In this document: piece after piece, positions 1-64,000 of the stretch | Layout: every line of letters starts with the position of its first letter | Position numbering within the stretch: the stretch's first letter is position 1 | DNA from: Halobacterium jilantaiense | GTDB taxonomy: Archaea > Halobacteriota > Halobacteria > Halobacteriales > Halobacteriaceae | DNA length: 64,000 nucleotides | Assembly: GCF_900110535.1 (NCBI RefSeq) | Contig: NZ_FOJA01000001.1 | Span: forward strand, 1,709,393-1,773,392 | Direction: 5' to 3' | Notes under the pieces: model-generated | Told to the model about the DNA's origin: nothing | What the model saw: only the letters and a program-made list of their open reading frames with translations | Database searches by the model: none | Translations under genes and position numbers: made by a program

Positions 1-805
1 CCGGGACCTCCCGACCTTCGAGCGCGAGACGCTGAAGGACTGGGCGGCGGGGCGGCCCGACGTCCGGAACCCCGACCGCGAGGTCGTGCTGTTCCCCGAC
101 CTCTACACGAACTACATGGACGTCGGCCGCGGGAAGGCCGCCGTCCGTGCGCTGGAGGCGCTGGGCGTCGACGTGACCGTCGCCGACGAGTGCGCGAGCG
201 GCCGCGCCCCGCTCTCGCAGGGGATGGTCGCCACCGCCCGCGAGAAGGCCCAGCGGGTCGCCGCCGACCTGCGCCCGTACGTCGAGAACGGGAAGGACGT
301 GGTCGTCATCGAACCAAGCGACCACGCCATCTTCCAGCGCGAGTACGAGCGCCTGCTGGACGAGCAGGACTACGAGGCGCTGGCGGCGAACAGCTACGAG
401 GTCTTCGAGTACGTCTACGGGCTGCTGGAGAACGGTGCCAGCGAGACCAGCCTCGCCGCCGGCGACGGCCACGAGGTCGCGTACCACGGCCACTGCCAGC
501 AGCGCACCCTCGGCGTCGACACCTACACCGTCGCGGTGCTGGACCGCCTCGGCTTCGACGTGGCGACCTCCGACGTGGAGTGCTGCGGGATGGCCGGCAG
601 CTTCGGGTACAAGCGGGAGTACTACGACGTGAGCGTCGCCGTCGGCGAGGAACTGGCCGACCAGTTCACCACCGAGGAGACGGGCGACCGGCAGGTGGTC
701 GCCAGCGGCACGTCGTGTCTCGACCAGCTCGACGACCTGCTCGACCGGCCGAGCACGCACCCGATAGAACTGGTCGCACCCCAGCCACACACCCGCGCTG
801 AGTAG
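1..805 (+). CDS. FAD/Fe-S dehydrogenase, C-terminal part (5' end outside window)
   Basis: The reading frame is open from base 2, so this is the 3' part of a longer gene. The roughly 267 visible residues match the C-terminal CCG-domain half of the convergent protein at 818-3880: both carry a FPDLYTNY/LPDPYTNY stretch, a VIEPSD/VEPSD motif, YHGHCQQ and a CCGMAGSFGY motif. Such cysteine-rich CCG domains bind an iron-sulfur cluster in GlpC and in D-lactate/glycolate dehydrogenases, where a two-electron oxidation is passed on to the respiratory chain. The missing N-terminus probably holds the FAD domain, by analogy with the paralogue, but this cannot be seen. The stop lies only 12 bp from the stop of the paralogue. 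The substrate (lactate, glycolate or another 2-hydroxy acid) is undetermined. Confidence 0.8.
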   Translation, partial: RDLPTFERETLKDWAAGRPDVRNPDREVVLFPDLYTNYMDVGRGKAAVRALEALGVDVTVADECASGRAPLSQGMVATAREKAQRVAADLRPYVENGKDVVVIEPSDHAIFQREYERLLDEQDYEALAANSYEVFEYVYGLLENGASETSLAAGDGHEVAYHGHCQQRTLGVDTYTVAVLDRLGFDVATSDVECCGMAGSFGYKREYYDVSVAVGEELADQFTTEETGDRQVVASGTSCLDQLDDLLDRPSTHPIELVAPQPHTRAE

Positions 806-817
806 GCGGGACCGGTC

Positions 818-3800
818 TCAGAGCGCGTCGGCGAGCTTCTCGACGGGGTGGGGCGGCTCGCCGTCGACGTCCACGTCGTCGCGCTCGCCGAGCTGGGTGC
901 GACACGACGACCCGGGTGCAGTGACGGTGTCGGCGTCGCTCTCGCTCACCTGGTCGACGAGGATGTCACCGATTGCCTGACTCATCGAGTAGTGTTCGGC
1001 CTCGTAGCCGAAGCTCCCGGCCATGCCACAGCACGTGGAGTCCAGCGGGTCGACCTCGTAGCCCGCGCGCCGCAGGACGCCGACGGCGTGGTGGTCGCGC
1101 TGCTCGGCCGTCTGGTGGCAGTGGCCGTGGTACGCCAGCGACTCGCCGCTCGCGTCGAACCCCGCGCCCTCGTCCAGCCGGAAGCTGTCGAGGTACTCGC
1201 AGACACCGTACGTGTTCGCGGCGACGGCCTCGATGTCGGCGTCGGCGACGCCCGGGTCGGGAAGGAGGACATCGAGGTAGTCGCTCTGGAGCATCACGGC
1301 GTCAGACGGTTCGACGTAGGCGAGGTCCCAGCCGTCGCGGACCCGGGGAGCGAGCGCGTCGACGTTCTCGCGGGCCGTCTCGCGGGTGCGGTCGACGAGG
1401 CCGCGGGAGTACGCCGGCCGGCCGCTGTCCCCGACGCCGTCGGGCATCTCGACGTGGACGCCCGCGGCTTCGAGGACGCGCACCGCCGCCTTCCCCACGT
1501 CGACCTTGCTGTAGTTCGTGTACGGGTCGGGCAGCAGCAGGACCTTGCGGTCGGCAGCCGACTCGGGAATCCGGCTGCCGCCCCGGCGGTCGAACCACTT
1601 GCGGAGCGTCTCCCGCTGGAACTCGGGGAGGTCGCGCTCGGCCGCGATGCCGACGGTCTTCTCGGCGAGCGCGTCCGCGCCCGGGAGGCTGGTCGCCCAG
1701 TTCGAGAGCGGCGCGAACAGCGACCCGAGTTCGAGCAGTTCCTCCGTGTGGCCGAACACGCGGTCGATGAGGCTGACGCCGTTCTCTTGGTGGTCGGCGT
1801 GCTTGACCTCGGTCTTGAGCTTCGCCATGTCGACGCCGCTCGGGCAGTCCAGCTTGCAGCCCTTGCAGCCGACACAGAGGTCCATCACCTCGTGGAGGAA
1901 CTCGTCGTCGAGGGGGTCGTCGGGGAGGTTCCCGTTCATCGCCGACCGCAGCATGTTCGCGCGACCCCGGGTGCTGAGGACCTCCTCGTCGGCGGCGCGG
2001 TAGGTCGGACACATCACGCCGCCGGTCGTCTCCTGGTAGCCCGTACAACCCGCACAGCCGTGGCAGAGCTCCGTCATCCCCCGGAAGCCGTTCTCGGTGT
2101 CCCAGTTCAGCGCGGGGTCGAAGCCGGCGTCGAACTCGTAGTTCGGGTCGAAGCGCAGATTGTCGGTCATGTCCGACTCGCCGGCCTCGTCCCCACACAC
2201 CTGTCCGGGGTTCAGAATCCACTCGGGGTCGAACGTCGACTTCGTCTCCCGGAACGACGCCCAGAGGTCGTCGCCGTAGAACTTCCTGTTCCACTGGGTG
2301 CGGGCGCGGCCGTCGCCGTGCTCGCCGGACACCGACCCGCCGTACTCCACGACGAGGTCGGTGACGCGGTCGGCGATCTCCTCCATCTTCGCGACGCCCT
2401 CCTCCTCCTTGAGGTTCACGAGCGGGCGGACGTGGAGGACGCCGGGGCCGGCGTGCGCGTAGTACGAGGCGAACGTGTCGAGGTCGTCGAGGATGGCCTG
2501 GAAGTCGGCGACGAACTCGGGGAGGTGTTCGGCGGGGATGGCGGTGTCCTCGATGTACGGCCAGTGCTTGTCGTCGCTCGTCCGCGACAGCAGAATGGGG
2601 AGGCCGGCCTTCCGCATCTTCCAGAAGTGGGCCTGCCGGTCGTCGTCGTAGGCCTCCAGCACGTCGACGGCGTGGACGGGGTCGTCGGTGACGCTCCCGG
2701 CGTCCGCGGCGGGGTCACCGGCGGGCGTCGCGGTCGGCAGGCGGTCGGCGACGAGGTTCGCGACCCGCTGGCGGGCCTCGGTCTCGCTGTCGGCGTAGAA
2801 CTCCACGAGCAGCGTCGAGTCCGTGCCCTCGGGGAGGAGGTCGACCACGTCCCGGAACTCGTCGGTGTCCCGCGCCAGGTCGAGGAACACGTCGTCCATC
2901 ACCTCGACCGCCGACGGGTCGTGTTCGAGGATTGGCGCGACGTCCCGCATCGCGTCCACCACGTCGTCGTACGTGAGCATCGCGACCGCCGTTTCTTCAG
3001 GTACGGGCTCCAGGGACACCTCGGCCTTCGTGACGATGCCGAGGGTGCCCTCGCTGCCGGCGAGCAGTCGCGCGACGTTCACCGCGCCGTGTTCCTCGGC
3101 GTCCGCGAGCAGGCGGTCGTAGTTGAACCCGGAGACGTTCCGCTTGAGGTCGGGGAAGCGCTCGCGAATCTCGTCGGCCTCCTCGTCGAGGACGCGCTGG
3201 ACCTCCGCGTAGATGCGGGCCTCCAGGTCGCCGTCGGGGTCCGCGAGGTCGTCGAGGTCGTCGGTGTCCACCCAGCCGAAGGTGGTGACGGTGCCGTCGG
3301 CGAGCACGACCTCCGCGGATTCGAGGTAGCCGTCGGCCTTCTCGTAGACCAGCGAGTGCGCGCCCGTGGAGTTGTTCCCGATAGCGCCCCCGAGCACGCT
3401 CTTGTCGCCCCACGCCGGGTCCGGCGCGTACTTCAGGCCGTGCTCTGCGAGTTCGTCGTTCAGCTCCGCGAGCGTGATGCCGGGCTGCGCGCGGGCGGTC
3501 TCGGACTCGGGGTCGACGCCGACGAAACCGTCCATGTCGTGCTTGAAGTCGAGGACGACGGCCTCGTTGACCGTCTGGCCCGCGAGGCTCGTGCCGCCGC
3601 CCCGCGGGAGCACGGGGATGCCCTCGTCGGCGCAGTACTCGACGACGGCCGCCACGTCCGCGGTCGAGGTCGGGAAGACGACGCCGACGGGCAGCACCTC
3701 GTAGATGCTGGCGTCGGTCGCGTACAGCTGGCGCGTGTAGCTGTCGAAGCGCACGTCGCCGTCGACGCGCGCTCGCAGGTCCGCGAGCAGGGCGGGGCGC

Positions 3801-3880
3801 TCGACGCTGTCGCTGACGTAGTCGTAGTCGGCGTCCGAGTCGGCTGCCGGGTCGTCCGGGGGGATGTCGTGTGTGGCCAT
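818..3880 (-). CDS. FAD-binding and (Fe-S)-binding oxidoreductase, D-lactate dehydrogenase type
   Basis: A 1020-residue fusion. The N-terminal half is a FAD-linked oxidase domain with PRGGGTSLAG at residues 92-101 and an IGNNSTGAHS stretch. A ferredoxin-like region follows with CHGCAGCTGYQ near 600 and CVGCKGCKLDCP near 670. The C-terminus is a CCG domain with YHGHCHQ and CCGMAGSFGY near 950. This order is typical of membrane-associated D-lactate or 2-hydroxyglutarate dehydrogenases that reduce quinone. It lies 60 bp downstream of the L-lactate permease on the same strand, so lactate is the most likely substrate (inference). An acidic insertion (DPAADAGSVTDDPV) in the FAD half looks like a halophilic adaptation. 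A glycolate or other 2-hydroxy-acid substrate cannot be excluded. Confidence 0.87.
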   Translation of the reverse strand: MATHDIPPDDPAADSDADYDYVSDSVERPALLADLRARVDGDVRFDSYTRQLYATDASIYEVLPVGVVFPTSTADVAAVVEYCADEGIPVLPRGGGTSLAGQTVNEAVVLDFKHDMDGFVGVDPESETARAQPGITLAELNDELAEHGLKYAPDPAWGDKSVLGGAIGNNSTGAHSLVYEKADGYLESAEVVLADGTVTTFGWVDTDDLDDLADPDGDLEARIYAEVQRVLDEEADEIRERFPDLKRNVSGFNYDRLLADAEEHGAVNVARLLAGSEGTLGIVTKAEVSLEPVPEETAVAMLTYDDVVDAMRDVAPILEHDPSAVEVMDDVFLDLARDTDEFRDVVDLLPEGTDSTLLVEFYADSETEARQRVANLVADRLPTATPAGDPAADAGSVTDDPVHAVDVLEAYDDDRQAHFWKMRKAGLPILLSRTSDDKHWPYIEDTAIPAEHLPEFVADFQAILDDLDTFASYYAHAGPGVLHVRPLVNLKEEEGVAKMEEIADRVTDLVVEYGGSVSGEHGDGRARTQWNRKFYGDDLWASFRETKSTFDPEWILNPGQVCGDEAGESDMTDNLRFDPNYEFDAGFDPALNWDTENGFRGMTELCHGCAGCTGYQETTGGVMCPTYRAADEEVLSTRGRANMLRSAMNGNLPDDPLDDEFLHEVMDLCVGCKGCKLDCPSGVDMAKLKTEVKHADHQENGVSLIDRVFGHTEELLELGSLFAPLSNWATSLPGADALAEKTVGIAAERDLPEFQRETLRKWFDRRGGSRIPESAADRKVLLLPDPYTNYSKVDVGKAAVRVLEAAGVHVEMPDGVGDSGRPAYSRGLVDRTRETARENVDALAPRVRDGWDLAYVEPSDAVMLQSDYLDVLLPDPGVADADIEAVAANTYGVCEYLDSFRLDEGAGFDASGESLAYHGHCHQTAEQRDHHAVGVLRRAGYEVDPLDSTCCGMAGSFGYEAEHYSMSQAIGDILVDQVSESDADTVTAPGSSCRTQLGERDDVDVDGEPPHPVEKLADAL

Positions 3881-3940
3881 TGGCGTAGCGTTGGGAGTCT
3901 GTCTTGTTATTGTGTGGTGGTCGCGGCGACGGTCGCGGGC

Positions 3941-5650
3941 TCAGAACACGCCCGGGAACAGCACGGCGCTGAACAGCAGCCCGAGCACGCCCGCGAACAG
4001 CGCGAACACGACCGTCGGCACGAGAGTCTTCCGGAGCATGTCGCCCTCGCGGCCGGTGATGCCGACGACGCCGCAGATGGCGGCGACGTTCAGCACCGAG
4101 ACCATGTTCCCGATGCCGCCGCCCGTGTTCTGGAGCGCGACGACGATGGCGCGGGACGCGCCCACCTGAGAGGCGGCCTCAAGCTGGAGGACGCTGAACA
4201 GGATGTCGGAAGACGTGTTCGAGCCCGTCATGAACGACCCGAGGGTGCCGATCCACGGCGACACCAGCGGGAGCGCCGCGCCAGCGCCGTCAGCGACAAT
4301 CTGGGACAACGCGGTCATCATCCCGACGACGTCGCCGGGGTTGGTCGCGGACTGAATCATCACCTGGGTCATGGAGACGGCGACGACGAGCGTGAGCGCC
4401 GCGGGCGCAATCTGACGGAACGACTCCCGCCACGCCTCGGCCATCTCGGAGCCGTCCATGCCGTGCAGCCAGCCGGTGAGGATGGCGACCGGGACGAACG
4501 GCATCGTCCCCGGCAGGTAGAGGTACCGCAGCGACCAGTTCAGGTCCTCGTAGCCGAGCACGTCGAAGCCGACCGCGTACGACTGCACGACGGAGACGAT
4601 CTGCTCGCCGCCGAGTTGGAGCGTCGGCCACCGCGTCACGAGGAGGACGGCCGCGACGAGGAGGTACGGCGTCCACGCCAGCAGCACCGACATCTCCTTG
4701 CTCGGTTCGTCGTTGTCGAGTTCGTCGAGGGCGAGGCCACCCCGCCACGTGTCCGTCCACGACTCGCGGTCCGGGAAGTCCCACGTGGATTCAGGCACGA
4801 GGATACCGCGGTTCGCGAGCACGAGGCCGGCTCCGAGCGTGACGAACCCCGCGGCGATGTCGGGCAGCGCCGGCCCGATGAACCACGCGACCAGCCACTG
4901 CGTCACGCCCGTGAGCGCGCCGAGCAGCAGCGCGAACGGGGCAATTTCGAGCGCGGGGCCGAGAGCGCCGGTCAGCGAGCGCTCGTCCTCGCTGCCGAAC
5001 CAGTAGCTCATCAGGTAGACGCCGAGCAGCCCCCAGAAGACGTACGTCAGCCCGGTAACGACGCCCGTCCACGCCGATACGAGGTCGAGAAACTCCAGCA
5101 CCGGCATGCTCTCGGGGAGCGACCCCTCGACGACGGCTCCGACGCCGCCGATGACGGGCGTGCCGGCCGCGCCGAACGGCGGGTTCGGGGCGTTGAAGTA
5201 GAGGCCGAAGACGGCCGCGGCCAGCGGCGGGAAGCCGAGGCCGATGAACAGCGGCGCGGCGAGCGCGCCGGGCGTGCCGAACCCGGCGGCACCCTCGATG
5301 ATGGTCATGAAGCCGAGGCCGACGAGCAGCACCTGCACGCGCCGATCCTCCTCGATCTGCCGGAAGTACCAGCGGATGGTCGCGATTGCGCCGCTGCCGT
5401 CGAGGTAGTTCATCAGGAGGATGGCCCCGAAGACGATGAGCACGATGCTGAACGCCTGCAACGCGCCGTAGACGGCGGCGGCCGCCCACCACTGGGCCTC
5501 CATCCCCCAGATGCCGATGCCGAGGGCGGTCGCGATGAGCCAGCCGACTCCCATCGCGCGCGCTGCCGACCACCGGAGGCCGACCAGCAGCCCGAACGCG
5601 ACGGCGATTGGAACGGCCGCGAGAACCGCGAGCGTGAACGTGTCTACCAT
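3941..5650 (-). CDS. lldP: L-lactate permease family transporter
   Basis: A 569-residue integral membrane protein with about 12-14 hydrophobic segments, the usual size of the LctP/LldP family, which brings lactate (and often glycolate) in with protons or cations. The segments GAAGFGTPGALAAPL and FNAPNPPFGAAGTPV agree with the conserved family core. I chose the ATG giving MVDTFTLAVLAAVP because the first membrane segment starts directly after it and a TATA-like element lies about 33 bp upstream; the frame stays open further upstream, but that sequence is low-complexity and unlike a transporter. It precedes the FAD/Fe-S dehydrogenase on the same strand, making a plausible lactate uptake and oxidation unit. 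Confidence 0.88.
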   Translation of the reverse strand: MVDTFTLAVLAAVPIAVAFGLLVGLRWSAARAMGVGWLIATALGIGIWGMEAQWWAAAAVYGALQAFSIVLIVFGAILLMNYLDGSGAIATIRWYFRQIEEDRRVQVLLVGLGFMTIIEGAAGFGTPGALAAPLFIGLGFPPLAAAVFGLYFNAPNPPFGAAGTPVIGGVGAVVEGSLPESMPVLEFLDLVSAWTGVVTGLTYVFWGLLGVYLMSYWFGSEDERSLTGALGPALEIAPFALLLGALTGVTQWLVAWFIGPALPDIAAGFVTLGAGLVLANRGILVPESTWDFPDRESWTDTWRGGLALDELDNDEPSKEMSVLLAWTPYLLVAAVLLVTRWPTLQLGGEQIVSVVQSYAVGFDVLGYEDLNWSLRYLYLPGTMPFVPVAILTGWLHGMDGSEMAEAWRESFRQIAPAALTLVVAVSMTQVMIQSATNPGDVVGMMTALSQIVADGAGAALPLVSPWIGTLGSFMTGSNTSSDILFSVLQLEAASQVGASRAIVVALQNTGGGIGNMVSVLNVAAICGVVGITGREGDMLRKTLVPTVVFALFAGVLGLLFSAVLFPGVF

Positions 5651-5678
5651 GTCAGTTCGGACATCCCACCAAAACCGG

Positions 5679-5716
5679 ATAATGAATCGGCGTGTTCCCA
5701 GTGGAGAAAAATTCTC
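5679..5716 (-). promoter_or_regulatory. Candidate promoter and small dyad upstream of lldP
   Basis: On the minus strand ATTCATTAT (5679-5687) lies about 33 bp before the lldP ATG, right for an archaeal TATA box. Just upstream of it, GAGAA-AAA-TTCTC (5704-5716) is a perfect short inverted repeat that could be an operator for a lactate-responsive regulator. No regulator gene lies next to it. Confidence 0.4.
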
Positions 5717-5760
5717 TCTGTTGCCGTCGATAGCCGGACGGTCCGTCTCCGTTCCGCGCG

Positions 5761-7062
5761 TCAGTCGTCGCCAGCGGCCGCGGTCGCCGCCTCGATTGCG
5801 GCTTCGAGGTCCGCGACCACGTCGGCGGGGTCCTCGATGCCGACCGACACCCGCACCATCTCGGGGAGGACGCCGCCCGCGCGCTGCTCGTCCTCGGTGA
5901 GCTGCTGGTGGGTGGTCGACGCGGGGTGGATGACGAGGGTCTTCGCGTCCCCGACGTTCGCCAGCAGGCTCGCCAGTTCGGTCTCCTCGGTGGTGGCCTG
6001 CGCGGCCTCGTAGCCGCCGTCGACGCCGAACGTGAGCATTCCGCCGTACCCACCGTCGAGGTACTCGCTGGCCTCCTCGTGGGTCTCGTGGTCCTCCAGG
6101 CCGGGGTAGTTCACCCACTCGACGTCCGGGTGCTCTCGGAGGTGTTCGGCGACGAGCTGGGCGTTCTCGGAGTGCTTCTCCATGCGCAGCGGGAGCGATT
6201 CGAGCTTCTGGAGGGTCTGCCACGCGTCGAACGGCGACTGCTGGTTCCCGAGGTCCCGGAGCCCGCGAGCGATGGCGGCGTACGTGAACGCGGCGTCACC
6301 GAATCGCTCGGCGAAGTTCACGCCGTGGTAGGCGGGGTTCTCCTGCGCGATTTCGGGGTAGTCGTCGGCGTGGGCGCTCCAGTCGAAGCTGCCGGCGTCG
6401 ACGAGCGCGCCGCCGACCGTCGTGCCGGCACCGTGAATCCACTTCGTGGTGGAGTGCCAGACGATGTCGGCACCGTGCTCGATGGGGTTCGAGAGGTACG
6501 GGGTCGCGAACGTGTTGTCCACCATCAGCGGGACGCCGTGGTCGTGGGCGATGTCCGCAATGCGTTCGAGGTCGGGCGTGACGAGACTGGGGTTGCCGAC
6601 CGTCTCGACGAGCACGTAGGCGGTGTCCTCGTCGATGGCGTCCGCGTAGGCCTCGTAGTCGAGGGTGTCGACGAACGTCGTCTCGACGCCGCGCCGCTCG
6701 GCGCTGTGCGTGAGGTACGTGACAGTGCCGCCGTAGAGGTCGCTCGCCGCGACGACGTTGTCGCCGGCGCTCGCGAGGACGAACGTCGCGAGGTCGAGCG
6801 CCGCCATCCCCGAGGCGGTGGCGACGGCACCGACGCCGCCTTCGAGGCTGGCGAGTCGCTCCTGGAGCGTCGCGACGGTCGGGTTCATCAGCCGCGAGTA
6901 GATGTAGCCCTCCGTCTCCAGCGCGAACTGGCCGGCGGCGTCCTCGCTGTCCTCGAAGACGTACGAGGTGGTCTGGTAGATGGGCGGAGCCCGCGAGCCA
7001 GTCTCGCCGACGTCCTGACCCGCGTGGACGCTGTTCGTGTGGAAGCCGTGGTCGTCTGCCAT
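5761..7062 (-). CDS. metY: O-acetylhomoserine aminocarboxypropyltransferase / Cys-Met metabolism PLP enzyme (copy 1)
   Basis: A 433-residue fold-type I PLP enzyme of the Cys/Met metabolism family, which makes homocysteine from O-acetylhomoserine and sulfide (or cystathionine from cysteine). Visible family marks are APPIYQTTSYVF near the N-terminus, YSRLMNPT, and the PLP lysine in WHSTTKWIHGAGTT. Length agrees with MetY (about 430) rather than the shorter MetB/MetC (about 380-400). The start at 7062 (MADDHGFHTNSVHAGQ) aligns with the start of the second copy. It is the last gene of the metY-metX-metY operon, 110 bp after metX. MetY versus MetB activity cannot be settled by eye. Confidence 0.85.
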   Translation of the reverse strand: MADDHGFHTNSVHAGQDVGETGSRAPPIYQTTSYVFEDSEDAAGQFALETEGYIYSRLMNPTVATLQERLASLEGGVGAVATASGMAALDLATFVLASAGDNVVAASDLYGGTVTYLTHSAERRGVETTFVDTLDYEAYADAIDEDTAYVLVETVGNPSLVTPDLERIADIAHDHGVPLMVDNTFATPYLSNPIEHGADIVWHSTTKWIHGAGTTVGGALVDAGSFDWSAHADDYPEIAQENPAYHGVNFAERFGDAAFTYAAIARGLRDLGNQQSPFDAWQTLQKLESLPLRMEKHSENAQLVAEHLREHPDVEWVNYPGLEDHETHEEASEYLDGGYGGMLTFGVDGGYEAAQATTEETELASLLANVGDAKTLVIHPASTTHQQLTEDEQRAGGVLPEMVRVSVGIEDPADVVADLEAAIEAATAAAGDD

Positions 7063-7172
7063 AGAGAGACAGAGACACCTCGACGGGTAAACCGCGCCGA
7101 CACCTGCAGGACCTGCCGGTCTTCGAAACGACCCGCACGGCGGCCGACGCCCCCGCGCCGCCCGCCGTCGGG

Positions 7173-8354
7173 CTACCCGGAGAACAGGCTGTTGTGGACG
7201 GGCGCATAGTCGTCGCGTGCGTCGTCGCGGGTGTCCGTGACCGAGCGCCCGTCGACGCCGTCGGCGAGGAAGTCCGCCAGCGGCGGGCCGACGGACTCCG
7301 GTTCGACGAGGAAGGCGTCGTGGCCGTGGTCGGACTCGACGACGTGGTGGGCGACGTCCGCAGCGCCGTCCCGCAGGGCGTCGGCGAGTGCCTCGCTCTG
7401 CTCGACCGTGAAGTGCCAGTCGCCCGTGAACGACAGCGCGAGCGCCTCGCCCGGGAACGCGGCGAGCGCGTCGGCGTCCGAGTCGTAGCCCGCGGCGAGG
7501 TCGTAGTCGTCCATCGCCCGCACGAGGTAGAGGTAGCTGTTGGCGTCGAAGCGCTCGACGAATTTGTCCGCCTGATAGTCGAGGTACGACTCCACGTCCC
7601 GGTACGGGAAGAACGCGCCCGCCGGGTCGGTCGGGAAGGCGTCCCCGCCCGCCTCCCGGCCGGCGGTCCGGCGGCCGAACTTGTCCGCCATCGAGTCCTT
7701 CGAGAGGTACATCAGGTGGCCGAGCTGGCGGGCGAGCGCGAGGCCCCGTGTCGGGTGTTCCCCGCCGTAGTAGTCGCCGCCGTTCCAGTTCGGGTCGCCC
7801 CTGATAGCGCGCCGGGCGACGGCGTTCATCCCGAGGCACTGGGCGTCGAGGCGGGCCGCGGTCGCGACGGCCGCGACCCGGCGGACGTCGTCGGGGTACC
7901 GGTGCGCCCAGTCGAGGGCGTTCATGCCGCCGACGCTCCCGCCGACGACGGCGTGGAGGCGACCCACGCCGAGTTCGTCGAGCAGTCGGCGCTGGCTGCG
8001 CGTCCAGTCGCCGACGGTGACGGGCGGGAACTCGGTCCCCCAGCGTTCGCCGTCTGGCCCCTCCGCGGGCGGGCCGTCCGTGCCGTAACACGACCCGGGG
8101 ACGTTCGCGCAGACGACGAAGTACTCGGTCGTGTCGATGGCCTTCCCGGGACCGACCACGTCGCGCCACCAGCCGTGGCCCTGTCCGGCGGTCCCGTCGG
8201 GGCTGTCGGCGACGTGCTGGCTCCCGGTCAGGGCGTGACAGACGAGCACAGCGTTCTCGCCCGTGAACTCGCCGTACGTCTCGTAGGCGACGGTGAGTTC
8301 GTCGACGGTCTGCCCGGCAGCGAACTCGAAATCGGGAATCGTCTCGGTCGGCAT
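7173..8354 (-). CDS. metX: Homoserine O-acetyltransferase
   Basis: A 393-residue alpha/beta-hydrolase fold enzyme that acetylates homoserine with acetyl-CoA, giving the substrate of the flanking metY products. Key motifs are CHALTGSQH (oxyanion region), [12 protein letters not shown], the nucleophile elbow [12 protein letters not shown], and the aspartate and histidine regions FTGDWHF and ESDHGHDAF. The ATG at 8354 shares one base with the stop of the upstream metY copy (TGATG), pointing to translational coupling. Length is normal for MetX. Some MetX-fold proteins use succinyl-CoA or act on serine, so the acyl donor is inferred from context. Confidence 0.9.
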
Positions 8355-9637
8355 CAGTGCGCCCCCCGGAGCGCCCGGTTGAAGTCCGCGAGCACGTCGT
8401 CGGCGTCCTCGATACCGACCGACACCCGAACCATGTCGGGCGCGACGCCCGCCTCGCGCTGTTCGGCCTCGTCCAACTGGGCGTGCGTGGTGCTGGCCGG
8501 GTGGACGACGAGCGTCTTCGCGTCTCCGAGGTTCGCGAGGAACGACGCGAGTTCGACGCCCTCGCAGACGGCCTTCGCCGCCTCGAAGCCGCCCTCGGGA
8601 CCGAACGTGAGCACGCCGCCGAACCCCGATTCCAGGTACTCGCTGGCCGCGTCGTGCGTCGGGTGGTCCTCGCGGCCGGGGTACGAGACCCATGCCACGT
8701 CGGGGTGGTCGGCGAGGAAGTCGGCGAGCGCCGCGGCGTTCTCGCAGTGCCGGGCGATTCGCAGCGGGAGCGTCTCGACGCCCTGGAGCGTCTGCCAGGC
8801 GTCGAAGGCGGTCTGCCCGGTGCCGCAGTTCCGGACGGCGCGCTGCCGGACGGCCGCCGCGAGCGCGCGGTCCCCGAAGCGCTCCGAGAAGTCCACGTCG
8901 AAGGCGGGACTGGGACCGGAGAGCTCCGGGAAGTCGGCGTCCGGGTGGCTCCACGGGAACGCCCCGCCGTCGACGACGACGCCGCCGAGCGTGGTGCCGG
9001 CTCCGTGCAGCCACTTCGTCGTGGACGCCCAGACGACGTCCGCGCCGTGCTCGACGGGCCGGCAGAGTTCGGGCGTGGCGAACGTGTTGTCGACGACCAG
9101 CGGGACGGCGTGGTCGTGCGCGACCGCGGCGAGCGCGGCGAGGTCCGGCGTCACGAGCGAGGGGTTCGCGACGGTCTCGACGTGGACGAACGCGGTGTCG
9201 TCGTCGACGGCGGCCGCGACGGCGTCGGGGTCGAGTGCGTCGACGGTGTGGACGTCGACACCGCGCTTGCGCGCGATGGTGTCGAAGTACGTCGCGGTGC
9301 CGCCGTACATCTCCGCGCCCGCGACGACGTTCCGGCCCGCCTCGGCGAGCGTCGTTGTGACGGCGTCGATGGCGGCCATGCCCGTGTTCGTCGCGACGGC
9401 GTCGGTGCCGCCGTGGAGCGCGGCGAGGCGATCTTCGAGCACCGAGACGGTGGGGTTCGAGATGCGCGAGTAGACGTCGGCCTCCGAGTCGAGGGCGTAG
9501 CGCGCCGCGGCGTCGTCGGCGTCCGGGAAGACGTACGACGTGGTCTGGTGGATGGGTGGCGCGCGGGCACCCGTCTCGTCGGGGTCGTGGCCCGCGTGGA
9601 CGCTGCGAGTGGTGCGCCCGCGGCTCGCGTCGGTCAT
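8354..9637 (-). CDS. metY: O-acetylhomoserine aminocarboxypropyltransferase / Cys-Met metabolism PLP enzyme (copy 2)
   Basis: A 427-residue paralogue of the protein at 5761-7062, with the same landmarks: [22 protein letters not shown], and the PLP lysine in [14 protein letters not shown]. It is the first gene of the operon and is joined to metX by a one-base TGATG overlap. The two copies diverge clearly (for example [19 protein letters not shown] here versus GVETTFVDTLDYEAYADAI there), so they are not a recent duplication and may differ in sulfur donor or regulation. It starts at the ATG at 9637 ([16 protein letters not shown]). Confidence 0.85.
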
Positions 9638-9644
9638 TGACAGT

Positions 9645-9672
9645 AGTAATATATCTACCGAAGGTTATGCGT
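9645..9672 (-). promoter_or_regulatory. Candidate promoter of the metY-metX-metY operon
   Basis: The minus strand carries GCATAACC followed by an AT-rich AGATATATTAC just before the ATG at 9637. The first element sits at the usual distance from the ATG for a leaderless or short-leader transcript. The AT-rich run stands out in a GC-rich context. Confidence 0.4.
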
Positions 9673-9790
9673 GGTAGTTACGGCAACTGTCGCCGGGGTC
9701 GGCGACGGACGAGTGTGCTGTCGGTCTCGCGGCTGACCGCACCCCGAGGTGTCGCCGCCCTCTTGACTCCCCGGTACCAAGCCCCGCTGG

Positions 9791-10942
9791 ATGGTCCGCC
9801 GCGAGCGCGCCGCCCTCGCCGCCGTCGTCTTCGCCGTCCTCTTCGCGCAGGTGCTGCTGTACCCCGGAGCCAGCGACCTCGTCGCCGCCTACGGAGCCGC
9901 CGACCCCGAGACAGCCAGCCGGTGGTTCCTCGCCGCCGAGTTCGGCTCGTTCGTCGCGTTCGCCGGCGTCTGGGGGGTCGCCAGCGACCGCGTCGGCCGC
10001 CGCGTCCCCTTCATCGTCGCCGGCGCTGTCGGCGGCGGCGTCGGCTACGCCGCGCTCGCCGCCGCTCCGGTGGGACTTGCCGGCGCGCTCGCGCTCCGCG
10101 CGCTCCAGGGCGCGGTCACCATCGGCGCGTTCTCCCTCGCGATGACGATGCTGATGGACCTCTCGGACGACCACGGCGCTGACATGGGCGCTGCCGGCAT
10201 CGCCATCGGTCTCGGCACCGCGCTCGGCGCGCCCGTCGGCGGCCAACTCACCGAACTCGCGCCCCGGGCCCCGCTGGTCGCCGGCGCGGGCGTGCTCGCG
10301 CTCGCCGGCGTCCTCGCCACGCGCGTCCCCGACCGCGCGCCCTCGGGCCACGGCGACTCGCTGGCCGCCACGCTGGACGCGCTCACCAGCAAGCCGGCCG
10401 TCGCCGTCCCGTACGCGTTCGGCTTCATCGACCGCTTCACCGCCGGCTTCTTCGCGCTCGTCGGGACGCTGTACTTCCGGGAGACCTTCGGCCTCGGCGC
10501 GGGCGCGACGGGGCTCACGCTCGCGCTGTTCTTCGCGCCGTTCGCGCTCCTCCAGTACCCCTTCGGCCGGCTCTCCGACCGCGTCGGCCGCACGCTCCCC
10601 ATCGCCGCCGGCTCCGCGCTGTACGGCGTCGCGGTCGTCGCCGTCGGCTTCGCGCCGGGCCTCCGGCTCGCGCAGGCCGGCATGGTCGCTGTCGGCGTGC
10701 TCGGCGCGCTGATGTCGCCCGCGACGATGGCGCTCGTCACGGACATCGCCGCCGACGACGAGCGCGGCGTCCACATGGCCGGGTTCAACGTCGCCGGCTC
10801 GCTGGGCTTCCTCGCGGGCATCGTCGGCGGCGGCTGGGTCGCAGAACGCTACGGCTACGGGGAGGCGTTCCTCCTCGCCGGCGGCACCGAACTCCTGTTC
10901 GCCGCGCTCGCGCTGCCCGCGCTCCTGCGGCTGAACAGGTAA
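9791..10942 (+). CDS. MFS transporter
   Basis: A 383-residue membrane protein with about 12 hydrophobic segments and two copies of the major facilitator loop motif: ASDRVGRRVPFIVAGA after segment 2 and LSDRVGRTLPIAAGSA in the second half. The motifs support a secondary carrier, often a drug or metabolite exporter at this length, but nothing shows the substrate. The ATG at 9791 (MVRRERAALAAVVFAVLF) starts directly at the first membrane segment. It is transcribed away from the methionine operon and ends 18 bp from the convergent aminotransferase gene. Confidence 0.83.
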   Translation: MVRRERAALAAVVFAVLFAQVLLYPGASDLVAAYGAADPETASRWFLAAEFGSFVAFAGVWGVASDRVGRRVPFIVAGAVGGGVGYAALAAAPVGLAGALALRALQGAVTIGAFSLAMTMLMDLSDDHGADMGAAGIAIGLGTALGAPVGGQLTELAPRAPLVAGAGVLALAGVLATRVPDRAPSGHGDSLAATLDALTSKPAVAVPYAFGFIDRFTAGFFALVGTLYFRETFGLGAGATGLTLALFFAPFALLQYPFGRLSDRVGRTLPIAAGSALYGVAVVAVGFAPGLRLAQAGMVAVGVLGALMSPATMALVTDIAADDERGVHMAGFNVAGSLGFLAGIVGGGWVAERYGYGEAFLLAGGTELLFAALALPALLRLNR

Positions 10943-14434
<3,492 letters not shown>

Positions 14435-14533
14435 CTCGTCGCTGCGGTTGGAATGTATCGCCGGAGAACAGTCGTCGCCGTCGCTGCGTGGTGTGGAAAG
14501 CGGAAGAACCGCTACTGATTCAGAAGTCCGAGA

Positions 14534-14728
14534 TTAGACGCGAACGACGTCAGTCGCGCGCGGACCCTTCGGTGCGTCTTCGATGCTGAACTCGAGTTCC
14601 GTCCCCTCCGTGAGGTCCTCGCCGCCGATATCCTCCATGTGGAAGAATACGTCGTCGTCTGCGTCCTCGGTGGAAATGAAACCGTAACCGCCAGTCTGGT
14701 TGAAGAAGTCAACCTTACCTTCTGCCAT
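14534..14728 (-). CDS. cspA: Cold-shock domain protein
   Basis: A 64-residue single cold-shock domain. It has the RNP1-like GYGFISTEDADDDVFFH with aromatic residues for nucleic-acid binding, preceded by GKVDFFNQTG, and ends PKGPRATDVVRV. Such proteins bind single-stranded RNA or DNA and loosen structure. I chose the ATG at 14728 (MAEGKVDFF) over an in-frame start 30 bp upstream, because the family begins with MA-x-GKV and a TATA-like sequence lies about 30 bp before it. The acidic loop (EDADDD) fits a halophile. It is convergent with ligA, with a 99 bp gap. Confidence 0.92.
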   Translation of the reverse strand: MAEGKVDFFNQTGGYGFISTEDADDDVFFHMEDIGGEDLTEGTELEFSIEDAPKGPRATDVVRV

Positions 14729-14946
14729 TGCAAACAAATGTAGGACCGACTCGGACATAAGGGTTCCGAGAGTAGCGCTAGCACGGTTTTCTCGCCCGAG
14801 CCCGACTAAAATCTACGTCGAGATATATCGGAATCCGTGGCAGTTCGCGGCGATTGGCCAGCCGGTCTGGGCCGGTATTCGCGTCGTGAGCGGTCCGAAG
14901 GCCCCGAGCGCCGCGATTCACGCCGCGACCGGAGGGAGCGGCGGCC

Positions 14947-15018
14947 GACGACTGAACGGAGTCGTTCGAGAGAGCGGAGCTCTCTCGTGATGACGAGAGA
15001 CGCCGACGGCGTCTCTCG
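14947..15018. repeat. Array of three perfect hairpins in the cspA-polD1 gap
   Basis: The 386 bp between cspA and polD1 hold no convincing gene. Within it lie three back-to-back inverted repeats: ACGACT/AGTCGT (14948-14965, 6 bp stem, 6 nt loop), CGAGAGAGC/GCTCTCTCG (14967-14987, 9 bp, loop GGA), and CGAGAGACGCC/GGCGTCTCTCG (14994-15018, 11 bp, loop GAC). The stems have no mismatch. They could form an RNA structure or DNA cruciforms; function is unknown. Confidence 0.7.
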
Positions 15019-15063
15019 AACCACGCGTCAGCGCGACGTGAAGGAGGAGTGCTTTTAGCGTAG

Positions 15064-15110
15064 CTTTTGCCGAGCGAGGGCGGCGAGGCCGCCCGAGCAC
15101 AGCGCAAAAG
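15064..15110 (-). terminator. Stem-loop just after the polD1 stop
   Basis: CTTTTGC (15064-15070) and GCAAAAG (15104-15110) pair around an inner hairpin GGGCGGC-GAG-GCCGCCC (15078-15094). It begins 4 bp after the polD1 stop on the minus strand, so it may terminate that transcript or protect its 3' end. Archaeal termination mainly needs a T-rich stretch, and the T run here is short. Confidence 0.45.
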
Positions 15111-15114
15111 GTCC

Positions 15115-16752
15115 TTACGCGAACTTCCGCACCGTGATGTCCAGCGTGTCCAGATCGAGGATGGGGGCGGTGGCGACGTCGGGGTCGATGTTGACCGACT
15201 CCTGGAACGAGGTCTGGTGCTGCCAGCAGCCCGAGTTCACGAGGCGGACGTTGTGGTGTGCGCCGACGCCGAGCTTGTGGACGTGGCCGGTGTGGAAGAC
15301 GTCCGGGACGGTGTCGATGGCGAGGTAGTCTCGCTCCTCGGGCGCGATGCGGTTGCGCCCACCGAACTTCGGAGCGACGTGGCGCTTCTTCAGGAGGAGT
15401 TCCATCGCCCTGTGGGGGTTGTCGTAGGACACCTCGTCGCTGGGGTGTTCGGCGATGACCTCGTCGAGGGAGACGCCGTGGTACATGAGGATGTCGACCC
15501 CCTCGACGGTGACTGTGGACGGGTTCCCCGTGAACTGGGCGTCGTGGGCGCTCATGATGGAGCGCAGTTCCTCGTCGAAGGCGGGCTGCGGCTCCGCGAG
15601 GCGGACGGCGTCGTGGTTCCCCGGAATCATGACAATCTCCATGTCTCCGGGGACGTCCTTGAGGTGTTCAGCGAACGCCTCGTACTGCTCGTAGATGTCG
15701 ACGACGTCGAGTTCCTCGTCCTGACCGGGGTAGACGCCGACGCCCTCCACCATGTCGCCCGCGACGAGGAGGTACTCGACCGACTCGGCTTCGGGCGTGT
15801 GGAGCCAGTCCGCGAACGACTGCCAGGCGTCGGCGGCGAACTCCTGGCTGCCGACGTGGACGTCAGAGATGAGCGCGGCCTGCACGTGGCGGTCGGCCGT
15901 GTTCGGGTCGTAGGTCCGGGGGACCTCCGGGAAGTGGAGGTCGTCGACGAAGATGATGCCGCCGTCGTCGGCGAGCGTCCCCTCGACGGCGATGACTTCG
16001 TCCAGCAGGAGGTCGTCGACGAGGCTGGCGATGTCGCGGTCTTTCATCACGAGCGCGGGGAACACGCCGTTCGTGTCCTCCAGTTCGACCAGCCAGTGGC
16101 CGCTGGCGGTCGACCGAACGTCGTTGACCATGCCGACGACCGCGGCGTCGCTACCGCCCGGCATCGACTCCAGTGCGCTCGTCGGCCGGTGGTTCACGCG
16201 GCCCCGGAGCTGTTTCGAGAGCCGGTCGTAGCGGTCCCGGAACACCGACACGAAGTTCTTGTACTCGCCGGTCCCGGTGGACTCGCCCGTGATGTCTCCG
16301 TCGACGTCGACGCTCCGCAGGTCGGCGTTCGCGGCGCGGCCGCCCGCACCCCGGCCGCTGTCGGTCGCCTCGCGCTGCGTCGACTCGTCAGCCACCCCAG
16401 TGTCGACCCCCCTCGTTTCGTCTGGAGTGGTCGATTCAGTGACTGCTTCTGCCGCCGCAGCTCGTCCAGTCGAAGTAGAGGTCTGGTCGGGGGACGACTG
16501 GGTTGCTGACGAGGACGGTGACTCGGACGTGTCGGCTGCCGCCGCCGGGTCGGGCGCGCTGTCGCCGTCGAGGAGGTCCCTGACGTCCTCGACGGAGAGC
16601 GTCGCAGCGTCCTCGGGGGCTGCCTCGACGACGCGGTCGACGGCGTCCACGGGGTCGTCGGCACCCGCCAGCAGCGTCACCGCCTCGCGGTCGGCGTTGT
16701 AGCCCCGGCTCGTGAGCTCGCGGACGACGCGCACGGGTGGGGCTCGTGGCAC
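15115..16752 (-). CDS. polD1: DNA polymerase D small subunit DP1 (Mre11-like 3'-5' exonuclease)
   Basis: A 545-residue small subunit of the archaeal replicative polymerase PolD, giving proofreading next to the large DP2 subunit. The C-terminal calcineurin-like phosphoesterase has all metal-binding motifs: ISDVHVGS, AGDMVEG, PGNHDAV, YHGVS and FHTGHVHKLG. An OB-fold precedes it. The N-terminus has a short helical domain (VRVVRELTSRGYNADREA) and then a long Ser/Thr/Asp-rich linker, about residues 75-165. I propose the GTG at 16752; a GTG at 16734 is the alternative. The frame is open far upstream, but that part is antisense to sec11. Nearness to orc1 and sec11 matches other haloarchaeal main origins. 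Confidence 0.92.
   Translation of the reverse strand: MPRAPPVRVVRELTSRGYNADREAVTLLAGADDPVDAVDRVVEAAPEDAATLSVEDVRDLLDGDSAPDPAAAADTSESPSSSATQSSPDQTSTSTGRAAAAEAVTESTTPDETRGVDTGVADESTQREATDSGRGAGGRAANADLRSVDVDGDITGESTGTGEYKNFVSVFRDRYDRLSKQLRGRVNHRPTSALESMPGGSDAAVVGMVNDVRSTASGHWLVELEDTNGVFPALVMKDRDIASLVDDLLLDEVIAVEGTLADDGGIIFVDDLHFPEVPRTYDPNTADRHVQAALISDVHVGSQEFAADAWQSFADWLHTPEAESVEYLLVAGDMVEGVGVYPGQDEELDVVDIYEQYEAFAEHLKDVPGDMEIVMIPGNHDAVRLAEPQPAFDEELRSIMSAHDAQFTGNPSTVTVEGVDILMYHGVSLDEVIAEHPSDEVSYDNPHRAMELLLKKRHVAPKFGGRNRIAPEERDYLAIDTVPDVFHTGHVHKLGVGAHHNVRLVNSGCWQHQTSFQESVNIDPDVATAPILDLDTLDITVRKFA
16406..16430 (-). other. Degenerate ORB-like sequence within polD1
   Basis: CCCCCCTCGTTTCGTCTGGA resembles the ORB core seen in the origin (CCCCTTCGTTTCGNNTGGAA) and falls in the codons of the Ser/Thr-rich linker. 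It is weaker than the origin copies and may be chance. Confidence 0.3.
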
Positions 16753-16863
16753 ACCCAGCCGGAGGCGCGAGTCCAGCAAAAACGTGGCGGTCGCGGCGCT
16801 CCCGGGCAGGACCGTGTCGCGAGAGGGGAACGTTGAAACGCGACTGCGCCGAACCCTCGTGCA

Positions 16864-17625
16864 ATGACCGGTGACGACGCCCCCGACCCGAGGGACGGTC
16901 CCCGCGCCGCCCTCCGGTGGTTCTACACGACCGACCGGACGGGCGTGCTGTTCGTCCGCGAGGCGGCCTCCAGCGCGCTCGCGGTCGGCATGGTCGGGCT
17001 GTTGCTGTTCTCGGTCAGCGGCGTCTGGCCGCCGCTGGTCGCCGTCGAATCGGGCAGTATGCAGCCCAACATGGAGAAAGGTGACCTCGTGTTCGTCATG
17101 GAGGAACACCGACTCAGCCCCGACTTCGCGACGGACGACACAGGTGTTGTCACGCTCGCGAGCGCGCGTGCGAGCGGGAACAACTACCGGAAGTTCGGCG
17201 GGACCGGAGACGTCGTCGTCTACGAGCCGTTCGGCAACGACAGAACGACGCCCGTCATCCACCGCGCGCGATTCTGGGTGGACGACGGCGAGAACTGGTA
17301 CGACCGCGCCGACCCCTCCATCGTCGAGGCGGACAACTGCGACGAACTCCGGAACTGCCCGGCACCCCACGCCGGCTTCATCACGAAAGGCGACAACGAC
17401 GCGACCAACGACTACTACGACCAGGCCCGCGGCATCTCCAGTCCAGTGAAACCCGAGTGGATTCGCGGGACTGCCGAGTACCGCATCCCCTACCTCGGCT
17501 GGGTGCGGCTCACCGTCTCCGGTGCGACGGCCAGTGCGGACACCGCGTCACCAGCCGTGACGACGCCAGCCGCGAGCCAGAACACCAGCGCAGCGAACAC
17601 CAGTGCAGTGTTCTCCGCCGGCTGA
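16864..17625 (+). CDS. sec11: Signal peptidase I, archaeal Sec11 type (S26B)
   Basis: A 253-residue membrane-anchored peptidase that removes signal peptides from Sec-exported proteins outside the membrane. A transmembrane helix at about 35-58 is followed by the nucleophile box VESGSMQPNM (Ser65). The box D region VIHRARFWV carries the histidine that replaces the bacterial lysine, and ITKGDNDATND is box E with the acidic residue. The C-terminus ends in a Ser/Thr/Ala-rich tail. It is divergent from polD1 with a 111 bp gap; the same sec11-polD1 neighbourhood is known at other haloarchaeal origins. The start at 16864 is the first ATG and fits a short cytoplasmic N-terminus. Confidence 0.92.
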   Translation: MTGDDAPDPRDGPRAALRWFYTTDRTGVLFVREAASSALAVGMVGLLLFSVSGVWPPLVAVESGSMQPNMEKGDLVFVMEEHRLSPDFATDDTGVVTLASARASGNNYRKFGGTGDVVVYEPFGNDRTTPVIHRARFWVDDGENWYDRADPSIVEADNCDELRNCPAPHAGFITKGDNDATNDYYDQARGISSPVKPEWIRGTAEYRIPYLGWVRLTVSGATASADTASPAVTTPAASQNTSAANTSAVFSAG

Positions 17626-17677
17626 CCGGTCTGTGGCCTAGTCGGAGTGGCGTGCGAGCGACGAGTGCGTCCGACAG

Positions 17678-17947
17678 TCAGTCGGCGTACAGCGAGTAGA
17701 CGATGACGGCGAACCCGATGGCGGTCAGTGCGCTCTCCGTCAGCACCGCGAAGTCGCGTTCGACGTTCAGAAGGACGTCGACGCCGCCCGCGAGCAGCGC
17801 CCCGAGCGTGACGAATCCGAACCCGATCGCCAGCGACCGCAGTGCGGGGGAGCTCGTGCGGAGCCACGCCTTCGCCGCGAAGTACGTGACCGCGCCGCCG
17901 AGCACCAGGGTGACTGTCTTCAGCGCGACGACGATGTAGTGTGTCAT
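17678..17947 (-). CDS. Small three-helix membrane protein, haloarchaeal (DUF7521-like)
   Basis: An 89-residue hydrophobic protein with three predicted membrane segments: about 3-24, 36-58 and 67-86 (ending AIGFAVIVYSLYAD). No enzymatic motif is visible. Its ATG lies inside the stop of the upstream winged-helix regulator gene (ATGA, 4 bp overlap), so the two are almost certainly co-translated. Such regulator plus small membrane protein pairs are frequent in haloarchaea and may act as a membrane-linked sensor and transcription factor (inference). The family name is given from memory. Confidence 0.7.
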   Translation of the reverse strand: MTHYIVVALKTVTLVLGGAVTYFAAKAWLRTSSPALRSLAIGFGFVTLGALLAGGVDVLLNVERDFAVLTESALTAIGFAVIVYSLYAD

Positions 17948-18318
17948 GTTTCCTTGCTCACCTCGGCCCAGAGCGTCTCGAGCCGTTCGTCTTTCGACGC
18001 CGGCGGTCGCTGGATGCCGACGTCGAGAGTTCGGTCCTCGTCCAGCTGGATGACGACCTCCTCGAACGCCACCTCGTACTCGGTAGTGTGGTGGCCGTCC
18101 TGCTGGAGGACCGCGCGCTCCTCGAGGAGCGCGGCGTCCGTCAGGAGGTCCAGTTTCCGGTAGGTCGTGGACATCGGGACGCCGCTCTTCTCGGATATCT
18201 CCTTGGCTGTGAGGGGCTCGTCGAGCGCCTCGATGATGGCTCGACAGCCCTCGTCTTCCAGCGCGTCCAGAACGTCCTGGAGGTCTGGAGCCGCGTCCGA
18301 TTCGAACGGAGCACGCAT
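17944..18318 (-). CDS. Winged-helix transcriptional regulator (ArsR-like)
   Basis: A 124-residue DNA-binding protein. Residues 11-75 form a winged helix-turn-helix: LQDVLDALEDEGCRAIIEAL, then LTAKEISEKSGVPMSTTYRKL, where the last part is the recognition helix. The C-terminal half (FEEVVIQLDEDRTLDVGIQR) may dimerise or bind a ligand. It is divergent from the DoxX gene, and a long dyad sits between them (18384-18424), a likely operator. It overlaps the downstream small membrane protein gene by 4 bp. The effector is unknown. Confidence 0.85.
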   Translation of the reverse strand: MRAPFESDAAPDLQDVLDALEDEGCRAIIEALDEPLTAKEISEKSGVPMSTTYRKLDLLTDAALLEERAVLQQDGHHTTEYEVAFEEVVIQLDEDRTLDVGIQRPPASKDERLETLWAEVSKET

Positions 18319-18383
18319 CGACGTTTGCGACTACGTGAATCCCGTCGTATAACTCGTTTCATATCCGCTCCGCCTCACCGCCA

Positions 18384-18424
18384 GACGGCCCGCACGTTCC
18401 CAGAGCGTGGGAACGCGAGCCGTC
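18384..18424. promoter_or_regulatory. Extended dyad between regulator and doxX genes
   Basis: The inner arms CGTTCCCA and TGGGAACG (18395-18402, 18408-18415) are perfect around GAGCG. Outer arms GACGGC (18384-18389) and GCCGTC (18419-18424) are also complementary. The site lies in the 169 bp between divergent genes, upstream of a TATA-like CTTTAATA (about 18444), so it suits operator binding by the adjacent winged-helix protein. Confidence 0.5.
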
Positions 18425-18487
18425 CGGCGAGAATCGGTCTCTCGCTTTAATAGGTGGTCTCGAATATGTTCAAACGAGGTGGGACCA

Positions 18488-19006
18488 ATGTCACACAACA
18501 CGCGGACGGCGACCGACACGGGGTTCAGCTTTCAGGTGTCCGACACCTGGGGTGCCTACTGGGTGGCGATGGTGCGCGTGCTCGTCGGCTGGTGGTTCTT
18601 CCACTCCGGGTTCACGAAGCTCCTCGACAGCGGACTGAACTTCGACGCAGCCGGCTACCTGCAGGGCATGAGCGGCACGACCCTCGGCCCGGTGGCCACG
18701 TTCCTCGCTGACTACCCGGACCTCATCGGCGCGATGGTGCCAATATTCGAGACGCTCATCGGGCTCGCGCTCATCGCCGGCCTGCTCACCCGGCTGGCCT
18801 CGTTCGGCGGCGTGGTGTTCATGTCGCTGTTCTGGGTCGGCAACGGCAGATTTGGCCACGGCCTCGTGAACAGCGACTTCATGGGACTGCTGCTGTTCGT
18901 CACCATGATCGTGTTCGCCGCCGGCCGGTACTACGGCCTCGACGCGTTCGTCGAGAAGCTGAGCGTCGTCCAGAACAACCCCAAGCTGAGATACATCCTC
19001 GGCTGA
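18488..19006 (+). CDS. DoxX family membrane protein
   Basis: A 172-residue protein with four membrane segments of the DoxX/DoxD type: WVAMVRVLVGWWFFHSGFTK, then LIGAMVPIFETLIGLALIAG, LASFGGVVFMSLFW and GLLLFVTMIVFAAGRYYGLD. DoxD belongs to thiosulfate:quinone oxidoreductase in Acidianus, while other DoxX proteins take part in redox homeostasis, so the exact role is open. The ATG at 18488 opens MSHNTRTATDTGFSF. A 92-residue membrane protein starts 13 bp downstream and is probably its partner. Confidence 0.8.
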   Translation: MSHNTRTATDTGFSFQVSDTWGAYWVAMVRVLVGWWFFHSGFTKLLDSGLNFDAAGYLQGMSGTTLGPVATFLADYPDLIGAMVPIFETLIGLALIAGLLTRLASFGGVVFMSLFWVGNGRFGHGLVNSDFMGLLLFVTMIVFAAGRYYGLDAFVEKLSVVQNNPKLRYILG

Positions 19007-19019
19007 CCAGGTGATTCCA

Positions 19020-19298
19020 ATGACTGACACAATCGACAAAGTGGCGATGTACCTGAGCGGCGGCCTGCTGCTGCTCGGCGTCGTCGTCACCGGACTGATC
19101 GAGACGCTCGCGGGACAGCCGTATTCGCCAGTGAACAACGAGGGTGAAATCCTCGACGCAGCAGTGTTCGCGCCGAACATCCGGACTGCGCTCGTCGTGG
19201 CGGCGCTGCTGGTGCTGCTGCTGTACGCCATCTACAAGCTCGTGACCCCCATCGAGGAGGAGACGGGAGCCACGGCGACGGCGTCGACGAGTGACTGA
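19020..19298 (+). CDS. Small membrane protein downstream of DoxX
   Basis: A 92-residue protein with two membrane helices (YLSGGLLLLGVVVTGLIETL and ALVVAALLVLLLYAIYKLV) joined by a loop with VNNEGEILDAAVFAPNIRT. No catalytic motif is visible. It follows the DoxX gene by 13 bp and is probably co-transcribed, suggesting a two-subunit membrane complex (inference). I chose the ATG at 19020; a GTG at 19011 would add three residues. Confidence 0.72.
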   Translation: MTDTIDKVAMYLSGGLLLLGVVVTGLIETLAGQPYSPVNNEGEILDAAVFAPNIRTALVVAALLVLLLYAIYKLVTPIEEETGATATASTSD

Positions 19299-19664
19299 AC
19301 ACCGGCTCGCTGGCTGCCTGCCAGCGAACGCCGACTTCTCGGCCCACGCAGGCGAGGTCGCTACGCGCGAGTGATGGGTCCCCACATCCGGCTGCGGTGT
19401 GTGACTCCGGACGCCGCAGCGACGCGACACTGGAGCGGAGGCTGTGGAGGCGACGGCCGCAGGTGACAACGGTGGAGACTGCGGTCGCGACGGAGGCACG
19501 CGGATGCAGTGCGGTCTCGGTGGAGGCAGCAGCGGAGCGGAGGCAGCGAGACGCACAGCCAGCGAACCGAACCTGTCGAGTCGAGTCGACGACCCCGGCG
19601 TCGAGCGGACGGGTCGCCTGCTCTTTGCCGGGGTCGTTCGGGGAAAACGAACGGTTCGTCGGGT
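19299..19664. other. Intergenic region between convergent doxX pair and orc1
   Basis: No supported gene lies in these 366 bp. The only structure I see is CGTTCG (19635-19640) and CGAACG (19648-19653) around a GGGAAAA loop, just beyond the orc1 stop. It could act in 3' end formation for either convergent transcript. Confidence 0.5.
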
Positions 19665-21218
19665 CTAGTTGTCGAAGCGCGCCTGCACGAACGGCGTGAC
19701 GTTCTCGATGTCGCTGAGCCGGGAGTCCGCTTCGAGGACGGCCTCCGTCTCTTCGACTGGAACGGACAGCGAGATTTCCTTCGTGCGCCCGTAGCGTCCC
19801 TTCGAGACGACGACGGCGTTCACGATGCCGAGCATGTCGAGTTCGCTGATGAGGTCGGTGACCCGGCGCTGCGTGAGGACGTCGGCGTCCAGCTCGTCGC
19901 AGAGCGTCTTGTAGATGTTGTAGACTTCGCCCGTGTTCACGTTGTGGACGCCGTTGTCCTCCAGGAGGAGGATGGCGTAGAGGACGAGCTTGGACTGCGT
20001 CGGAAGGGTGCGGACGACTTCGACCACGCGGTCGAGTTCGATCTTGTCCTGGGCCCGTCGGACGTGCTCCTCGCTGACGGACTCAGACTGGTCGCGTTCG
20101 GCGAGTTCGCCCGCGGTCCGCAGCAGGTCGAGCGCGCGCCGCGCGTCGCCGTGCTCCTGAGCGGCGAACGCCGCGCACAGCGGGAGCACATCCTCGGAGA
20201 GCGCGTTCGCCTTGAACGCAACCTCGGAGCGGTGCTGGAGGATGTCCCGGAGCTGGTTCGCGTCGTACGGCGGGAACACGATCTCCTCCTCGCCGAGACT
20301 CGACTTCACCCGGGGGTCGAGGAAGTCGGTGAACTTCAGGTCGTTGCTGATGCCGATGATGGACACCCGGGAGTTGTCCAGTTCGGAGTTCATCCGGGAG
20401 AGGTTGTACAGCGTGTCGTCGCCGGACTTCTCGACGAGCTTGTCGATCTCGTCCAGCATGATGACCGCGACCCGTTCGACGTAGTCGACGGCGTCGAAGA
20501 ACGTCGCGTACACGCGGTCGGTCGGCCACCCCGTCATCGGGACCTGCTCCATCTCCGCCTTCTCCTCGTGGAGTGTCTCGATGCGCTCCTCGATATCCGC
20601 GACGGAGTCGAAACGCTTCCGGAGCTCTTCGAATTCGCCGTCCGGGTCGGCGCTGTCGTCTGGTTCGTCCGGCTCGGCGAACACGTCGTCCGACCCCCCG
20701 GTTTCGAGTGCAGCCGGGTCGGACTCCGCCTCGTCCCGGAGCGCCTCGAGTTCCTCGACTCGCGCGTCGACGAACGCCCGGTTCTGCTCGATGAACGTGT
20801 TCGCGAGCTGCGCGAGCACCCGGTACTGGGTGTCGGTCACCTCGCAGTTGATGTACTCTACCTCACACGGAACGTCGTACTTCTGGGAGGTCTTCTCCAG
20901 TTCCTGGCTGACGAACTTCGCGCTGGCAGTCTTCCCCGTCCCCGTCTTCCCGTAGATGAGGATGTTCGACGGCGTCTCACCGCGGAGCGCCGCGACCAGG
21001 ATGGTCGCCATGTTGTTGATCTGGTCTTTCCGGTGCGGGAGCTCGTGGGGAGTGTAGGAGGGACGGAGTACCTCCTTGTTCTCGAAGATGGGCTCGCCGC
21101 TCAGGAGGTCGTCGAACAGCCCCTCGTCGCCGTCCTCGTCGTCGAGGACGTCGTCGAGGTCGACCTCGAAGTCCCGGTCTGCCGTGCGTCGTCCGTCTGT
21201 CGGCGTTTCGTCTGACAT
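19665..21218 (-). CDS. orc1: Orc1/Cdc6 replication initiator, origin-linked
   Basis: A 517-residue AAA+ initiator that binds ORB sites and loads the MCM helicase. After an acidic N-terminus comes EPIFENKEVLRPSYTP, then Walker A YGKTGTGKTAS (90-99), Walker B VIMLDEIDKL near 245, sensor 1 IIGISNDLKF, the sensor 2 region with GDARRALDLLRTAGELAE, and a C-terminal winged helix for DNA binding. Residues 135-205 hold an acidic, partly coiled insertion (ELEALRDEAESD and later). It lies next to a non-coding origin with ORBs. I use the ATG at 21218; an in-frame ATG at 21230 would add four residues. It corresponds to the oriC1-linked Orc1 (orc7 in Halobacterium) by context. Confidence 0.95.
   Translation of the reverse strand: MSDETPTDGRRTADRDFEVDLDDVLDDEDGDEGLFDDLLSGEPIFENKEVLRPSYTPHELPHRKDQINNMATILVAALRGETPSNILIYGKTGTGKTASAKFVSQELEKTSQKYDVPCEVEYINCEVTDTQYRVLAQLANTFIEQNRAFVDARVEELEALRDEAESDPAALETGGSDDVFAEPDEPDDSADPDGEFEELRKRFDSVADIEERIETLHEEKAEMEQVPMTGWPTDRVYATFFDAVDYVERVAVIMLDEIDKLVEKSGDDTLYNLSRMNSELDNSRVSIIGISNDLKFTDFLDPRVKSSLGEEEIVFPPYDANQLRDILQHRSEVAFKANALSEDVLPLCAAFAAQEHGDARRALDLLRTAGELAERDQSESVSEEHVRRAQDKIELDRVVEVVRTLPTQSKLVLYAILLLEDNGVHNVNTGEVYNIYKTLCDELDADVLTQRRVTDLISELDMLGIVNAVVVSKGRYGRTKEISLSVPVEETEAVLEADSRLSDIENVTPFVQARFDN
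20692..20712 (-). other. Degenerate ORB-like sequence within orc1
   Basis: CCCCCCGGTTTCGAGTGCAG shares GTTTCGAGTG and a C-run with the origin boxes. It lies in the codons of the acidic insertion (LETGGSDD). Weak and possibly chance. Confidence 0.25.
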
Positions 21219-21230
21219 GTCTCGATCCAA

Positions 21231-21252
21231 CCCCTTCGTTTCGTGTGGAAAC
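21231..21252 (-). other. ORB A, in the orc1 leader
   Basis: CCCCTTCGTTTCGTGTGGAA (plus strand) is an ORB whose G-run points toward orc1. It ends directly before the possible orc1 ATG at 21230. A TATA-like TAATAT lies farther upstream on the minus strand (about 21291-21300), so the box would fall in the 5' leader. Confidence 0.75.
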
Positions 21253-21615
21253 TGAACGCGGCTGTAGAGCGCACAGAGAGCGGCGCTACACCGATATTAG
21301 TCGATTGCAGACCGGCTGGCGCTCCAGTTGATGCAGATGAAACAGTGGAAGCGAGGACGACTAATAAGTTTCGATGGGCGAGACTCTGACCGCACCGGGA
21401 CAGTCGAGTTCCGGTTCGGACGGCCGTCGGAGCGGTAGGCCTCGGCTCCGATTCGCTTGGGAGCGGGCTAGAGCGACCAGTCGAGAGTCTGCGTTCCCTG
21501 CTCCGAGTTGATGATGACGGCCACGACCGGTTCGGTCCGCCGCGGCGACGACACCTCGGGGCCGACGTTTCGAGTCGAGCAGGCTGTCGCCGATTCGGGA
21601 TCGGCGACGACCACA

Positions 21616-21628
21616 GTTCCAGTGGAAC
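21616..21628. other. Palindromic ORB half-site
   Basis: GTTCCAGTGGAAC is a perfect palindrome around one base and equals the first part of box B without the G-run. It may bind the initiator weakly. Confidence 0.4.
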
Positions 21629-21683
21629 GGGATCGGGAGTGCCAGCCGGCCGTCCAAGACTGGATTTGGCTCGGTGGAGAGAG

Positions 21684-21708
21684 GTTCCAGTGGAAACGGT
21701 GGGGTGGG
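21684..21708 (+). other. ORB B
   Basis: GTTCCAGTGGAAACGGTGGG followed by GTGGG: ORB core plus G-run on the plus strand, directed toward ORB C. Confidence 0.75.
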
Positions 21709-21729
21709 AATGTCGGACGGGGGGCAGCC

Positions 21730-21755
21730 CCCCACCCCTTCGTTTCGGGTGGAAC
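21730..21755 (-). other. ORB C
   Basis: Read on the minus strand it begins GTTCCACCCGAAACGAAGGG and continues into a long G-run. It faces ORB B and borders the AT-richer centre. It is one of the two most complete boxes. Confidence 0.8.
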
Positions 21756-21779
21756 AGCGAGAAAGGGTGGGTGGGGGGT

Positions 21780-21860
21780 ACCGGAATCGATTCTCTAGAT
21801 GGGAAAGCACTAAGTCACTACTGCTAAAACAGTATCCGCAAACCAGTAGCTGACTGGAAC
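21780..21860. other. Candidate DNA unwinding element
   Basis: The stretch around GATTCTCTAGATGGGAAAGC and the following CTAAAACAGTATCC is visibly AT-richer than its surroundings and lies between the oppositely oriented boxes C and D. A second AT-rich patch (TTAGCATTAATTTCTTC) lies at 22070-22090. Which one opens cannot be told from sequence alone. Confidence 0.45.
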
Positions 21861-21944
21861 TGTGGATGTGGAGTGGTCTAGTTCTAGTGGAGTCTGACCG
21901 CTCAGTCCCGTCTCGTTCGCGACCCCTCCCGGTCCATCCTCGTC

Positions 21945-21970
21945 CTCCACTCGAAACGAAGGGGTGGGGG
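21945..21970 (+). other. ORB D
   Basis: CTCCACTCGAAACGAAGGGG continues into TGGGGG. It is almost identical to ORB C in its second half and lies in opposite orientation, so the two frame the centre of the origin. Confidence 0.8.
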
Positions 21971-22182
21971 CTCAACTTCTCGTGTCCCTCTCAACTCCCA
22001 CTCACGCTCGCCTAGCCAAGCACTCACACGCTAGGCGCGCTCCCGGCGGACTAGCACACCTCCCTAACTCTCTTAGCATTAATTTCTTCGCGCACGCCCG
22101 CGACCCTCCGTTTCCCCTCCACCCGCTCGACACACCGGCCGGTGGTCTCGCTGGACGGCCGACACTCACGACCTCGCCGCCC

Positions 22183-22205
22183 GGTTCCACTCGAAACCCT
22201 CCCCG
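22183..22205 (+). other. ORB E (degenerate)
   Basis: GGTTCCACTCGAAACCCTCC keeps the TTCCACTCGAAAC core but has C-residues instead of the G-run. Probably a weak site. Confidence 0.45.
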
Positions 22206-22398
22206 TCGGCCGCGCGCTGGCTCCCGCGTTCGATTTCGACCCGGATCACCGGTCGAGGCACACGCGATCACGCCGCTCTCTCCAATTCCCGTATCTCCCG
22301 TCTGCCGTAGGTTTAAGTTGTCTCGCCGGTAGTCTCGACGTACTACGACCACCCCTGCGTCAAACATACAAAGGTCGGGGTGCGAATGGTGTTCAAAG

Positions 22399-23043
22399 AT
22401 GGGACTGTTCGCAGAGCTCAGAGACAGTGTATCCCGAGTCACGGCGAGCCTCTTCGCCGACGACTCGGAGCCGAAACGCATCGGGATTTACGGTCCGCCT
22501 AACGCGGGGAAGACGACACTCGCGAACCGCATCGCGCGGGACTGGACCGGTGACGCCGTCGGCCCCGAGAGCCACATCCCCCACGAAACGCGGCGCGCCC
22601 GCCGCAAGGAGGACGTGGAAATCGAACGCAACGGGAAGACCGTCAACATCGACATCGTCGACACGCCGGGCGTGACGACGAAAGTCGACTACTCGGAGTT
22701 CCTCGACCACGACATGGAGAAAGACGAGGCCGTGCGCCGCTCCCGCGAGGCCACCGAGGGCGTCGCGGAGGCGATGCACTGGCTGCGCGAGGACGTCGAC
22801 GGCGTCATCTACGTCCTCGACGCCACGGAGGACCCGTTCACGCAAGTGAACACGATGCTCATCGGTATCATCGAGAGCCGAGAGCTGCCCGTCCTCATCC
22901 TCGCGAACAAGACGGACCTCGATGACGCCAACATCCAGCGCGTGTCGAACGCGTTCCCCCAGCACGAGACCATCCCGCTGTCCGCCCTGGAGGGCGAGAA
23001 CATGGACGAGGTCTACGAGAAGATCGCGAAGTACTTCGGGTGA
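22399..23043 (+). CDS. oapA: Era-like GTPase, origin-associated protein OapA
   Basis: A 214-residue small GTPase. G1 is GPPNAGKTT (32-40), G3 is DTPGV (88-92), G4 is NKTD near 165 and G5 is SAL near 195. Between G1 and G3 is an unusual charged stretch (HETRRARRKEDVEIERNG). It is the first of three genes directly next to the origin; the set is known as oapABC in Haloferax volcanii, where a link to replication has been studied. The precise target of the GTPase is not known. Its stop is followed 5 bp later by the oapB ATG. Confidence 0.9.
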   Translation: MGLFAELRDSVSRVTASLFADDSEPKRIGIYGPPNAGKTTLANRIARDWTGDAVGPESHIPHETRRARRKEDVEIERNGKTVNIDIVDTPGVTTKVDYSEFLDHDMEKDEAVRRSREATEGVAEAMHWLREDVDGVIYVLDATEDPFTQVNTMLIGIIESRELPVLILANKTDLDDANIQRVSNAFPQHETIPLSALEGENMDEVYEKIAKYFG

Positions 23044-23048
23044 CCAGA

Positions 23049-23441
23049 ATGCCAGAGACCACTAGTGACGACGGGCCCGCCGAGGGCGTCCAGATCGACC
23101 TCATCAGCGGCGAGCGGATGGCCGGCAAGACGTCCATGGAGAAGATCCGGCTCATTCTCGACGGCGTCCGGGACGGCAACATCGTCGTGTTGGAGTCCGG
23201 GCTGACGCCGGACGAGGAGTCGAAGCTCATCGAGGTGACGATGAGCGAGATCAATCCGGACGGCTTCTCGGGCATCGAGATCGAGAGCTTCCCGCAGTCG
23301 GAGGCCTCTGACACGAGCCTACTCGGACGCCTGATGGGCAAACAGGAGACCTCGAAGCTCACCGTCATCGGGCCGGCCAACCAGATTCAGTCCCTGCACA
23401 AGGACGAGACGCTCATCAGCGCGCTCATCTCCCGCAAGTAA
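23049..23441 (+). CDS. oapB: DUF2073 protein, origin-associated protein OapB
   Basis: A 130-residue protein of the archaeal DUF2073 family. The core reads VQIDLISGERMAGKTSMEKI and later NIVVLESGLTPDEESKLIEV, and it ends with a HKDETLISALISRK tail. No catalytic motif is obvious; RMAGKTS looks like a P-loop fragment but lacks the usual spacing. I chose the ATG at 23049; a GTG at 23040 overlapping the oapA stop is possible. The gene is followed without any gap by oapC (TAAATG), so all three genes are one transcription unit. Confidence 0.88.
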   Translation: MPETTSDDGPAEGVQIDLISGERMAGKTSMEKIRLILDGVRDGNIVVLESGLTPDEESKLIEVTMSEINPDGFSGIEIESFPQSEASDTSLLGRLMGKQETSKLTVIGPANQIQSLHKDETLISALISRK

Positions 23442-24248
23442 ATGCCACACCAGTGCACGAACTGCGGGCACGTCTTCGAGGACGGCTCCAAGGAGATGCT
23501 GTCGGGCTGCCCGGACTGCGGCGGGAACAAGTTCCAGTACCACCCGGGCGAGGTCCCCGAGGAGTCGTCTGAGCGAGCGGACGACGCGGAGCCGCCCGAA
23601 CCGGAGGGCGGCTCCGTTTCAGGTGCGGTCGGTCGCGCCGCGAACCGCGTGCGCGACGCCGTCTCCAGCGGCCCAAGTGGCGACGACGATGCGGCCGACG
23701 CGTCTGTCATCGAGTCCGCCGACGGAGACGTGACCACTCAGTCTGCCGACGCCCCGCCGGAGCCCGCTGCCGAGCCTGTCGAGGACGCCGTGACCGACGA
23801 TGTGGCGACCGACGCCGTGACCGACGCGACCGACGCACCCGAAACGGGGGACGGACAGACAGCGGACGCCGCGGTCGACCCGAATCCGGCCGTCGACGCG
23901 GACGCCGAGCCCGGCGTGAAGGCGTCGACGGCAGACTCCGAGGACAGCGCGCAGGCCGAGGCACGCAGCGGGGTCGTCGACATGGCGGACCTCCCGGACC
24001 GCGCCGAGGACGGCCGCGTCGTGAAAGAGCCCGACGACTCCGAGGACCGGCCGGACCTCGAAGACCTCCGGCAGGAGCTCAACGACCAGTTCGAGTCCAT
24101 CCGCATCGTCGCGCCCGGCCAGTACGAACTCAACCTCATGGAGTTGTACGACCGTCAGGAGTACATCATCGCGCTCCAGGAGGACGGCCAGTACGTCATC
24201 GAGGTGCCGGACGCCTGGGAGGCACCCGACCCGACGGACGCCGAGTAA
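23442..24248 (+). CDS. oapC: Zinc-ribbon protein, origin-associated protein OapC
   Basis: A 268-residue protein with three parts: an N-terminal zinc ribbon (CTNCGH at 5-10, CPDCGGNKF at 23-31); a very long acidic, Ala/Asp/Thr-rich linker with variable repeats (about 45-180); and a conserved C-terminal domain, RPDLEDLRQELNDQFESIRI then GQYELNLMELYDRQEYIIAL. The C-terminal part probably binds a partner, possibly OapB (inference). Its ATG directly follows the oapB stop. The linker codons contain a sequence similar to an ORB (23835-23851). Confidence 0.88.
   Translation: MPHQCTNCGHVFEDGSKEMLSGCPDCGGNKFQYHPGEVPEESSERADDAEPPEPEGGSVSGAVGRAANRVRDAVSSGPSGDDDAADASVIESADGDVTTQSADAPPEPAAEPVEDAVTDDVATDAVTDATDAPETGDGQTADAAVDPNPAVDADAEPGVKASTADSEDSAQAEARSGVVDMADLPDRAEDGRVVKEPDDSEDRPDLEDLRQELNDQFESIRIVAPGQYELNLMELYDRQEYIIALQEDGQYVIEVPDAWEAPDPTDAE
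23835..23851 (+). other. Degenerate ORB-like sequence within oapC
   Basis: GCACCCGAAACGGGGGA resembles the second half of ORB C (CACCCGAAACGAAGGGG) with two bases missing. It lies in the codons of the acidic linker. Confidence 0.3.
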
Positions 24249-24402
24249 CACAGCCGCGGTCCGCGAGCGACCGAGCACGCGCGAACAGTCCCACTTTGCA
24301 TCCGCTCGGTCGACGCGGCCGACACCACGCGTCGGCCTAGTCTCCGTGCTCGCTTGCCGGCTGCCGAAGGTGTTTTCCGCTGTGGCACGCCCACACGGAT
24401 AG

Positions 24403-25977
24403 ATGCCCTCCTCCCGCGATCGCGTGCAGGCCGCGCTGGCCCTCTTCCGCAACCGCGTGCAGGCGCTGCTGGCGCTGTTCCCCGCGCTGCTGGCGCGTCT
24501 GGGCCTCGTCGACCGCTCCAAGGGCGAGGAGGCGTTCGACCTCGCCGTCCCGGCGATGGTCACCGGCGGTCTGCGGACGCTGCTCCGGACTGCGGACTTC
24601 CTGATGGTGAGCATCGCCGCCGGGTCGACTGCGGTCGCCGCCCTCGAGTTCGGGTTCCAGTACTACTTCATCCCGTTCGGGCTGGCGCTCGCGCTCACCT
24701 CCGGGACCATCAGCGTCGTCTCCCGGTTCAAGGGCGCTGGGGACCACGCCGACGCGAACTTCGCCATCAAGCAGTCGCTGTGGCTCTCTCTGCTCGTCTC
24801 GGTGCCCATCACGGTCGGCACCTGGGAGTACGCGGACGTGCTCGTCGGGCTGCTCGCGAGCGACGCCGAGACCACCCGGCTGGGCGCTGACTACCTCCGC
24901 GTCGTGATGCTGTCGGTCGTGTTCCGGTTCTGGAGCATGACCGCCGCGCGGGCGCTCGCGGGGGCCGGCGACACCCGCACGCCGATGTACGTTCGGCTGG
25001 TCACGCTCCCGACGAACATCGCCCTCAACGCGGTACTCATCTTCGGGCTGTGGGTGTTCCCTGAACTCGGCGTCGTCGGCGCGGCGTGGGGGACGGCCAT
25101 CGCGAACACGGTCGCGGGCGTCGTCTTCTTCGCCATCCTCGTCTCCGGCCGGTGGGACGTCACCCTCGAACTCGGCGGGAAGCAGTGGGACTGGGGGGTC
25201 GCGTCCGAAATCGTCCGGGTCGCGCTCCCGCTGGCCGGCACGCGGCTCTCGCGGACGTTCGGCCGGTTTCCGTTCCTGTTCGTGCTGGGGCTGTTCGGGC
25301 CCGCCGTGGTCGCCGCGTACGCCATCGGCCGGCGCGTGATGCTGCTCGCGCTGATGCCGGCCTGGGGGTACTCGACCGCGTCGTCGACGCTCGTCGGCCA
25401 GCGGCTCGGTGCCGACGACCCCGACGAGGCCGCCGAGTACGGCTGGCAGACGCTGCGCATCGCGCTCGTCACGCAGCTCCTCATCGGGGCCGCGCTGTTC
25501 GTCGCGGCGACCCCGGTCGCGCGGGCGTTCGACGCCGGCAACCTCGACCTCACCGTGACGTTCATTCGCGTGTTCGGGCTGAGCGTCGCCGGCTTCTCGG
25601 TCGCGCGCACCCTCCGCGGCGGGCTCCGGGGCGCGGGGGACACCCGCTGGCCGCTGTACGGCGGCCTCCTCGGGACGTACGTGGTGCGGCTGCCGCTGGC
25701 GTTCCTCGCGCTGCCGGTCGGGCAGGTCATCGCTGCCGGCCCGTGGGCCGTCGACCTCACGCTCCAGTCGTTCTCCCTCGGTCCGGTGACCGTCCCGACC
25801 GTCGCGCTGGGCGTGTTCACGATTCCGGGCGTGTCGTTCGCGCCCGGCATGGGCTGGGGGCTGGCAGCCATCTTCGTGGCCATCCTCGGCGATATGTACA
25901 CGCGCGCCGCCGTCAACCTCGTGCGCTTCCGGTCGGGCGCGTGGCGGGCGTACGGCCGACCGACGACCGCCGACTGA
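24403..25977 (+). CDS. MATE family efflux transporter
   Basis: A 524-residue membrane protein with about 12 helices in two similar halves. MATE-type signs are AVPAMVTGGLRTLLRTADFL at the start, RALAGAGDTRTPMYV after the first half and the mirrored LRGGLRGAGDTRWPLYG in the second. Proteins of this family export drugs or cationic metabolites with Na+ or H+. The N-terminus starts with a repeated RVQAALALF/RVQALLALF stretch. The substrate cannot be inferred. It lies 154 bp after oapC and is probably transcribed separately. Confidence 0.88.
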   Translation: MPSSRDRVQAALALFRNRVQALLALFPALLARLGLVDRSKGEEAFDLAVPAMVTGGLRTLLRTADFLMVSIAAGSTAVAALEFGFQYYFIPFGLALALTSGTISVVSRFKGAGDHADANFAIKQSLWLSLLVSVPITVGTWEYADVLVGLLASDAETTRLGADYLRVVMLSVVFRFWSMTAARALAGAGDTRTPMYVRLVTLPTNIALNAVLIFGLWVFPELGVVGAAWGTAIANTVAGVVFFAILVSGRWDVTLELGGKQWDWGVASEIVRVALPLAGTRLSRTFGRFPFLFVLGLFGPAVVAAYAIGRRVMLLALMPAWGYSTASSTLVGQRLGADDPDEAAEYGWQTLRIALVTQLLIGAALFVAATPVARAFDAGNLDLTVTFIRVFGLSVAGFSVARTLRGGLRGAGDTRWPLYGGLLGTYVVRLPLAFLALPVGQVIAAGPWAVDLTLQSFSLGPVTVPTVALGVFTIPGVSFAPGMGWGLAAIFVAILGDMYTRAAVNLVRFRSGAWRAYGRPTTAD

Positions 25978-26059
25978 GCCGCGGTGCGTCGCGACCGCCG
26001 AACCGTCTCGCTCGCGGCGAACGCCACGGATTTAAGGGACGCGAGGCGAATCCTCGCAC

Positions 26060-26143
26060 ATGAGCACGTCCACGAAACTCGTCGCCGCGACGGTCGCCAT
26101 CGCCGCCGTACTGTCGGTCGCCGTGATCGTTCAGGTCGGGTGA
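26060..26143 (+). CDS. Tiny single-helix membrane protein or leader peptide
   Basis: ATG at 26060 opens 27 residues (MSTSTKLVAATVAIAAVLSV and a short rest) with one hydrophobic helix and a charged start. Its TGA shares a base with the ATG of the next gene (TGATG at 26141-26145), the same arrangement as coupled genes elsewhere in the window. It may be a real microprotein or a translated leader that feeds ribosomes to the next gene. Confidence 0.5.
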   Translation: MSTSTKLVAATVAIAAVLSVAVIVQVG

Positions 26144-26919
26144 TGTTCTCCGAGCGCGCGCTCGACGGCGAGCTCGCGGCGGTCCGGGACGCGTACGCGC
26201 CCGGCGCGGTCGTCCTCGACTGCGAGCGCGACTTCGAGACGCTGTCCCCGGAGCACCGCGAAGACCTCCTGTTGCTCGTCGACGACCTGACGCCCCACGA
26301 GTACGACGACGCCTGGCTGCCCGAGGACAGCCCGGAGCTGCTCCGGCAGCTCGCCAGCACCGACTTCGTCGTCGGGATGCCGGGCGACGGCGCAGTCGCG
26401 TGGACCACGCAGACCGACCCGCCGCTCGTGTTCGTGAAAGCCCGTATCGAGGGGACGCCGGCGGACTTCGCGGACTTCCTCGTCGCCGAGGCGCTCGTCG
26501 AGGCGGGTCTCGGGCTCCCCGAGCAGTTCCTCGGGTTCTTCGAGGCCGAGTACCCCGAGTTCGCGGCGGCCGTCGACGGCGGCCCCGCGGCCGCCTACCA
26601 GCTCGGTGCCGCCGTCGCGACGGCGTTCCGCGGACTCCACACGCGAGCCGAGTTCGAGACGTGGGATGCCGACTTCCCGCGGCTCTACGACGCCTGGATA
26701 GACGCAGGTGAACGCGTCGAACCCCGGCTGGACGGGCTGGCGGGCGAACTCGCGCACGGCGAGACGTCGTTCTCCGACGCCGCCGAACTCGCCTGTAGCG
26801 CCGTCAAGCACGAGGGAGATGTCCCAGCGCCGTTCGCCGCGCTGGACTCGCCGGCGTTCCGCCGCCACGGCGCGACGTACGCCGTCACGTGGGCGCAGAA
26901 AGTGTTCGACGCGGAGTAA
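26143..26919 (+). CDS. Conserved haloarchaeal hypothetical protein (DUF7089-like)
   Basis: A 258-residue soluble acidic protein with no motif I can assign to an enzyme. Visible pieces are DFVVGMPGDGAVAWTTQTDP, then LVFVKARIEG, and a C-terminal helical part ending AVTWAQKVFDAE. I chose the ATG at 26143 because it overlaps the stop of the 27-residue upstream ORF by one base and the earlier frame is low-complexity. The family label is from memory. It is convergent with the RecA-like gene, with a 23 bp gap. Confidence 0.7.
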   Translation: MFSERALDGELAAVRDAYAPGAVVLDCERDFETLSPEHREDLLLLVDDLTPHEYDDAWLPEDSPELLRQLASTDFVVGMPGDGAVAWTTQTDPPLVFVKARIEGTPADFADFLVAEALVEAGLGLPEQFLGFFEAEYPEFAAAVDGGPAAAYQLGAAVATAFRGLHTRAEFETWDADFPRLYDAWIDAGERVEPRLDGLAGELAHGETSFSDAAELACSAVKHEGDVPAPFAALDSPAFRRHGATYAVTWAQKVFDAE

Positions 26920-26942
26920 GCAGAGCAGTAGAGACCTGCTTC

Positions 26943-27524
26943 TCAGTCGTCGGTGACGGCGACGCCGCCGTCCTCGCCGAGTTCGATGACGATGTCGCTG
27001 GCGTCCCGGTACCCAGCGAGTGCGTCCTCGTCGTGGACCTCCTCCGAGACGTGGACGAGCGCGACGGCGTCGTGGCGGTCGAGCAGTCCCTTGAGTCGCT
27101 GGAGGGCGTCCAGCGCCTGGTCCTCGTCGGCGTAGTACGCGAGTTCGGTCAGCGAGTCGAAGCTGACGCGGCGCTTCCCGGGGTTGTCGGTGAGGAACTG
27201 GTCGACGGCAGAGAGGATGCCGTCGACGTCCTCGGGTCGTGAGACGTAGTGGATGTGGCTGGCACCCCGTCGGGAGTAGCCGCGTTCGACGGAGAGCGTG
27301 TCCAGAATCTCGGCGCGCTCCTCGTCGACGTCGTAGTACTCCAGTTTCTGCGTGACCTCGCGGGCGGTGGTGCGCGTGGAGACGACCAGGAAGTGGTCGG
27401 TGTCCGTCTTCAGGAAGTCGGTGTCCATGCGGTCGGTCTCCCCCGTGGAGGGGTGTACGAGGAGGACGACGGTGCCACCCGGCACGGAGTCGGGCGCACT
27501 CTCGATGGCGAGGTCGTAGTCCAT
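26943..27524 (-). CDS. RecA/KaiC-superfamily-like protein with degenerate P-loop
   Basis: A 193-residue protein with the layout of haloarchaeal KaiC/RadA-like domains: an N-terminal VPGGTVVLLVHPSTGETDRM, a strand FLVVSTRTTAREVTQKLEYY, RRVSFDSLTELAYYADEDQA in the Walker B area and KGLLDRHDAVALVHVSEEVH. At the Walker A place HPSTGETDRM has no GK[ST], so ATP hydrolysis is doubtful. Such proteins are probably regulatory or signalling. The ATG at 27524 opens MDYDLAIESAPDSVP. Confidence 0.62.
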   Translation of the reverse strand: MDYDLAIESAPDSVPGGTVVLLVHPSTGETDRMDTDFLKTDTDHFLVVSTRTTAREVTQKLEYYDVDEERAEILDTLSVERGYSRRGASHIHYVSRPEDVDGILSAVDQFLTDNPGKRRVSFDSLTELAYYADEDQALDALQRLKGLLDRHDAVALVHVSEEVHDEDALAGYRDASDIVIELGEDGGVAVTDD

Positions 27525-27608
27525 ACCCGGGCGAAGCGCACCCGTCGTCTTAACCCTGCGGGTGACCGCGTGAACGCCCGGTGTTCCGGGGTATTTCACG
27601 TCCGGCGG

Positions 27609-28046
27609 TCAGAGCAGGCTGTCGGCGGTCGCCGCGCCGACGACGCTGAAGATGGCACCGACCGAGGCCGCCTTCGCAGTCAGGGGTGCGACCACCGCCA
27701 TCTCCGTCCCGAGGTCGAGCTGGGTGGCGAACGTCACGGGCGCGGTGAGCGCCAGCGAGAGCACGAACACCGACCCGAACGAGACGCCCATCAGGGAGAT
27801 GAACCGCACCGGGACCCCCGCGACCTCGGCCTCCCGGTCCGGGTCCCGGTCGTCGTCGGCCTTGTACAGCGCGCCGTACCCGATGATTGCGACCATCAGC
27901 ACTGTCGCGGCGGCGTGGTACCACTGCATCCGGCTGGCGAGCAGCCACACCTCTTCCGTGACGACGAACGGCCCCGCGAGCACGAACCCGCCGACGACCT
28001 GCTGGGCGGTGTCGGCGTACGCGTACCGCTTCCCGCCTCTGGCCAT
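27609..28046 (-). CDS. Four-helix membrane protein (DUF2391-like)
   Basis: A 145-residue membrane protein with helices around QQVVGGFVLAGPFVVTEEVW, YHAAATVLMVAIIGYGALY, FISLMGVSFGSVFVLSLALT and a C-terminal hydrophobic segment. It resembles the DUF2391 group of small prokaryotic membrane proteins, whose role is unknown. I chose the ATG at 28046 (MARGGKRYAYADTAQQ) because earlier in-frame codons are not hydrophobic and overlap the divergent methyltransferase promoter. Confidence 0.62.
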   Translation of the reverse strand: MARGGKRYAYADTAQQVVGGFVLAGPFVVTEEVWLLASRMQWYHAAATVLMVAIIGYGALYKADDDRDPDREAEVAGVPVRFISLMGVSFGSVFVLSLALTAPVTFATQLDLGTEMAVVAPLTAKAASVGAIFSVVGAATADSLL

Positions 28047-28164
28047 GCTCGTGGTGTCTGTGGCGGCTCGGTTAAGTCCTGCCGGCTTCCGCTGCCCGGC
28101 CTGAGCGCCGCCGCTGCCGCGGGACTCCGGTGGCGTTTTGCCGGCTGCGGTCGACGGGTCGGCC

Positions 28165-28842
28165 ATGAGCGTCCGCGAGGAGTTCGACGAGTGGGCGGCG
28201 TCGGGCCGCGACAAGGGGATGGAGGACCGCCACTGGCACACCGCGAAACACGTGCTCGCGCGGATGCCCGTCGAGGACGACGACTTCGTCCTCGACCTCG
28301 GGACGGGCAGCGGGTACGCGCTGCGCGCGCTCCGAGAGCGCGGCGTCGCCCGCGGCTACGGGCTCGACGGCGCGCCCGAGATGGCACGGAACGCCCGGAG
28401 CTACACCGAGGACGACGACGTGGGGTACGTCGTCGGGGACTTCGGGAGTCTCCCGTTCGCGGACGACTCGGTCGACCACGTCTTCTCGATGGAGGCGTTC
28501 TACTACGCCAGTGACCCGCATCACACGCTCGAAGAGGTCCGCCGCGTCCTGAAGCCGGGCGGGACGTTCTACTGCGCGGTGAACTACTACGAGGAGAACG
28601 TCCACAGCCACGGCTGGCAGGACAACATCAGCGTCGAGATGACGCGCTGGGGCCGCAGCGAGTACCGGGCGGCGTTCCGTGACGCGGGCCTGCACGTCGC
28701 CGAGCAGGACAACATCCCGGACCGAGAGACGGAGATTCCGGCCGCGAGCGAGTTCCCCCACGAGGGCTTCGAGACGCGGGAGGACATGGTCGAGCGCTAC
28801 CGGACCTACGGCACGCTGCTGACGGTCGGCGTCGCGCCCTGA
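28165..28842 (+). CDS. Class I SAM-dependent methyltransferase
   Basis: A 225-residue Rossmann-fold methyltransferase. Motif I is VLDLGTGSGYALRAL, followed by the acidic residue of motif II in GYGLDGAPEMA, GDFGSLPFADDSVDHVFSME (motifs III-IV) and LKPGGTFYCAVNYYEE. It fits the UbiE/Methyltransf_11 group that acts on small molecules or quinone precursors; the substrate is unknown. The ATG at 28165 (MSVREEFDEWAASG) is preferred over an in-frame start 27 bp upstream, because family members begin close to this phrase. It is convergent with the thiamine ABC operon. Confidence 0.85.
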   Translation: MSVREEFDEWAASGRDKGMEDRHWHTAKHVLARMPVEDDDFVLDLGTGSGYALRALRERGVARGYGLDGAPEMARNARSYTEDDDVGYVVGDFGSLPFADDSVDHVFSMEAFYYASDPHHTLEEVRRVLKPGGTFYCAVNYYEENVHSHGWQDNISVEMTRWGRSEYRAAFRDAGLHVAEQDNIPDRETEIPAASEFPHEGFETREDMVERYRTYGTLLTVGVAP

Positions 28843-28849
28843 ACGGACG

Positions 28850-29878
28850 CTACTCCGGCAGCACGTCGGCGTCGCTCGGCTCGAACGACACTGTCGCGGG
28901 TCCGGGGTCGGGCGCGTCGGTGGTCTTGACCAGCAACTGGGTGCCGTGCCAGTCGCAGTACACCTTGTAGGCGTCCCCGAGGAACTCCGCGCGTCCGACG
29001 GTGACGTCGAGTTCGTTTCCACCCGAACCGAAGGACAGCGACTCCGGGCGCAGACCGATGGCGACGGTACCGGTGGCCGAATCTGCCACCTCGAACGACG
29101 CCGGACCGACCGATACGGAAGACCCCTTCGTTTCGAGTGGAGACGCGGTCCCGTCGAGGACGTTGTTGTCGCCGACGAACTCCGCGACGAACCGCGACGC
29201 CGGCTCTCGGTAGACTTCCTCGGGCGTCCCGACCTGCTCGACGCGGCCGGAATTCATCACGGCGACGCGGTCCGAGATGGAGAGCGCCTCCTCCTGGTCG
29301 TGCGTGACGTAGACGGTCGTGATGTCGAGTTCGCGCTGAATCTCCTTGACCGTCCCGCGCAGGCGCTCGCGGAGCCGCGCGTCCAGCGCGCTCATCGGCT
29401 CGTCCAGCAACAGCACGCTCGGGCCCGGCGCGAGCGCGCGAGCCAGCGCGACGCGCTGCTGCTGGCCGCCGGAGAGCGCCGTCGGGTCCCGGTCCGCCAT
29501 CCCCGGGAGGTCGACCAGCTCCAGGAGTTCGGTCACGCGCTCCTCGGTCGAGACGCCGCCGGGCGGGTCCCGGAAGCGCAGCCCGTAGGCGACGTTCTCG
29601 CCGACGGTCATGTGCGGGAACAGCGCGTAGCTCTGGAACACGATGCCCACGTCGCGGTCCTCGGGCGGAACGCCCGCCACCGACTCGCCGCCGAAGCGGA
29701 CGTCGCCCGCGTCGGGCTCCTCGAACCCCGCGACGAGGCGGAGCGTCGTCGTCTTCCCGCAGCCCGACGGTCCGACGAGCGTGAAGAACTCGCCGTCCGC
29801 GACGGTCACGGACACGTCGTCGACGGCTCTCGTCGGGCCGAACTCGCGGACGAGTCCGTCCAGGTCGACGCTGGTCAT
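28850..29878 (-). CDS. thiQ: ABC transporter ATP-binding protein, thiamine/spermidine/iron type
   Basis: A 342-residue ATPase of the CUT/spermidine-iron-thiamine import group. Walker A is GPSGCGKTTT, Q-loop VFQSYALFPHM, signature LSGGQQQRVALARAL, Walker B VLLLDEPMSALD and H-loop VYVTHDQEEAL. The C-terminal third is a TOBE domain with IGLRPESLSF, longer than in E. coli ThiQ. The ATG overlaps the permease stop by 4 bp. With the thiB-like binding protein the likely cargo is thiamine; iron or polyamine remains possible. The TOBE codons contain a near-perfect ORB (29123-29144). Confidence 0.87.
   Translation of the reverse strand: MTSVDLDGLVREFGPTRAVDDVSVTVADGEFFTLVGPSGCGKTTTLRLVAGFEEPDAGDVRFGGESVAGVPPEDRDVGIVFQSYALFPHMTVGENVAYGLRFRDPPGGVSTEERVTELLELVDLPGMADRDPTALSGGQQQRVALARALAPGPSVLLLDEPMSALDARLRERLRGTVKEIQRELDITTVYVTHDQEEALSISDRVAVMNSGRVEQVGTPEEVYREPASRFVAEFVGDNNVLDGTASPLETKGSSVSVGPASFEVADSATGTVAIGLRPESLSFGSGGNELDVTVGRAEFLGDAYKVYCDWHGTQLLVKTTDAPDPGPATVSFEPSDADVLPE
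29123..29144 (-). other. ORB-like site within the thiQ coding region
   Basis: CCCCTTCGTTTCGAGTGGAG then AC: it matches origin boxes A and C in the whole core and C/G-run, 7.8 kb away from ORB A. It encodes SPLETKG of the TOBE domain. A further weak relative (GTTTCCACCCGAACCGAAGG) begins about 29015 in the other orientation. Confidence 0.6.
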
Positions 29879-31713
29879 GGTTTGTACCGCCCCCCGACGC
29901 GGTCGATGACCACGAAGCTGGCGGCTGTCACCGCCAGCAGCACCGTCCCCATCGCGGCCGCCGGGCCCGTGCTCGGACCGGCGGCGCGGTCGACGAGGAA
30001 TCGTTTGAGCGCGACCGGCATCGTGTAGACGTTCCCGTCGGCGAGGATGACCGTCGAATCGAACTCGCCGATGCTGATGGCGAACGCGAACGCCGCGCCC
30101 GCCAGCACGCCCGGCCACACGAGCGGGAGTTCGATGTCCCAGAGCGCGCGACCGCGACTCGCGCCGAGCGCGCGAGCGGACTCCACGAGCCGGCTGTCGA
30201 CCGCCGACAGCATCGGCGCGACGTTCCGCACGACGAACGGGTAGCCGGCGACGGCGTGCGCGAACACGACCACGAGCGGGCCGACCAGACTCACCCGGTA
30301 GCTCCCGACGTCCACGCCGAACACGAGCGAGCGCAGCAGCCCGAACCCGACGACGATACCCGAGACAGCGATTGGTGCCATCAGCACGGCGTCGACGACC
30401 TTCCGGCCGCGCCCGCTTCTCGCGGAGAACGCCCCCACGACCACCCCCATCGGGAGCGCGACGACGAGCGCGGCGATGCCGAACTGGATGGAGTAGCGGA
30501 CGGCCGTCGCGGGCTGCGTGCGGCCGCTGGCCTGCCGTTCGGCGAGGAACCGCCACCACCGCAGCGTCGGGTCTTCGAGGCCGCCGACGCTCGCCAGCAC
30601 CATCGACGCCAGCGGCGCGACGAAGACGACGGCGACCAGCAGGCCGTAGACGACGATGCCCGACCGGACGAGCCACTCCCGGAGCCCGGTCGGGTCGAAC
30701 AGGCGGTGCCGGTCGAGCGGATTGGCGGTGCCTTCGGCCGACTGGCTGCCCTCGTACCGGAGGTAGGCGTACGTGAGCGCCAGTGAGATGATGGTTTCCA
30801 GAGTCGCGAGCCCGGCGGCGGTGGCGTAGTCGAGCTGGTTGATGCGGGCGAACAGCCACACCTCGACGGTGGCGAGCTGGAGGCCGCCCAGCGCGAGCAC
30901 GATTGGGAACGACATGAACGTGAACACGAACGTGAGCATCGCGCTCGCCGCCAGCGCGGGCAGCAACTGGGGCGCGACGACGTCCCGGAACGCCCGCAGC
31001 GGACTCGCACCCAGTGACCGAGCGGTCTCGACGGCGCTGGCGTCGACGTTCTCCCAGGCGGTCGTCACCATGCGCGTGACGAGCGGGGCGTTGTAGAAGG
31101 CGTGCGCGAGCACGACGACCTCCAGCGTGTAGAGGAACTGCACGCGTCCGAGACCCAGACTCGCCAGCAGGTCGTTGACGGTGCCGAACTGACCGAACGT
31201 CGCGACGAACCCGACGACCACCATGATGGAGGGCAACACGAACGGGAGGATGGTCAGCGACTGGAGCGTGCGCCGGCCGGGGAACTCGAAGCGGGCGAGC
31301 ACGTACGCGCCCGGCAGCCCGAGCGCGACGCTCACCAGCGTCGACAGCGCGGCCTGATAGGCCGTGAACCCGAACAGTCCCTTCCGGAACCCCGGGTGGA
31401 CGACGTAGAGGTCGGGCAGCAGCCCTGTCCAGCCCGCCGCGATTCGCACGTCGGCGAGCCACGCTGCGACGTCCCCCGGTACACGCAGGGGGTGCGCGAA
31501 GACGCCGTGGGCGGCCCCCATGTAGAACTCCGAGGTGAGAATCCCCCAGACGGGGTTCTCTGGGCCCAGAGCTTCCACGAACACGGTGCCGACGGGGTAG
31601 TAGAACACCGCCAGCAGGACGGCGAGCGTGCCAGCGCCCGCCAGCGGGAGCGCGAACCGGTCGACGGCGTCCGTGAGGCGGTCGGTCACGGCAGCGGTCC
31701 GGTTCCCCGCCAC
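29875..31713 (-). CDS. thiP: ABC transporter permease, fused double unit (ThiP/FbpB type)
   Basis: A 612-residue permease with about 12 helices. It comprises two binding-protein-dependent permease domains in one chain, as in ThiP and FbpB. The EAA-type coupling loops are VETARSLGASPLRAFRDVVAPQ in the first half (read in pieces) and VESARALGASRGRALWDIEL in the second. I propose the GTG at 31713, which overlaps the stop of the binding-protein gene by one base (TAGTG); a GTG at 31740 would overlap by 28 bp. The stop overlaps the ATPase ATG by 4 bp, so all three genes are translationally coupled. Confidence 0.87.
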   Translation of the reverse strand: MAGNRTAAVTDRLTDAVDRFALPLAGAGTLAVLLAVFYYPVGTVFVEALGPENPVWGILTSEFYMGAAHGVFAHPLRVPGDVAAWLADVRIAAGWTGLLPDLYVVHPGFRKGLFGFTAYQAALSTLVSVALGLPGAYVLARFEFPGRRTLQSLTILPFVLPSIMVVVGFVATFGQFGTVNDLLASLGLGRVQFLYTLEVVVLAHAFYNAPLVTRMVTTAWENVDASAVETARSLGASPLRAFRDVVAPQLLPALAASAMLTFVFTFMSFPIVLALGGLQLATVEVWLFARINQLDYATAAGLATLETIISLALTYAYLRYEGSQSAEGTANPLDRHRLFDPTGLREWLVRSGIVVYGLLVAVVFVAPLASMVLASVGGLEDPTLRWWRFLAERQASGRTQPATAVRYSIQFGIAALVVALPMGVVVGAFSARSGRGRKVVDAVLMAPIAVSGIVVGFGLLRSLVFGVDVGSYRVSLVGPLVVVFAHAVAGYPFVVRNVAPMLSAVDSRLVESARALGASRGRALWDIELPLVWPGVLAGAAFAFAISIGEFDSTVILADGNVYTMPVALKRFLVDRAAGPSTGPAAAMGTVLLAVTAASFVVIDRVGGRYKP

Positions 31714-32846
31714 TAGTTCGTCGCGACCTGTCGGGCCCACGCTTCAGTCCACGCGTCGACGTTGCCCGCGAGTTCTTCGTACGTGAACGTCACGGGCTCC
31801 GGCGGCTCGTAGGCGTACTGCGCGTACTCCTCGGGGAGTTCCGCGGTCGTCGTCGCGGGGAACTGGACGTTGTTCACGGCGATGTTCCGCTGAGCCGCGT
31901 CGGTGAGCATGAACTCCACGAACTCCGCGGCGAGGTCGGGGTTGTCGGCGTCGGCGAACCGCGCGACGGCCTCGGGGTTCGCGTACCCCTGGTCGTTCAG
32001 GAAGCCGACCTGGTGGCGGGGGAGCTGGTCCTCGTCGTTGTAGTACACCTGGTCGGTGGAGTACGAGACCACCATCGGCCGCTCGCCGTTCAGGAACGCG
32101 TCGTAGGACGGCCGCCAGTCGTCGAGGACGCGCACGTCGTTCTCGACGAGGCGCTCCCAGTAGTCGAGGTAGTTCTCGGGGCCGTACTCGTGGATGGTCC
32201 ACAGCAGGAACGCCCGTCCGGGGTCGCTGGACTGGGCGTTCTGTGCGAGCAGCGTGCCCTCGTACTCGTCGCTGGCCAGCGCCTCGAACGTCTCGGGGTT
32301 GTCGACGGTCGTGCTGTCGTAGACGAGCGAGATGTAGCCCGTGTCGTAGGGGAGCGCGCGGTTCCGGGGGTCGATGCGGAGGTCGTCTTTGATGGCGTCG
32401 CTGCCGTCAATCTCGCCGGCCAGTTCGTCGAACAGCGCGGTGCCGTCCAGCGCCTCGTCGACGCGCACGAGTTCGCCCGTGTTGATGCCGACGAAGAGGT
32501 CGGCGTCGATGCTCGCGCCCCCGCGCTTGCGCTCGATGAACTCGTTGACGCCGTTGCTCGGCGCACTGAACTCGACGGCCGTGTCGTGGTCGGCCTCCCA
32601 GGCGTCTTTCAGCCACTGACCGGCGGTGCCGTCGTCGCCGAAGAACGAGTCGTAGGTCGCGACCCGCAGCGGCCCCGTGTCGGCGCTGGTTGTGTTCGTG
32701 GTCGTCTCGGACTGGGTCGCCGTCCCGGCCTCGGTGGTAGACGTGGTCGCGTCGCCGTCGCCGGTGTCCTCGACTTGGAGGCAGCCCGCGGCGGCGACGC
32801 CCGTCACTCCGACGCCCACCGTCCGGAGGTAGTCGCGGCGTTTCAT
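31713..32846 (-). CDS. thiB: Thiamine-type ABC transporter substrate-binding lipoprotein
   Basis: A 377-residue extracellular binding protein. It starts MKRRDYLRTVGVGV with a twin-arginine signal and ends the signal at AAAGC (Cys22), the lipobox cysteine. A Thr/Ser/Asp-rich spacer (about 27-57) keeps the domain away from the membrane. The mature part has LRVATYDSF, DADLFVGINTGEL and LPYDTGYISLVYD, which resemble ThiB landmarks. Thiamine, its phosphates or a precursor is the probable ligand (from family). It is first in the operon; a TATA-like GCTTATCC lies about 28-30 bp before the ATG, fitting a leaderless mRNA. Confidence 0.85.
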   Translation of the reverse strand: MKRRDYLRTVGVGVTGVAAAGCLQVEDTGDGDATTSTTEAGTATQSETTTNTTSADTGPLRVATYDSFFGDDGTAGQWLKDAWEADHDTAVEFSAPSNGVNEFIERKRGGASIDADLFVGINTGELVRVDEALDGTALFDELAGEIDGSDAIKDDLRIDPRNRALPYDTGYISLVYDSTTVDNPETFEALASDEYEGTLLAQNAQSSDPGRAFLLWTIHEYGPENYLDYWERLVENDVRVLDDWRPSYDAFLNGERPMVVSYSTDQVYYNDEDQLPRHQVGFLNDQGYANPEAVARFADADNPDLAAEFVEFMLTDAAQRNIAVNNVQFPATTTAELPEEYAQYAYEPPEPVTFTYEELAGNVDAWTEAWARQVATN

Positions 32847-32923
32847 TACTCGGTCGTATCAGTGGGTTTTGGATAAGCCCGTCGCTCCCCCGGTGAGCGA
32901 ACCCTTTTCACCCTGCCGTCGGT

Positions 32924-32935
32924 ACTGCCGGCAGT
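32924..32935. promoter_or_regulatory. Palindrome across the start of the AI-2E family gene
   Basis: ACTGCCGGCAGT is a perfect 12 bp palindrome, nearly 18 bp with flanks, whose right end overlaps the GTG start. It follows a TATA-like CCCTTTTCAC by about 20 bp. It could be an operator or simple GC-rich chance. Confidence 0.3.
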
Positions 32936-34073
32936 GCCACCCGCTCGAACAACCGGTCTCGCCGTGCTCCTCGTCGCCCTCGCCGTGCTCTCGACGCTCG
33001 TCCTCGGTGCCGTCGTCGGCACCGTCTTCTTCGCCGGCACCGTCGCGTACCTCCTCATCCCCGCCACCGGGCGCGTCGAGCGCCTCGGCATCTCTCGCTG
33101 GGCCGCCAGCGCGCTCACCGCCGTCGTCGTCTCGCTCGTCGCCGTCGTCCCGCTCGCCCTCGCCGCCTCGGCGGCCAGCGGCCGCATCGCGGAGGCCATC
33201 GACGCCCTCGAAGCACTCCCCGAGATGTACCCCGTCAGCGCGTACGGCTACGAGTACGTCTTCGACGTCGGCCTCGCCATCGACACCGTCACGACGTACG
33301 GCACCGACTTCGCCGTCGACCTCGCGGGCGAACTCCCCGTGCTCGCGCTGAAGCTCACGCTGTTCGGCGTGCTCGTCTTCGGCCTGCTCGTCGCCCACCA
33401 GGACGCCGAGCGCGCGCTGCTGGCGGTCGTCCCGCCGACCTATCGGGATGTCGCCGCCGCGCTCGGCCACCGCGCTCGTTCCACGCTGTACGCCATCTAC
33501 GTCCTGCAGGCCGCCACCGCCGTCGCGACCACCGTCCTCGCGGTCCCGGTCTTCTACATCTTCGGCGTCCCCTACCCGCTCACGCTCTCCGTGGCCGCGG
33601 GCGTCCTCCAGTTCGTCCCTATCGTCGGTCCCTCTATCGTCGTCGCCGGCGTCGCGCTCTACTGGACGGCGACCGGTGCCGCGAACACGGCGCTCGTCTT
33701 CCTGTTCGTCGCGGGCGTGCTCGTCGCGTGGCTCCCGGACGTGCTCGTGCGCCCCCGTCTCTCCCGGGAGACCGCCGACCTCCCCGGCAGCCTCTACTTC
33801 ATCGGGTTCACGGGCGGCCTGCTCACCGTCGGCCCCGTCGGCGTCATCGCGGGGCCGCTGGTCGTCGCCCTCACGGTCGAGGCGGCGTCGCTGCTCGCCG
33901 AGGAGCGCGGCGGCGTCCAGACCACGCTCACGAACGGGGACTACGAGGCCTGCCGGGCCGACGGGGACGACCCGAGTCCGACCGACGCTTCGGTCTCCGC
34001 TGACGGGTCGCTGGACGACGCCGCGAGCGACCCGACTGAGGACGGCTCCGACCGCACCGGCGACCCCTCCTGA
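32934..34073 (+). CDS. AI-2E/PerM family membrane protein
   Basis: A 379-residue protein with about eight helices of the AI-2E transporter (PerM, DUF20) family. Signs are a paired N-terminal helix hairpin (GLAVLLVALAVLSTLVLGAV), the amphipathic middle RIAEAIDALEALPEMYPVSA, and the conserved FVPIVGPSIVVAGVALYW near the sixth helix with GVIAGPLVVAL later. Members export autoinducer-2 or act as Na+/H+ antiporters; the role in haloarchaea is unknown. The tail is acidic. GTG at 32934 (MPPARTTGLAVLL) is the only reasonable start. It is divergent from the thiamine operon. Confidence 0.8.
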   Translation: MPPARTTGLAVLLVALAVLSTLVLGAVVGTVFFAGTVAYLLIPATGRVERLGISRWAASALTAVVVSLVAVVPLALAASAASGRIAEAIDALEALPEMYPVSAYGYEYVFDVGLAIDTVTTYGTDFAVDLAGELPVLALKLTLFGVLVFGLLVAHQDAERALLAVVPPTYRDVAAALGHRARSTLYAIYVLQAATAVATTVLAVPVFYIFGVPYPLTLSVAAGVLQFVPIVGPSIVVAGVALYWTATGAANTALVFLFVAGVLVAWLPDVLVRPRLSRETADLPGSLYFIGFTGGLLTVGPVGVIAGPLVVALTVEAASLLAEERGGVQTTLTNGDYEACRADGDDPSPTDASVSADGSLDDAASDPTEDGSDRTGDPS

Positions 34074-34087
34074 TACTCCAGACGCAG

Positions 34088-34864
34088 TCAGTTCGACTCG
34101 ATGGGGCGGCCGTCTGCCTCCCACTCGGTGAGACTCCCCTCGTAGAACGCCACGTCTGGGAACCCCAGCCAGCCCAGCACGGCGAACGTGTGGCTGATTC
34201 GGCGGGCGGTGTTGCAGTACAGCACGACGCGCTTCTCTCGGGTGACGCCGCGGGACGCGAGCAGTTCCTCGACGGCGTCGCGCGGTTTGAGTCCGCGCGT
34301 GTCGTCGTCGACGACCTCCTTCCAGTCGAGGTTCACCGCGCCGGGGATGTGGCCCTCCTCGAACTCCCAGGGTTCCCGGGTGTCAACGACGACGGCGTCG
34401 TCGTCTTCGGCGGCCGCCGCCACGTCGTCGGCGTCCACGAACACGCCACTGTCCGGGTCGCCCGCCTCGTAGTCAGTCGGCGTCACGTCCGGCGGCTCGC
34501 TGCTGGCTCCGTGGTCCCGAATCCACGCGCTGTAGTCGCCGTCAAGCAGCCGGACATCGTCGTGGCCGTAGTACAGCGCCGTCACGAGGAATCGTGCGGC
34601 GAACACGCCGTGCGTGTCGTCGTACGCGACGACGGTGTCCCCCGATTCGATGCCCGCCTCGGAGAGCGTCGCCTCCCAGTCCTCGCGAGTCGGCATCATT
34701 CCCTCGGGGCCGCCCTCCTGACGGAACGAGTCGAACGGGACGCTCACGGCGTCCGGTACGTGCCCGATGCCGTCGTACTCCCAGGCGTCCCGGACGTCCA
34801 CGACTCGCACCGAGTCGAGGTGCGCGGCGAGCCAGTCCGCAGACACCACCCAGTCGTCGGTCAT
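34088..34864 (-). CDS. Thiosulfate sulfurtransferase (two-domain rhodanese)
   Basis: A 258-residue protein with two rhodanese domains. The first (about 1-125) is inactive by sequence, with YDDTHGVFAARF where a catalytic cysteine would be. The second has VVDTREPWEFEEGHIPGA and the active-site loop LYCNTARRIS with the catalytic Cys. It transfers sulfane sulfur from thiosulfate or a persulfide to an acceptor. It is divergent from a second rhodanese at 35096; haloarchaeal pairs of this kind are often named tssA/tssB. The ATG at 34864 opens MTDDWVVSADWLAAHL, a typical sulfurtransferase beginning. Confidence 0.87.
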   Translation of the reverse strand: MTDDWVVSADWLAAHLDSVRVVDVRDAWEYDGIGHVPDAVSVPFDSFRQEGGPEGMMPTREDWEATLSEAGIESGDTVVAYDDTHGVFAARFLVTALYYGHDDVRLLDGDYSAWIRDHGASSEPPDVTPTDYEAGDPDSGVFVDADDVAAAAEDDDAVVVDTREPWEFEEGHIPGAVNLDWKEVVDDDTRGLKPRDAVEELLASRGVTREKRVVLYCNTARRISHTFAVLGWLGFPDVAFYEGSLTEWEADGRPIESN

Positions 34865-35095
34865 TGTCGGGGGTTCGCGCTCGCCGCCCTTAGCACTCCG
34901 GCCATCGGAACGCGCTGCCACACTCGCCCCGGCCTCAACCGAGATAGCGGCAACATCTGCTCACTCAGGGGTGCCAGTGTCTGCTTCGGGTCCGGACAGG
35001 TCACCGCCCGCGGCGAACGGTGCCGGGAGCCGACACGAACGGGGGAACTCGCCAGGGGACCGAGAGTTATGTGCCTGGGTGCCGAGGACACGTGT

Positions 35096-35959
35096 ATGGC
35101 AGACTACGCCAACGACGTACTCGTCACCGCCGACTGGGTTGAGGACCACCTCGACCAGTTCCAGAGCGACGACGCCGACTACCGACTCGTCGAAGTCGAC
35201 GTCGACACCGAAGCCTACGACGACGCCCACGCACCCGGTGCCGTCGGCTTCAACTGGGAGACCCAGCTCCAGGACCAGACCCGCCGCGACATCCTCGACA
35301 AGGCCGACTTCGAGGACCTGCTGGGCAGCCACGGCATCAGCGAGGACTCCACGGTCGTCCTCTACGGCGACAACTCGAACTGGTTCGCGGCCTACACCTA
35401 CTGGCAGTTCAAGTACTACGGCCACGAGAACGTGAAGCTCCTCGACGGCGGCCGCGACTACTGGGTCGACAACGACTACCCGACCACCGACGAAGTGCCC
35501 GAGTTCTCCGCCGTCGACTACGAGGCTCGCGGTCCCTTCGAGGGCATCCGCGCCTACCGCGACGACGTCGAGCACGCCGTCGACAAGGGCCTGCCGCTCG
35601 TCGACGTGCGCTCGCCCGAGGAGTTCAGCGGCGAGATTCTCGCGCCACCGGGCCTCCAGGAGACCGCCCAGCGCGGCGGCCACATCCCGGGCGCGAGCAA
35701 CATCTCGTGGGCGGCCACGGTCAACAGCGACGGGACGTTCAAGTCCGCCGACGAACTCGAAGAGCTCTACGGCACCGAGGGCATCGACGGCGACGAGACC
35801 ACCGTCGCGTACTGCCGCATCGGCGAACGCTCCTCGATTGCGTGGTTCGCGCTCCACGAACTGCTCGGCTACGACAACACCGTCAACTACGACGGCTCGT
35901 GGACCGAGTGGGGGAACCTCGTCGGCGCACCGGTCGAGACCGGTAGCGGCGACGACTGA
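35096..35959 (+). CDS. Thiosulfate sulfurtransferase (two-domain rhodanese), second copy
   Basis: A 287-residue two-domain rhodanese that begins VLVTADWVEDHLDQF after a short N-terminus. The first domain shows LYGDNSNWFAAY instead of a catalytic Cys loop. The second has LVDVRSPEEFSGEI and the active loop YCRIGERSS. CRIGERSS is a TST-type loop, while CNTARRIS in the divergent copy differs, suggesting different sulfur acceptors. A TATA-like GTTATG (35066-35071) lies about 28 bp before the ATG, so the transcript is probably leaderless. I ignored a long upstream in-frame extension, which is the antisense of the first rhodanese. Confidence 0.9.
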   Translation: MADYANDVLVTADWVEDHLDQFQSDDADYRLVEVDVDTEAYDDAHAPGAVGFNWETQLQDQTRRDILDKADFEDLLGSHGISEDSTVVLYGDNSNWFAAYTYWQFKYYGHENVKLLDGGRDYWVDNDYPTTDEVPEFSAVDYEARGPFEGIRAYRDDVEHAVDKGLPLVDVRSPEEFSGEILAPPGLQETAQRGGHIPGASNISWAATVNSDGTFKSADELEELYGTEGIDGDETTVAYCRIGERSSIAWFALHELLGYDNTVNYDGSWTEWGNLVGAPVETGSGDD

Positions 35960-36032
35960 CGACCGCCCCGGCCACCGACTCGTTTCTTCGGCGACGCCAG
36001 CATACAAGCCGCCAGCGCCCCACACTCGTCGT

Positions 36033-36665
36033 ATGGACGCCAGCGAACTCCACGACTCGGTCCGCGAGGACAACGACACCGCGCTCTCACGGCTGGGGTC
36101 TTCGAAGTCCCTGTACGCCGCGACGGGCGGCGAGATGGAGGCCGGGCCGGTCCTCGAATCGGCCGCCGACGCCGAACACGCCGCCGCCGAGACCTTCGCG
36201 GCGTGGACCGACAGCGAGGCCGACGCGGACGCAGCGGACGCTTTCGAGGCGACTGCCGCCGAGGAGCGCGACCACTACGACGCCGTCCTCGGCGAACTGG
36301 ACGACCACGACCCCGGTCAGGCCGACCCGAGCGCGATGCAGCAGTCGCTCCGCGGCCTCGACTCGACCGTCGAGCGCGCCGGCGGCCTCCTCGGTCGTAT
36401 TCTCGCCACGGAGAAGTCCAAAGAACAGCTCACGGGCTTCTTCGTCGGGCAGGCCGACCCCCAGACCGCCCAGCTGTTCCGCGACCTGAAAGGCGACCTC
36501 GACGACCAACTGGAGCGCACCCTCGACCTCCTCGATTCCGTCTGCGAGACCGACGACGACTGGCAGACCGCCAGCGACGCCGCGGACGCCGCTGTCCAGA
36601 CGGCCTACGACGAGTACACCGAACAGCTCGAAGCGATGGGCGTCAACCCCAAGCCGGTCTGCTGA
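36033..36665 (+). CDS. Rubrerythrin/ferritin-like helical protein
   Basis: A 210-residue, mostly helical acidic protein. Ferritin-like elements are ESAADAEHAAAETF and TAAEERDHYDAVLGEL, each an E-x-x-H type pair that could bind iron, followed by long helices (FRDLKGDLDDQLERTLDLLD) and the end MGVNPKPVC. The metal role is an inference; haloarchaeal relatives are sometimes labelled transcription antitermination protein, for which I see no support here. The ATG at 36033 follows a TATA-like CATACAAGC by about 30 bp. Confidence 0.6.
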   Translation: MDASELHDSVREDNDTALSRLGSSKSLYAATGGEMEAGPVLESAADAEHAAAETFAAWTDSEADADAADAFEATAAEERDHYDAVLGELDDHDPGQADPSAMQQSLRGLDSTVERAGGLLGRILATEKSKEQLTGFFVGQADPQTAQLFRDLKGDLDDQLERTLDLLDSVCETDDDWQTASDAADAAVQTAYDEYTEQLEAMGVNPKPVC

Positions 36666-36820
36666 CGGCCCCTCGTTTCCAAGCCGGATTGTAAACCAAA
36701 ACAGCCAGACATCGAACACCGCGGAGCGCCTGCCTATTTCGACACAAACACGTGGCCAACGTCTCATGAAAACCACTGTACCACAGTAAGTGTCAAGTAG
36801 AGGGGTACACTGTCGCCGGT

Positions 36821-37618
36821 ATGAATCGGCGGATGTTCGTCGTTGTTCTCGTCGCAGTGCTCGTCGGAGGCGCGGCGGGTGCACTGCTCGGCGTTGGTGG
36901 GCAGCAGACACCTGACGACCCTAATTCAGCTGGGGCAACTCCAGCGTCCACTACTGCCGGTACGGCAACGACTACTGGCGGTACAGCAACGACGACACTC
37001 GATGATGGGATTAACCGCTCCGAGTACCACCCAGAAGACCCGGGTACCCGAAATCTCACGATTCGAAACTACCGGTTTGTCCCTAGTGACAACGAGACCT
37101 GGAATGCCACGGTGAACACATCCCGTATCGAGTCGCTCGTGTTCCAGAAAATCAACGAAGTGCGGGCAGAACACGACCTCCACCAGTGGCAACCGAGTTA
37201 CCGTCTAGGAAGTAATGTGCGGGCACACTCACAGTGGATGGTTGAGAACAGGAATATAAGCCACGTGAACGGTGATGGACAGCACTCTTGGGAGCGTTGG
37301 GCTGAGATGGAGCCGAGTATCTGCGTTAACGACTTCGGTGAAAACCTAGTCGTGGTTCAACTCCGGGGATATCACTCCAACGCGAACCCGTATATGAATT
37401 CGAACCAGTCAATCGCCAATGAAAGCATTAAGCTGTGGAAAAACAGTCAATCGCACCGTGAACTCATGTTATCCGACGAGAACTACGAGTACATGGGCGT
37501 CGGAGCGACTGTGAGGCAGTACAATAACAGCCAAGCGTGGGTTTTCATTGGGATGAACGTGTGTGGTCCGAAAAGTCAGGACCCAGACGCCCCGTTCGAG
37601 AACTCGACTTCCGAGTGA
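36821..37618 (+). CDS. Secreted CAP-domain protein rich in N-glycosylation sequons
   Basis: A 265-residue protein with an N-terminal signal or anchor helix (MFVVVLVAVLVGGAAGALLG), a Thr/Ala/Gly-rich linker (35-60) and a CAP/SCP domain. The domain has EVRAEHDLHQWQ, RAHSQWM, FGENLV and SHRELML, holding the His and Glu residues typical of the fold. Ten N-x-S/T sequons are present, so heavy surface glycosylation is likely. CAP proteins can act as proteases or bind cell-wall or lipid ligands; the function here is unknown. Base composition is near 50% GC, well below the neighbours, and suggests acquisition by transfer. It is not in an operon. Confidence 0.78.
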   Translation: MNRRMFVVVLVAVLVGGAAGALLGVGGQQTPDDPNSAGATPASTTAGTATTTGGTATTTLDDGINRSEYHPEDPGTRNLTIRNYRFVPSDNETWNATVNTSRIESLVFQKINEVRAEHDLHQWQPSYRLGSNVRAHSQWMVENRNISHVNGDGQHSWERWAEMEPSICVNDFGENLVVVQLRGYHSNANPYMNSNQSIANESIKLWKNSQSHRELMLSDENYEYMGVGATVRQYNNSQAWVFIGMNVCGPKSQDPDAPFENSTSE

Positions 37619-37851
37619 CTCCACAGCCGGCATCCCCGCTCTGTCGATTTGCCCACACCCGGTGGCTCCACGGGGCGAGACGGTAGCGGGTTATTCTGTG
37701 AGTTCGGATCCCCTTGTTCGGGAACATCGAGAGATTCGCTATCGGTAGTCACCCCGAACTCCGATGCCACCATCGTCGTCGATGCTCGATACGGCCGCGA
37801 CGCAGGTCGACTTCCCACAAGAGAACAGCTACTGTCCACTCCCACAGCGAC

Positions 37852-38127
37852 CTACACGCCGTCGACGCCCGACCGGTACTCGCGAAGCTCCGCGAGCGCG
37901 CGGTCGACCGCGTCGGCCGCGGCGTCGTCGTCGCCGAGGCCTTCGCTCACGTCTGTGAGCACGTGTTCGATGCGGGCGAGCCGGCCGTGGTCCGGGCCGC
38001 GGTCGCGGGCGGCCAGCGCCGCCACGGCGTCGGCCTGTTCCCGGAGCCGGTCGCTTGCGTCGCCGGCCGCGTCCTCGGCGGCGTCGTCGAGTAGTTCGGC
38101 TGCGGTGGCGAGGTAGTCGCTGGGCAT
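37852..38127 (-). CDS. Small helical haloarchaeal protein (DUF7553-like)
   Basis: A 91-residue acidic, Ala/Asp-rich protein. It consists of three amphipathic helices: DYLATAAELLDDAAEDAAGD, RLREQADAVAALAARDRG and RIEHVLTDVSEGLGDDDAAA, ending VDRALAELREYRSGVDGV. No catalytic or DNA-binding motif is seen. Similar short proteins are widespread in haloarchaea without known role; the family name is from memory. It lies 33 bp upstream of nothing on its own strand, after the low-GC island. Confidence 0.65.
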   Translation of the reverse strand: MPSDYLATAAELLDDAAEDAAGDASDRLREQADAVAALAARDRGPDHGRLARIEHVLTDVSEGLGDDDAAADAVDRALAELREYRSGVDGV

Positions 38128-38160
38128 ACACCGGGAAGTCCGGCCGCGACCCCCAAATAG

Positions 38161-39354
38161 CTACGCGAGCGCGAGCACGCGACCGCCGTCGGTCGCGACG
38201 TACAGCACGTCCCCGACCGCGGCGAGCGCGTTCACGCCCTCGGCTCGGTCGAACGTCCACAGCAGGTCGCCCGTCTCGGCGTCGAGCGCGTGGAGGTTCC
38301 CGTTCCCGTTCGGACTGCCGGCCTCACCGACGTAGACGGTGCCGTCCGCGACGACCGGCGAGGAGAACCAGCCGCCGCGCTGGAACGACCACAGTTCGTC
38401 GCCGGTCGCCGGGTCGAGCGCGTGCAGCGTCGTGTCGTCGCTGTAGTGTACGCCGCTCTCGCCGTCGTCGTACCGCATCGAGACGGCGTACGCGCGCTCG
38501 CCGTCGAACGCCACGCGACCCGCGTTGTTCCCGAGTTCGACCTGCCAGTCGATTCCGCCGTCGGAGCCGACGGCCGCCAGCCCGCAGGTCAGCGTCTGTA
38601 GGCCGGTCTGGGTTCCGACGAGCGTGTGGTCACCGGTGTCGACGGGGTGCGTCCCCCCGAACGGTTCGTCTGTCTCCCAGACCTTCCGAGGGGCGTCGGC
38701 CAGCACGCCACGCAGCGGTCCCCGCGGCTCGAACGCGCGGAGCCCGTCACCCCCGACGACCAGGCGGCCGTCACTGACTCCCGGGAACACCTCGCCGTCG
38801 GCGTCCAGCACCCACTGACGCTCCCCGGATTCGAGGTGGTACGCCACCAGCCGGCCGCGGAACCCCACGTAGGCCGTCCGCTCGCCGACCAAGACGCCGT
38901 ACGCGGACGCTTCCGGCCGGCGTTCCCACAGCACCTCACCGGTCGTCGGGTCGAAGCCAGTGACCCGACCGCGGCCCGCCGCGACGACGGCGTCGCTCCC
39001 GACCGCCAGCCACCAGCCGTTGCCGGGCTCGTCCCACTCGGAGTGGCGGTCGTCGCCGCGCTCGAACGCCCACACCGAGTGTTCGGTGCCGACGTACATC
39101 CGGTCCTCGTCGACGACCACGGTGTTCGCCGACTCGCCGGTGTCGTACCGCTGGACGGCTACGGGGTTCGACCCGGGCGGGCTGGCGTCGGGGCTGTAGC
39201 CCGTGTTCCCGGGCCCGTACCTGTGCTGAGGCCACGTGTTCTCGGCCGGGGAGTGAACGGCCGGCGTCCACGCGCCCCAGCGCGCGCCGACGCCCGCAGC
39301 GGCGACAGCGAGCGCGCCGCCGCCGGCTTTCAGGAGGTCGCGTCTGGAGGGCAT
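38161..39354 (-). CDS. Tat-exported PQQ-like beta-propeller protein
   Basis: A 397-residue protein with a twin-arginine signal (MPSRRDLLKAGGGALAVAAA). The rest is made of repeated blades of the PQQ/quinoprotein type, with phrases such as VDEDRMYVGTEHSVWAFERG, GERTAYVGFRGRLVAYHLES, DPATGDELWSFQRGGWFSSP and LDAETGDLLWTFDRA. The first segment WPQHRYGPGNTGYSP is typical of haloarchaeal PQQ-repeat proteins. It might bind pyrroloquinoline quinone or only serve as an extracellular scaffold; no dehydrogenase residues are apparent. I chose the ATG at 39354 for the signal. Confidence 0.82.
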   Translation of the reverse strand: MPSRRDLLKAGGGALAVAAAGVGARWGAWTPAVHSPAENTWPQHRYGPGNTGYSPDASPPGSNPVAVQRYDTGESANTVVVDEDRMYVGTEHSVWAFERGDDRHSEWDEPGNGWWLAVGSDAVVAAGRGRVTGFDPTTGEVLWERRPEASAYGVLVGERTAYVGFRGRLVAYHLESGERQWVLDADGEVFPGVSDGRLVVGGDGLRAFEPRGPLRGVLADAPRKVWETDEPFGGTHPVDTGDHTLVGTQTGLQTLTCGLAAVGSDGGIDWQVELGNNAGRVAFDGERAYAVSMRYDDGESGVHYSDDTTLHALDPATGDELWSFQRGGWFSSPVVADGTVYVGEAGSPNGNGNLHALDAETGDLLWTFDRAEGVNALAAVGDVLYVATDGGRVLALA

Positions 39355-39456
39355 CGCGCCGGGGTTCGAAGCGACCCGGCAAGTGTCTGGCGGCACGGTG
39401 CGGTCCGCGTCGCTCGGGCACGCTCCTGAAGTACGTCCCGCCCCTACAGATTGCCA

Positions 39457-41523
<2,067 letters not shown>

Positions 41524-41589
41524 CCCGACAGGAGCAACCGTTCATCTTAGCGACAAGACTTATGCCGGGTTCGCTGGAACCGCCCGAGC

Positions 41590-42102
41590 GTGCAGCACCG
41601 CCGCGGGCGTCGGCTCGTCGCAGCCGCGGTCGTGGTCGTCGCCGCAGCCGCGATTCTCGTCGCAGCCCGGGCGCAATCGCCGCCGGGGGCCGTCCCGGAC
41701 ATCTGGCCGTACCCCGTCACCGTTCTCGCTGCGGTCGCACTCGCTACCGCCGGCCACGTCGCCGTCACGGGCCGTCTGCGTCCGACTACTGTCTCGGCGA
41801 CCACTGCCATCGCACTCGCCGCGGTGGTGGCGACGGCACCGACGTTCGACTACACCTGGGACTCCCAGAGCGCGGTCTACTTCGTCTTCGGACTCGGCGC
41901 ACTGCCCGCCGCCGCCGGCGCTGCGCTGAAGCGACAGGAATCGAGTCTCACCCGTGCGCTCGTCGCCACGGCGCTCGTCACCGCAGTCGTCGCCGCGGTG
42001 GTCAACGGAAGCTGGTCTCTCCCGGAGTTCGTCGGCATTCACCTCGCAGCCAGCCTCCCGGTCGCCGCCCTCGGCTTCGCGTTCACCGTCCGTGAGCCCT
42101 GA
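41590..42102 (+). CDS. Hypothetical membrane protein
   Basis: A 170-residue protein with five or so hydrophobic segments (LVAAAVVVVAAAAILVAA, VTVLAAVALATAGHVAV, TTAIALAAVVATA and two C-terminal ones). The loop FDYTWDSQSAVYFVFGLGAL is the only distinctive part. I do not recognise the family. The GTG at 41590 (MQHRRGRRL) gives a positively charged start before the first helix. A second long frame overlaps it on the same strand, but its Arg-rich product looks like a shadow. Confidence 0.55.
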   Translation: MQHRRGRRLVAAAVVVVAAAAILVAARAQSPPGAVPDIWPYPVTVLAAVALATAGHVAVTGRLRPTTVSATTAIALAAVVATAPTFDYTWDSQSAVYFVFGLGALPAAAGAALKRQESSLTRALVATALVTAVVAAVVNGSWSLPEFVGIHLAASLPVAALGFAFTVREP

Positions 42103-42230
42103 GTGGCCACCGTGAGGTGACGGACCACCTCCTCACCGAACCCCTGTGTAACCATCTCTCACACACTTCTGTTGCAGGTCAAGAGACTAGTGGGTAGTTT
42201 CTTACGCGCAGTTCCGATATCCGGTGACAC

Positions 42231-43199
42231 ATGCCTGCAATCGAAACTGACGGCCTGACGAGGCGCTTCGGCGACTTCACCGCCGTCGACGACCTGGATT
42301 TGACCGTACAGGACGGCGAGGTGTTCGGGTTCCTCGGCCCGAACGGCGCTGGCAAGTCCACGACGATCAACATGCTGCTGGGCTTCCTCAAGCCGACCGA
42401 GGGGTCGGCGACGGTGCTCGGCAACGACGCGACCCGGCAGTCCCGCGCGGTCCGTCAACGCACCGGTCTGCTCCCCGAGGGGTTCGAGCTGTACGAGAAC
42501 CTCACCGGCCGCGAGCACGTCGTCTCCGCTATCGAGACGAAGGGAGCCGACGACGACCCCGACCACCTCATCGAGCGCGTCGGCCTCGAGCCCGAGGCCG
42601 CTCGCCGCCGCGCCGGCGGCTACTCGAAGGGCATGACCCAGCGGCTCACGCTCGCCGTCGCACTCGTCGGCGAGCCCGACCTGCTCATCCTCGACGAGCC
42701 GTCGTCGGGCCTCGACCCGAAGGGCGCGAAACTCCTCCGGGAGATCGTCCGCGAGGAGGCCGACCGCGGCGCGACCGTGTTCTTCTCCAGTCACATCCTC
42801 GGGCAGGTCGAGCAGGTCTGTGACCGCGTCGGCATCATGAACAAGGGCGAGATGGTGGCCGTCGACACCATCGACGCGCTCCGCGACCAGACCGCCACCG
42901 AGTCCGTCGTGGAGGTGGACGTCGCGTCCGTGCCGGACACGGATGCTGTGGCTCGCGTCGAGGGCGTCGACTCCGTCACAGTCACCGACACCACGCTCGA
43001 AATCACGGTCGACAGGCCGGCCGCGAAGATGCCGGCGCTGCGCGCGCTCGACGCCGAGACCGAGGTGACCGACATCGCCATCGAGGACGCCTCCCTCGAA
43101 TCGCTGTTCGAGCGGTACACCGGCGACGCCGACGCTGGCGCGACCGGCGACGAGACGACGCAGGCGGCCGCCGTCGCCGACGGGGGTGATGACGCGTGA
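42231..43199 (+). CDS. ABC-2 type transporter ATP-binding protein (pair 1)
   Basis: A 322-residue ATPase. It shows Walker A GPNGAGKST, Q-loop GLLPEGFELYENLTGREH, signature YSKGMTQRLTLAVAL, Walker B LLILDEPSSGLDPKG and H-loop VFFSSHILGQVE. The C-terminal 100 residues (SVVEVDVASVPDTDAVARVE onward) form an accessory domain common in CcmA/NosF-like ATPases. Its stop overlaps the permease GTG by 4 bp. The pair is a paralogue of 50020-51764. The cargo is unknown; NosFY-like systems move copper-site components or sulfur species, but no nos gene is present here. Confidence 0.87.
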   Translation: MPAIETDGLTRRFGDFTAVDDLDLTVQDGEVFGFLGPNGAGKSTTINMLLGFLKPTEGSATVLGNDATRQSRAVRQRTGLLPEGFELYENLTGREHVVSAIETKGADDDPDHLIERVGLEPEAARRRAGGYSKGMTQRLTLAVALVGEPDLLILDEPSSGLDPKGAKLLREIVREEADRGATVFFSSHILGQVEQVCDRVGIMNKGEMVAVDTIDALRDQTATESVVEVDVASVPDTDAVARVEGVDSVTVTDTTLEITVDRPAAKMPALRALDAETEVTDIAIEDASLESLFERYTGDADAGATGDETTQAAAVADGGDDA

Positions 43200-44044
43200 G
43201 CACGCTCACCGTCGCCCGCGACGACTTCACGAACGCCCGCCGGTCGTACGCCGTGCTCGGCGTCGTCGGCGTCTTCTCCGTACTCGTTGCGCTGCTCTTC
43301 GCTGCCAACAGCAGCAACCACCAGTTCGCGTTCCGGACGCTGTTCGACGTCTCCTTCCTCGTGTTCCTCCTGTTGCCCATCATCCTCGCGCCGCTGACGT
43401 ACCTCGCCATTGCGGGTGACCTCGACGGCGGCGCAATCAAGTACGTGATGGGGTTGCCGAACACGCGGTCCCAGTACGTCTTCGGGAAGCTGCTCTCCCG
43501 GCTGAGCGTCGGGCTGGCGGCCGTCGTCATCGGGACCGTCGCCGGCTTCGCCATCGCACTCGTCACCTACTCGAACGCCCCGGAAGTAGTCCGCTTCGCG
43601 GAGTTCGCGGCGGTCACGCTGCTGTTCGCGTTCTCGTGGGTGGGCATCTACGTCGGCGTGTCCGCGCTGACCGACAGCCGGTCCCGGGCGATGCTCGGCG
43701 CGTTCGTCGCGTACTTCGTGCTGGTCCCGTTCTGGTTCGGGTTCCTGCCGGTCGTCAGCCTCCTCGACCTCCTCGGGTCGATTACCGACGTACTCGGTGT
43801 CACCCTCTCGCAGGACACCCAGTCGCTGATTCAGGCTCTGTCGCCCGCGACAGCGTACCTCCGCAGCACCGAAATCATCTACACGGGGGTTGTCTCCGGC
43901 CACGAACGCATCGCACAGACCTTCTCCGGGCAGAGCACCAAAATCTACGCGAAAGTCTGGTTCAACGCCCTCGTGATGCTCGGATGGGGGGTCATTTCGA
44001 TGGTCGTCGGCTACGCCTCCTTCCGCCGGTCGGAGCTCGGCTGA
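43196..44044 (+). CDS. ABC-2 type transporter permease (pair 1)
   Basis: A 282-residue membrane protein with six helices, starting with the cytoplasmic STLTVARDDFTNARRSYAVL typical of NosY/ABC-2 permeases. It has the conserved GAIKYVMGLPNTRSQYVFGK coupling loop after helix 2. The later loop VTLSQDTQSLIQALSPATAY is extracellular. It forms a transporter with the ATPase encoded directly before it (GTGA overlap). A similar phrase (SAKFLLSLPHTRRDTVVGKV) in the permease at 50928 shows that the pairs are related. Confidence 0.85.
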   Translation: MSTLTVARDDFTNARRSYAVLGVVGVFSVLVALLFAANSSNHQFAFRTLFDVSFLVFLLLPIILAPLTYLAIAGDLDGGAIKYVMGLPNTRSQYVFGKLLSRLSVGLAAVVIGTVAGFAIALVTYSNAPEVVRFAEFAAVTLLFAFSWVGIYVGVSALTDSRSRAMLGAFVAYFVLVPFWFGFLPVVSLLDLLGSITDVLGVTLSQDTQSLIQALSPATAYLRSTEIIYTGVVSGHERIAQTFSGQSTKIYAKVWFNALVMLGWGVISMVVGYASFRRSELG

Positions 44045-44149
44045 CTCGATACCGGCCCGCTGACGCCGGCAACCAGTAGTCTTCGCCGCTATCGGCGGCA
44101 GAGAAACCAACTCTTTTCCGCGGCCGGACAGATAGCCGCCGGCACTACG

Positions 44150-44230
44150 ATGACGAGTGCAACCGCGAGCGAGCGTCGCTACCCCGGACACCCGATTCAG
44201 CCGCCCACAGCGGAGGGGTCCGCGGCGTGA
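44150..44230 (+). CDS. Short upstream ORF overlapping the TauE gene start
   Basis: ATG at 44150 opens 26 residues (MTSATASERRYPGHPIQPPT and a short rest), ending in a TGA that overlaps the GTG of the next gene (GTGA). A TATA-like CTCTTTTCC lies about 35 bp before it, so this ATG rather than the GTG would be near the transcript start. It may be a leader whose translation brings ribosomes to the GTG. The peptide shows no domain. Confidence 0.35.
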   Translation: MTSATASERRYPGHPIQPPTAEGSAA

Positions 44231-45309
44231 CCGACGCGCCCTCCGGCCGGCAGCGAGCCACGAAGCTCTTTCTGAAGTACCAGCACGTCTTCGTCTTCCT
44301 CGCACCCGTGCTGTTCGTGGCGTTCGTCTTCTTCGGGCCGCTGGCACCCAGCGACCCGGCACCCGGCTACTGGACGAACTACTGGTGGCTGTTCCCCGTC
44401 TTCATCACGGGCGCGACCATCGTCAACACCGTCGGCATCAGCGGGTCGGCGCTGTTCGTGCCGTTCCTCATCTTCGTGTTCCCGCTGTTCGCGGAGCCGC
44501 TGGAGGCCGAGACGCTCGTGAAAATCGGGCTCATCAGCGAGTCCTTCGGCCTGTCCAGTTCCGCCATCGCGTTCGTCCAGTACGGGCTCGTCGACCGCAG
44601 GCTCGCGCTGTCGCTGGTGGCCGGCGGGCTGCCGTTCGTCGTCGGCGGCGCGCTGCTGTCCTTCGTCATTCCCGAGCCCGTGTTCCACGCGCTGCTCGGG
44701 CTCGCCCTGCTCGCGGCCTCCTACCTCCTGTTCAAGGCCGACCTCGGGCACGGCGACACGGCCGACAGCGACGACGACCGGCCGGCGGCGGCCGACGGCG
44801 GCTCGAACCTCCCCGACGACCCCGGGAAGCTCGGGCCGGCCGGCGTGCGGGTCGACGACGGCGTCGTCACCCGAGTCGCTCGCGACGGCGACACCTACGA
44901 GTACGACCGCAGCGGCTACCTCAAGCGGTTCGCGAACTACAGCGTCGGCGGCACCTTCCAGGGGCTGGCCGGGTTCGGCATCGGCGAACTCGGTATCATC
45001 TCGATGCTGTCCTCGAAGATTCCCGTCCGGGTCGCCATCGGCACGAACCACATCGTCGTCGCGAGCACCGCCATCATCGCGTCGCTCGTCCACGTCTTCG
45101 GCGGCGGGCTGGTCGGCGGGCACTCGATGGACCTCGCGACGACGCCGTGGAACATGGTCGTCTGGACGGTGCCGGCGACGGTCACCGGCGGCCAGATTGC
45201 GCCGTACGTCTCCGCCGCGCTGGACACGGAGACAATCAAACAGGGCGTCGGCGCGCTGTTCGCCGTCATCTCCGTGGCGCTGTTCCTGATGGCTTCGGGG
45301 GGTGTCTGA
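44227..45309 (+). CDS. TauE/SafE family sulfite/anion exporter
   Basis: A 360-residue membrane protein with about eight helices. The TauE/SafE features are the two similar halves with GISGSALFVPFLIFVFPLF in the first and GGTFQGLAGFGIGELGIISM in the second. A cytoplasmic acidic loop (about 178-235, with DSDDDRPAAADG) separates them. Members export sulfite, sulfoacetate or related anions. The GTG at 44227 (MTDAPSGRQRATKLFLKY) is consistent with a short cytoplasmic start. A universal stress protein gene begins one base after its stop, and the pairing is common in haloarchaea. Confidence 0.85.
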   Translation: MTDAPSGRQRATKLFLKYQHVFVFLAPVLFVAFVFFGPLAPSDPAPGYWTNYWWLFPVFITGATIVNTVGISGSALFVPFLIFVFPLFAEPLEAETLVKIGLISESFGLSSSAIAFVQYGLVDRRLALSLVAGGLPFVVGGALLSFVIPEPVFHALLGLALLAASYLLFKADLGHGDTADSDDDRPAAADGGSNLPDDPGKLGPAGVRVDDGVVTRVARDGDTYEYDRSGYLKRFANYSVGGTFQGLAGFGIGELGIISMLSSKIPVRVAIGTNHIVVASTAIIASLVHVFGGGLVGGHSMDLATTPWNMVVWTVPATVTGGQIAPYVSAALDTETIKQGVGALFAVISVALFLMASGGV

Positions 45310-45310
45310 C

Positions 45311-45745
45311 GTGTACGAGACGATTCTGCTCCCGACCGACGGCAGCGAAGGGACGGCCGCGGCGGCCGAACACGCCGGCACGATTGCAGCGCAGTTCGAC
45401 GCGACCGTCCACGTCGTCTCGGTGGCCGACGAACGCAACCGCTTCGAGTCGCCGAGCGCCGGGCTCGCCGGCGAGGCGTGGGACGAACGGGAGCGCGAGC
45501 GCGCCGAGGCGACGACCCGCGAGACGGCGGCTGCGCTCCCCGACGAGGTGTCCGTCGAGACCGCCGTCGTCGACGGCATTCCGCACGAGGCCATCGTCGA
45601 GTACGCCGAATCGGCGGGCGTCGACGTGGTCGTGATGGGGACCCACGGCCGCACCGGGCTGGACCACTATCTGGTCGGCAGCGTCGCGGAGAAGGTCGTC
45701 CGGACGTCGCCCGTCCCGGTGTTGACGGTGGGACTGGACGACTGA
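45311..45745 (+). CDS. Universal stress protein (UspA family)
   Basis: A 144-residue Usp domain: YETILLPTDGSEGTAAAAEH at the start, VVDGIPHEAIVEYAES in the middle, and the ATP-binding signature MGTHGRTGLDHYLVGSVAEK followed by SPVPVLTV. The G-2x-G-9x-G(S) pattern means it probably binds ATP. I prefer the GTG at 45311 (MYETILLP), one base after the TauE stop; a GTG at 45302 would overlap by 8 bp. Coupling with TauE suggests that it regulates or senses the state of that exporter (inference). Confidence 0.85.
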   Translation: MYETILLPTDGSEGTAAAAEHAGTIAAQFDATVHVVSVADERNRFESPSAGLAGEAWDERERERAEATTRETAAALPDEVSVETAVVDGIPHEAIVEYAESAGVDVVVMGTHGRTGLDHYLVGSVAEKVVRTSPVPVLTVGLDD

Positions 45746-45758
45746 GGAGCCGTCGGCG

Positions 45759-45935
45759 CTACTTCTCGTACAGTTCCGCCTGCTGGTCGACGTAGCGGCC
45801 CGGCCACTCGCGGGTGTGGCGCTGCAGGCGAGCGACGACACGGGAGAGCGGGCGCGCGAGACGCCAGCCGAGGCTCTCGTCGGCCCGTCCGCCGTCGCCG
45901 TTGATGCGGCCGCGAGACCCGTCGCCGAAGCTCAT
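45759..45935 (-). CDS. Small hypothetical protein
   Basis: A 58-residue basic to neutral protein (MSFGDGSRGRINGDGGRADE and a helical rest, VVARLQRHTREWPGRYVDQQ). No domain is recognised. An ATG at 45935 is preceded by an AT-rich stretch on the minus strand (ATATTTATTGGC, about 45960-45971) at a promoter-like distance, which supports transcription. It lies between the universal stress protein and uvrC. Confidence 0.5.
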   Translation of the reverse strand: MSFGDGSRGRINGDGGRADESLGWRLARPLSRVVARLQRHTREWPGRYVDQQAELYEK

Positions 45936-46005
45936 TACGCCGGAGCATACGCCACCCCTGCCAATAAATATCATGGTCGTTCCCACGCCGCGGGCGGGAC
46001 CCTCC

Positions 46006-47871
46006 TCAGAGTCGGCTGGCGATGGTCTCCGCCGTCGCCTCCCCGACGCCCTCCACCGTCCGGAGGTCGTCGACCGACGCCTGCCGGACGCCCTCGACGC
46101 TCCCGAACCGCCGCAGCAGCCGCTTCCGGAGCGCCGGCCCGACGCCCTCGACGCCGTCCAGCGCCGTCGACACCTCGTCCCGCAGCGACTGGTGGTACGC
46201 GACCGCGAACCGGTGGGCTTCGTCGCGAACCCGCTGGAGGACGTGCAACTGGGGCGCGTCGCTGTCCCAGTCGTAGGTGCGGTTCGCCGTCACCACGACC
46301 TCCTCGTCCTTCGCGAGCGCGACCACCGCCTCCGGCCCGTCCCAGCCAACGTCGTCGACGGCGTCCAGCGCGGCGTCTAACTGGCCGCGGCCGCCGTCTA
46401 TCAGGAGGAGGTCGGGGTCCGGCCGGTCGTCGCCCGCGTGCCCGCTGGCACGTTCGGCCTCGACGGCGCGCTCGGCGCGCCACCGCAGTAGCCGCCGCAT
46501 GTTCGCGTAGTCGTCGTTCTCGTCGTCGAGTTTCTTCCGGCGGTAGTCGGCCGTCTCCGCGCTCCCGCCGACGAAACAGACGTCGCTGCCGACGACTGCT
46601 TTCCCCTGGGCGTGGCTCACGTCGAATCCCTCGATGCGCTCGGGTCGCGAGACGCCCAGCGCGTCCGCGAGCGCGCCGAGTTCGTCGCCGCTCCCAGACC
46701 GCCGGTGGGCGTTCTTCAGCGCGAGGTCCACCAGCGTCGCGTCGCGGCCCGCTCCCGGCACCGTCACCTCGACGCCCGCGGCCGCCAGCCACGCCGCTAC
46801 CTCGTCGTCGCCGTGGGGCTCCGGCAGCAGGATGCGGTCCGGGAGCTCGCGCTCGGCGTAGTACTGCGCGAGGAACGCCGCGAGCACGGCACCCACTCTG
46901 TGCTCGGTGTCTTCGGGCGCGTCCAGTCTGTGCTGGTCGCGCTCCACGAGCTGGCCGTGTTCCGCGTGCAGCCGCGCCACCGTCGCCGCGTCGCCCTCGA
47001 CTGCGACGCCGAGCACGTCCGTCGTCGCGGCGCTGTCGTCGCCGCCAGCCGCGACCGCCGCGCCCGCGCCGTCGTGGAACCCCTCGACGACGTCGAGGCG
47101 GTCCCGGAGGTTCGCCGCGCGCTCGAACTGCTGGTCCTGGGCGGCTCGCTCCATCTCGCGGCGAATCGGGTCGGCGAGCGCGCCCGTCTCCCCCTCGAAG
47201 AACCGGCGGGCCGACTCCACGTCCGCCCGGTAGTCGGCCTCGCTGATTTCGCCCGTGCAGGGAGCGGTACACAGCCCCATCTCGTAGTCGAGACAGGGGC
47301 GCTCGCGGTTCCGGTACTTGTGCTCGGAACACCCGCGGAGGCCGTACACCTCCCGAATCGCCTTCACGACCGTCTCAACGCGGCCCTTGTCCGTGTACGG
47401 TCCGAACGCCGCAGCGCCCGGGTCCGGGTCGCGAGTGACCTCGATGCGGGGCGCGTCGTGGGCCGTGAACTGCACGAGCGGGTAGGACTTGTCGTCTTTC
47501 AGTCGGACGTTGTACCGCGGCTGGTGGCGCTTCACGAGGTTCGCCTCCAGCAACAGCGCCTGCGTCTCCGTGTCCGTCACCGCGAACGCCAGGTCGTCCG
47601 CGCGCTCGACCATCCGCGCGATGCGCCCGCTCCTCGGGTCCGCGTACGACCGCACGCGGTCCCGCACGTCTACCGCCTTCCCGACGTAGAGGACGGTGCC
47701 GTCGCCGCCCCGAAGGTCCCGTTCGCCGTCAGAGTCGCCCTCGTGTTCGTCGGCGCTGCGCGCATCGCTCGCGCGCTCGTCGACGCCAGTCGCCGGCCGT
47801 TCCACGAACTGGTAGACGCCGGGCTCCGCCGGCAGGTCGCTCGCGCGTTCTCTGACCTCGTCGGCGTCCAT
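46006..47871 (-). CDS. uvrC: Excinuclease ABC subunit C
   Basis: A 621-residue dual-incision nuclease of nucleotide excision repair. The GIY-YIG domain (18 to about 135) is present in the form GVYQF and VLYVGKA, but it is interrupted by an acidic insertion (about 25-60, with [16 protein letters not shown]). A UVR motif for UvrB binding follows near 240 ([20 protein letters not shown]). The RNase H-like second nuclease has [15 protein letters not shown] and [15 protein letters not shown]. Two helix-hairpin-helix motifs end the protein ([20 protein letters not shown] and the last 25 residues). The ATG at 47871 gives the usual short N-terminus. Confidence 0.95.
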
Positions 47872-47980
47872 CGCTCCCGAGTAGGGGATTCGCGGCTTTC
47901 AACCACGCGGTCGCCGCTGCCGTCGCTGGCGCTGCGAACCGTCGACACCCTTACGAGTCCGTCACGACACGTTCCGCCAC

Positions 47981-48670
47981 ATGGCTGCAACCGCAGACGC
48001 ACCCGACGACACCGGCGGTGTGGACCCCTCGTCGGTGTTCTACGACACCTGGCTGGACTACCTCGTGGTCGCCCTGCTCACGATAGAGGGGCTGTTGGGG
48101 GCCTGGCTCGGCTGGGCGCTGACCAACGGCGTCGACCAGACGGTCGCCGACGACTTCGCCGCGGAGTTCTTCTCGGACCCCGAGGTGTCGACGGCCGAGT
48201 TCCCGTTCACGGAGGCCGAATTCGCCGACGCCGTCTACGCGGCTTTCACGTGGGCGGGCTGGGGATTCGTGCTCACCGGCGTCGCCACCGTCGCCGTCGC
48301 CGTCCTGTTCTACCGGTACCGCGGCAGCGTCCGCGAGCGACTGGCCGACGGCCGCCAGGCCCCGCGCTGGCACGCGCCGCTGTTCGGTGGCCTGCTCGCG
48401 ACCGCGCTGGTGTTCGTGCCGTTCGCGCAGGTGCTCGGCGGCGGCGTCGCCGGCTACCTCTCCGACCGCAGCGCCATCGCCGACGGCGCGCTCGCCGGCG
48501 TGGTGTTCGGCGCGCCCGCGTACCTCCTCTGGGCGGCCGTGTTCGTCGGTGGCATTAGCGCCGGCTTCGGTTCCATCGGCCTCCTGGTCGTCTTCTCGGT
48601 CCTCATCTACCTCGCCACCCACGTGTTTCTAGCGACCGTCGGCGGACTGGTCGGCGGCTTCCTCTCGTAG
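47981..48670 (+). CDS. Haloarchaeal hypothetical membrane protein
   Basis: A 229-residue protein with five predicted helices, starting after a 25-residue acidic N-terminus (DYLVVALLTIEGLLGAWLGW, FTWAGWGFVLTGVATVAVAV, and three C-terminal ones rich in Gly/Ala). The first loop carries FAAEFFSDPEVSTAEFPFTE. I see no transport or catalytic motif. It is divergent from uvrC by 109 bp. Family unknown. Confidence 0.62.
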   Translation: MAATADAPDDTGGVDPSSVFYDTWLDYLVVALLTIEGLLGAWLGWALTNGVDQTVADDFAAEFFSDPEVSTAEFPFTEAEFADAVYAAFTWAGWGFVLTGVATVAVAVLFYRYRGSVRERLADGRQAPRWHAPLFGGLLATALVFVPFAQVLGGGVAGYLSDRSAIADGALAGVVFGAPAYLLWAAVFVGGISAGFGSIGLLVVFSVLIYLATHVFLATVGGLVGGFLS

Positions 48671-48819
48671 CCCGGCCGTCTCGTCCGAACCGCAAACCAC
48701 CGCTGCCGTGCTTTTGCGCGTCGCTCGCGCTTGCCGACCCGTCCTCGCGAGCACGGGTGGACCTCACACACGGCCGACACGACGAACGCTTGAAGGACGC
48801 GCTCGGCGAACGCCTACGC

Positions 48820-49074
48820 ATGAGCGACACCGAGCGCGTCTGGCTGGTCTTCCGCGAGTACACCGACAAAGGCCTGCTGAGCCTGACGTACGCGACGCCG
48901 GACGGCGAACACGTCCACCACAAGCAGCGCTCGCTGAACGCCGGCGACCCGACGGCCGCCGTCAACGTCGAACCCGACGACCTCGACCCGGTCGACGACC
49001 CCGAGGACGTCGAGCGGTACGGCGACGAGGCCTCCCGGATGCGCGAGGAACACGACCCCGACGACACGGTCTGA
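48820..49074 (+). CDS. Small acidic hypothetical protein
   Basis: An 84-residue protein that begins MSDTERVWLVFREYTDKGLL and continues SLTYATPDGEHVHHKQRSLN, then an acidic tail (VEPDDLDPVDDPEDVERYGD). The first 50 residues form probable beta strands of a small compact domain; the His-His pair in EHVHHKQ could bind metal. I do not recognise the family. I chose the ATG at 48820; a longer in-frame start 63 bp upstream gives a less acidic, atypical extension. Confidence 0.6.
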   Translation: MSDTERVWLVFREYTDKGLLSLTYATPDGEHVHHKQRSLNAGDPTAAVNVEPDDLDPVDDPEDVERYGDEASRMREEHDPDDTV

Positions 49075-49133
49075 CTCGCAGGGCGCGCGAACGCCACCCT
49101 TGACTTTTCTGCGCCGTTCACGCAGGAACACGC

Positions 49134-49175
49134 ATGTCTCTCGCTCGTCCAGCCACGGAGGTGGCGGTGGCGTGA
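49134..49175 (+). CDS. Short upstream ORF overlapping the orphan permease start
   Basis: ATG at 49134 opens only 13 residues (MSLARPATEVAVA), and its TGA overlaps the GTG of the next gene by four bases. A TATA-like TTGACTTTTC lies about 30 bp before the ATG. It could be a leader peptide, the remnant of a lost ATPase gene, or chance. Confidence 0.25.
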   Translation: MSLARPATEVAVA

Positions 49176-49945
49176 CGTGGCGGACCGTCGCCGCCCGCGA
49201 CCTCCGAGCCTACCTCGCCGACGGCACGCTCCGGAACTTCGGCGCGCTCTTCGCCATCGGCGGCCTCGCAGCCGGCTTCGCTGCCGCCGGAGACGCCTCC
49301 GGCAGCACTGTGCTCGCGGCCGCCGTCGCCGTCCTCTCGCTCGGCGCGGCACCGCTGACGGCCGCCCTGCTCGCCCACGACAGCCTGCCGACGCGGCGGA
49401 CGACCGGCCGCGCTCGCCTGACGCTGTCGCTGCCCTACACCCGACGCGCGTACGTCCTCGGTACCGCCGCGGGCGTGTTCGGTGTCGCTGTCGGCTCGCT
49501 CGCGGTCGCCGTCGCCGCGGCGACCGGCGTCGCCGTTCTCGCCGGCGCTGTCACCGACGCGGGACTGGTCGCACTCGTCACACTGACCGGTGTCGGACTC
49601 GCGGGCGCGTTCGTCGGCGGGCCGCTCGCCGCCACCGCGACCCTCCGGTCGTCGACGCTCGCCGCGGGCGTCACCGCCGCACTCTACGGCGGCGCGCTCG
49701 TCTGGCCGGCCGTCGTCGCCGTCGCAGCCAGCGTCGCGGGGGTGTCGTCTCCGTCCGCTGCCACGACCGCGGCCGTCGCGCTCAGCCCGGTGCAGGCGGC
49801 GGCGCTCACGCTCTCGGCCGGTGGCGTGAGCGTCACGCCGCTGGCGGGCACGCTCCCGTGGTGGGTCGGTGCCGCCGTGCTCGCGGCGTGGACGGTCGGT
49901 GGCACGGCGGTCGCCGCCGAGAGATTCGACGGCCTCGAACTCTGA
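49172..49945 (+). CDS. ABC-2 type permease-like membrane protein without own ATPase
   Basis: A 257-residue membrane protein with six helices. It has the NosY-like cytoplasmic start (MTWRTVAARDLRAYLADGTL) and the coupling-loop phrase RARLTLSLPYTRRAYVLGTA between helices 2 and 3, parallel to the permeases at 43196 and 50928. No ATPase gene precedes it; the nearest is the next gene downstream, at 50020, which has its own permease. It may use that ATPase or be a leftover. Very Ala/Val/Gly-rich. GTG at 49172 is the only plausible start. Confidence 0.68.
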   Translation: MTWRTVAARDLRAYLADGTLRNFGALFAIGGLAAGFAAAGDASGSTVLAAAVAVLSLGAAPLTAALLAHDSLPTRRTTGRARLTLSLPYTRRAYVLGTAAGVFGVAVGSLAVAVAAATGVAVLAGAVTDAGLVALVTLTGVGLAGAFVGGPLAATATLRSSTLAAGVTAALYGGALVWPAVVAVAASVAGVSSPSAATTAAVALSPVQAAALTLSAGGVSVTPLAGTLPWWVGAAVLAAWTVGGTAVAAERFDGLEL

Positions 49946-49990
49946 ACCGTCGATTCGGGGGTCGCTAGCGATGAGAACCACCACAACCAA

Positions 49991-50000
49991 TTTATAAACG
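49991..50000 (+). promoter_or_regulatory. TATA box of ABC pair 2
   Basis: TTTATAAACG lies about 25-28 bp before the ATG at 50020, one of the clearest TATA boxes of the window. The distance predicts a leaderless transcript starting at or next to the ATG. Confidence 0.6.
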
Positions 50001-50019
50001 GATACAGACGTTCCGACGT

Positions 50020-50931
50020 ATGCCAGCCATCGAACTGAACGGCGTCACCAAGCGGTACGGTGACGTCACCGCCCTCCGCGACCTCGACCTCGAAGTCAAG
50101 GACGGGGAGATATACGGCTTCCTCGGCCCGAACGGCGCGGGGAAGTCCACGACTATCGACATCCTCTTGGACTTCGTCCGGCCGACCAGCGGCCGGGCCG
50201 GCGTCCTCGGCATGGACGCACAGGCCGACTCGCAGGCCATCCGTCAGCGCATCGGCGTACTGCCAGAAGGCTTCCAGGTCTACAAGCGCCTGACCGCCCG
50301 CCAGCACCTCGAGTTCGCTATCCAGTCGAAGAACGCCGACAACGAACCGGAGGCGCTCCTGGAGCGCGTCGGCATCCCGGACGCCATCGACCGCAAGGCC
50401 GGCGGCTTCTCGAAGGGGATGCAGCAGCGACTCGCGCTCGCCATCGCGCTCGTCGGCGAACCCGACCTGCTCATCCTCGACGAGCCGTCGACGGGCCTCG
50501 ACCCGAACGGCGCTCGCGAGATGCGCGCCATCATCACGGAGGAGGCCGACCGCGGCGCGACCGTGTTCTTCTCCAGTCACATCCTCGAACAGGTCGAAGC
50601 CGTCTGTGACCGCGTCGGCATCCTGAAGGCCGGCGAACTGGTCGCCGAGGACTCCATCGAGGCGCTGCGGGCCGCCGCCGACACCTCGACTACGCTGACC
50701 GTCACGCTCGACGCCGCCACAGACGCCGCCGTCGACGCCGCCCGCGACGTCCCCGGTGTCGCCGAGGTGTCCGTCGACGGCGACAGCCTCGTCGTGCGCG
50801 CCGACAGCGGCTCGAAGACCGACGTGCTTGACGCCGTCGAAGCGACCGGCGCAGATGTCCGCGACTTCTCCACCGAGCAGGCGTCGCTGGACGATGTCTT
50901 CGCCGCCTACACCGAGGGGGTGTCGGCATGA
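50020..50931 (+). CDS. ABC-2 type transporter ATP-binding protein (pair 2)
   Basis: A 303-residue ATPase with Walker A GPNGAGKST, Q-loop GVLPEGFQVYKRLTARQH, signature FSKGMQQRLALAIAL, Walker B LLILDEPSTGLDPNG and H-loop VFFSSHILEQVE. The first 215 residues are nearly superimposable on the ATPase at 42231 (for example EEADRGATVFFSSHIL in both). The C-terminal domain differs more. It overlaps its permease by 4 bp. The cargo is unknown; the same CcmA/NosF-like caution applies. Confidence 0.87.
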   Translation: MPAIELNGVTKRYGDVTALRDLDLEVKDGEIYGFLGPNGAGKSTTIDILLDFVRPTSGRAGVLGMDAQADSQAIRQRIGVLPEGFQVYKRLTARQHLEFAIQSKNADNEPEALLERVGIPDAIDRKAGGFSKGMQQRLALAIALVGEPDLLILDEPSTGLDPNGAREMRAIITEEADRGATVFFSSHILEQVEAVCDRVGILKAGELVAEDSIEALRAAADTSTTLTVTLDAATDAAVDAARDVPGVAEVSVDGDSLVVRADSGSKTDVLDAVEATGADVRDFSTEQASLDDVFAAYTEGVSA

Positions 50932-51764
50932 GTTGGACCGCAATCGCGCGCAAGGACTTCCAGGACGCCAGCCGGTCGAAGGCCCTCTGGGCGCTCACTG
51001 CGCTGTTCGTCCTGTTCATGGCCGGGATGGCCTACGTGTTCACGCTCGTCGGCGACGCTGGGGCCGGCGAACTGGACACCGTCAGGCTGCTGTCATTCCT
51101 CATCGGTCCGGTGACGCTGCTCATTCCCCTCACTGCCCTCGTCATGGCGCACAAAGCCGTCGCCAGCGAGGTCGAGTCCGGCTCCGCGAAGTTCCTGCTG
51201 TCGCTGCCCCACACTCGGCGGGACACCGTCGTCGGGAAGGTCGTCGGCCGCAGCGCCGTCATGGGTGTCGCGGTACTCGTCGGCCTCGTCGTCGCGGCCA
51301 TCGTCGTGCTCGGGCTCTACGACGCCTTCGACGCGATGGCGTACCTCGGCTTCTCGGTGCTGTCGCTGCTGCTCGCGGCCGTGTTCACCGCTATCGGTGT
51401 CGGGCTCTCCGCGATGACCAAAGACACCGGCCGAGCGACGATTCTCGCCGCCGGGTTCTACATCGTCTTCGAGGTCATCTGGGGCGTCGTCTCCATGGGC
51501 ATCCACTACCTCCTGAACGGCTCGTTCTTCCCGATGGGAACGCCCCCGGACTGGTACCTCCTCCTGAACCGCATCCCACCGTCGTCGGCGTTCACCACCG
51601 CTGTCTATCGGCTGCTGCCCGGTGACTACGGCGTCATGGCGAGCTACTTCCCGGACTCCGCCCCGTTCTTCCTCTCCGAGTGGGCGGCGCTCGTTATCCT
51701 CCTCGCGTGGCTCGTCGCCGTCCCCGCTATCGGCTACTGGCGCTTCCAGGCGGCCGACCTGTAG
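50928..51764 (+). CDS. ABC-2 type transporter permease (pair 2)
   Basis: A 278-residue permease with six helices beginning SWTAIARKDFQDASRSKALW. The coupling loop SAKFLLSLPHTRRDTVVGKV parallels pair 1. The extracellular loop before the last helix contains PPDWYLLLNRIPPSSAFTTA. The ATG at 50928 lies in the ATPase stop (ATGA). Relation to pair 1 and to the orphan permease points to a family expanded in this genome region. Confidence 0.85.
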   Translation: MSWTAIARKDFQDASRSKALWALTALFVLFMAGMAYVFTLVGDAGAGELDTVRLLSFLIGPVTLLIPLTALVMAHKAVASEVESGSAKFLLSLPHTRRDTVVGKVVGRSAVMGVAVLVGLVVAAIVVLGLYDAFDAMAYLGFSVLSLLLAAVFTAIGVGLSAMTKDTGRATILAAGFYIVFEVIWGVVSMGIHYLLNGSFFPMGTPPDWYLLLNRIPPSSAFTTAVYRLLPGDYGVMASYFPDSAPFFLSEWAALVILLAWLVAVPAIGYWRFQAADL

Positions 51765-51785
51765 GCCGCTCCGCCTCCCGCTCTG

Positions 51786-52166
51786 TTACGGCGTCCACCG
51801 GAACCGCCGTGTGTGCTCGCCGTCGAACAGCGGACCGTCGCCCGTCTCCTCGAAGCCCTCCGCTTCGAGCAGTTCCGCGACCCCGTCCTCGCTCTCCGGC
51901 ACCACTATCTCCAGCGGCAGCGACTCCCGGTTGGCGAACTGCCGGGGTGCTCCCAGCAAGTCGTCGACGGTGTCCTCGTCGCCGCCGAACCGCGTGACGT
52001 GGACCGCACCCCGCCACGTGTCGTAGGCGAGAAAGCCCACCACTTCCTCGTCGACACACGCCACCCGGACGCTGCGGTCCCGGACGAGGCGGTCTGCGTC
52101 GACGTCTGTGGACGCAAGGCGCGTCACCGCGTCGGCGTCCTCGGCTGTCGCGTCCCGGACGTGCAT
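51786..52166 (-). CDS. GNAT-like N-acetyltransferase domain protein
   Basis: A 126-residue protein with the beginning of a GNAT fold: MHVRDATAEDADAVTRLAST, VRVACVDEEVVGFLAYDTWR and a late ELLEAEGFEETGDGPLFDGE. The acetyl-CoA loop (R/Q-x-x-G-x-G/A) is poorly kept, with DDLLGAPRQFANRESLPLEI at that place, so catalysis is uncertain. It is shorter than classical GNATs (about 145-170). The ATG at 52166 gives the canonical start of the fold. Confidence 0.65.
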   Translation of the reverse strand: MHVRDATAEDADAVTRLASTDVDADRLVRDRSVRVACVDEEVVGFLAYDTWRGAVHVTRFGGDEDTVDDLLGAPRQFANRESLPLEIVVPESEDGVAELLEAEGFEETGDGPLFDGEHTRRFRWTP

Positions 52167-52332
52167 ACCACCACGTACGCTACCGAACCCCTTGAAGCCC
52201 GCGCGGCCCGCAACCCCGACTCGGGGTGCCCAGTCCGGGCTCGCTGGGCGTCTGCGGAATGTCTCCGGCCCGCGCGGCAACCTTCTCACCCATGCAAGCA
52301 GTTATCTAGGCTGGCCACCCTAGCCGCCGGCA

Positions 52333-52374
52333 ATGAACACGGTACGCCGTACCGGTGAGCGCCGGTGCGCGTAG
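52333..52374 (+). CDS. Short upstream ORF and hairpin in the aspartate kinase leader
   Basis: ATG at 52333 opens 13 residues (MNTVRRTGERRCA) and ends in TAG inside the first codons of the kinase gene. A TATA-like AGTTATCT lies about 30 bp before it, so this ATG would be near the mRNA start. CGGTAC-GCC-GTACCG (52340-52354) forms a perfect hairpin just before the kinase GTG. Suggests a leader that controls initiation; not proven. Confidence 0.3.
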   Translation: MNTVRRTGERRCA

Positions 52375-53549
52375 TCGCGAAGTTCGGGGGCACGAGTCTC
52401 GGCAGCGGCGACCGCGTCGAGCGAGCCGCCGACTCGATCGCCGCCGCCGTCGACGCCGGCCACGAAATCGTCGTGGTCGCGTCGGCGATGGGGAACACGA
52501 CAGACGACCTGCTCGAAGACATCACGTTCGACGCCGACGAGACCGACCGCGCCGAAATCGTCTCGATGGGCGAACGCACGTCGGTGCGGATGCTGAAGGC
52601 GGCGCTGGCCGCCCGCGGCGTCGACGCCGACTTCCTCGAACCCGGCCACGAGGACTGGCCGGTCGTCACGAACGACCGCGGGGAGGTCGACGCCGACGTC
52701 ACGGCCGACCGCGTCGAGTCCCTCGCCGGCCACCTCGACGACACCGTCCCCGTCGTCACGGGGTTCCTCGCCGAGGACGACGAAGGCAACGTCACCACGC
52801 TGGGTCGCGGCGGCAGCGACACGACGGCCGTGATGCTCGGGCGCTACCTCGACGCCGACGAGGTCGTCATCGTCACCGACGTCGAGGGCATCATGACCGG
52901 CGACCCCCACGTCGTCGAGGGTGCCCGGAACGTCGGCGAAATCACCGTCGACGAACTCCGGAACCTCTCCTTCCGCGGTGCCGAGGTCGTCGCGCCGTCG
53001 GCGCTCTCGTTCAAGGACGACGACCTCGACGTCCGCGTCATCCACTACCAGCACGGCGACCTGCTCTCCGGCGGCACGCGCGTCGAGGGCACGTTCGAGA
53101 ACATGGTCGACATGCGTGAGTCGCCGCTCGCCTGCCTGACGGTCGCGGGCCGCGCCATCCGGAACCGGCCCGGCATCATGTCGACGCTCTCCACGGCGCT
53201 GTCCGAGAGCGAGATCAACGTCGACGCGGTCGCGTCCGGCATGGACTCCATGACGTTCTACGTCGACGAGGCTGTCGCCGAGCGCGCCGAGAACGTCCTC
53301 CATCGGGAGGTCATCGACGTCGGCGAGTTGTCCTCCGTGACGGTCACCGACGACATCGCCGTCATCCGCGTGCTCGGCGGCGAACTCCCGAACCGCCCGG
53401 GCGTCCTCCGGCGCATCGTCGACCCGCTCGCCGACCAGAACATCAACGTCATCGACATCGTCTCCTCGGCCACCTCGGTCGCCGTCTTCGTCTCCTGGGA
53501 CGACCGCGAGGCCGCTCTCGACGTCGTTCAGGGCGGCTTCCGGTCCTGA
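52365..53549 (+). CDS. lysC: Aspartate kinase
   Basis: A 394-residue kinase that phosphorylates aspartate in the first step toward threonine, methionine and (where present) lysine. It begins MRVVAKFGGTSLGS with the nucleotide-binding KFGGTS. Further motifs are VSMGERTSVRMLKAAL and TTLGRGGSDTTAVML. Two C-terminal ACT domains for allosteric control are visible (GIMSTLSTALSESEINVDAV and GVLRRIVDPLADQNINVIDI). The start is fixed: the frame has a TGA at 52356-52358, so the GTG at 52365 is the only one available. Homoserine made from its product feeds the metX operon 44 kb away. Confidence 0.94.
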   Translation: MRVVAKFGGTSLGSGDRVERAADSIAAAVDAGHEIVVVASAMGNTTDDLLEDITFDADETDRAEIVSMGERTSVRMLKAALAARGVDADFLEPGHEDWPVVTNDRGEVDADVTADRVESLAGHLDDTVPVVTGFLAEDDEGNVTTLGRGGSDTTAVMLGRYLDADEVVIVTDVEGIMTGDPHVVEGARNVGEITVDELRNLSFRGAEVVAPSALSFKDDDLDVRVIHYQHGDLLSGGTRVEGTFENMVDMRESPLACLTVAGRAIRNRPGIMSTLSTALSESEINVDAVASGMDSMTFYVDEAVAERAENVLHREVIDVGELSSVTVTDDIAVIRVLGGELPNRPGVLRRIVDPLADQNINVIDIVSSATSVAVFVSWDDREAALDVVQGGFRS

Positions 53550-53608
53550 CCGACCGGCGGCCGGACCGCGGTCCGGTCCTGCGCCCTCTGTACCGACTCC
53601 GCACCACA

Positions 53609-53626
53609 GCGTACAGTCATGTACGC
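53609..53626. promoter_or_regulatory. Dyad upstream of tnaA
   Basis: GCGTAC and GTACGC (53609-53614, 53621-53626) flank AGTCAT without mismatch. The dyad lies some 25 bp upstream of a TATA-like AACTAAG (about 53651), which itself is about 28-30 bp from the tnaA GTG. This is a good place for an activator site. Confidence 0.45.
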
Positions 53627-53681
53627 CGTCGAACAGCCCTCTCGCGCCGGAACTAAGCCGCTCGGCGTTCCCTGTACTGTC

Positions 53682-55028
53682 GTGCGTTCCCACAAGACCA
53701 CGATGGTCGACGACGTCGAACTCCTCCCCCGGCAGGACCGCGAGGCCGCGCTCGCGGACGCCGGCTACAACGTCTTCGAACTCGCCAGCGACGCCGTCGC
53801 CGTCGACCTCCTCACGGACTCCGGCACCGGCACGATGAGCAACGACCAGTGGGCGGCCATGATGCGGGGCGACGAGGCCTACGCCGGCAGCTCCAGCTTC
53901 GAGGACCTCGAAGCCGCCGTCGCGGACGTGATGGGCTTCGAGCACATCGTGCCCGCACATCAGGGACGGGGCGCGGAGAACGTCCTCTACGGCGCGCTCG
54001 TCGACGAGGGGGACACCGTCCTCAACAACGCCCACTTCGACACCACTCGGGCCCACGTCGCCGCCAACGGCGCTGACCCGGTCGACTGCCCCGTCGACGG
54101 CGCTCGCGACCCCGACAGCGACGACCCCTTCAAGGGCGACTTCTCCGTCGAGACGGCCCGCCGCGTCGTCGAGGACGTCGGCGTCGACAACGTTCCCGCG
54201 GTCGTGCTCACCGTCACGAACAACTCGATGGCCGGCCAGCCGGTCAGCGTCGAGAACACCCGCGAGGTCGCCGCGTTCGCCGACGACATCGACGCCACGT
54301 TCGTTCTCGACGCCTGCCGGTTCGCCGAGAACGCCCACTTCGTCCAGCAGCGCGAACCCGAGTTCGCCGACGACACCGTCGCCGACATCGCCCGCGAACA
54401 GCTCTCGTACGCCGACGCCTGCGTCATGAGCGGGAAGAAAGACGGCCTCGTCAACGCCGGCGGCTTCGTCGGCCTCCGCGAGCAGGACGACCTGTACGAG
54501 GCGTGCCGGCAGCGCGGCATCCTCTACGAGGGCTTCTCGACGTACGGCGGGATGTCCGGCCGGGACATGGCCGCGTTCGCTGTCGGCCTCCGGGAAGCCG
54601 TCGAGCCGCCGTACGTCGAAGAGCGCGTCGGCCAGGTCCAGCGCCTCGCCGGCATGCTCGACGACCGCGGCGTCCCCGTCTACCAGCCCGCCGGCGGCCA
54701 CGCCGTCTACGTCGACGCTAACGCCGCCCTCCCTCATCTCCCCCGCGACGAGTACCCCGGGCAGGCGTTCGTCTGCGAACTCTACCTGGAGGGCGGCGTC
54801 CGCGGCGTCGAACTCGGCCGCTTCGCCTTCCCCGAGACGGAGCGCCGCGACCTCGTCCGCCTCGCGCTCCCCCGGCGCACCTACGGCCCCGACCACCTCG
54901 AACACGTCGCCGACACCGCCGCGGCGGTCTGCGAGCGCGGCGACGAGGTCACCGGCTACGAAATCGTCGACGAGCCCGAGATGGCGGAACTGCGGCACTT
55001 CTCCGCGCGGCTCGAACCGCTCCAGTAG
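53682..55028 (+). CDS. tnaA: Tryptophanase (tryptophan indole-lyase family)
   Basis: A 448-residue PLP enzyme of the tryptophanase/tyrosine phenol-lyase family, which splits tryptophan to indole, pyruvate and ammonia. Marks are ELLPRQDREAALADAGYNVF at the start, LLTDSGTGTMS, AYAGSSSF, VLTVTNNSMAGQPVS, DACRFAENAHF, and the PLP lysine in MSGKKDGLVNAGG near residue 250. I chose the GTG at 53682: a TATA-like element lies at the right distance and the family has about ten residues before ELLPR. An in-frame ATG at 53703 and one at 53619 are alternatives. Tryptophan versus tyrosine cannot be decided without alignment. Confidence 0.87.
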   Translation: MRSHKTTMVDDVELLPRQDREAALADAGYNVFELASDAVAVDLLTDSGTGTMSNDQWAAMMRGDEAYAGSSSFEDLEAAVADVMGFEHIVPAHQGRGAENVLYGALVDEGDTVLNNAHFDTTRAHVAANGADPVDCPVDGARDPDSDDPFKGDFSVETARRVVEDVGVDNVPAVVLTVTNNSMAGQPVSVENTREVAAFADDIDATFVLDACRFAENAHFVQQREPEFADDTVADIAREQLSYADACVMSGKKDGLVNAGGFVGLREQDDLYEACRQRGILYEGFSTYGGMSGRDMAAFAVGLREAVEPPYVEERVGQVQRLAGMLDDRGVPVYQPAGGHAVYVDANAALPHLPRDEYPGQAFVCELYLEGGVRGVELGRFAFPETERRDLVRLALPRRTYGPDHLEHVADTAAAVCERGDEVTGYEIVDEPEMAELRHFSARLEPLQ

Positions 55029-55032
55029 CGCG

Positions 55033-55719
55033 CTACCGCCCCTCGGCGAGCCGGTCGGCCGTCCGCGACGGCAGGCCGGCGTCCCGCACTGCTTCCTGGA
55101 CCGCCTCGACGTTGTACTTGACGCGGTGCTCGGTCACCGACAGGTCGTCAAGGTCGACGACGGCGTAGGCGGCACGAGGGTCTTCGTCCCGGGGCTGGCC
55201 GACGCTCCCCGGGTTCAGGACGACGCCGTCGGCGTACACCTCGTGGTGCTGGACGTGCGTGTGCCCGAGAATCAGGACGTCCTCCGAGTCATCGCTCGAC
55301 CCGTCCTCGTCCCGACCGAGCAGGTGCGGGCCGAACTCCTCGGGGTACGTGTACTTGTCCGTCACCTCTGGGTGGTCGTGGACGACTTTCACGCGGCCGT
55401 CCGCCAGCCGGCGCGACCGCGGGAGGTTCTCCACCCACGTGCGCTGCACGTCGTTCAGCGCGTCGCTGGCGTGGTCGATGCCGGCCTGCGCCATCCCGTT
55501 CCCGCGGAAGTTCCGGCCGGTCGCGACCATCCGGTCGTGATTGCCCATGACCGTCGGGACGCCTCGCTCGCTGAGTTCGTCCACGCACTCCGCGGGCCAC
55601 GGATTGTAGCCGACCACGTCGCCCGCACACACCAGCCGGTCGACGGCCGGCATGTCCGCGAGCACTGCCTCCAGCGCGACGAGATTCGAGTGGATGTCGG
55701 AGACGACACCGAGTTCCAT
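55033..55719 (-). CDS. Calcineurin-like metallophosphoesterase (YfcE/DUF2437 type)
   Basis: A 228-residue phosphoesterase with all metal motifs: VVSDIHSNLVALEAVL, VCAGDVVGYNPWP, VMGNHDRM, VVHDHP and ILGHTHVQH. It likely hydrolyses a phosphodiester or phosphomonoester, but the substrate is unknown. Part of the middle is an acidic insertion (GRDEDGSSDDSED). The ATG at 55719 starts MELGVVSDIHSN, immediately at the first strand. It is convergent with tnaA with only a 4 bp gap. Confidence 0.87.
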   Translation of the reverse strand: MELGVVSDIHSNLVALEAVLADMPAVDRLVCAGDVVGYNPWPAECVDELSERGVPTVMGNHDRMVATGRNFRGNGMAQAGIDHASDALNDVQRTWVENLPRSRRLADGRVKVVHDHPEVTDKYTYPEEFGPHLLGRDEDGSSDDSEDVLILGHTHVQHHEVYADGVVLNPGSVGQPRDEDPRAAYAVVDLDDLSVTEHRVKYNVEAVQEAVRDAGLPSRTADRLAEGR

Positions 55720-55770
55720 GCCCGTGACTCCGGTGCCCGCTGCCTTAGTTCTCCGGCCCGCTCCGGTCAG

Positions 55771-56352
55771 TCAGTCGCCGTTCCTGACCGCGGTCTCGTA
55801 GCCGCCGTCGCCGTCCCGCACCACGCCGACCGCACAGACCGCGTGCTCGAAGGCCGCGCCGTACGCCTCCTCGGCGGCCGCTTCGGCGGTCCCGGCGTCG
55901 AAGCCGATGGGCTCCGGGCTGTCTTTCTCGTAGGTCGCGACGACTGTCGGCTCCTCGACTTCCTCCACCAGGAGCGCGTCCTTCCGGACGGTCCCGACGA
56001 ACGCGCTGCCGTCCCCCGTGAGCACGCCCGCGATGCGCGGCGTGTCGTAGTCGTCTTTCTCGTAGTCCAGCGCGAGCAGGGACTCCGCGAGCGCGTCCCG
56101 CGGCGGGTAGCCCGAGTCGAGTTTCTCCGCAATCGGGTCGACGTGGCTGCCGTTCCCGACGACGGCGTGGCCGCCGCCGGTCCGGAAGCAGTTGTACGAC
56201 ACGTAGGGGTTGTCCGTCTCGTCGGCCTCGGCGGTCGGCACCACCGTCAGCGCGTCGTCTCTCGCGACGGCCTGCCGGTTCGGGAACGACCGCGACGACA
56301 CTCGGTAGGCCGCGACGTCCGGCCCCACGACGACGAATCGTCCGACGTACAT
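55771..56352 (-). CDS. purO: IMP cyclohydrolase, archaeal type
   Basis: A 193-residue enzyme for the last step of purine synthesis in archaea (FAICAR to IMP), replacing part of PurH. Family phrases are [10 protein letters not shown] at the start, [38 protein letters not shown] and the C-terminal [13 protein letters not shown]. Length fits PurO (about 195-210). The ATG at 56352 is preceded by a TATA-like CTATTTCTCC on the minus strand. No other pur gene is next to it. Confidence 0.9.
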
Positions 56353-56516
56353 ACGCGAACGTGTATTCTCGCAGGAGAAATAGCCACCGATGTGTACACG
56401 AACGAGCGTCAGTTGGTGATGGGTGTGGCTCACTCGCGGGACTGTGCGAACCACTCCCGTGCGGCGAACTGCCTTCGCAACACTAATAAATTCGAGTCGC
56501 CTTTGTTCCGGTGCGA

Positions 56517-56589
56517 AGTTCCGTAGGGTAGTGGCCAATCCTGTTGCCTTCTGGGGGCAACGACGGAGGTTCGAATCCTCCCGGAACTA
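56517..56589 (+). tRNA. tRNA-Gln (anticodon CTG)
   Basis: The 73-base cloverleaf is complete. The acceptor stem AGTTCCG pairs with CGGAACT with discriminator A. The anticodon stem TTGCC/GGCAA encloses TTCTGGG with anticodon CTG (56551-56553). The T arm is GGAGG-TTCGAAT-CCTCC. The D arm is short. CCA is not encoded and no intron is seen. In haloarchaea Gln-tRNA is made by transamidation of Glu-tRNA(Gln). Confidence 0.93.
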
Positions 56590-56686
56590 TTCTCTCGAAA
56601 CCGAACGCGAGCAGCGCCGCCTGTTCCTCGTGTCGCCTCCAGTGCTCGACTTCCGCGAATAGCGCGGCGCGTCCGCCGCGCCCCAG

Positions 56687-57577
56687 TCAGTCAGCCGCTG
56701 GTGCCGCCGCCGCCGCGACGGCCGACCGGAGCGCCCGCTCAGTGTACACCTCAAGGAGCTGGAGGCGGAACTCGCCGGACGCCTGCAGGTCGTCCATCGC
56801 CATCGCCTCGTCGACGTCCTCGGTGGCGCGGCTCGCGGCGTGCTCGGCGGCGTCGTCGTCGAGCCGGTCGCCCTCGATGGCGTCCGCGACCGACGACAGC
56901 GACACGCCCTGACCGACGACGCCGTTCGCGCCGACGCGCGCCGACTGGACGACGCCGCCGCCGTCGACGTCCAGCAGCACGGCGACGCCGACCATCGCGT
57001 ACCCCGAAGACGGACTCGGCTTCTTCTCGTAGGCCCCGATAGCGCCGCTCGCCGACGGGAACTCCACGGCCGTCACGAGTTCGCTCGGCCCCACGTCGGT
57101 CGCGTACATCCCGAAGAAGAATTCCTCGGCGGACACCCGACGGGTGCCGTCGGGCCCCTGCAGGACGAGCGTCGCGTCCGACGCCAGCGCCGCCCCGGGG
57201 AGGTCCGACGCGGGGTCGGCGTGCGCGAGGTTCCCGCCGACCGTCCCGCGGTTGCGCACCTGTCGGTCGCCGACCTCGGCGACGGCAGCGGTCATCGTCG
57301 GCGCGTGCTCGTGGGCGGCGTCGCTGTCGAGGAACTCGCTGTACGAGGTCGACGCGCCGACCGACAGCGTGTCGCCGTCGACGGAGACGCCGCGGAGTTC
57401 GTCGACGCTCCCGATGTCCACGAGCACGTCCGGGCTCGACAGCCCGGTCTTCATCGCTGGCAGCAGGCTGTGGCCGCCCGCCAGCAGTTCGACCTCTTCG
57501 CCGGCGTGCGCTTCCAGCAGTTCGACCGCGTGGTCGACGGACTCGGCCTCCCGGTAGTCGAACTCGTCGGGGTACAT
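56687..57577 (-). CDS. Molybdenum hydroxylase FAD subunit (CoxM-like)
   Basis: A 296-residue FAD-binding subunit of the xanthine dehydrogenase/CO dehydrogenase family. FAD contacts are visible in ELLAGGHSLLPAMKTGL and the RNRGTVGGNLAHADPASDLP loop. CO_deh_flav_C-type sequence follows (YEKKPSPSSGYAMVGVAVLL). It accepts electrons from the Fe-S subunit. The ATG at 57577 shares one base with the stop of the large subunit (TGATG). It is the last gene in the operon. Confidence 0.88.
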   Translation of the reverse strand: MYPDEFDYREAESVDHAVELLEAHAGEEVELLAGGHSLLPAMKTGLSSPDVLVDIGSVDELRGVSVDGDTLSVGASTSYSEFLDSDAAHEHAPTMTAAVAEVGDRQVRNRGTVGGNLAHADPASDLPGAALASDATLVLQGPDGTRRVSAEEFFFGMYATDVGPSELVTAVEFPSASGAIGAYEKKPSPSSGYAMVGVAVLLDVDGGGVVQSARVGANGVVGQGVSLSSVADAIEGDRLDDDAAEHAASRATEDVDEAMAMDDLQASGEFRLQLLEVYTERALRSAVAAAAAPAAD

Positions 57578-60045
57578 CAGCGCTCACCCCCGTCGCCGCC
57601 GGCAGTCTCGTCTGGCGTCCCGCCTCCGGCGGTGCCCTCGCCGCCATCTGCAGTGGCCTGACCGTTCACCGCCTCCCAGACGCGCTCGGCGGTCATCGGC
57701 ATCTCCACGCCGTCGACGCCGAACGGCTCCAGGGCGTCCGCGACGGCGTTCACGACGGCCTGAGGTGCTGCGATGGTCCCGGCCTCGCCGACGCCTTTCA
57801 CGCCGAGCGGATTGTGGGGGCTCGGCGTCGTCGTCGACGCCGTCTCCATCTCCGGGACGTGTTCGGCCTTCGGCACCGCGTAGTCCTGCATCGACCCCGT
57901 GACCAGGCTGCCGTTGTCGTCGTACTCGGCACCCTCGTACAGCGCCTGCCCGACGCCCTGCGCGACGCCGCCGTGAATTTGCCCCTCCACGATTTTGGGG
58001 TTGATCTGGTTGCCGACGTCGTCGACGGCGGCGTACTGCTCGAAGGAGATCTCGCCGGACTCGGGGTCGACCTCGACCACCGCGACGTGGGTGCCGAACG
58101 GGAACACGAAGTTGTCCGGGTCGTAGAAGCTCGTCGCTTCCAGCCCCGGCTCGGTGTCGTCGGGCATGTCGTGGGCGAGATACGACTGCTGGGCGACGTC
58201 CTTGATACCCACCGAGCGGTCGGGCGCGCCGGCGACGTGGAACTCGCCGTCGGTGAACTCCACGTCGTCGGGGTCGGCCTCGAACTGGTGGGCGGCCAGT
58301 GACTTCGCCTTCTCGACGACCTTCTCTGCGCTCTTCACGAGCGAACTGCCGCCGACCGCGGCCGACCGCGAGCCGTACGTCCCCATGCCGTGGGGAATCT
58401 CGTCGGTGTCGCCCTCCACGACGTCGACGTCCTCGTAGGGGATGCCGAGTTCGTTCGCGACGATCTGGGCGTACGTCGTGCCGTGGCCCTGGCCGTGGCC
58501 AGAGGTCCCGCAGAACGCGGTCACGGTGCCCGACGGGTGGAACCGCACGAGACTGGACTCCCAGAGCCCGGCCTGCGCGCCGAGCTGGCCGGCCAGCTCC
58601 GAGGGCGCGAGCCCGCAGGCCTCGATGTAGCAGGAGAACCCGATGCCGAGGTACCGCCCCTCCTCGCGGGCCTGCTCCTGTCGCTCGCGGAACCCCTCGT
58701 AGTCGACCATCTCCAGTGCCTCGTCCATCGGCTTCTCGTACTCGCCCGAGTCGTAGACGACGGCGACCTCTGTCTCGAACGGGAAGTCGTCGTCGTCGAC
58801 GAAGTTCCGCTTCCGGAACGCCACGGGGTCCATGTCGAGTTCCCGGGCCGCGAGGTGCATCACGCGCTCCACCACGAAGGAGGCCTCCGGCCGGCCCGCG
58901 CCCCGGTAGGCGTCCACGGGCGGCACGTTCGTGTACGCGCCCTCCACGGACGCGTGGATGGCGGGGATGTCGTACTGGCCGGAGAGCAGTGTCCCGTACA
59001 GCCACGTCGGCACCGCGGGCGCGAACGTCGAGAGGTACGCGCCCATGTTCGCCTTCGTGTCCACGCGGAACCCCTCGATGTCGCCGTCGTCGCTGACGGC
59101 GAGTTCGGCGGTCGTCTCGTGGCCGCGGCCCTGCGCGTCCGTGAGGTAGGTCTCGGAGCGCGTCGCTACCCACTTCACGGGCCGTTCGAGGTGTTTGGCC
59201 GCCCACGCCGCGATGGCCTCGTCGGCGTAGTTGTGGATTTTGCTCCCGAACCCGCCGCCGACGTCCGGCGCTTTCACCCGGAGCTTGTGCTCGGGGTGGC
59301 CGAGCACGCCCGACAGCAGCAGTCGGTGGACGTGAGGGTTCTGGGTGGTCATGAACACCTCCAGCTCGTCGCTGCCGGGGTTGTAGTCCGCGACGGCGGC
59401 CCGCGGCTCCATCGCGTTCGGAATGAGCAACTGGTTGTCGGCCTCGAACTCCACGACGCGGTCGGCGTCCGCGAACGCCGCCTCGGTCTTCTCCTCGTCG
59501 CCGATCTCCCAGTCGAAGGCGACGTTGCCGTCGGCGTCGCCGTGCAGTTCCGACGCGTCCCCGTCGAGCGCCTCGCTCGGGCTGGTGGCGGCCTCGCGGC
59601 GCTCGTAGTCCACGTCGATTGCGTCCAGCGCGTCCCGAGCGACCGTCCGCTCCTCCGCGACGACGGCCGCGATGGCGTCGCCCTGGTAGCGCACGCGGCC
59701 GTCGGCGAGCATCGGGTGGTCGACGTCGTTCAGGCTCGGGAGCTGCCACGCCACTGGAATCAGGAACGGCACGTCGCCCGGGGTGTCCGACCGCGCGAGG
59801 TCGTCGTGCGTGAACACGCCTACGACGCCGTCCATCGCCTCGGCGTCCTCGGTGTCGATGTCCTCGATGGTGGCGTGGGCGTACCGGCTGCGCAGGATGG
59901 CCATGTGCGCCGTGTTCGGGAGTTCGATGTCGTCGGTGTACTCGGCGTTCCCCGTCACGAGCGAGGGGTCCTCGCGGCGCTCGATGGCCGACCCGAGGAT
60001 GTCCGCGGCGTCGACGTCGTCGGGGTCGACGGAGTCGATGGTCAC
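57577..60045 (-). CDS. Molybdenum hydroxylase large subunit (CoxL-like, form II)
   Basis: An 822-residue subunit that binds molybdopterin cytosine dinucleotide. Visible marks are VGSAIERREDPSLVTGNAEY-like opening (ILGSAIERREDPSLV), GGGFGSKIHNYADEAI, AYRGAGRPEAS near 378, GHGQGHGTTYAQI and the catalytic glutamate in GVKGVGEAGTIAAP. AYRGAGR marks form II enzymes; true CO dehydrogenases have AYxCSFR. The substrate is thus probably an aldehyde, purine or other heterocycle, not CO. The GTG at 60045 overlaps the 2Fe-2S subunit stop by 4 bp. Confidence 0.88.
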   Translation of the reverse strand: MTIDSVDPDDVDAADILGSAIERREDPSLVTGNAEYTDDIELPNTAHMAILRSRYAHATIEDIDTEDAEAMDGVVGVFTHDDLARSDTPGDVPFLIPVAWQLPSLNDVDHPMLADGRVRYQGDAIAAVVAEERTVARDALDAIDVDYERREAATSPSEALDGDASELHGDADGNVAFDWEIGDEEKTEAAFADADRVVEFEADNQLLIPNAMEPRAAVADYNPGSDELEVFMTTQNPHVHRLLLSGVLGHPEHKLRVKAPDVGGGFGSKIHNYADEAIAAWAAKHLERPVKWVATRSETYLTDAQGRGHETTAELAVSDDGDIEGFRVDTKANMGAYLSTFAPAVPTWLYGTLLSGQYDIPAIHASVEGAYTNVPPVDAYRGAGRPEASFVVERVMHLAARELDMDPVAFRKRNFVDDDDFPFETEVAVVYDSGEYEKPMDEALEMVDYEGFRERQEQAREEGRYLGIGFSCYIEACGLAPSELAGQLGAQAGLWESSLVRFHPSGTVTAFCGTSGHGQGHGTTYAQIVANELGIPYEDVDVVEGDTDEIPHGMGTYGSRSAAVGGSSLVKSAEKVVEKAKSLAAHQFEADPDDVEFTDGEFHVAGAPDRSVGIKDVAQQSYLAHDMPDDTEPGLEATSFYDPDNFVFPFGTHVAVVEVDPESGEISFEQYAAVDDVGNQINPKIVEGQIHGGVAQGVGQALYEGAEYDDNGSLVTGSMQDYAVPKAEHVPEMETASTTTPSPHNPLGVKGVGEAGTIAAPQAVVNAVADALEPFGVDGVEMPMTAERVWEAVNGQATADGGEGTAGGGTPDETAGGDGGER

Positions 60046-60590
60046 GCGCCCTCACCCCCGTCGTCGCCGTCCCCGGTCGGGTATTCTCTGGTCAGGTCGA
60101 CGTCCTCTCCTCCGTCTGTCGCGGCCATCTGGTCGGCCGCGTTCTGCACCGCGTTGACGATGTTCTGGTAGCCCGTGCAGCGACAGAGGTTCCCCTCGAT
60201 TGCCTCCCGGACCTCCTCGTCGCTCGGATTCGAGTTCTCCTCGAGGAGGTCCACCGAGGTCAGCATCATCCCGGGCGTGCAGTAGCCACACTGGAGGCCG
60301 TGTTCCTCCTGGAACCCGGTCTGGATTGGGTGGAAGTCGTCGCGCCCGCCGAGCCCCTCGACGGTCTCGACGGTCGCGCCGTCGGCCTGCACCGCGAGCG
60401 TCGTACAGGACTTCACGGCGTCGCCGTCCAGCAACACCGTGCAGGCCCCACAGAGGCTGCTCTCGCAGCCGACGTTCGTGCCCGTGTAGCCCAGTTCCTC
60501 GCGGAGGGCGTAGACGAGCAGCGTTCGGGACTCGACTTCGAGGTCGTGGTCCGTGCCGTTCACCGTCAGTGTGATGTCGTGTGTCGTCAT
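60042..60590 (-). CDS. Molybdenum hydroxylase 2Fe-2S subunit (CoxS-like)
   Basis: A 182-residue iron-sulfur subunit with two [2Fe-2S] clusters. The plant-ferredoxin type cluster is held by CESSLCGACTVLLDG (42-56) and a later Cys; the alpha-helical one by CGYCTPGM near 100 and CRCTGYQNI near 137. The C-terminus is extended by an acidic tail (DGGEDVDLTREYPTGDGDDG). The ATG at 60590 overlaps the stop of the upstream coxG-like gene by 4 bp. Electrons move from the Mo site through this subunit to FAD. Confidence 0.92.
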   Translation of the reverse strand: MTTHDITLTVNGTDHDLEVESRTLLVYALREELGYTGTNVGCESSLCGACTVLLDGDAVKSCTTLAVQADGATVETVEGLGGRDDFHPIQTGFQEEHGLQCGYCTPGMMLTSVDLLEENSNPSDEEVREAIEGNLCRCTGYQNIVNAVQNAADQMAATDGGEDVDLTREYPTGDGDDGGEGA

Positions 60591-61210
60591 TCCTTGTCTC
60601 CCGCCGACCGGCCGAGCAGCCGGTCTGTCAGGCTTCGTTTCGGCGTCGATTCGTCCGGGTCGGCGAGCTGGAGGTCCCGCAGCTCTCCCTGTATCGAGGA
60701 GAAGAACCGTTTGACGACCTGGTTCGCCACGGGGTTGACCACTCGCTGGCCCATCTGGGCGATGCGTCCGAACACGTCGGCTTCGGTCTCCCAGTCGACC
60801 GCGACGCCGTCGTCGGTCTCGGAGAGCGTCATCCCCGAGGTCATCTCGAAGGAACTGTCGCCCGACGAGCCCTCGCCGGACGCCTCCATCTCCGGGAACT
60901 CCCGGTGGTCGATGGTCACCACGGTCTCGAAGGAGGGGTTGACGGGGCCGACGCTCACCTGCACGAGCGCCGCGTACCGTCCGCCCTCCTCGAAGGCGCG
61001 GGACTCGATGACGTCGGGGTCGCCGGTCAGTTCGCGCTCGTCGTCGGCGTGCGCCTCGTGGAGCGCGTCGAAGTCGACGTCGTCGTCGTCGACGCGCACG
61101 AGGAACTCGCAACCCGGGAGCGCGGACTGTACGAGTGCGGGGTCGGAGAGCGCGAGCCACACGTCTTCGGTGGTGGTGCCCTCCAGTTCGAACGTACCGT
61201 TGAATTCCAT
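60587..61210 (-). CDS. CoxG-like SRPBCC protein
   Basis: A 207-residue protein with a START/SRPBCC fold of the CO dehydrogenase subunit G family. The first 150 residues include MEFNGTFELEGTTTEDVWLA, LPGCEFLVRVDDDD, ASGEGSSGDSSFEMTSGMTL and VDWETEADVFGRIAQMGQRV. The C-terminus (SLTDRLLGRSAGDKE) is basic and may reach the membrane; CoxG anchors the oxidised enzyme to the membrane in Oligotropha. It is the first gene of the operon and probably recruits the hydroxylase. I chose the ATG at 61210 since MEFNG is the usual start. Confidence 0.86.
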   Translation of the reverse strand: MEFNGTFELEGTTTEDVWLALSDPALVQSALPGCEFLVRVDDDDVDFDALHEAHADDERELTGDPDVIESRAFEEGGRYAALVQVSVGPVNPSFETVVTIDHREFPEMEASGEGSSGDSSFEMTSGMTLSETDDGVAVDWETEADVFGRIAQMGQRVVNPVANQVVKRFFSSIQGELRDLQLADPDESTPKRSLTDRLLGRSAGDKE

Positions 61211-61246
61211 CTTGGCATCCGCCTCTGTCGGGTGTGAACAACCCTC

Positions 61247-61256
61247 ATACAAAAAT
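61247..61256 (-). promoter_or_regulatory. Candidate TATA box of the molybdenum hydroxylase operon
   Basis: On the minus strand TTTTTGTATG lies 37-46 bp before the ATG at 61210, within an AT-rich stretch (61245-61280). A short leader of about 10-15 nt would result. Confidence 0.45.
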
Positions 61257-61385
61257 AACCTCGTGTTGACAAAAATGTTTAGGCTAGCCAGCGGTCGCTA
61301 CGCGCTGCTCTCTCCACTTTCACTTTCAGCCCGCGGCAGGATTCGGTACTTGACGGCGGCGGCCGTCGATGCAGCCACGCGACCG

Positions 61386-61523
61386 ATGAACGACGACTAC
61401 ACGGCCGCCGGCTGGCGGGTCAAGTGCCCACGCGGCCACACGCGGCTCCGCCGGCTCCGGGACGGACAGTACTACTGCCGGAGTTGCGAGCGCTACTACG
61501 ACTCCGCGGACCTCCAGCGGTGA
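61386..61523 (+). CDS. Tiny zinc-finger protein
   Basis: A 45-residue protein: MNDDYTAAGWRVKCPRGHTR, then a basic LRRLRDGQYYCRSCERYY and a short tail. The pattern CPxGH followed by CxxC makes a one-zinc ribbon probable (three Cys and one His). Such haloarchaeal microproteins can affect biofilm formation, swarming or regulation. The ATG at 61386 gives the shortest complete form; there is no strong promoter sequence directly before it, although AT-rich sequence is found about 110 bp upstream. Confidence 0.65.
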   Translation: MNDDYTAAGWRVKCPRGHTRLRRLRDGQYYCRSCERYYDSADLQR

Positions 61524-61590
61524 GCGACGGCCGTAGACGGGTGATTTGACGGGGTCACCGTCGCGGCGTCTGACGGCCGTCGTCGCTCCG

Positions 61591-61714
61591 CGGGCGACGT
61601 TTCGAGTGGAACTCGCTCGCACACCGCACCCGGCGCGACTGACTTCCGACTACTTTCTCTCCGGTGGAAACGCACGACTGCGGGCTCCCGACACCCCTTC
61701 GTTTCGACTGGAAC
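61591..61714. other. Group of ORB-like sites in the gap before cgi121
   Basis: The 207 bp between the zinc-protein and cgi121 stops hold three related elements, all in one orientation: CGACGTTTCGAGTGGAAC (61595-61612), a partial CTCTCCGGTGGAAACG (61657-61672), and a near-perfect ACACCCCTTCGTTTCGACTG followed by GAAC (61691-61714). The last matches the best origin boxes. The region is non-coding between convergent genes, an unusual place for initiator sites 40 kb from the origin. Confidence 0.6.
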
Positions 61715-61730
61715 GAAGTGTGCTAGCGCG

Positions 61731-62219
61731 TCACTTCTCGACGTCCAGCAGCGCCACCCGCTCCCGAACCACGTCCGCGAGGCCGCCGGCGGCCGCGGCC
61801 GACTCCGCCTCGCTCACGTCGAAAAAGTCCCGGAGCGTCGCCTCGTCGCCGCCGAGCGTCGCCTCCTCCGCAGCGAGCAGCCTACGCACGGCGTCCGCGG
61901 CGGCCGCCTCGTCGCCGCCGTCTATCACCACCACGACCTCGCTGTCGCCCTCGTCGACGCCCATCGCGAGCGCGCGCCGAATCTGGCGGCGGCCCGCCGC
62001 GTACAGCAGTATCTCGACGGCGCGCTCACTGGCGACGGTCTCGCCGCGCTCGAACGCCCGGTTCGCGTGCGCCACCGCACTCGCCAGGTGGTCCTCGCCC
62101 GCGACGTAGTCGGCGTCGAACGCCTGCATCGCCGCCCCGTGCTCGTCGCCGATGTCGCCGAGGGCGGCGACGAACGCGTCGACGTCGTCGACCGACGCGA
62201 CGCCCTCCACGAGCCTCAC
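61731..62219 (-). CDS. cgi121: KEOPS complex subunit Cgi121
   Basis: A 162-residue homologue of Cgi121/TPRKB, the outer subunit of the KEOPS complex which makes the t6A modification of ANN-decoding tRNAs and presents tRNA to Kae1. Family phrases are [60 protein letters not shown] and [20 protein letters not shown]. The GTG at 62219 overlaps the stop of hel308 by 4 bp (GTGA), so the two are coupled. The same neighbourhood exists in other haloarchaea from memory. Confidence 0.88.
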
Positions 62220-64000
62220 GAGAAGTCACCCAGGTTCGCCTGGTTCTCGCTCGCGCCGGCGCTCCCGGAGTCGGGGTCCGGCGTCGCGTCCGCGTCGGCG
62301 TCTACGCCGTCCATCCCGGGGTCGGGGTGCCCGACGTTCTCCAGGATGCGCTCGGCCGTCGCCTCGCGGCCCCGAACCGCACCGAGCACGAGACTCTTGT
62401 CGGCGTTTCGGAGGTCCGCGCGGGTCTCGACGCCCGCGTTGAACAGCCGCCGGGCTCGCTTCCGACCGACGTCCCGCACGCCGGCGAGGTCCAGCAGTTC
62501 CTCGCGGACGCCGTACTCCACGCGCTTCCGGGCCTCGCGAACGGCCGTCGCGGCCGCCACGTCGAGTTCGCCGGCGAGGCGCTCGGCCGCGTTCAGCAGC
62601 CACTCCGCAGTCTCCACCTTCCCCCGGATGTCGCCCGGGCCGACGTCGTAGCGCTCGGCGATGCGGTCCTCGTCGAGTTCGGACGCCCAGTCCTCCATGA
62701 GTTTCGCCGTCTTCAGCGCCGACAGCCAGTCCTCGAACTCCGCGGCCTCCTCGCGGGGCGTCGACCCCAGCAGTTCGTCCTCGCGCTCGTAGGCGAGTTC
62801 GGTGTACTGCTCGCGGTCCCCCGACCGGAGGTAGAGCTCGTACATGTCGGGCGTCCGGCTCACGAGGTGGTAGAGCCCGAGCGGCGACGGGTCCACGCTC
62901 GCGTCCTCCGGGAGGTCGTTCTCGGCCCGCATCTCGCTGGCCGGCTGGAACCCTTCGGGCTCGCCGCTGTCGGTGCCGTCTGCCCCGCCGCTGGCCGCAC
63001 GAGCAGCGTCTCGGAGTCCGTCGATGATGGTCGCCGCGCTCATCGGGTCGACGTACAGCTGGCTCACGAGGTGGCCGGTGGCCGTCGCGCGAAGCGCGCC
63101 GCCGTCGCGCTCCACGAAGCCGTTCCGGTCGAGGTAGACGAGCACGTCCCGCGTGACGGACTTCAGCCGGCCGGGGTCGTCGGTCTGCGTGGCGTACAGC
63201 GTCTCCCCGAGGAACTCGTGGAGGTTGTCCTCGGTGGTCGTGAACCCGGTCGCGATGGCGGCGAGCACGTGGGTGCGGAGCGCGGGCTCGGCCGCGAGCT
63301 TCGAGCGCACGGGCTCCGGGTCGGCGTACACGTACCGGTCGAACAGCTCCTCCAGCTCGTCGTGGCTGTTCGCGAGCAGCACGGCTTCTCCGTAGGGGTC
63401 CAGTCCGGGGCGGCCGGCCCGGCCGAACATCTGGTGGACCTCCAGCACGTCGAGTGGCTGCATGCCGCCCGCGGTGCCGTCGTAACGCTGCCAGTCCCGC
63501 ACGACGACGCGGCGGGACGGCGTGTTCACGCCCGCCGCGAGCGTCGGCGTCGCCGAGACGACCTTCACGAGGCGGTCTCTGAAGGCTTCCTCGACGAGTT
63601 CGCGGTGCTCGCGCGCGAGCCCGGCGTGGTGGAACGCCGCGCCCTTCGCCACGGCGTCCGCGAGGTCGTCGCTGGTCTCGGTGTCGCTGACGCCGCGAAT
63701 CTCCTCGGCCACGTCGGCCAGTCGCTCGCGCTCGTCCGGCGACAGCGTCCCGCCCGTAACGTCCGACAGCCGGCGCGCCGACGCCTCGGCGTTCCGGCGG
63801 GAGTTCACGAACACGAGCGTCGACCCCTCGTCCTTGAGCGTGTCCGCGACCACGGCCGCCGTCTGGCTCCCCGAGCCCACGGAGAGTTCGGCCTGCGTGC
63901 CGTCGTCGTAGTGCAGCGCCTCCCCGTAGTGAACGCCCGTCCGCAGGTCGATGGGCCGCCAGTCCGAGTCCACGAGTTCGGCGTCCAGCCAGTCGGCGAG
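62216..64000 (-). CDS. hel308: ATP-dependent DNA helicase Hel308 (5' end outside window)
   Basis: About 594 C-terminal residues of a superfamily 2 helicase acting at stalled forks. The frame remains open at the window edge, so the Walker A and B part is outside. Motif IV is [19 protein letters not shown], motif [21 protein letters not shown], motif [22 protein letters not shown]. After the winged helix comes the ratchet domain and a C-terminal helix-hairpin-helix ([20 protein letters not shown]). A haloarchaeal acidic tail ([19 protein letters not shown]) follows. It is the first gene of a coupled pair with cgi121. Confidence 0.93.

Follow-up and report, generated by a model that had tools for sequence, protein, structure and literature searches.

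Introduction

The closest described system is oriC1-cdc6A of Haloarcula hispanica, an intergenic origin adjacent to its initiator gene. This origin carries an inverted pair of ORBs, each with an extended G-run that is essential for autonomous replication; the pair flanks an AT-rich centre and encloses a G-rich repeat that enhances activity (PMC3936714). The same study describes oriC2D, a single 722-bp intergenic region next to cdc6E that holds 11 ORBs; it is not itself an origin and acts against oriC2, probably by titration (PMC3936714). In the accessible text of the main haloarchaeal origin papers, ORBs are described next to cdc6 genes only. Initiator boxes off the origin are also found at the DnaA-titrating locus datA of E. 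coli, which is proposed to limit initiation. Bacterial parS is a short motif concentrated near the origin and often located inside coding sequence.

The region considered here, 21219–22398, lies in a 64-kb stretch of the Halobacterium jilantaiense genome, the whole of which is referred to as the window. It had previously been read, from the letters alone, as the main replication origin with a complete, ordered set of five ORBs (A–E). We find that the origin core is of the type known from H. hispanica, and that boxes with the same core recur outside it, concentrated near oriC1 across the order. We rate at about even the chance that oriC1, with its initiating C/D pair, is accompanied by a second, putatively non-initiating class of Orc1 boxes, most likely acting as an initiator sink.

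Results

The intergenic region between orc1 and oapABC

The gene-free region is flanked on one side by the orc1/cdc6 initiator gene of oriC1 (19665–21218, minus strand, 517 aa; Pfam Cdc6_C, E 7.7e-33, Cdc6_lid, and AAA), which is the top of four Cdc6_C matches genome-wide, and on the other by the oapA-oapB-oapC operon (arvABC; 22399–24248, plus strand; Pfam MMR_HSR1, OapB 1.7e-42, and OapC 3e-30). Both flanks had been named in the sequence-only reading, as had the absence of genes, and these profile matches, together with the lack of any plausible gene in the interval, bear it out. The arrangement follows the conserved gene order, in which the origin region adjoins an Orc1-type cdc6 with oapABC opposite. 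The small GTPase encoded by oapA belongs to a family (ArvA) that drives extracellular vesicle formation in H. volcanii (PMC10927574), and the name "origin-associated" may therefore reflect location rather than function.

A search with the ORB core TCCANNNGAAACGAAGGGG returned eight matches at ≤3 mismatches in the window, against 0.45 expected from shuffles; none of 100 shuffles reached eight. The central pair consists of box C (21728–21753, minus strand; core 21735–21753), an exact ORB carrying the extended haloarchaeal G-run (GGGGTGGGGGG), and box D (21946–21970, plus strand; core 21946–21964), likewise exact and extended (GGGGTGGGGG). The two are divergent and are the only boxes with the full GGGGTGGGGG extension. 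Between them lies an AT-rich centre (21787–21880), the presumed unwinding region, with 57% AT across 21790–21850; the AT-richest point (GC 0.48–0.50) and the maximum of the cumulative GC skew both fall at ~21.80–21.90 kb. Inside the pair, a G-rich motif (GGGTGGGTGGGGGG, 21765–21778, plus strand) resembles the enhancer repeat of H. hispanica oriC1; this left arm is clear, and the right side has only its short partner CCCCTCCC (21923–21930, plus strand).

The remaining three boxes are of uneven quality. Box A (21231–21249, minus strand) has an exact core without a G-run and stands beside the orc1 start; box B (21686–21704, plus strand), which faces box C, is partial, with two mismatches; and box E (22186–22204, plus strand), without a G-string, is a half-box, since TCCACTCGAAAC is followed by CCTCCCC and only 9 of 16 consensus positions agree. 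Thus, of the five ORBs proposed earlier, A, C, and D are exact, B is partial, and E is a half-box, so that "complete" overstated the set, the more so because A fits better into a second pair described below. The facing of B and C, the opposed orientation of C and D around an AT-richer centre, and the haloarchaeal-type extra G-run of C and D alone are all confirmed. What that reading missed is that the boxes reach far past the intergenic region, with copies of the same type at 29123, 61694, and 16408.

Taken as a whole, the sequence strongly supports the interpretation of 21219–22398 as the haloarchaeal main replication origin oriC1, as had been proposed: the box type is order-wide and the layout matches that of H. 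hispanica oriC1 in orc1-adjacent intergenic position, divergent ORBs with G-runs, AT-rich centre, and internal G-rich repeat (PMC3936714). The core is not essentially different from its H. hispanica counterpart, apart from the shortness of the G-rich repeat on the right side; it is an ordinary origin core and a further example of an already known haloarchaeal type.

A second divergent pair across the orc1 promoter

Box A is situated 13 bp upstream of the start codon of orc1, and an inverted but degenerate counterpart (TGCAGATGAAACAGTGGAA, 21332–21350, plus strand) stands at an offset of 101 bp. In some 30 relatives, the homologue of box A is paired with an inverted box 104–110 bp (about 107 bp) upstream. 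Because of its distance from the start codon and its membership of this second divergent pair, box A more likely belongs to an orc1-control element than to the core origin. The pair is probably autoregulatory.

In two genomes of genus g38 (G084 and G088; loci L233–L239), rearrangement has moved orc1 and the G-run-bearing ORB pair of oriC1 apart, by ~1.35 Mb in G084 and ~150 kb in G088. Origin and initiator gene therefore need not be neighbours.

Satellite boxes around oriC1

A box search of the whole genome located exact matches outside the origin at window positions 29123 and 61694, and one-mismatch matches at 16408 and ~130 kb away; the genome holds no further satellites at ≤1 mismatch. The first exact satellite (29123–29141, minus strand), without a G-run, is in the stretch of an ABC ATPase gene that encodes the C-terminal part, 284 bp past a methyltransferase gene, and has a weak inverted partner at 29018–29036 (plus strand). 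The second (61694–61712, minus strand), also without a G-run, lies 22 bp past the stop codon of cgi121, which encodes a KEOPS subunit. The remaining Cdc6_C matches in the genome are elsewhere, the nearest (weak) one being ~130 kb off, and we therefore rejected other Orc paralogues as the reason for the satellites of the window.

Exact boxes occur in 235 of 243 genomes of the order, and a reversed control pattern has no match in the same 243 genomes. Among the 72 genomes in which Orc1 could be located, 257 of the 268 exact boxes are ≤200 kb from Orc1; 108 of the 268 are satellites, that is, >3.5 kb from Orc1, and 97 of these 108 lie within 200 kb of it (p ~1e-69 against 14%, a value that is indicative only, as the genomes are related, and with around-circle distances that partly rest on approximated contig sizes). 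Similarly, we examined 91 genomes that have an exact divergent pair: of the 120 other boxes located on the contig of that pair, 112 are ≤200 kb from it, and 3 of the 8 beyond that distance appear far only through the circularity of the chromosome. A chance origin of the boxes is rejected by the reversed pattern, the shuffles, and the concentration near Orc1. Local base composition near the origin is likewise rejected, since the reversed pattern is of equal composition.

The satellites number about one to five per genome. Three sites recur across families: one inside dp1, one past cgi121 or DUF5789, and one 3' of the methyltransferase gene. The second of these comes directly after cgi121 or after the DUF5789 gene downstream of it, frequently next to purO, and is ~10 to 138 kb from oriC1, depending on the species; in Halobacterium, it stays beside the gene at 30–138 kb, on either side of oriC1. 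In Halobacterium, the cgi121 satellites (the 61694 region; L046, L047, and L049–L052) are mostly followed, 100–102 bp further on, by a second half-box, TCCANNNGAAACG, of the same orientation, and several genomes of family f8 and one of family f5 have an inverted half-box at −46. These half-boxes are lineage-specific, and a general fixed partner for the cgi121 site was rejected. With regard to orientation, 77 of 112 satellites point outward from the origin; we draw no conclusion from this, because orthologous sites are not independent and those of Halobacterium point inward on the oap side.

Two observations concern boxes farther afield. The one-mismatch ORB ~130 kb from oriC1 lies beside the weak, sub-threshold Cdc6_C match (G000:C1:1862085 and 1863820), and the two together are perhaps a decayed second origin. 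In three other genomes of the phylum (G264, G284, and G296), two TCCACAGGAAACAAAGGGG-type boxes stand 8–11 kb apart in opposite orientation, hinting that outlying sites of this kind may not be limited to haloarchaea.

The extended G-run is concentrated in the oriC pair

With the oriC pair defined by its geometry and not by the G-run, the extended G-run is present in 120 of 144 oriC-pair boxes, as compared to 3 of 86 dp1 boxes and 5 of 108 others. Since the satellites mostly have no extended G-run, and since the G-run is essential for origin activity in H. hispanica, they are most simply regarded as non-initiating sites, which would bind Orc1 without starting replication.

An inverted pair inside dp1

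The box at 16408 lies in dp1 (polD1; 15115–16752, minus strand, start estimated), the gene for the small subunit of DNA polymerase D (Pfam DNA_pol_E_B, 1.2e-12; alignment with relatives). The position of dp1 (HVO_0003) near oriC1 has been reported, in a paper whose available text does not mention the boxes (PMC7776575). This arm F (TCCAGACGAAACGAGGGGG, 16408–16426, minus strand) has one mismatch to the core, and its inverted counterpart, arm R (16465–16483, plus strand), is degenerate (11/16) and stands at a conserved 57-bp offset; both have order-wide homologues. The comparison covered 80 haloarchaeal dp1 loci from across the order; the loci are related, and p-values that assume independence are only indicative. 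The inverted partner is present in most of the 80. The F box lies in a variable linker of dp1, in one and the same reading frame in 75 of 75 loci, and the R box lies upstream of it, exactly 57 bp away in 56 of the 75 loci with a good F box; this offset is seen in 61 of 71 dp1 pairs.

The codons that make up the boxes are unusual for the gene. When the F arm is anchored on the peptide [PA]xE[TA]xG alone, its codons are CCA in 61/63 loci (7–12% elsewhere in the gene), GAA in 73/74 (32–46%), ACG in 52/67 (31–41%), and GGG in 66/74 (22–24%). The R arm is encoded by GTT in 34/34 (6–13%), ACT in 43/43 (6–9%), and GGA in 46/48 (9–17%). At positions with varying residues (K/E/G/R/M, or V/A/S/T/I), the base required by the motif is mostly kept: the third base is mostly T at codon 0 (residues S, V, T, and A) and mostly G at codon 5 (residues K, E, G, and R). 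Invariant residues in other parts of dp1 are usually encoded predominantly by a common codon, for example, GTC, GGC, or CAC. The dp1 boxes are thus selected as DNA, and not as peptide or RNA. Selection on the peptide is rejected by the fixation of rare codons at both arms while residues vary, and an RNA hairpin by the lack of compensatory changes between the arms, which agree at variable core positions about as often as expected, with a weak excess at the central triplet only (18 vs. 11.6).

Among 30 DP1 loci representing other families in the phylum, none showed a comparable pair, which rules against a pair ancestral to all archaea; in one locus (L222), a lone 15/16 box lies outside the portion matching dp1. 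Within the order, H. salinarum (L098) has lost both boxes, and the pair is therefore dispensable in at least one species; the copy in the window is itself partly decayed. One genome (G218) keeps a perfect pair with dp1 ~74 kb away. In G084, where rearrangement has split the oriC1 pair, orc1, and dp1, the dp1 gene lies 194 kb from orc1 and 1.54 Mb from the oriC1 pair; it nevertheless retains its own two boxes (16/16 and 14/16) at an offset of 57, just as orc1 retains the promoter pair. Strict proximity to the origin is consequently not required for the dp1 pair.

Discussion

A full-text search of the open literature, where absence is not proof, retrieved no description of the satellite or dp1 boxes, which point to a layer of replication control without a description found in that literature. 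We propose, by analogy with the oriC1 of relatives, that Orc1 would bind C and D, the divergent boxes, that the additional G-runs of this pair would make it initiate, and that the AT-rich centre would then open and MCM be loaded. The second class, with the same core and no extended G-run, would comprise the orc1-promoter pair, the dp1 pair, and the boxes past cgi121/DUF5789 and near the methyltransferase gene. As a guess at their function, the satellites may hold Orc1 as a sink: being duplicated early after the fork leaves oriC1, they would reduce the amount of free Orc1, thereby limiting re-initiation; the promoter pair, for its part, would let Orc1 repress its own gene.

The sink is the likeliest role, because it needs only binding and accounts for sites both in the middle of genes and beyond stop codons, and because oriC2D, within the same group, provides a precedent. 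Indeed, the satellites match the initiator's own origin boxes and lie outside the origin proper, as do the boxes of oriC2D, for which titration has been proposed (PMC3936714). In contrast to oriC2D as described there, they are sparse, single or paired, partly inside genes, up to >100 kb away, and associated with oriC1/Orc1. They resemble E. coli datA in being initiator boxes off the origin that may limit initiation; however, the initiator and boxes of datA are unrelated to those found here, and the sink role of the satellites is putative. As each site is a single box or one pair and not a dense cluster, we do not class the satellites with oriC2D or datA; they are at most alike in working. Given about one to five satellites per genome, a sink would need either low Orc1 levels or strong sites.

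It is unlikely, yet a serious alternative, that the sites instead serve gene-linked control, with Orc1 in dp1, past cgi121, and at its own promoter acting as a transcription roadblock or repressor that links the expression of a small number of genes, that of PolD included, to the level of free Orc1. The reason to take it seriously is G084, in which the dp1 and orc1-promoter pairs have travelled with their genes; the cgi121 site of Halobacterium also keeps its place beside the gene over its whole range of distances. However, apart from that of orc1, the sites are in mid-coding sequence or just past stop codons rather than in promoters, and the orientation relative to cgi121 varies among families.

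We consider rather unlikely a system for architecture or segregation, in which the initiator, bound at several sites, would mark and organise the origin domain. The order-wide concentration near oriC1, the location of sites in coding sequence and after genes, and the fixed dp1 spacing would all suit such a system, and bacterial parS offers a parallel in its concentration near the origin, partly within coding sequence. The parS motif is nevertheless a different one, the satellite motif being the initiator's own box, and both the low number of sites per genome and the natural tolerance to loss of the dp1 pair speak against this role.

A role of the dp1 pair as a dormant or backup origin is very unlikely. 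Its inverted ORBs share the polarity of the oriC1 C/D pair, but they are separated by only 38 bp that form no AT-rich unwinding region (39% AT vs. ~33% in the flanks), and they almost always lack the extended G-run that oriC1 of H. hispanica needs for its activity. There is next to no likelihood that the dp1 sequence is kept for its peptide (PSVST..PVETKG) or as an mRNA hairpin, with an incidental likeness to ORBs. In favour of this reading, an alignment of nine proteins shows no variation at the E, T, and G of the peptide, and the two arms are complementary. Against it stand the fixation of rare synonymous codons, a wobble base that is mostly retained when the amino acid differs, and arms that agree no more than expected save for the weak excess noted above.

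Returning to the initiator sink and its two box classes, a broader formulation appears possible, and we hold it tentatively, at slightly under even chances: ancient, order-wide, non-initiating Orc1 sites around oriC1, including the dp1 pair with its rare codons and fixed spacing, would couple the availability of the initiator to how the origin domain is replicated or organised, and the G-run would tell the ORB classes apart.

Implications

The comparison suggests a simple sequence rule, by which the core plus the G-run initiates and the core alone does not, and origin searches based on ORBs only should allow for a second class of boxes. If the outlying boxes bind Orc1, synonymous recoding of dp1 would remove a site and leave the protein untouched, in haloarchaea that are genetically tractable. 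The finding thereby bears on the poorly known control of origin re-firing in archaea and on the purpose of their extra initiator sites.

Follow-up and report, generated by a model that had tools for sequence, protein, structure and literature searches.

A conserved short leader ORF precedes TauE exporter genes in haloarchaea and may tune exporter synthesis through its nascent peptide

Results

A short ORF overlaps the start codon of tauE

The window analysed here, a 64,000-nt stretch of the 2.95 Mb genome of Halobacterium jilantaiense, carries a gene for a TauE/SafE family exporter that is preceded by a very short ORF. The features of the locus are the following.

44103..44117, + strand: promoter-like element, with GAAAC (BRE-like) at 44103-44107 and TTTT (TATA-like) at 44114-44117
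44150..44230, + strand: leader ORF, MTSATASERRYPGHPIQPPTAEGSAA, with ATG at 44150, 26 codons and stop TGA at 44228-44230; homologues in five other Halobacterium and seven Halorussus genomes
44183..44206, + strand: core PGHPIQPP, leader codons 12-19, conserved as peptide
44212..44216, + strand: GGAGG, Shine-Dalgarno (SD) motif of tauE, within the last codons of the leader and 10 nt from the GTG
44227..45309, + strand: tauE, 360 aa, TauE/SafE family exporter, GTG start
45302..45745, + strand: uspA-like gene (Usp, PF00582); GTG 45302 overlaps the tauE stop, or GTG 45311 adjoins it

TauE was assigned by its match to PF01925 (E 1.9e-25; 90.4 bits against a curated cut-off of 32.6). The original prediction had placed an ATG frame of 26 residues at 44150-44230, before tauE, and had its stop overlapping the GTG of the exporter gene. 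Both elements were confirmed in the sequence: the leader TGA overlaps GTG 44227 as GTGA (a -4 overlap), and all six Halobacterium loci keep the junction, as either GTGA or TGACGTG. Apart from this GTG, no in-frame start was found before the conserved part of tauE at the window locus. On the 5′ side, the gene of an ABC-2 transporter component ends at 44044 and a uvrB-like ORF (39451-41523) ends ∼2.6 kb from the leader. On the 3′ side, the tauE/Usp junction at 45302-45311 (GTGTCTGACGTG) displays the same TGACGTG as the leader/tauE junction of other Halobacterium genomes. The transcript likely includes the uspA-like gene as its third ORF, and the leader, tauE and Usp ORFs may form a single coupled chain.

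The frequency of this architecture was evaluated in a 464-kb sample of the genome, made up of the window and twenty 20-kb stretches, in which 241 predicted genes had free DNA 5′ of them. A coupled ATG ORF of 20-30 codons preceded six of the 241 genes; three of these also showed a TATA-like box and two, tauE among them, an SD as well. The bare architecture is thus uncommon, not unique, in this genome. It is conservation across relatives that places the arrangement above chance and rules out a chance ORF.

The promoter-like element lies at a near-leaderless distance from the leader ATG

The first T of the TTTT element is located 36 nt 5′ of the leader ATG and 113 nt 5′ of the tauE GTG. The distance from the first T to the ATG is 32-35 nt for the five remaining Halobacterium leaders, the spacing in the window being a few nt longer, and an AAC..CTTTTC stretch could be aligned in 6/6 Halobacterium loci. 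The excerpts of PMC4983044 used here give TTWT and CGAAA as the haloarchaeal TATA and BRE consensus sequences, apply the term leaderless to 0-5 nt and describe 72% of H. volcanii protein-coding transcripts as leaderless. Because the spacing between box and ATG is near, and slightly above, that expected for a leader of 0-5 nt, 'leaderless or nearly so' is a fair description of the predicted leader mRNA, with a putative transcript start placed by this spacing. A bacterial promoter scan, a method unsuited to archaea, gave no match.

The leader is conserved in Halobacterium and Halorussus

The tauE gene was present in 6 of 13 Halobacterium genomes. The same six carry a GHPIQPP pattern, once each, and the pattern was absent from the seven Halobacterium genomes that lack tauE (7/7). 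The leaders of the five other Halobacterium genomes are MSTVAATERSRPGHPIQPPTAEGSAA, MLSPFASGRSHPGHPIQPPTRGVH, MMSQSVSGRVQPGHPIQPPTRGAS, MYSADALGRSSPGHPIQPPKRGAS and MTPHVASGRTHPGHPIQPPTRGVH. When 392 genomes of the order were searched with the GHPIQPP pattern, 11 matched, compared to one with the reversed control; the five matches outside Halobacterium were all in Halorussus, in a short ATG ORF 5′ of a TauE gene. A profile built from the 11 peptides produced 13 matches in the 392 genomes at E ≤ 1.3e-7, with the next at 1.6e-3, and added two Halorussus leaders with cores PGHPIEPP and PGHPLQAS. The core PGHPIQPP is identical in 11 of the 13 leaders, and a TauE gene lies 3′ of the leader in all 13 strong matches.

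An orthologue of tauE was found in 128 of the 392 genomes, and 13 have a second TauE that resembles it only distantly. Either TauE occurs in 7 of 18 Halorussus genomes, and all seven have the leader. At the four Halorussus loci of the second TauE, the paralogue, the leader TAG directly abuts the ATG of the gene (TAGATG, 4/4); at the three loci of the tauE orthologue in this genus, 117-192 nt separate the leader stop from tauE, with another ORF in between. A coupled short ATG leader precedes 12 of the 13 genes of the paralogue set, and at the remaining locus (L220) one was seen, by eye, only with a GTG start allowed. The tails of the remaining leaders in Halobacterium and Halorussus likewise contain SD-like motifs. 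In Halorussus and genus g31 the second TauE gene adjoins what, by eye, resembles uvrB (upstream ends of L213, L215, L216 and L219).

We considered whether the short ORF could be a frameshifted N-terminus of TauE and rejected this, since the leaders of all 13 relatives keep their own stop and are not in frame with TauE. Matches to the peptide pattern outside the haloarchaea (34 of 37 stretches) mostly belonged to long reading frames or to frames in which the part seen showed no ATG 5′ of the match, and were taken as chance, as were two loose-pattern matches (L080, L083) located within the frames of ordinary genes. Judged by its conservation in sequence, the leader ORF is real and represents a conserved family of leader ORFs associated with TauE genes.

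The core of the leader is constrained as a peptide

Across the 13 leaders, codons 12-19 gave a pS of 0.53, a pN of 0.035 and a pN/pS of 0.07, a ratio to which none of 2000 column shuffles fell, versus a pN/pS of 0.86 for codons 2-11, with 254 of 2000 shuffles as low; these shuffle counts ignore the relatedness of the leaders. Discovery of the cores through a codon pattern could bias such a codon test, and searches with TauE alone recovered the same 13 loci. For codons 9-20 the ratio was 0.26 in the annotated frame and 1.5 and 4.2 in the other two. The six Halobacterium cores showed zero nonsynonymous changes (6/2000 shuffles as low), and all four of the 24 DNA columns that vary among them are third positions. 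In the Halorussus cores, variation affects seven of eight third positions, four of eight first positions and none of the eight second positions. No match to the leader was found in Pfam, NCBIfam or Rfam. An RNA switch or known RNA family was also considered and found no support: the consensus fold was weak (-12.4 kcal/mol; 2/13 pairs compensated; single-sequence z -1.07) and Rfam gave no match.

A wider class of leader ORFs precedes tauE across the order

We scanned 128 of the 129 tauE orthologue loci (G251, whose tauE is partial, was left out and G321, where the match starts late, was retained) for upstream ORFs (uORFs) of 18-36 codons with an ATG or GTG start, a TATA-like box 25-39 nt 5′, an SD in the tail and a start codon at the stop. 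Such a uORF was present at 47 of the 128 loci, compared to 0.7 on average and never more than 3 in 30 dinucleotide-shuffled sets. The criteria of the scan were drawn up once examples were known, and some of these uORFs (e.g. L018, L019, L021) are weak cases. By genus labels and hand tabulation, the 47 loci span 19 genera and seven families. Many of the uORFs are 23-24 codons long, and 27 of the 47 end in GG[FILV][TSA], an ending that appeared 0 times in the shuffles. By the scan used, 81 of the 128 loci lack such a uORF; TauE genes in general can therefore do without the leader.

Of the 47 uORF loci, one has a TATA-like box spaced as for a leaderless tauE transcript, versus 49 of the 81 others (p 1.6e-12, a value that ignores kinship between genomes). 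This comparison agrees with the original prediction that the leader ATG, and not the tauE GTG, lies at the leaderless distance from the TATA-like element, a box at the tauE distance being missing from 46 of the 47 uORF loci. It also indicates, at the level of sequence, that two layouts exist: a leaderless tauE, or a leader ORF in the promoter-proximal place with tauE following it.

Many leaders of this wider class (e.g. MTRSPSFDRPASQIRFNPATGGIT) have the same length and tail and lack PGHPIQPP, the core differing between genera, so that passive delivery of ribosomes to tauE could suffice in them. In genus g52, 12 of 12 tauE loci have a leader that starts with GTG and ends in HxVHx..P(N/K)GGIT; these 12 leaders (nine distinct, with core GHxVHH) gave a ratio of 0.37, with 1 of 2000 shuffles as low. 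At two loci of genus g2 (L011, L014), a 30-codon leader before tauE has a different conserved end, PSRREVFT followed by TAGATG. A tail pattern combining the SD with TAGATG matched 13 of 263 genomes, compared to one for the reversed control, and 11 of the 13 matches lay just 5′ of a TauE gene, which makes this tail near-specific for TauE leaders in these genomes. The other two (L255, L260) precede other genes without a proper leader and were taken as chance. At L039 and L096 the gene 5′ of the leader resembles, by eye, a multi-helix permease of the metal-exporter type, a possible hint to the role of the exporter.

Several genera have a second short ORF that begins at or beside the leader stop and ends anywhere from ∼21 nt 5′ of tauE to 4 nt inside it. 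At the g52 loci (L114-L139), the stretch from ∼230 to 14 nt 5′ of tauE holds an ORF of 64-65 codons (e.g. MVRGFEHSVLDSSGDHRTP...) that begins at the stop of the GTG-started leader; these ORFs end 13-17 nt before tauE and are alike in sequence. According to the excerpts of PMC12548453 used here, coupling in H. volcanii is little or none beyond about 30 nt; the 117-192 nt gap at the Halorussus orthologue loci would thus be too far for direct coupling, and a second ORF would have to bridge it.

Discussion

A proposed model for the control of tauE by its leader

We propose that the promoter places the transcript start on the ATG of a leader of 24-26 codons, or no more than a few bases away, and that the ribosome would enter the leader and not tauE; in the window, entry would take place at 44150. 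With an SD in the leader tail and a leader stop that overlaps or abuts the start codon, tauE would then be translated by termination-reinitiation. The core is located 21-44 nt before the tauE start, its end being separated from that start by 20 nt, and a ribosome footprint measures about 28 nt, so that a ribosome held on the core prolines would cover the SD, and its slowing there would block or delay reinitiation. Because the core is proline-rich and constrained, we infer that the peptide could hold the ribosome; the nascent chain would act in cis and tune exporter synthesis.

The leader and tauE resemble known coupled pairs in that stop and start overlap, or lie within a few nt, and the end of the upstream ORF contains an SD, which is helpful and not essential. 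In the excerpts of PMC6728339 used here, 9 of 9 tested H. volcanii gene pairs were strictly coupled by termination-reinitiation, the SD was non-functional for de novo initiation in haloarchaeal 5′-UTRs, and its contribution to reinitiation differed by gene pair. Coupling of tauE to its leader by reinitiation is highly probable, and it fits these published results. Control of exporter synthesis by translation of the leader is plausible, given the peptide-level conservation of the core.

A leader ORF that merely brings ribosomes to tauE by termination-reinitiation, with an irrelevant peptide sequence, would be in line with the observation that the most widely common features are the SD and the stop/start junction while the middle of the leader varies between genera. 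Strict coupling with no known peptide role occurs in H. volcanii (excerpts of PMC6728339), and delivery ORFs of this kind are mentioned in the part of the review PMC12548453 used here. Arguments against such a leader are a pN/pS of 0.07 in the core compared to 0.86 in the codons before it, the presence of one core before two distantly alike TauE genes in two families, and peptide-level constraint in a second set of leaders (g52), and we consider this explanation unlikely. The same selection on the core, together with the finding that the strong matches stand before TauE genes only (13/13), could instead reflect a functional microprotein, for instance a small protein that partners the TauE transporter and whose synthesis keeps pace with it through coupling. 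Against this, the kept residues amount to only ∼8 of 24-26 and include no hydrophobic stretch, Pfam and NCBIfam contain no match, and the ORF was missing, by the scan used, from 81 of 128 orthologue loci; we regard a microprotein as improbable.

The near identity of the core as DNA in the six Halobacterium loci, where only 4 of 24 columns vary, would also be expected of a conserved DNA or RNA element, either a regulator site or a structure, that happens to be open in frame. The four variable columns are all third positions, however, and the Halorussus cores vary at third (7/8) and first (4/8) positions and at no second position; the other two frames showed no constraint, the consensus fold was weak (z -1.07) and Rfam gave no match, which renders a by-product ORF very improbable. 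On balance, a regulatory nascent peptide appears to be the best single account of the constraint on the core. The reading towards which we lean is that ribosomes reach tauE by way of a leaderless leader ORF, the conserved core of which probably tunes exporter synthesis via the nascent peptide. More tentatively, the tauE leader might be the first member seen of a family of archaeal leader peptides that act in cis. Leaderless ORFs of 24-26 codons would encode them, and the nascent chain, with PGHPIQPP in Halobacterium and Halorussus or GHxVHH in g52, would sense the substrate of the exporter or translation stress and gate TauE reinitiation across haloarchaea, in some lineages via a cascade of two short ORFs.

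Comparison with known systems

The conserved peptide and its spread beyond the source genome are what this analysis adds to the original prediction. In the open-access literature, among titles and the openings of abstracts, we found no TauE leader peptide and no conserved archaeal leader-peptide family. Long structured 5′-UTRs are scarce in haloarchaea (excerpts of PMC4983044); if the model is true, these organisms would nevertheless control translation via a nascent chain and reinitiation. With one promoter, 26 codons and one exporter, the tauE leader is a compact testable system, and it would offer a handle on the cargo of these putative TauE exporters.

The locus resembles the coupled pairs of H. 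volcanii (Huber et al. 2019; excerpts of PMC6728339) in its NTGA overlap or very short spacing, in the SD within the upstream ORF and in its haloarchaeal host. It differs in that the upstream partner is an ordinary gene in the H. volcanii pairs, whereas that of tauE is a leader of 24-26 codons with a conserved core that apparently starts a leaderless transcript. The uORFs that dRNA-Seq revealed in H. volcanii 5′-UTRs, as given in the excerpts of PMC4983044, are similar in length (15-31 residues) and in their position before normal-sized genes, several of them transporters. Those 16 uORFs come from the transcript maps of one species, are located in 5′-UTRs of 150-250 nt and are not reported as coupled in these excerpts, whereas the tauE leader lies at the likely transcript start and abuts its gene.

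Among bacteria, a Mg2+ transporter is reportedly controlled through a small ORF, and the tauE leader is likewise a short ORF before a membrane transporter. Leader-peptide control has been described mainly in bacteria, with arrest or leader peptides of the MgtL, TnaC and SecM type, some of which are proline-rich or prone to stalling. In arrest peptides the nascent chain stalls the ribosome, often on a signal, and in many of these systems, not all, alternative mRNA structures are tied to the stall. The tauE leader has in common with them that it is a short ORF before a gene and conserved as a peptide. In contrast to the bacterial systems, which have leadered mRNAs and often an RNA switch, the tauE leader is archaeal, would be entered by ribosomes on a leaderless transcript and is a candidate for stalling and for sensing a ligand.
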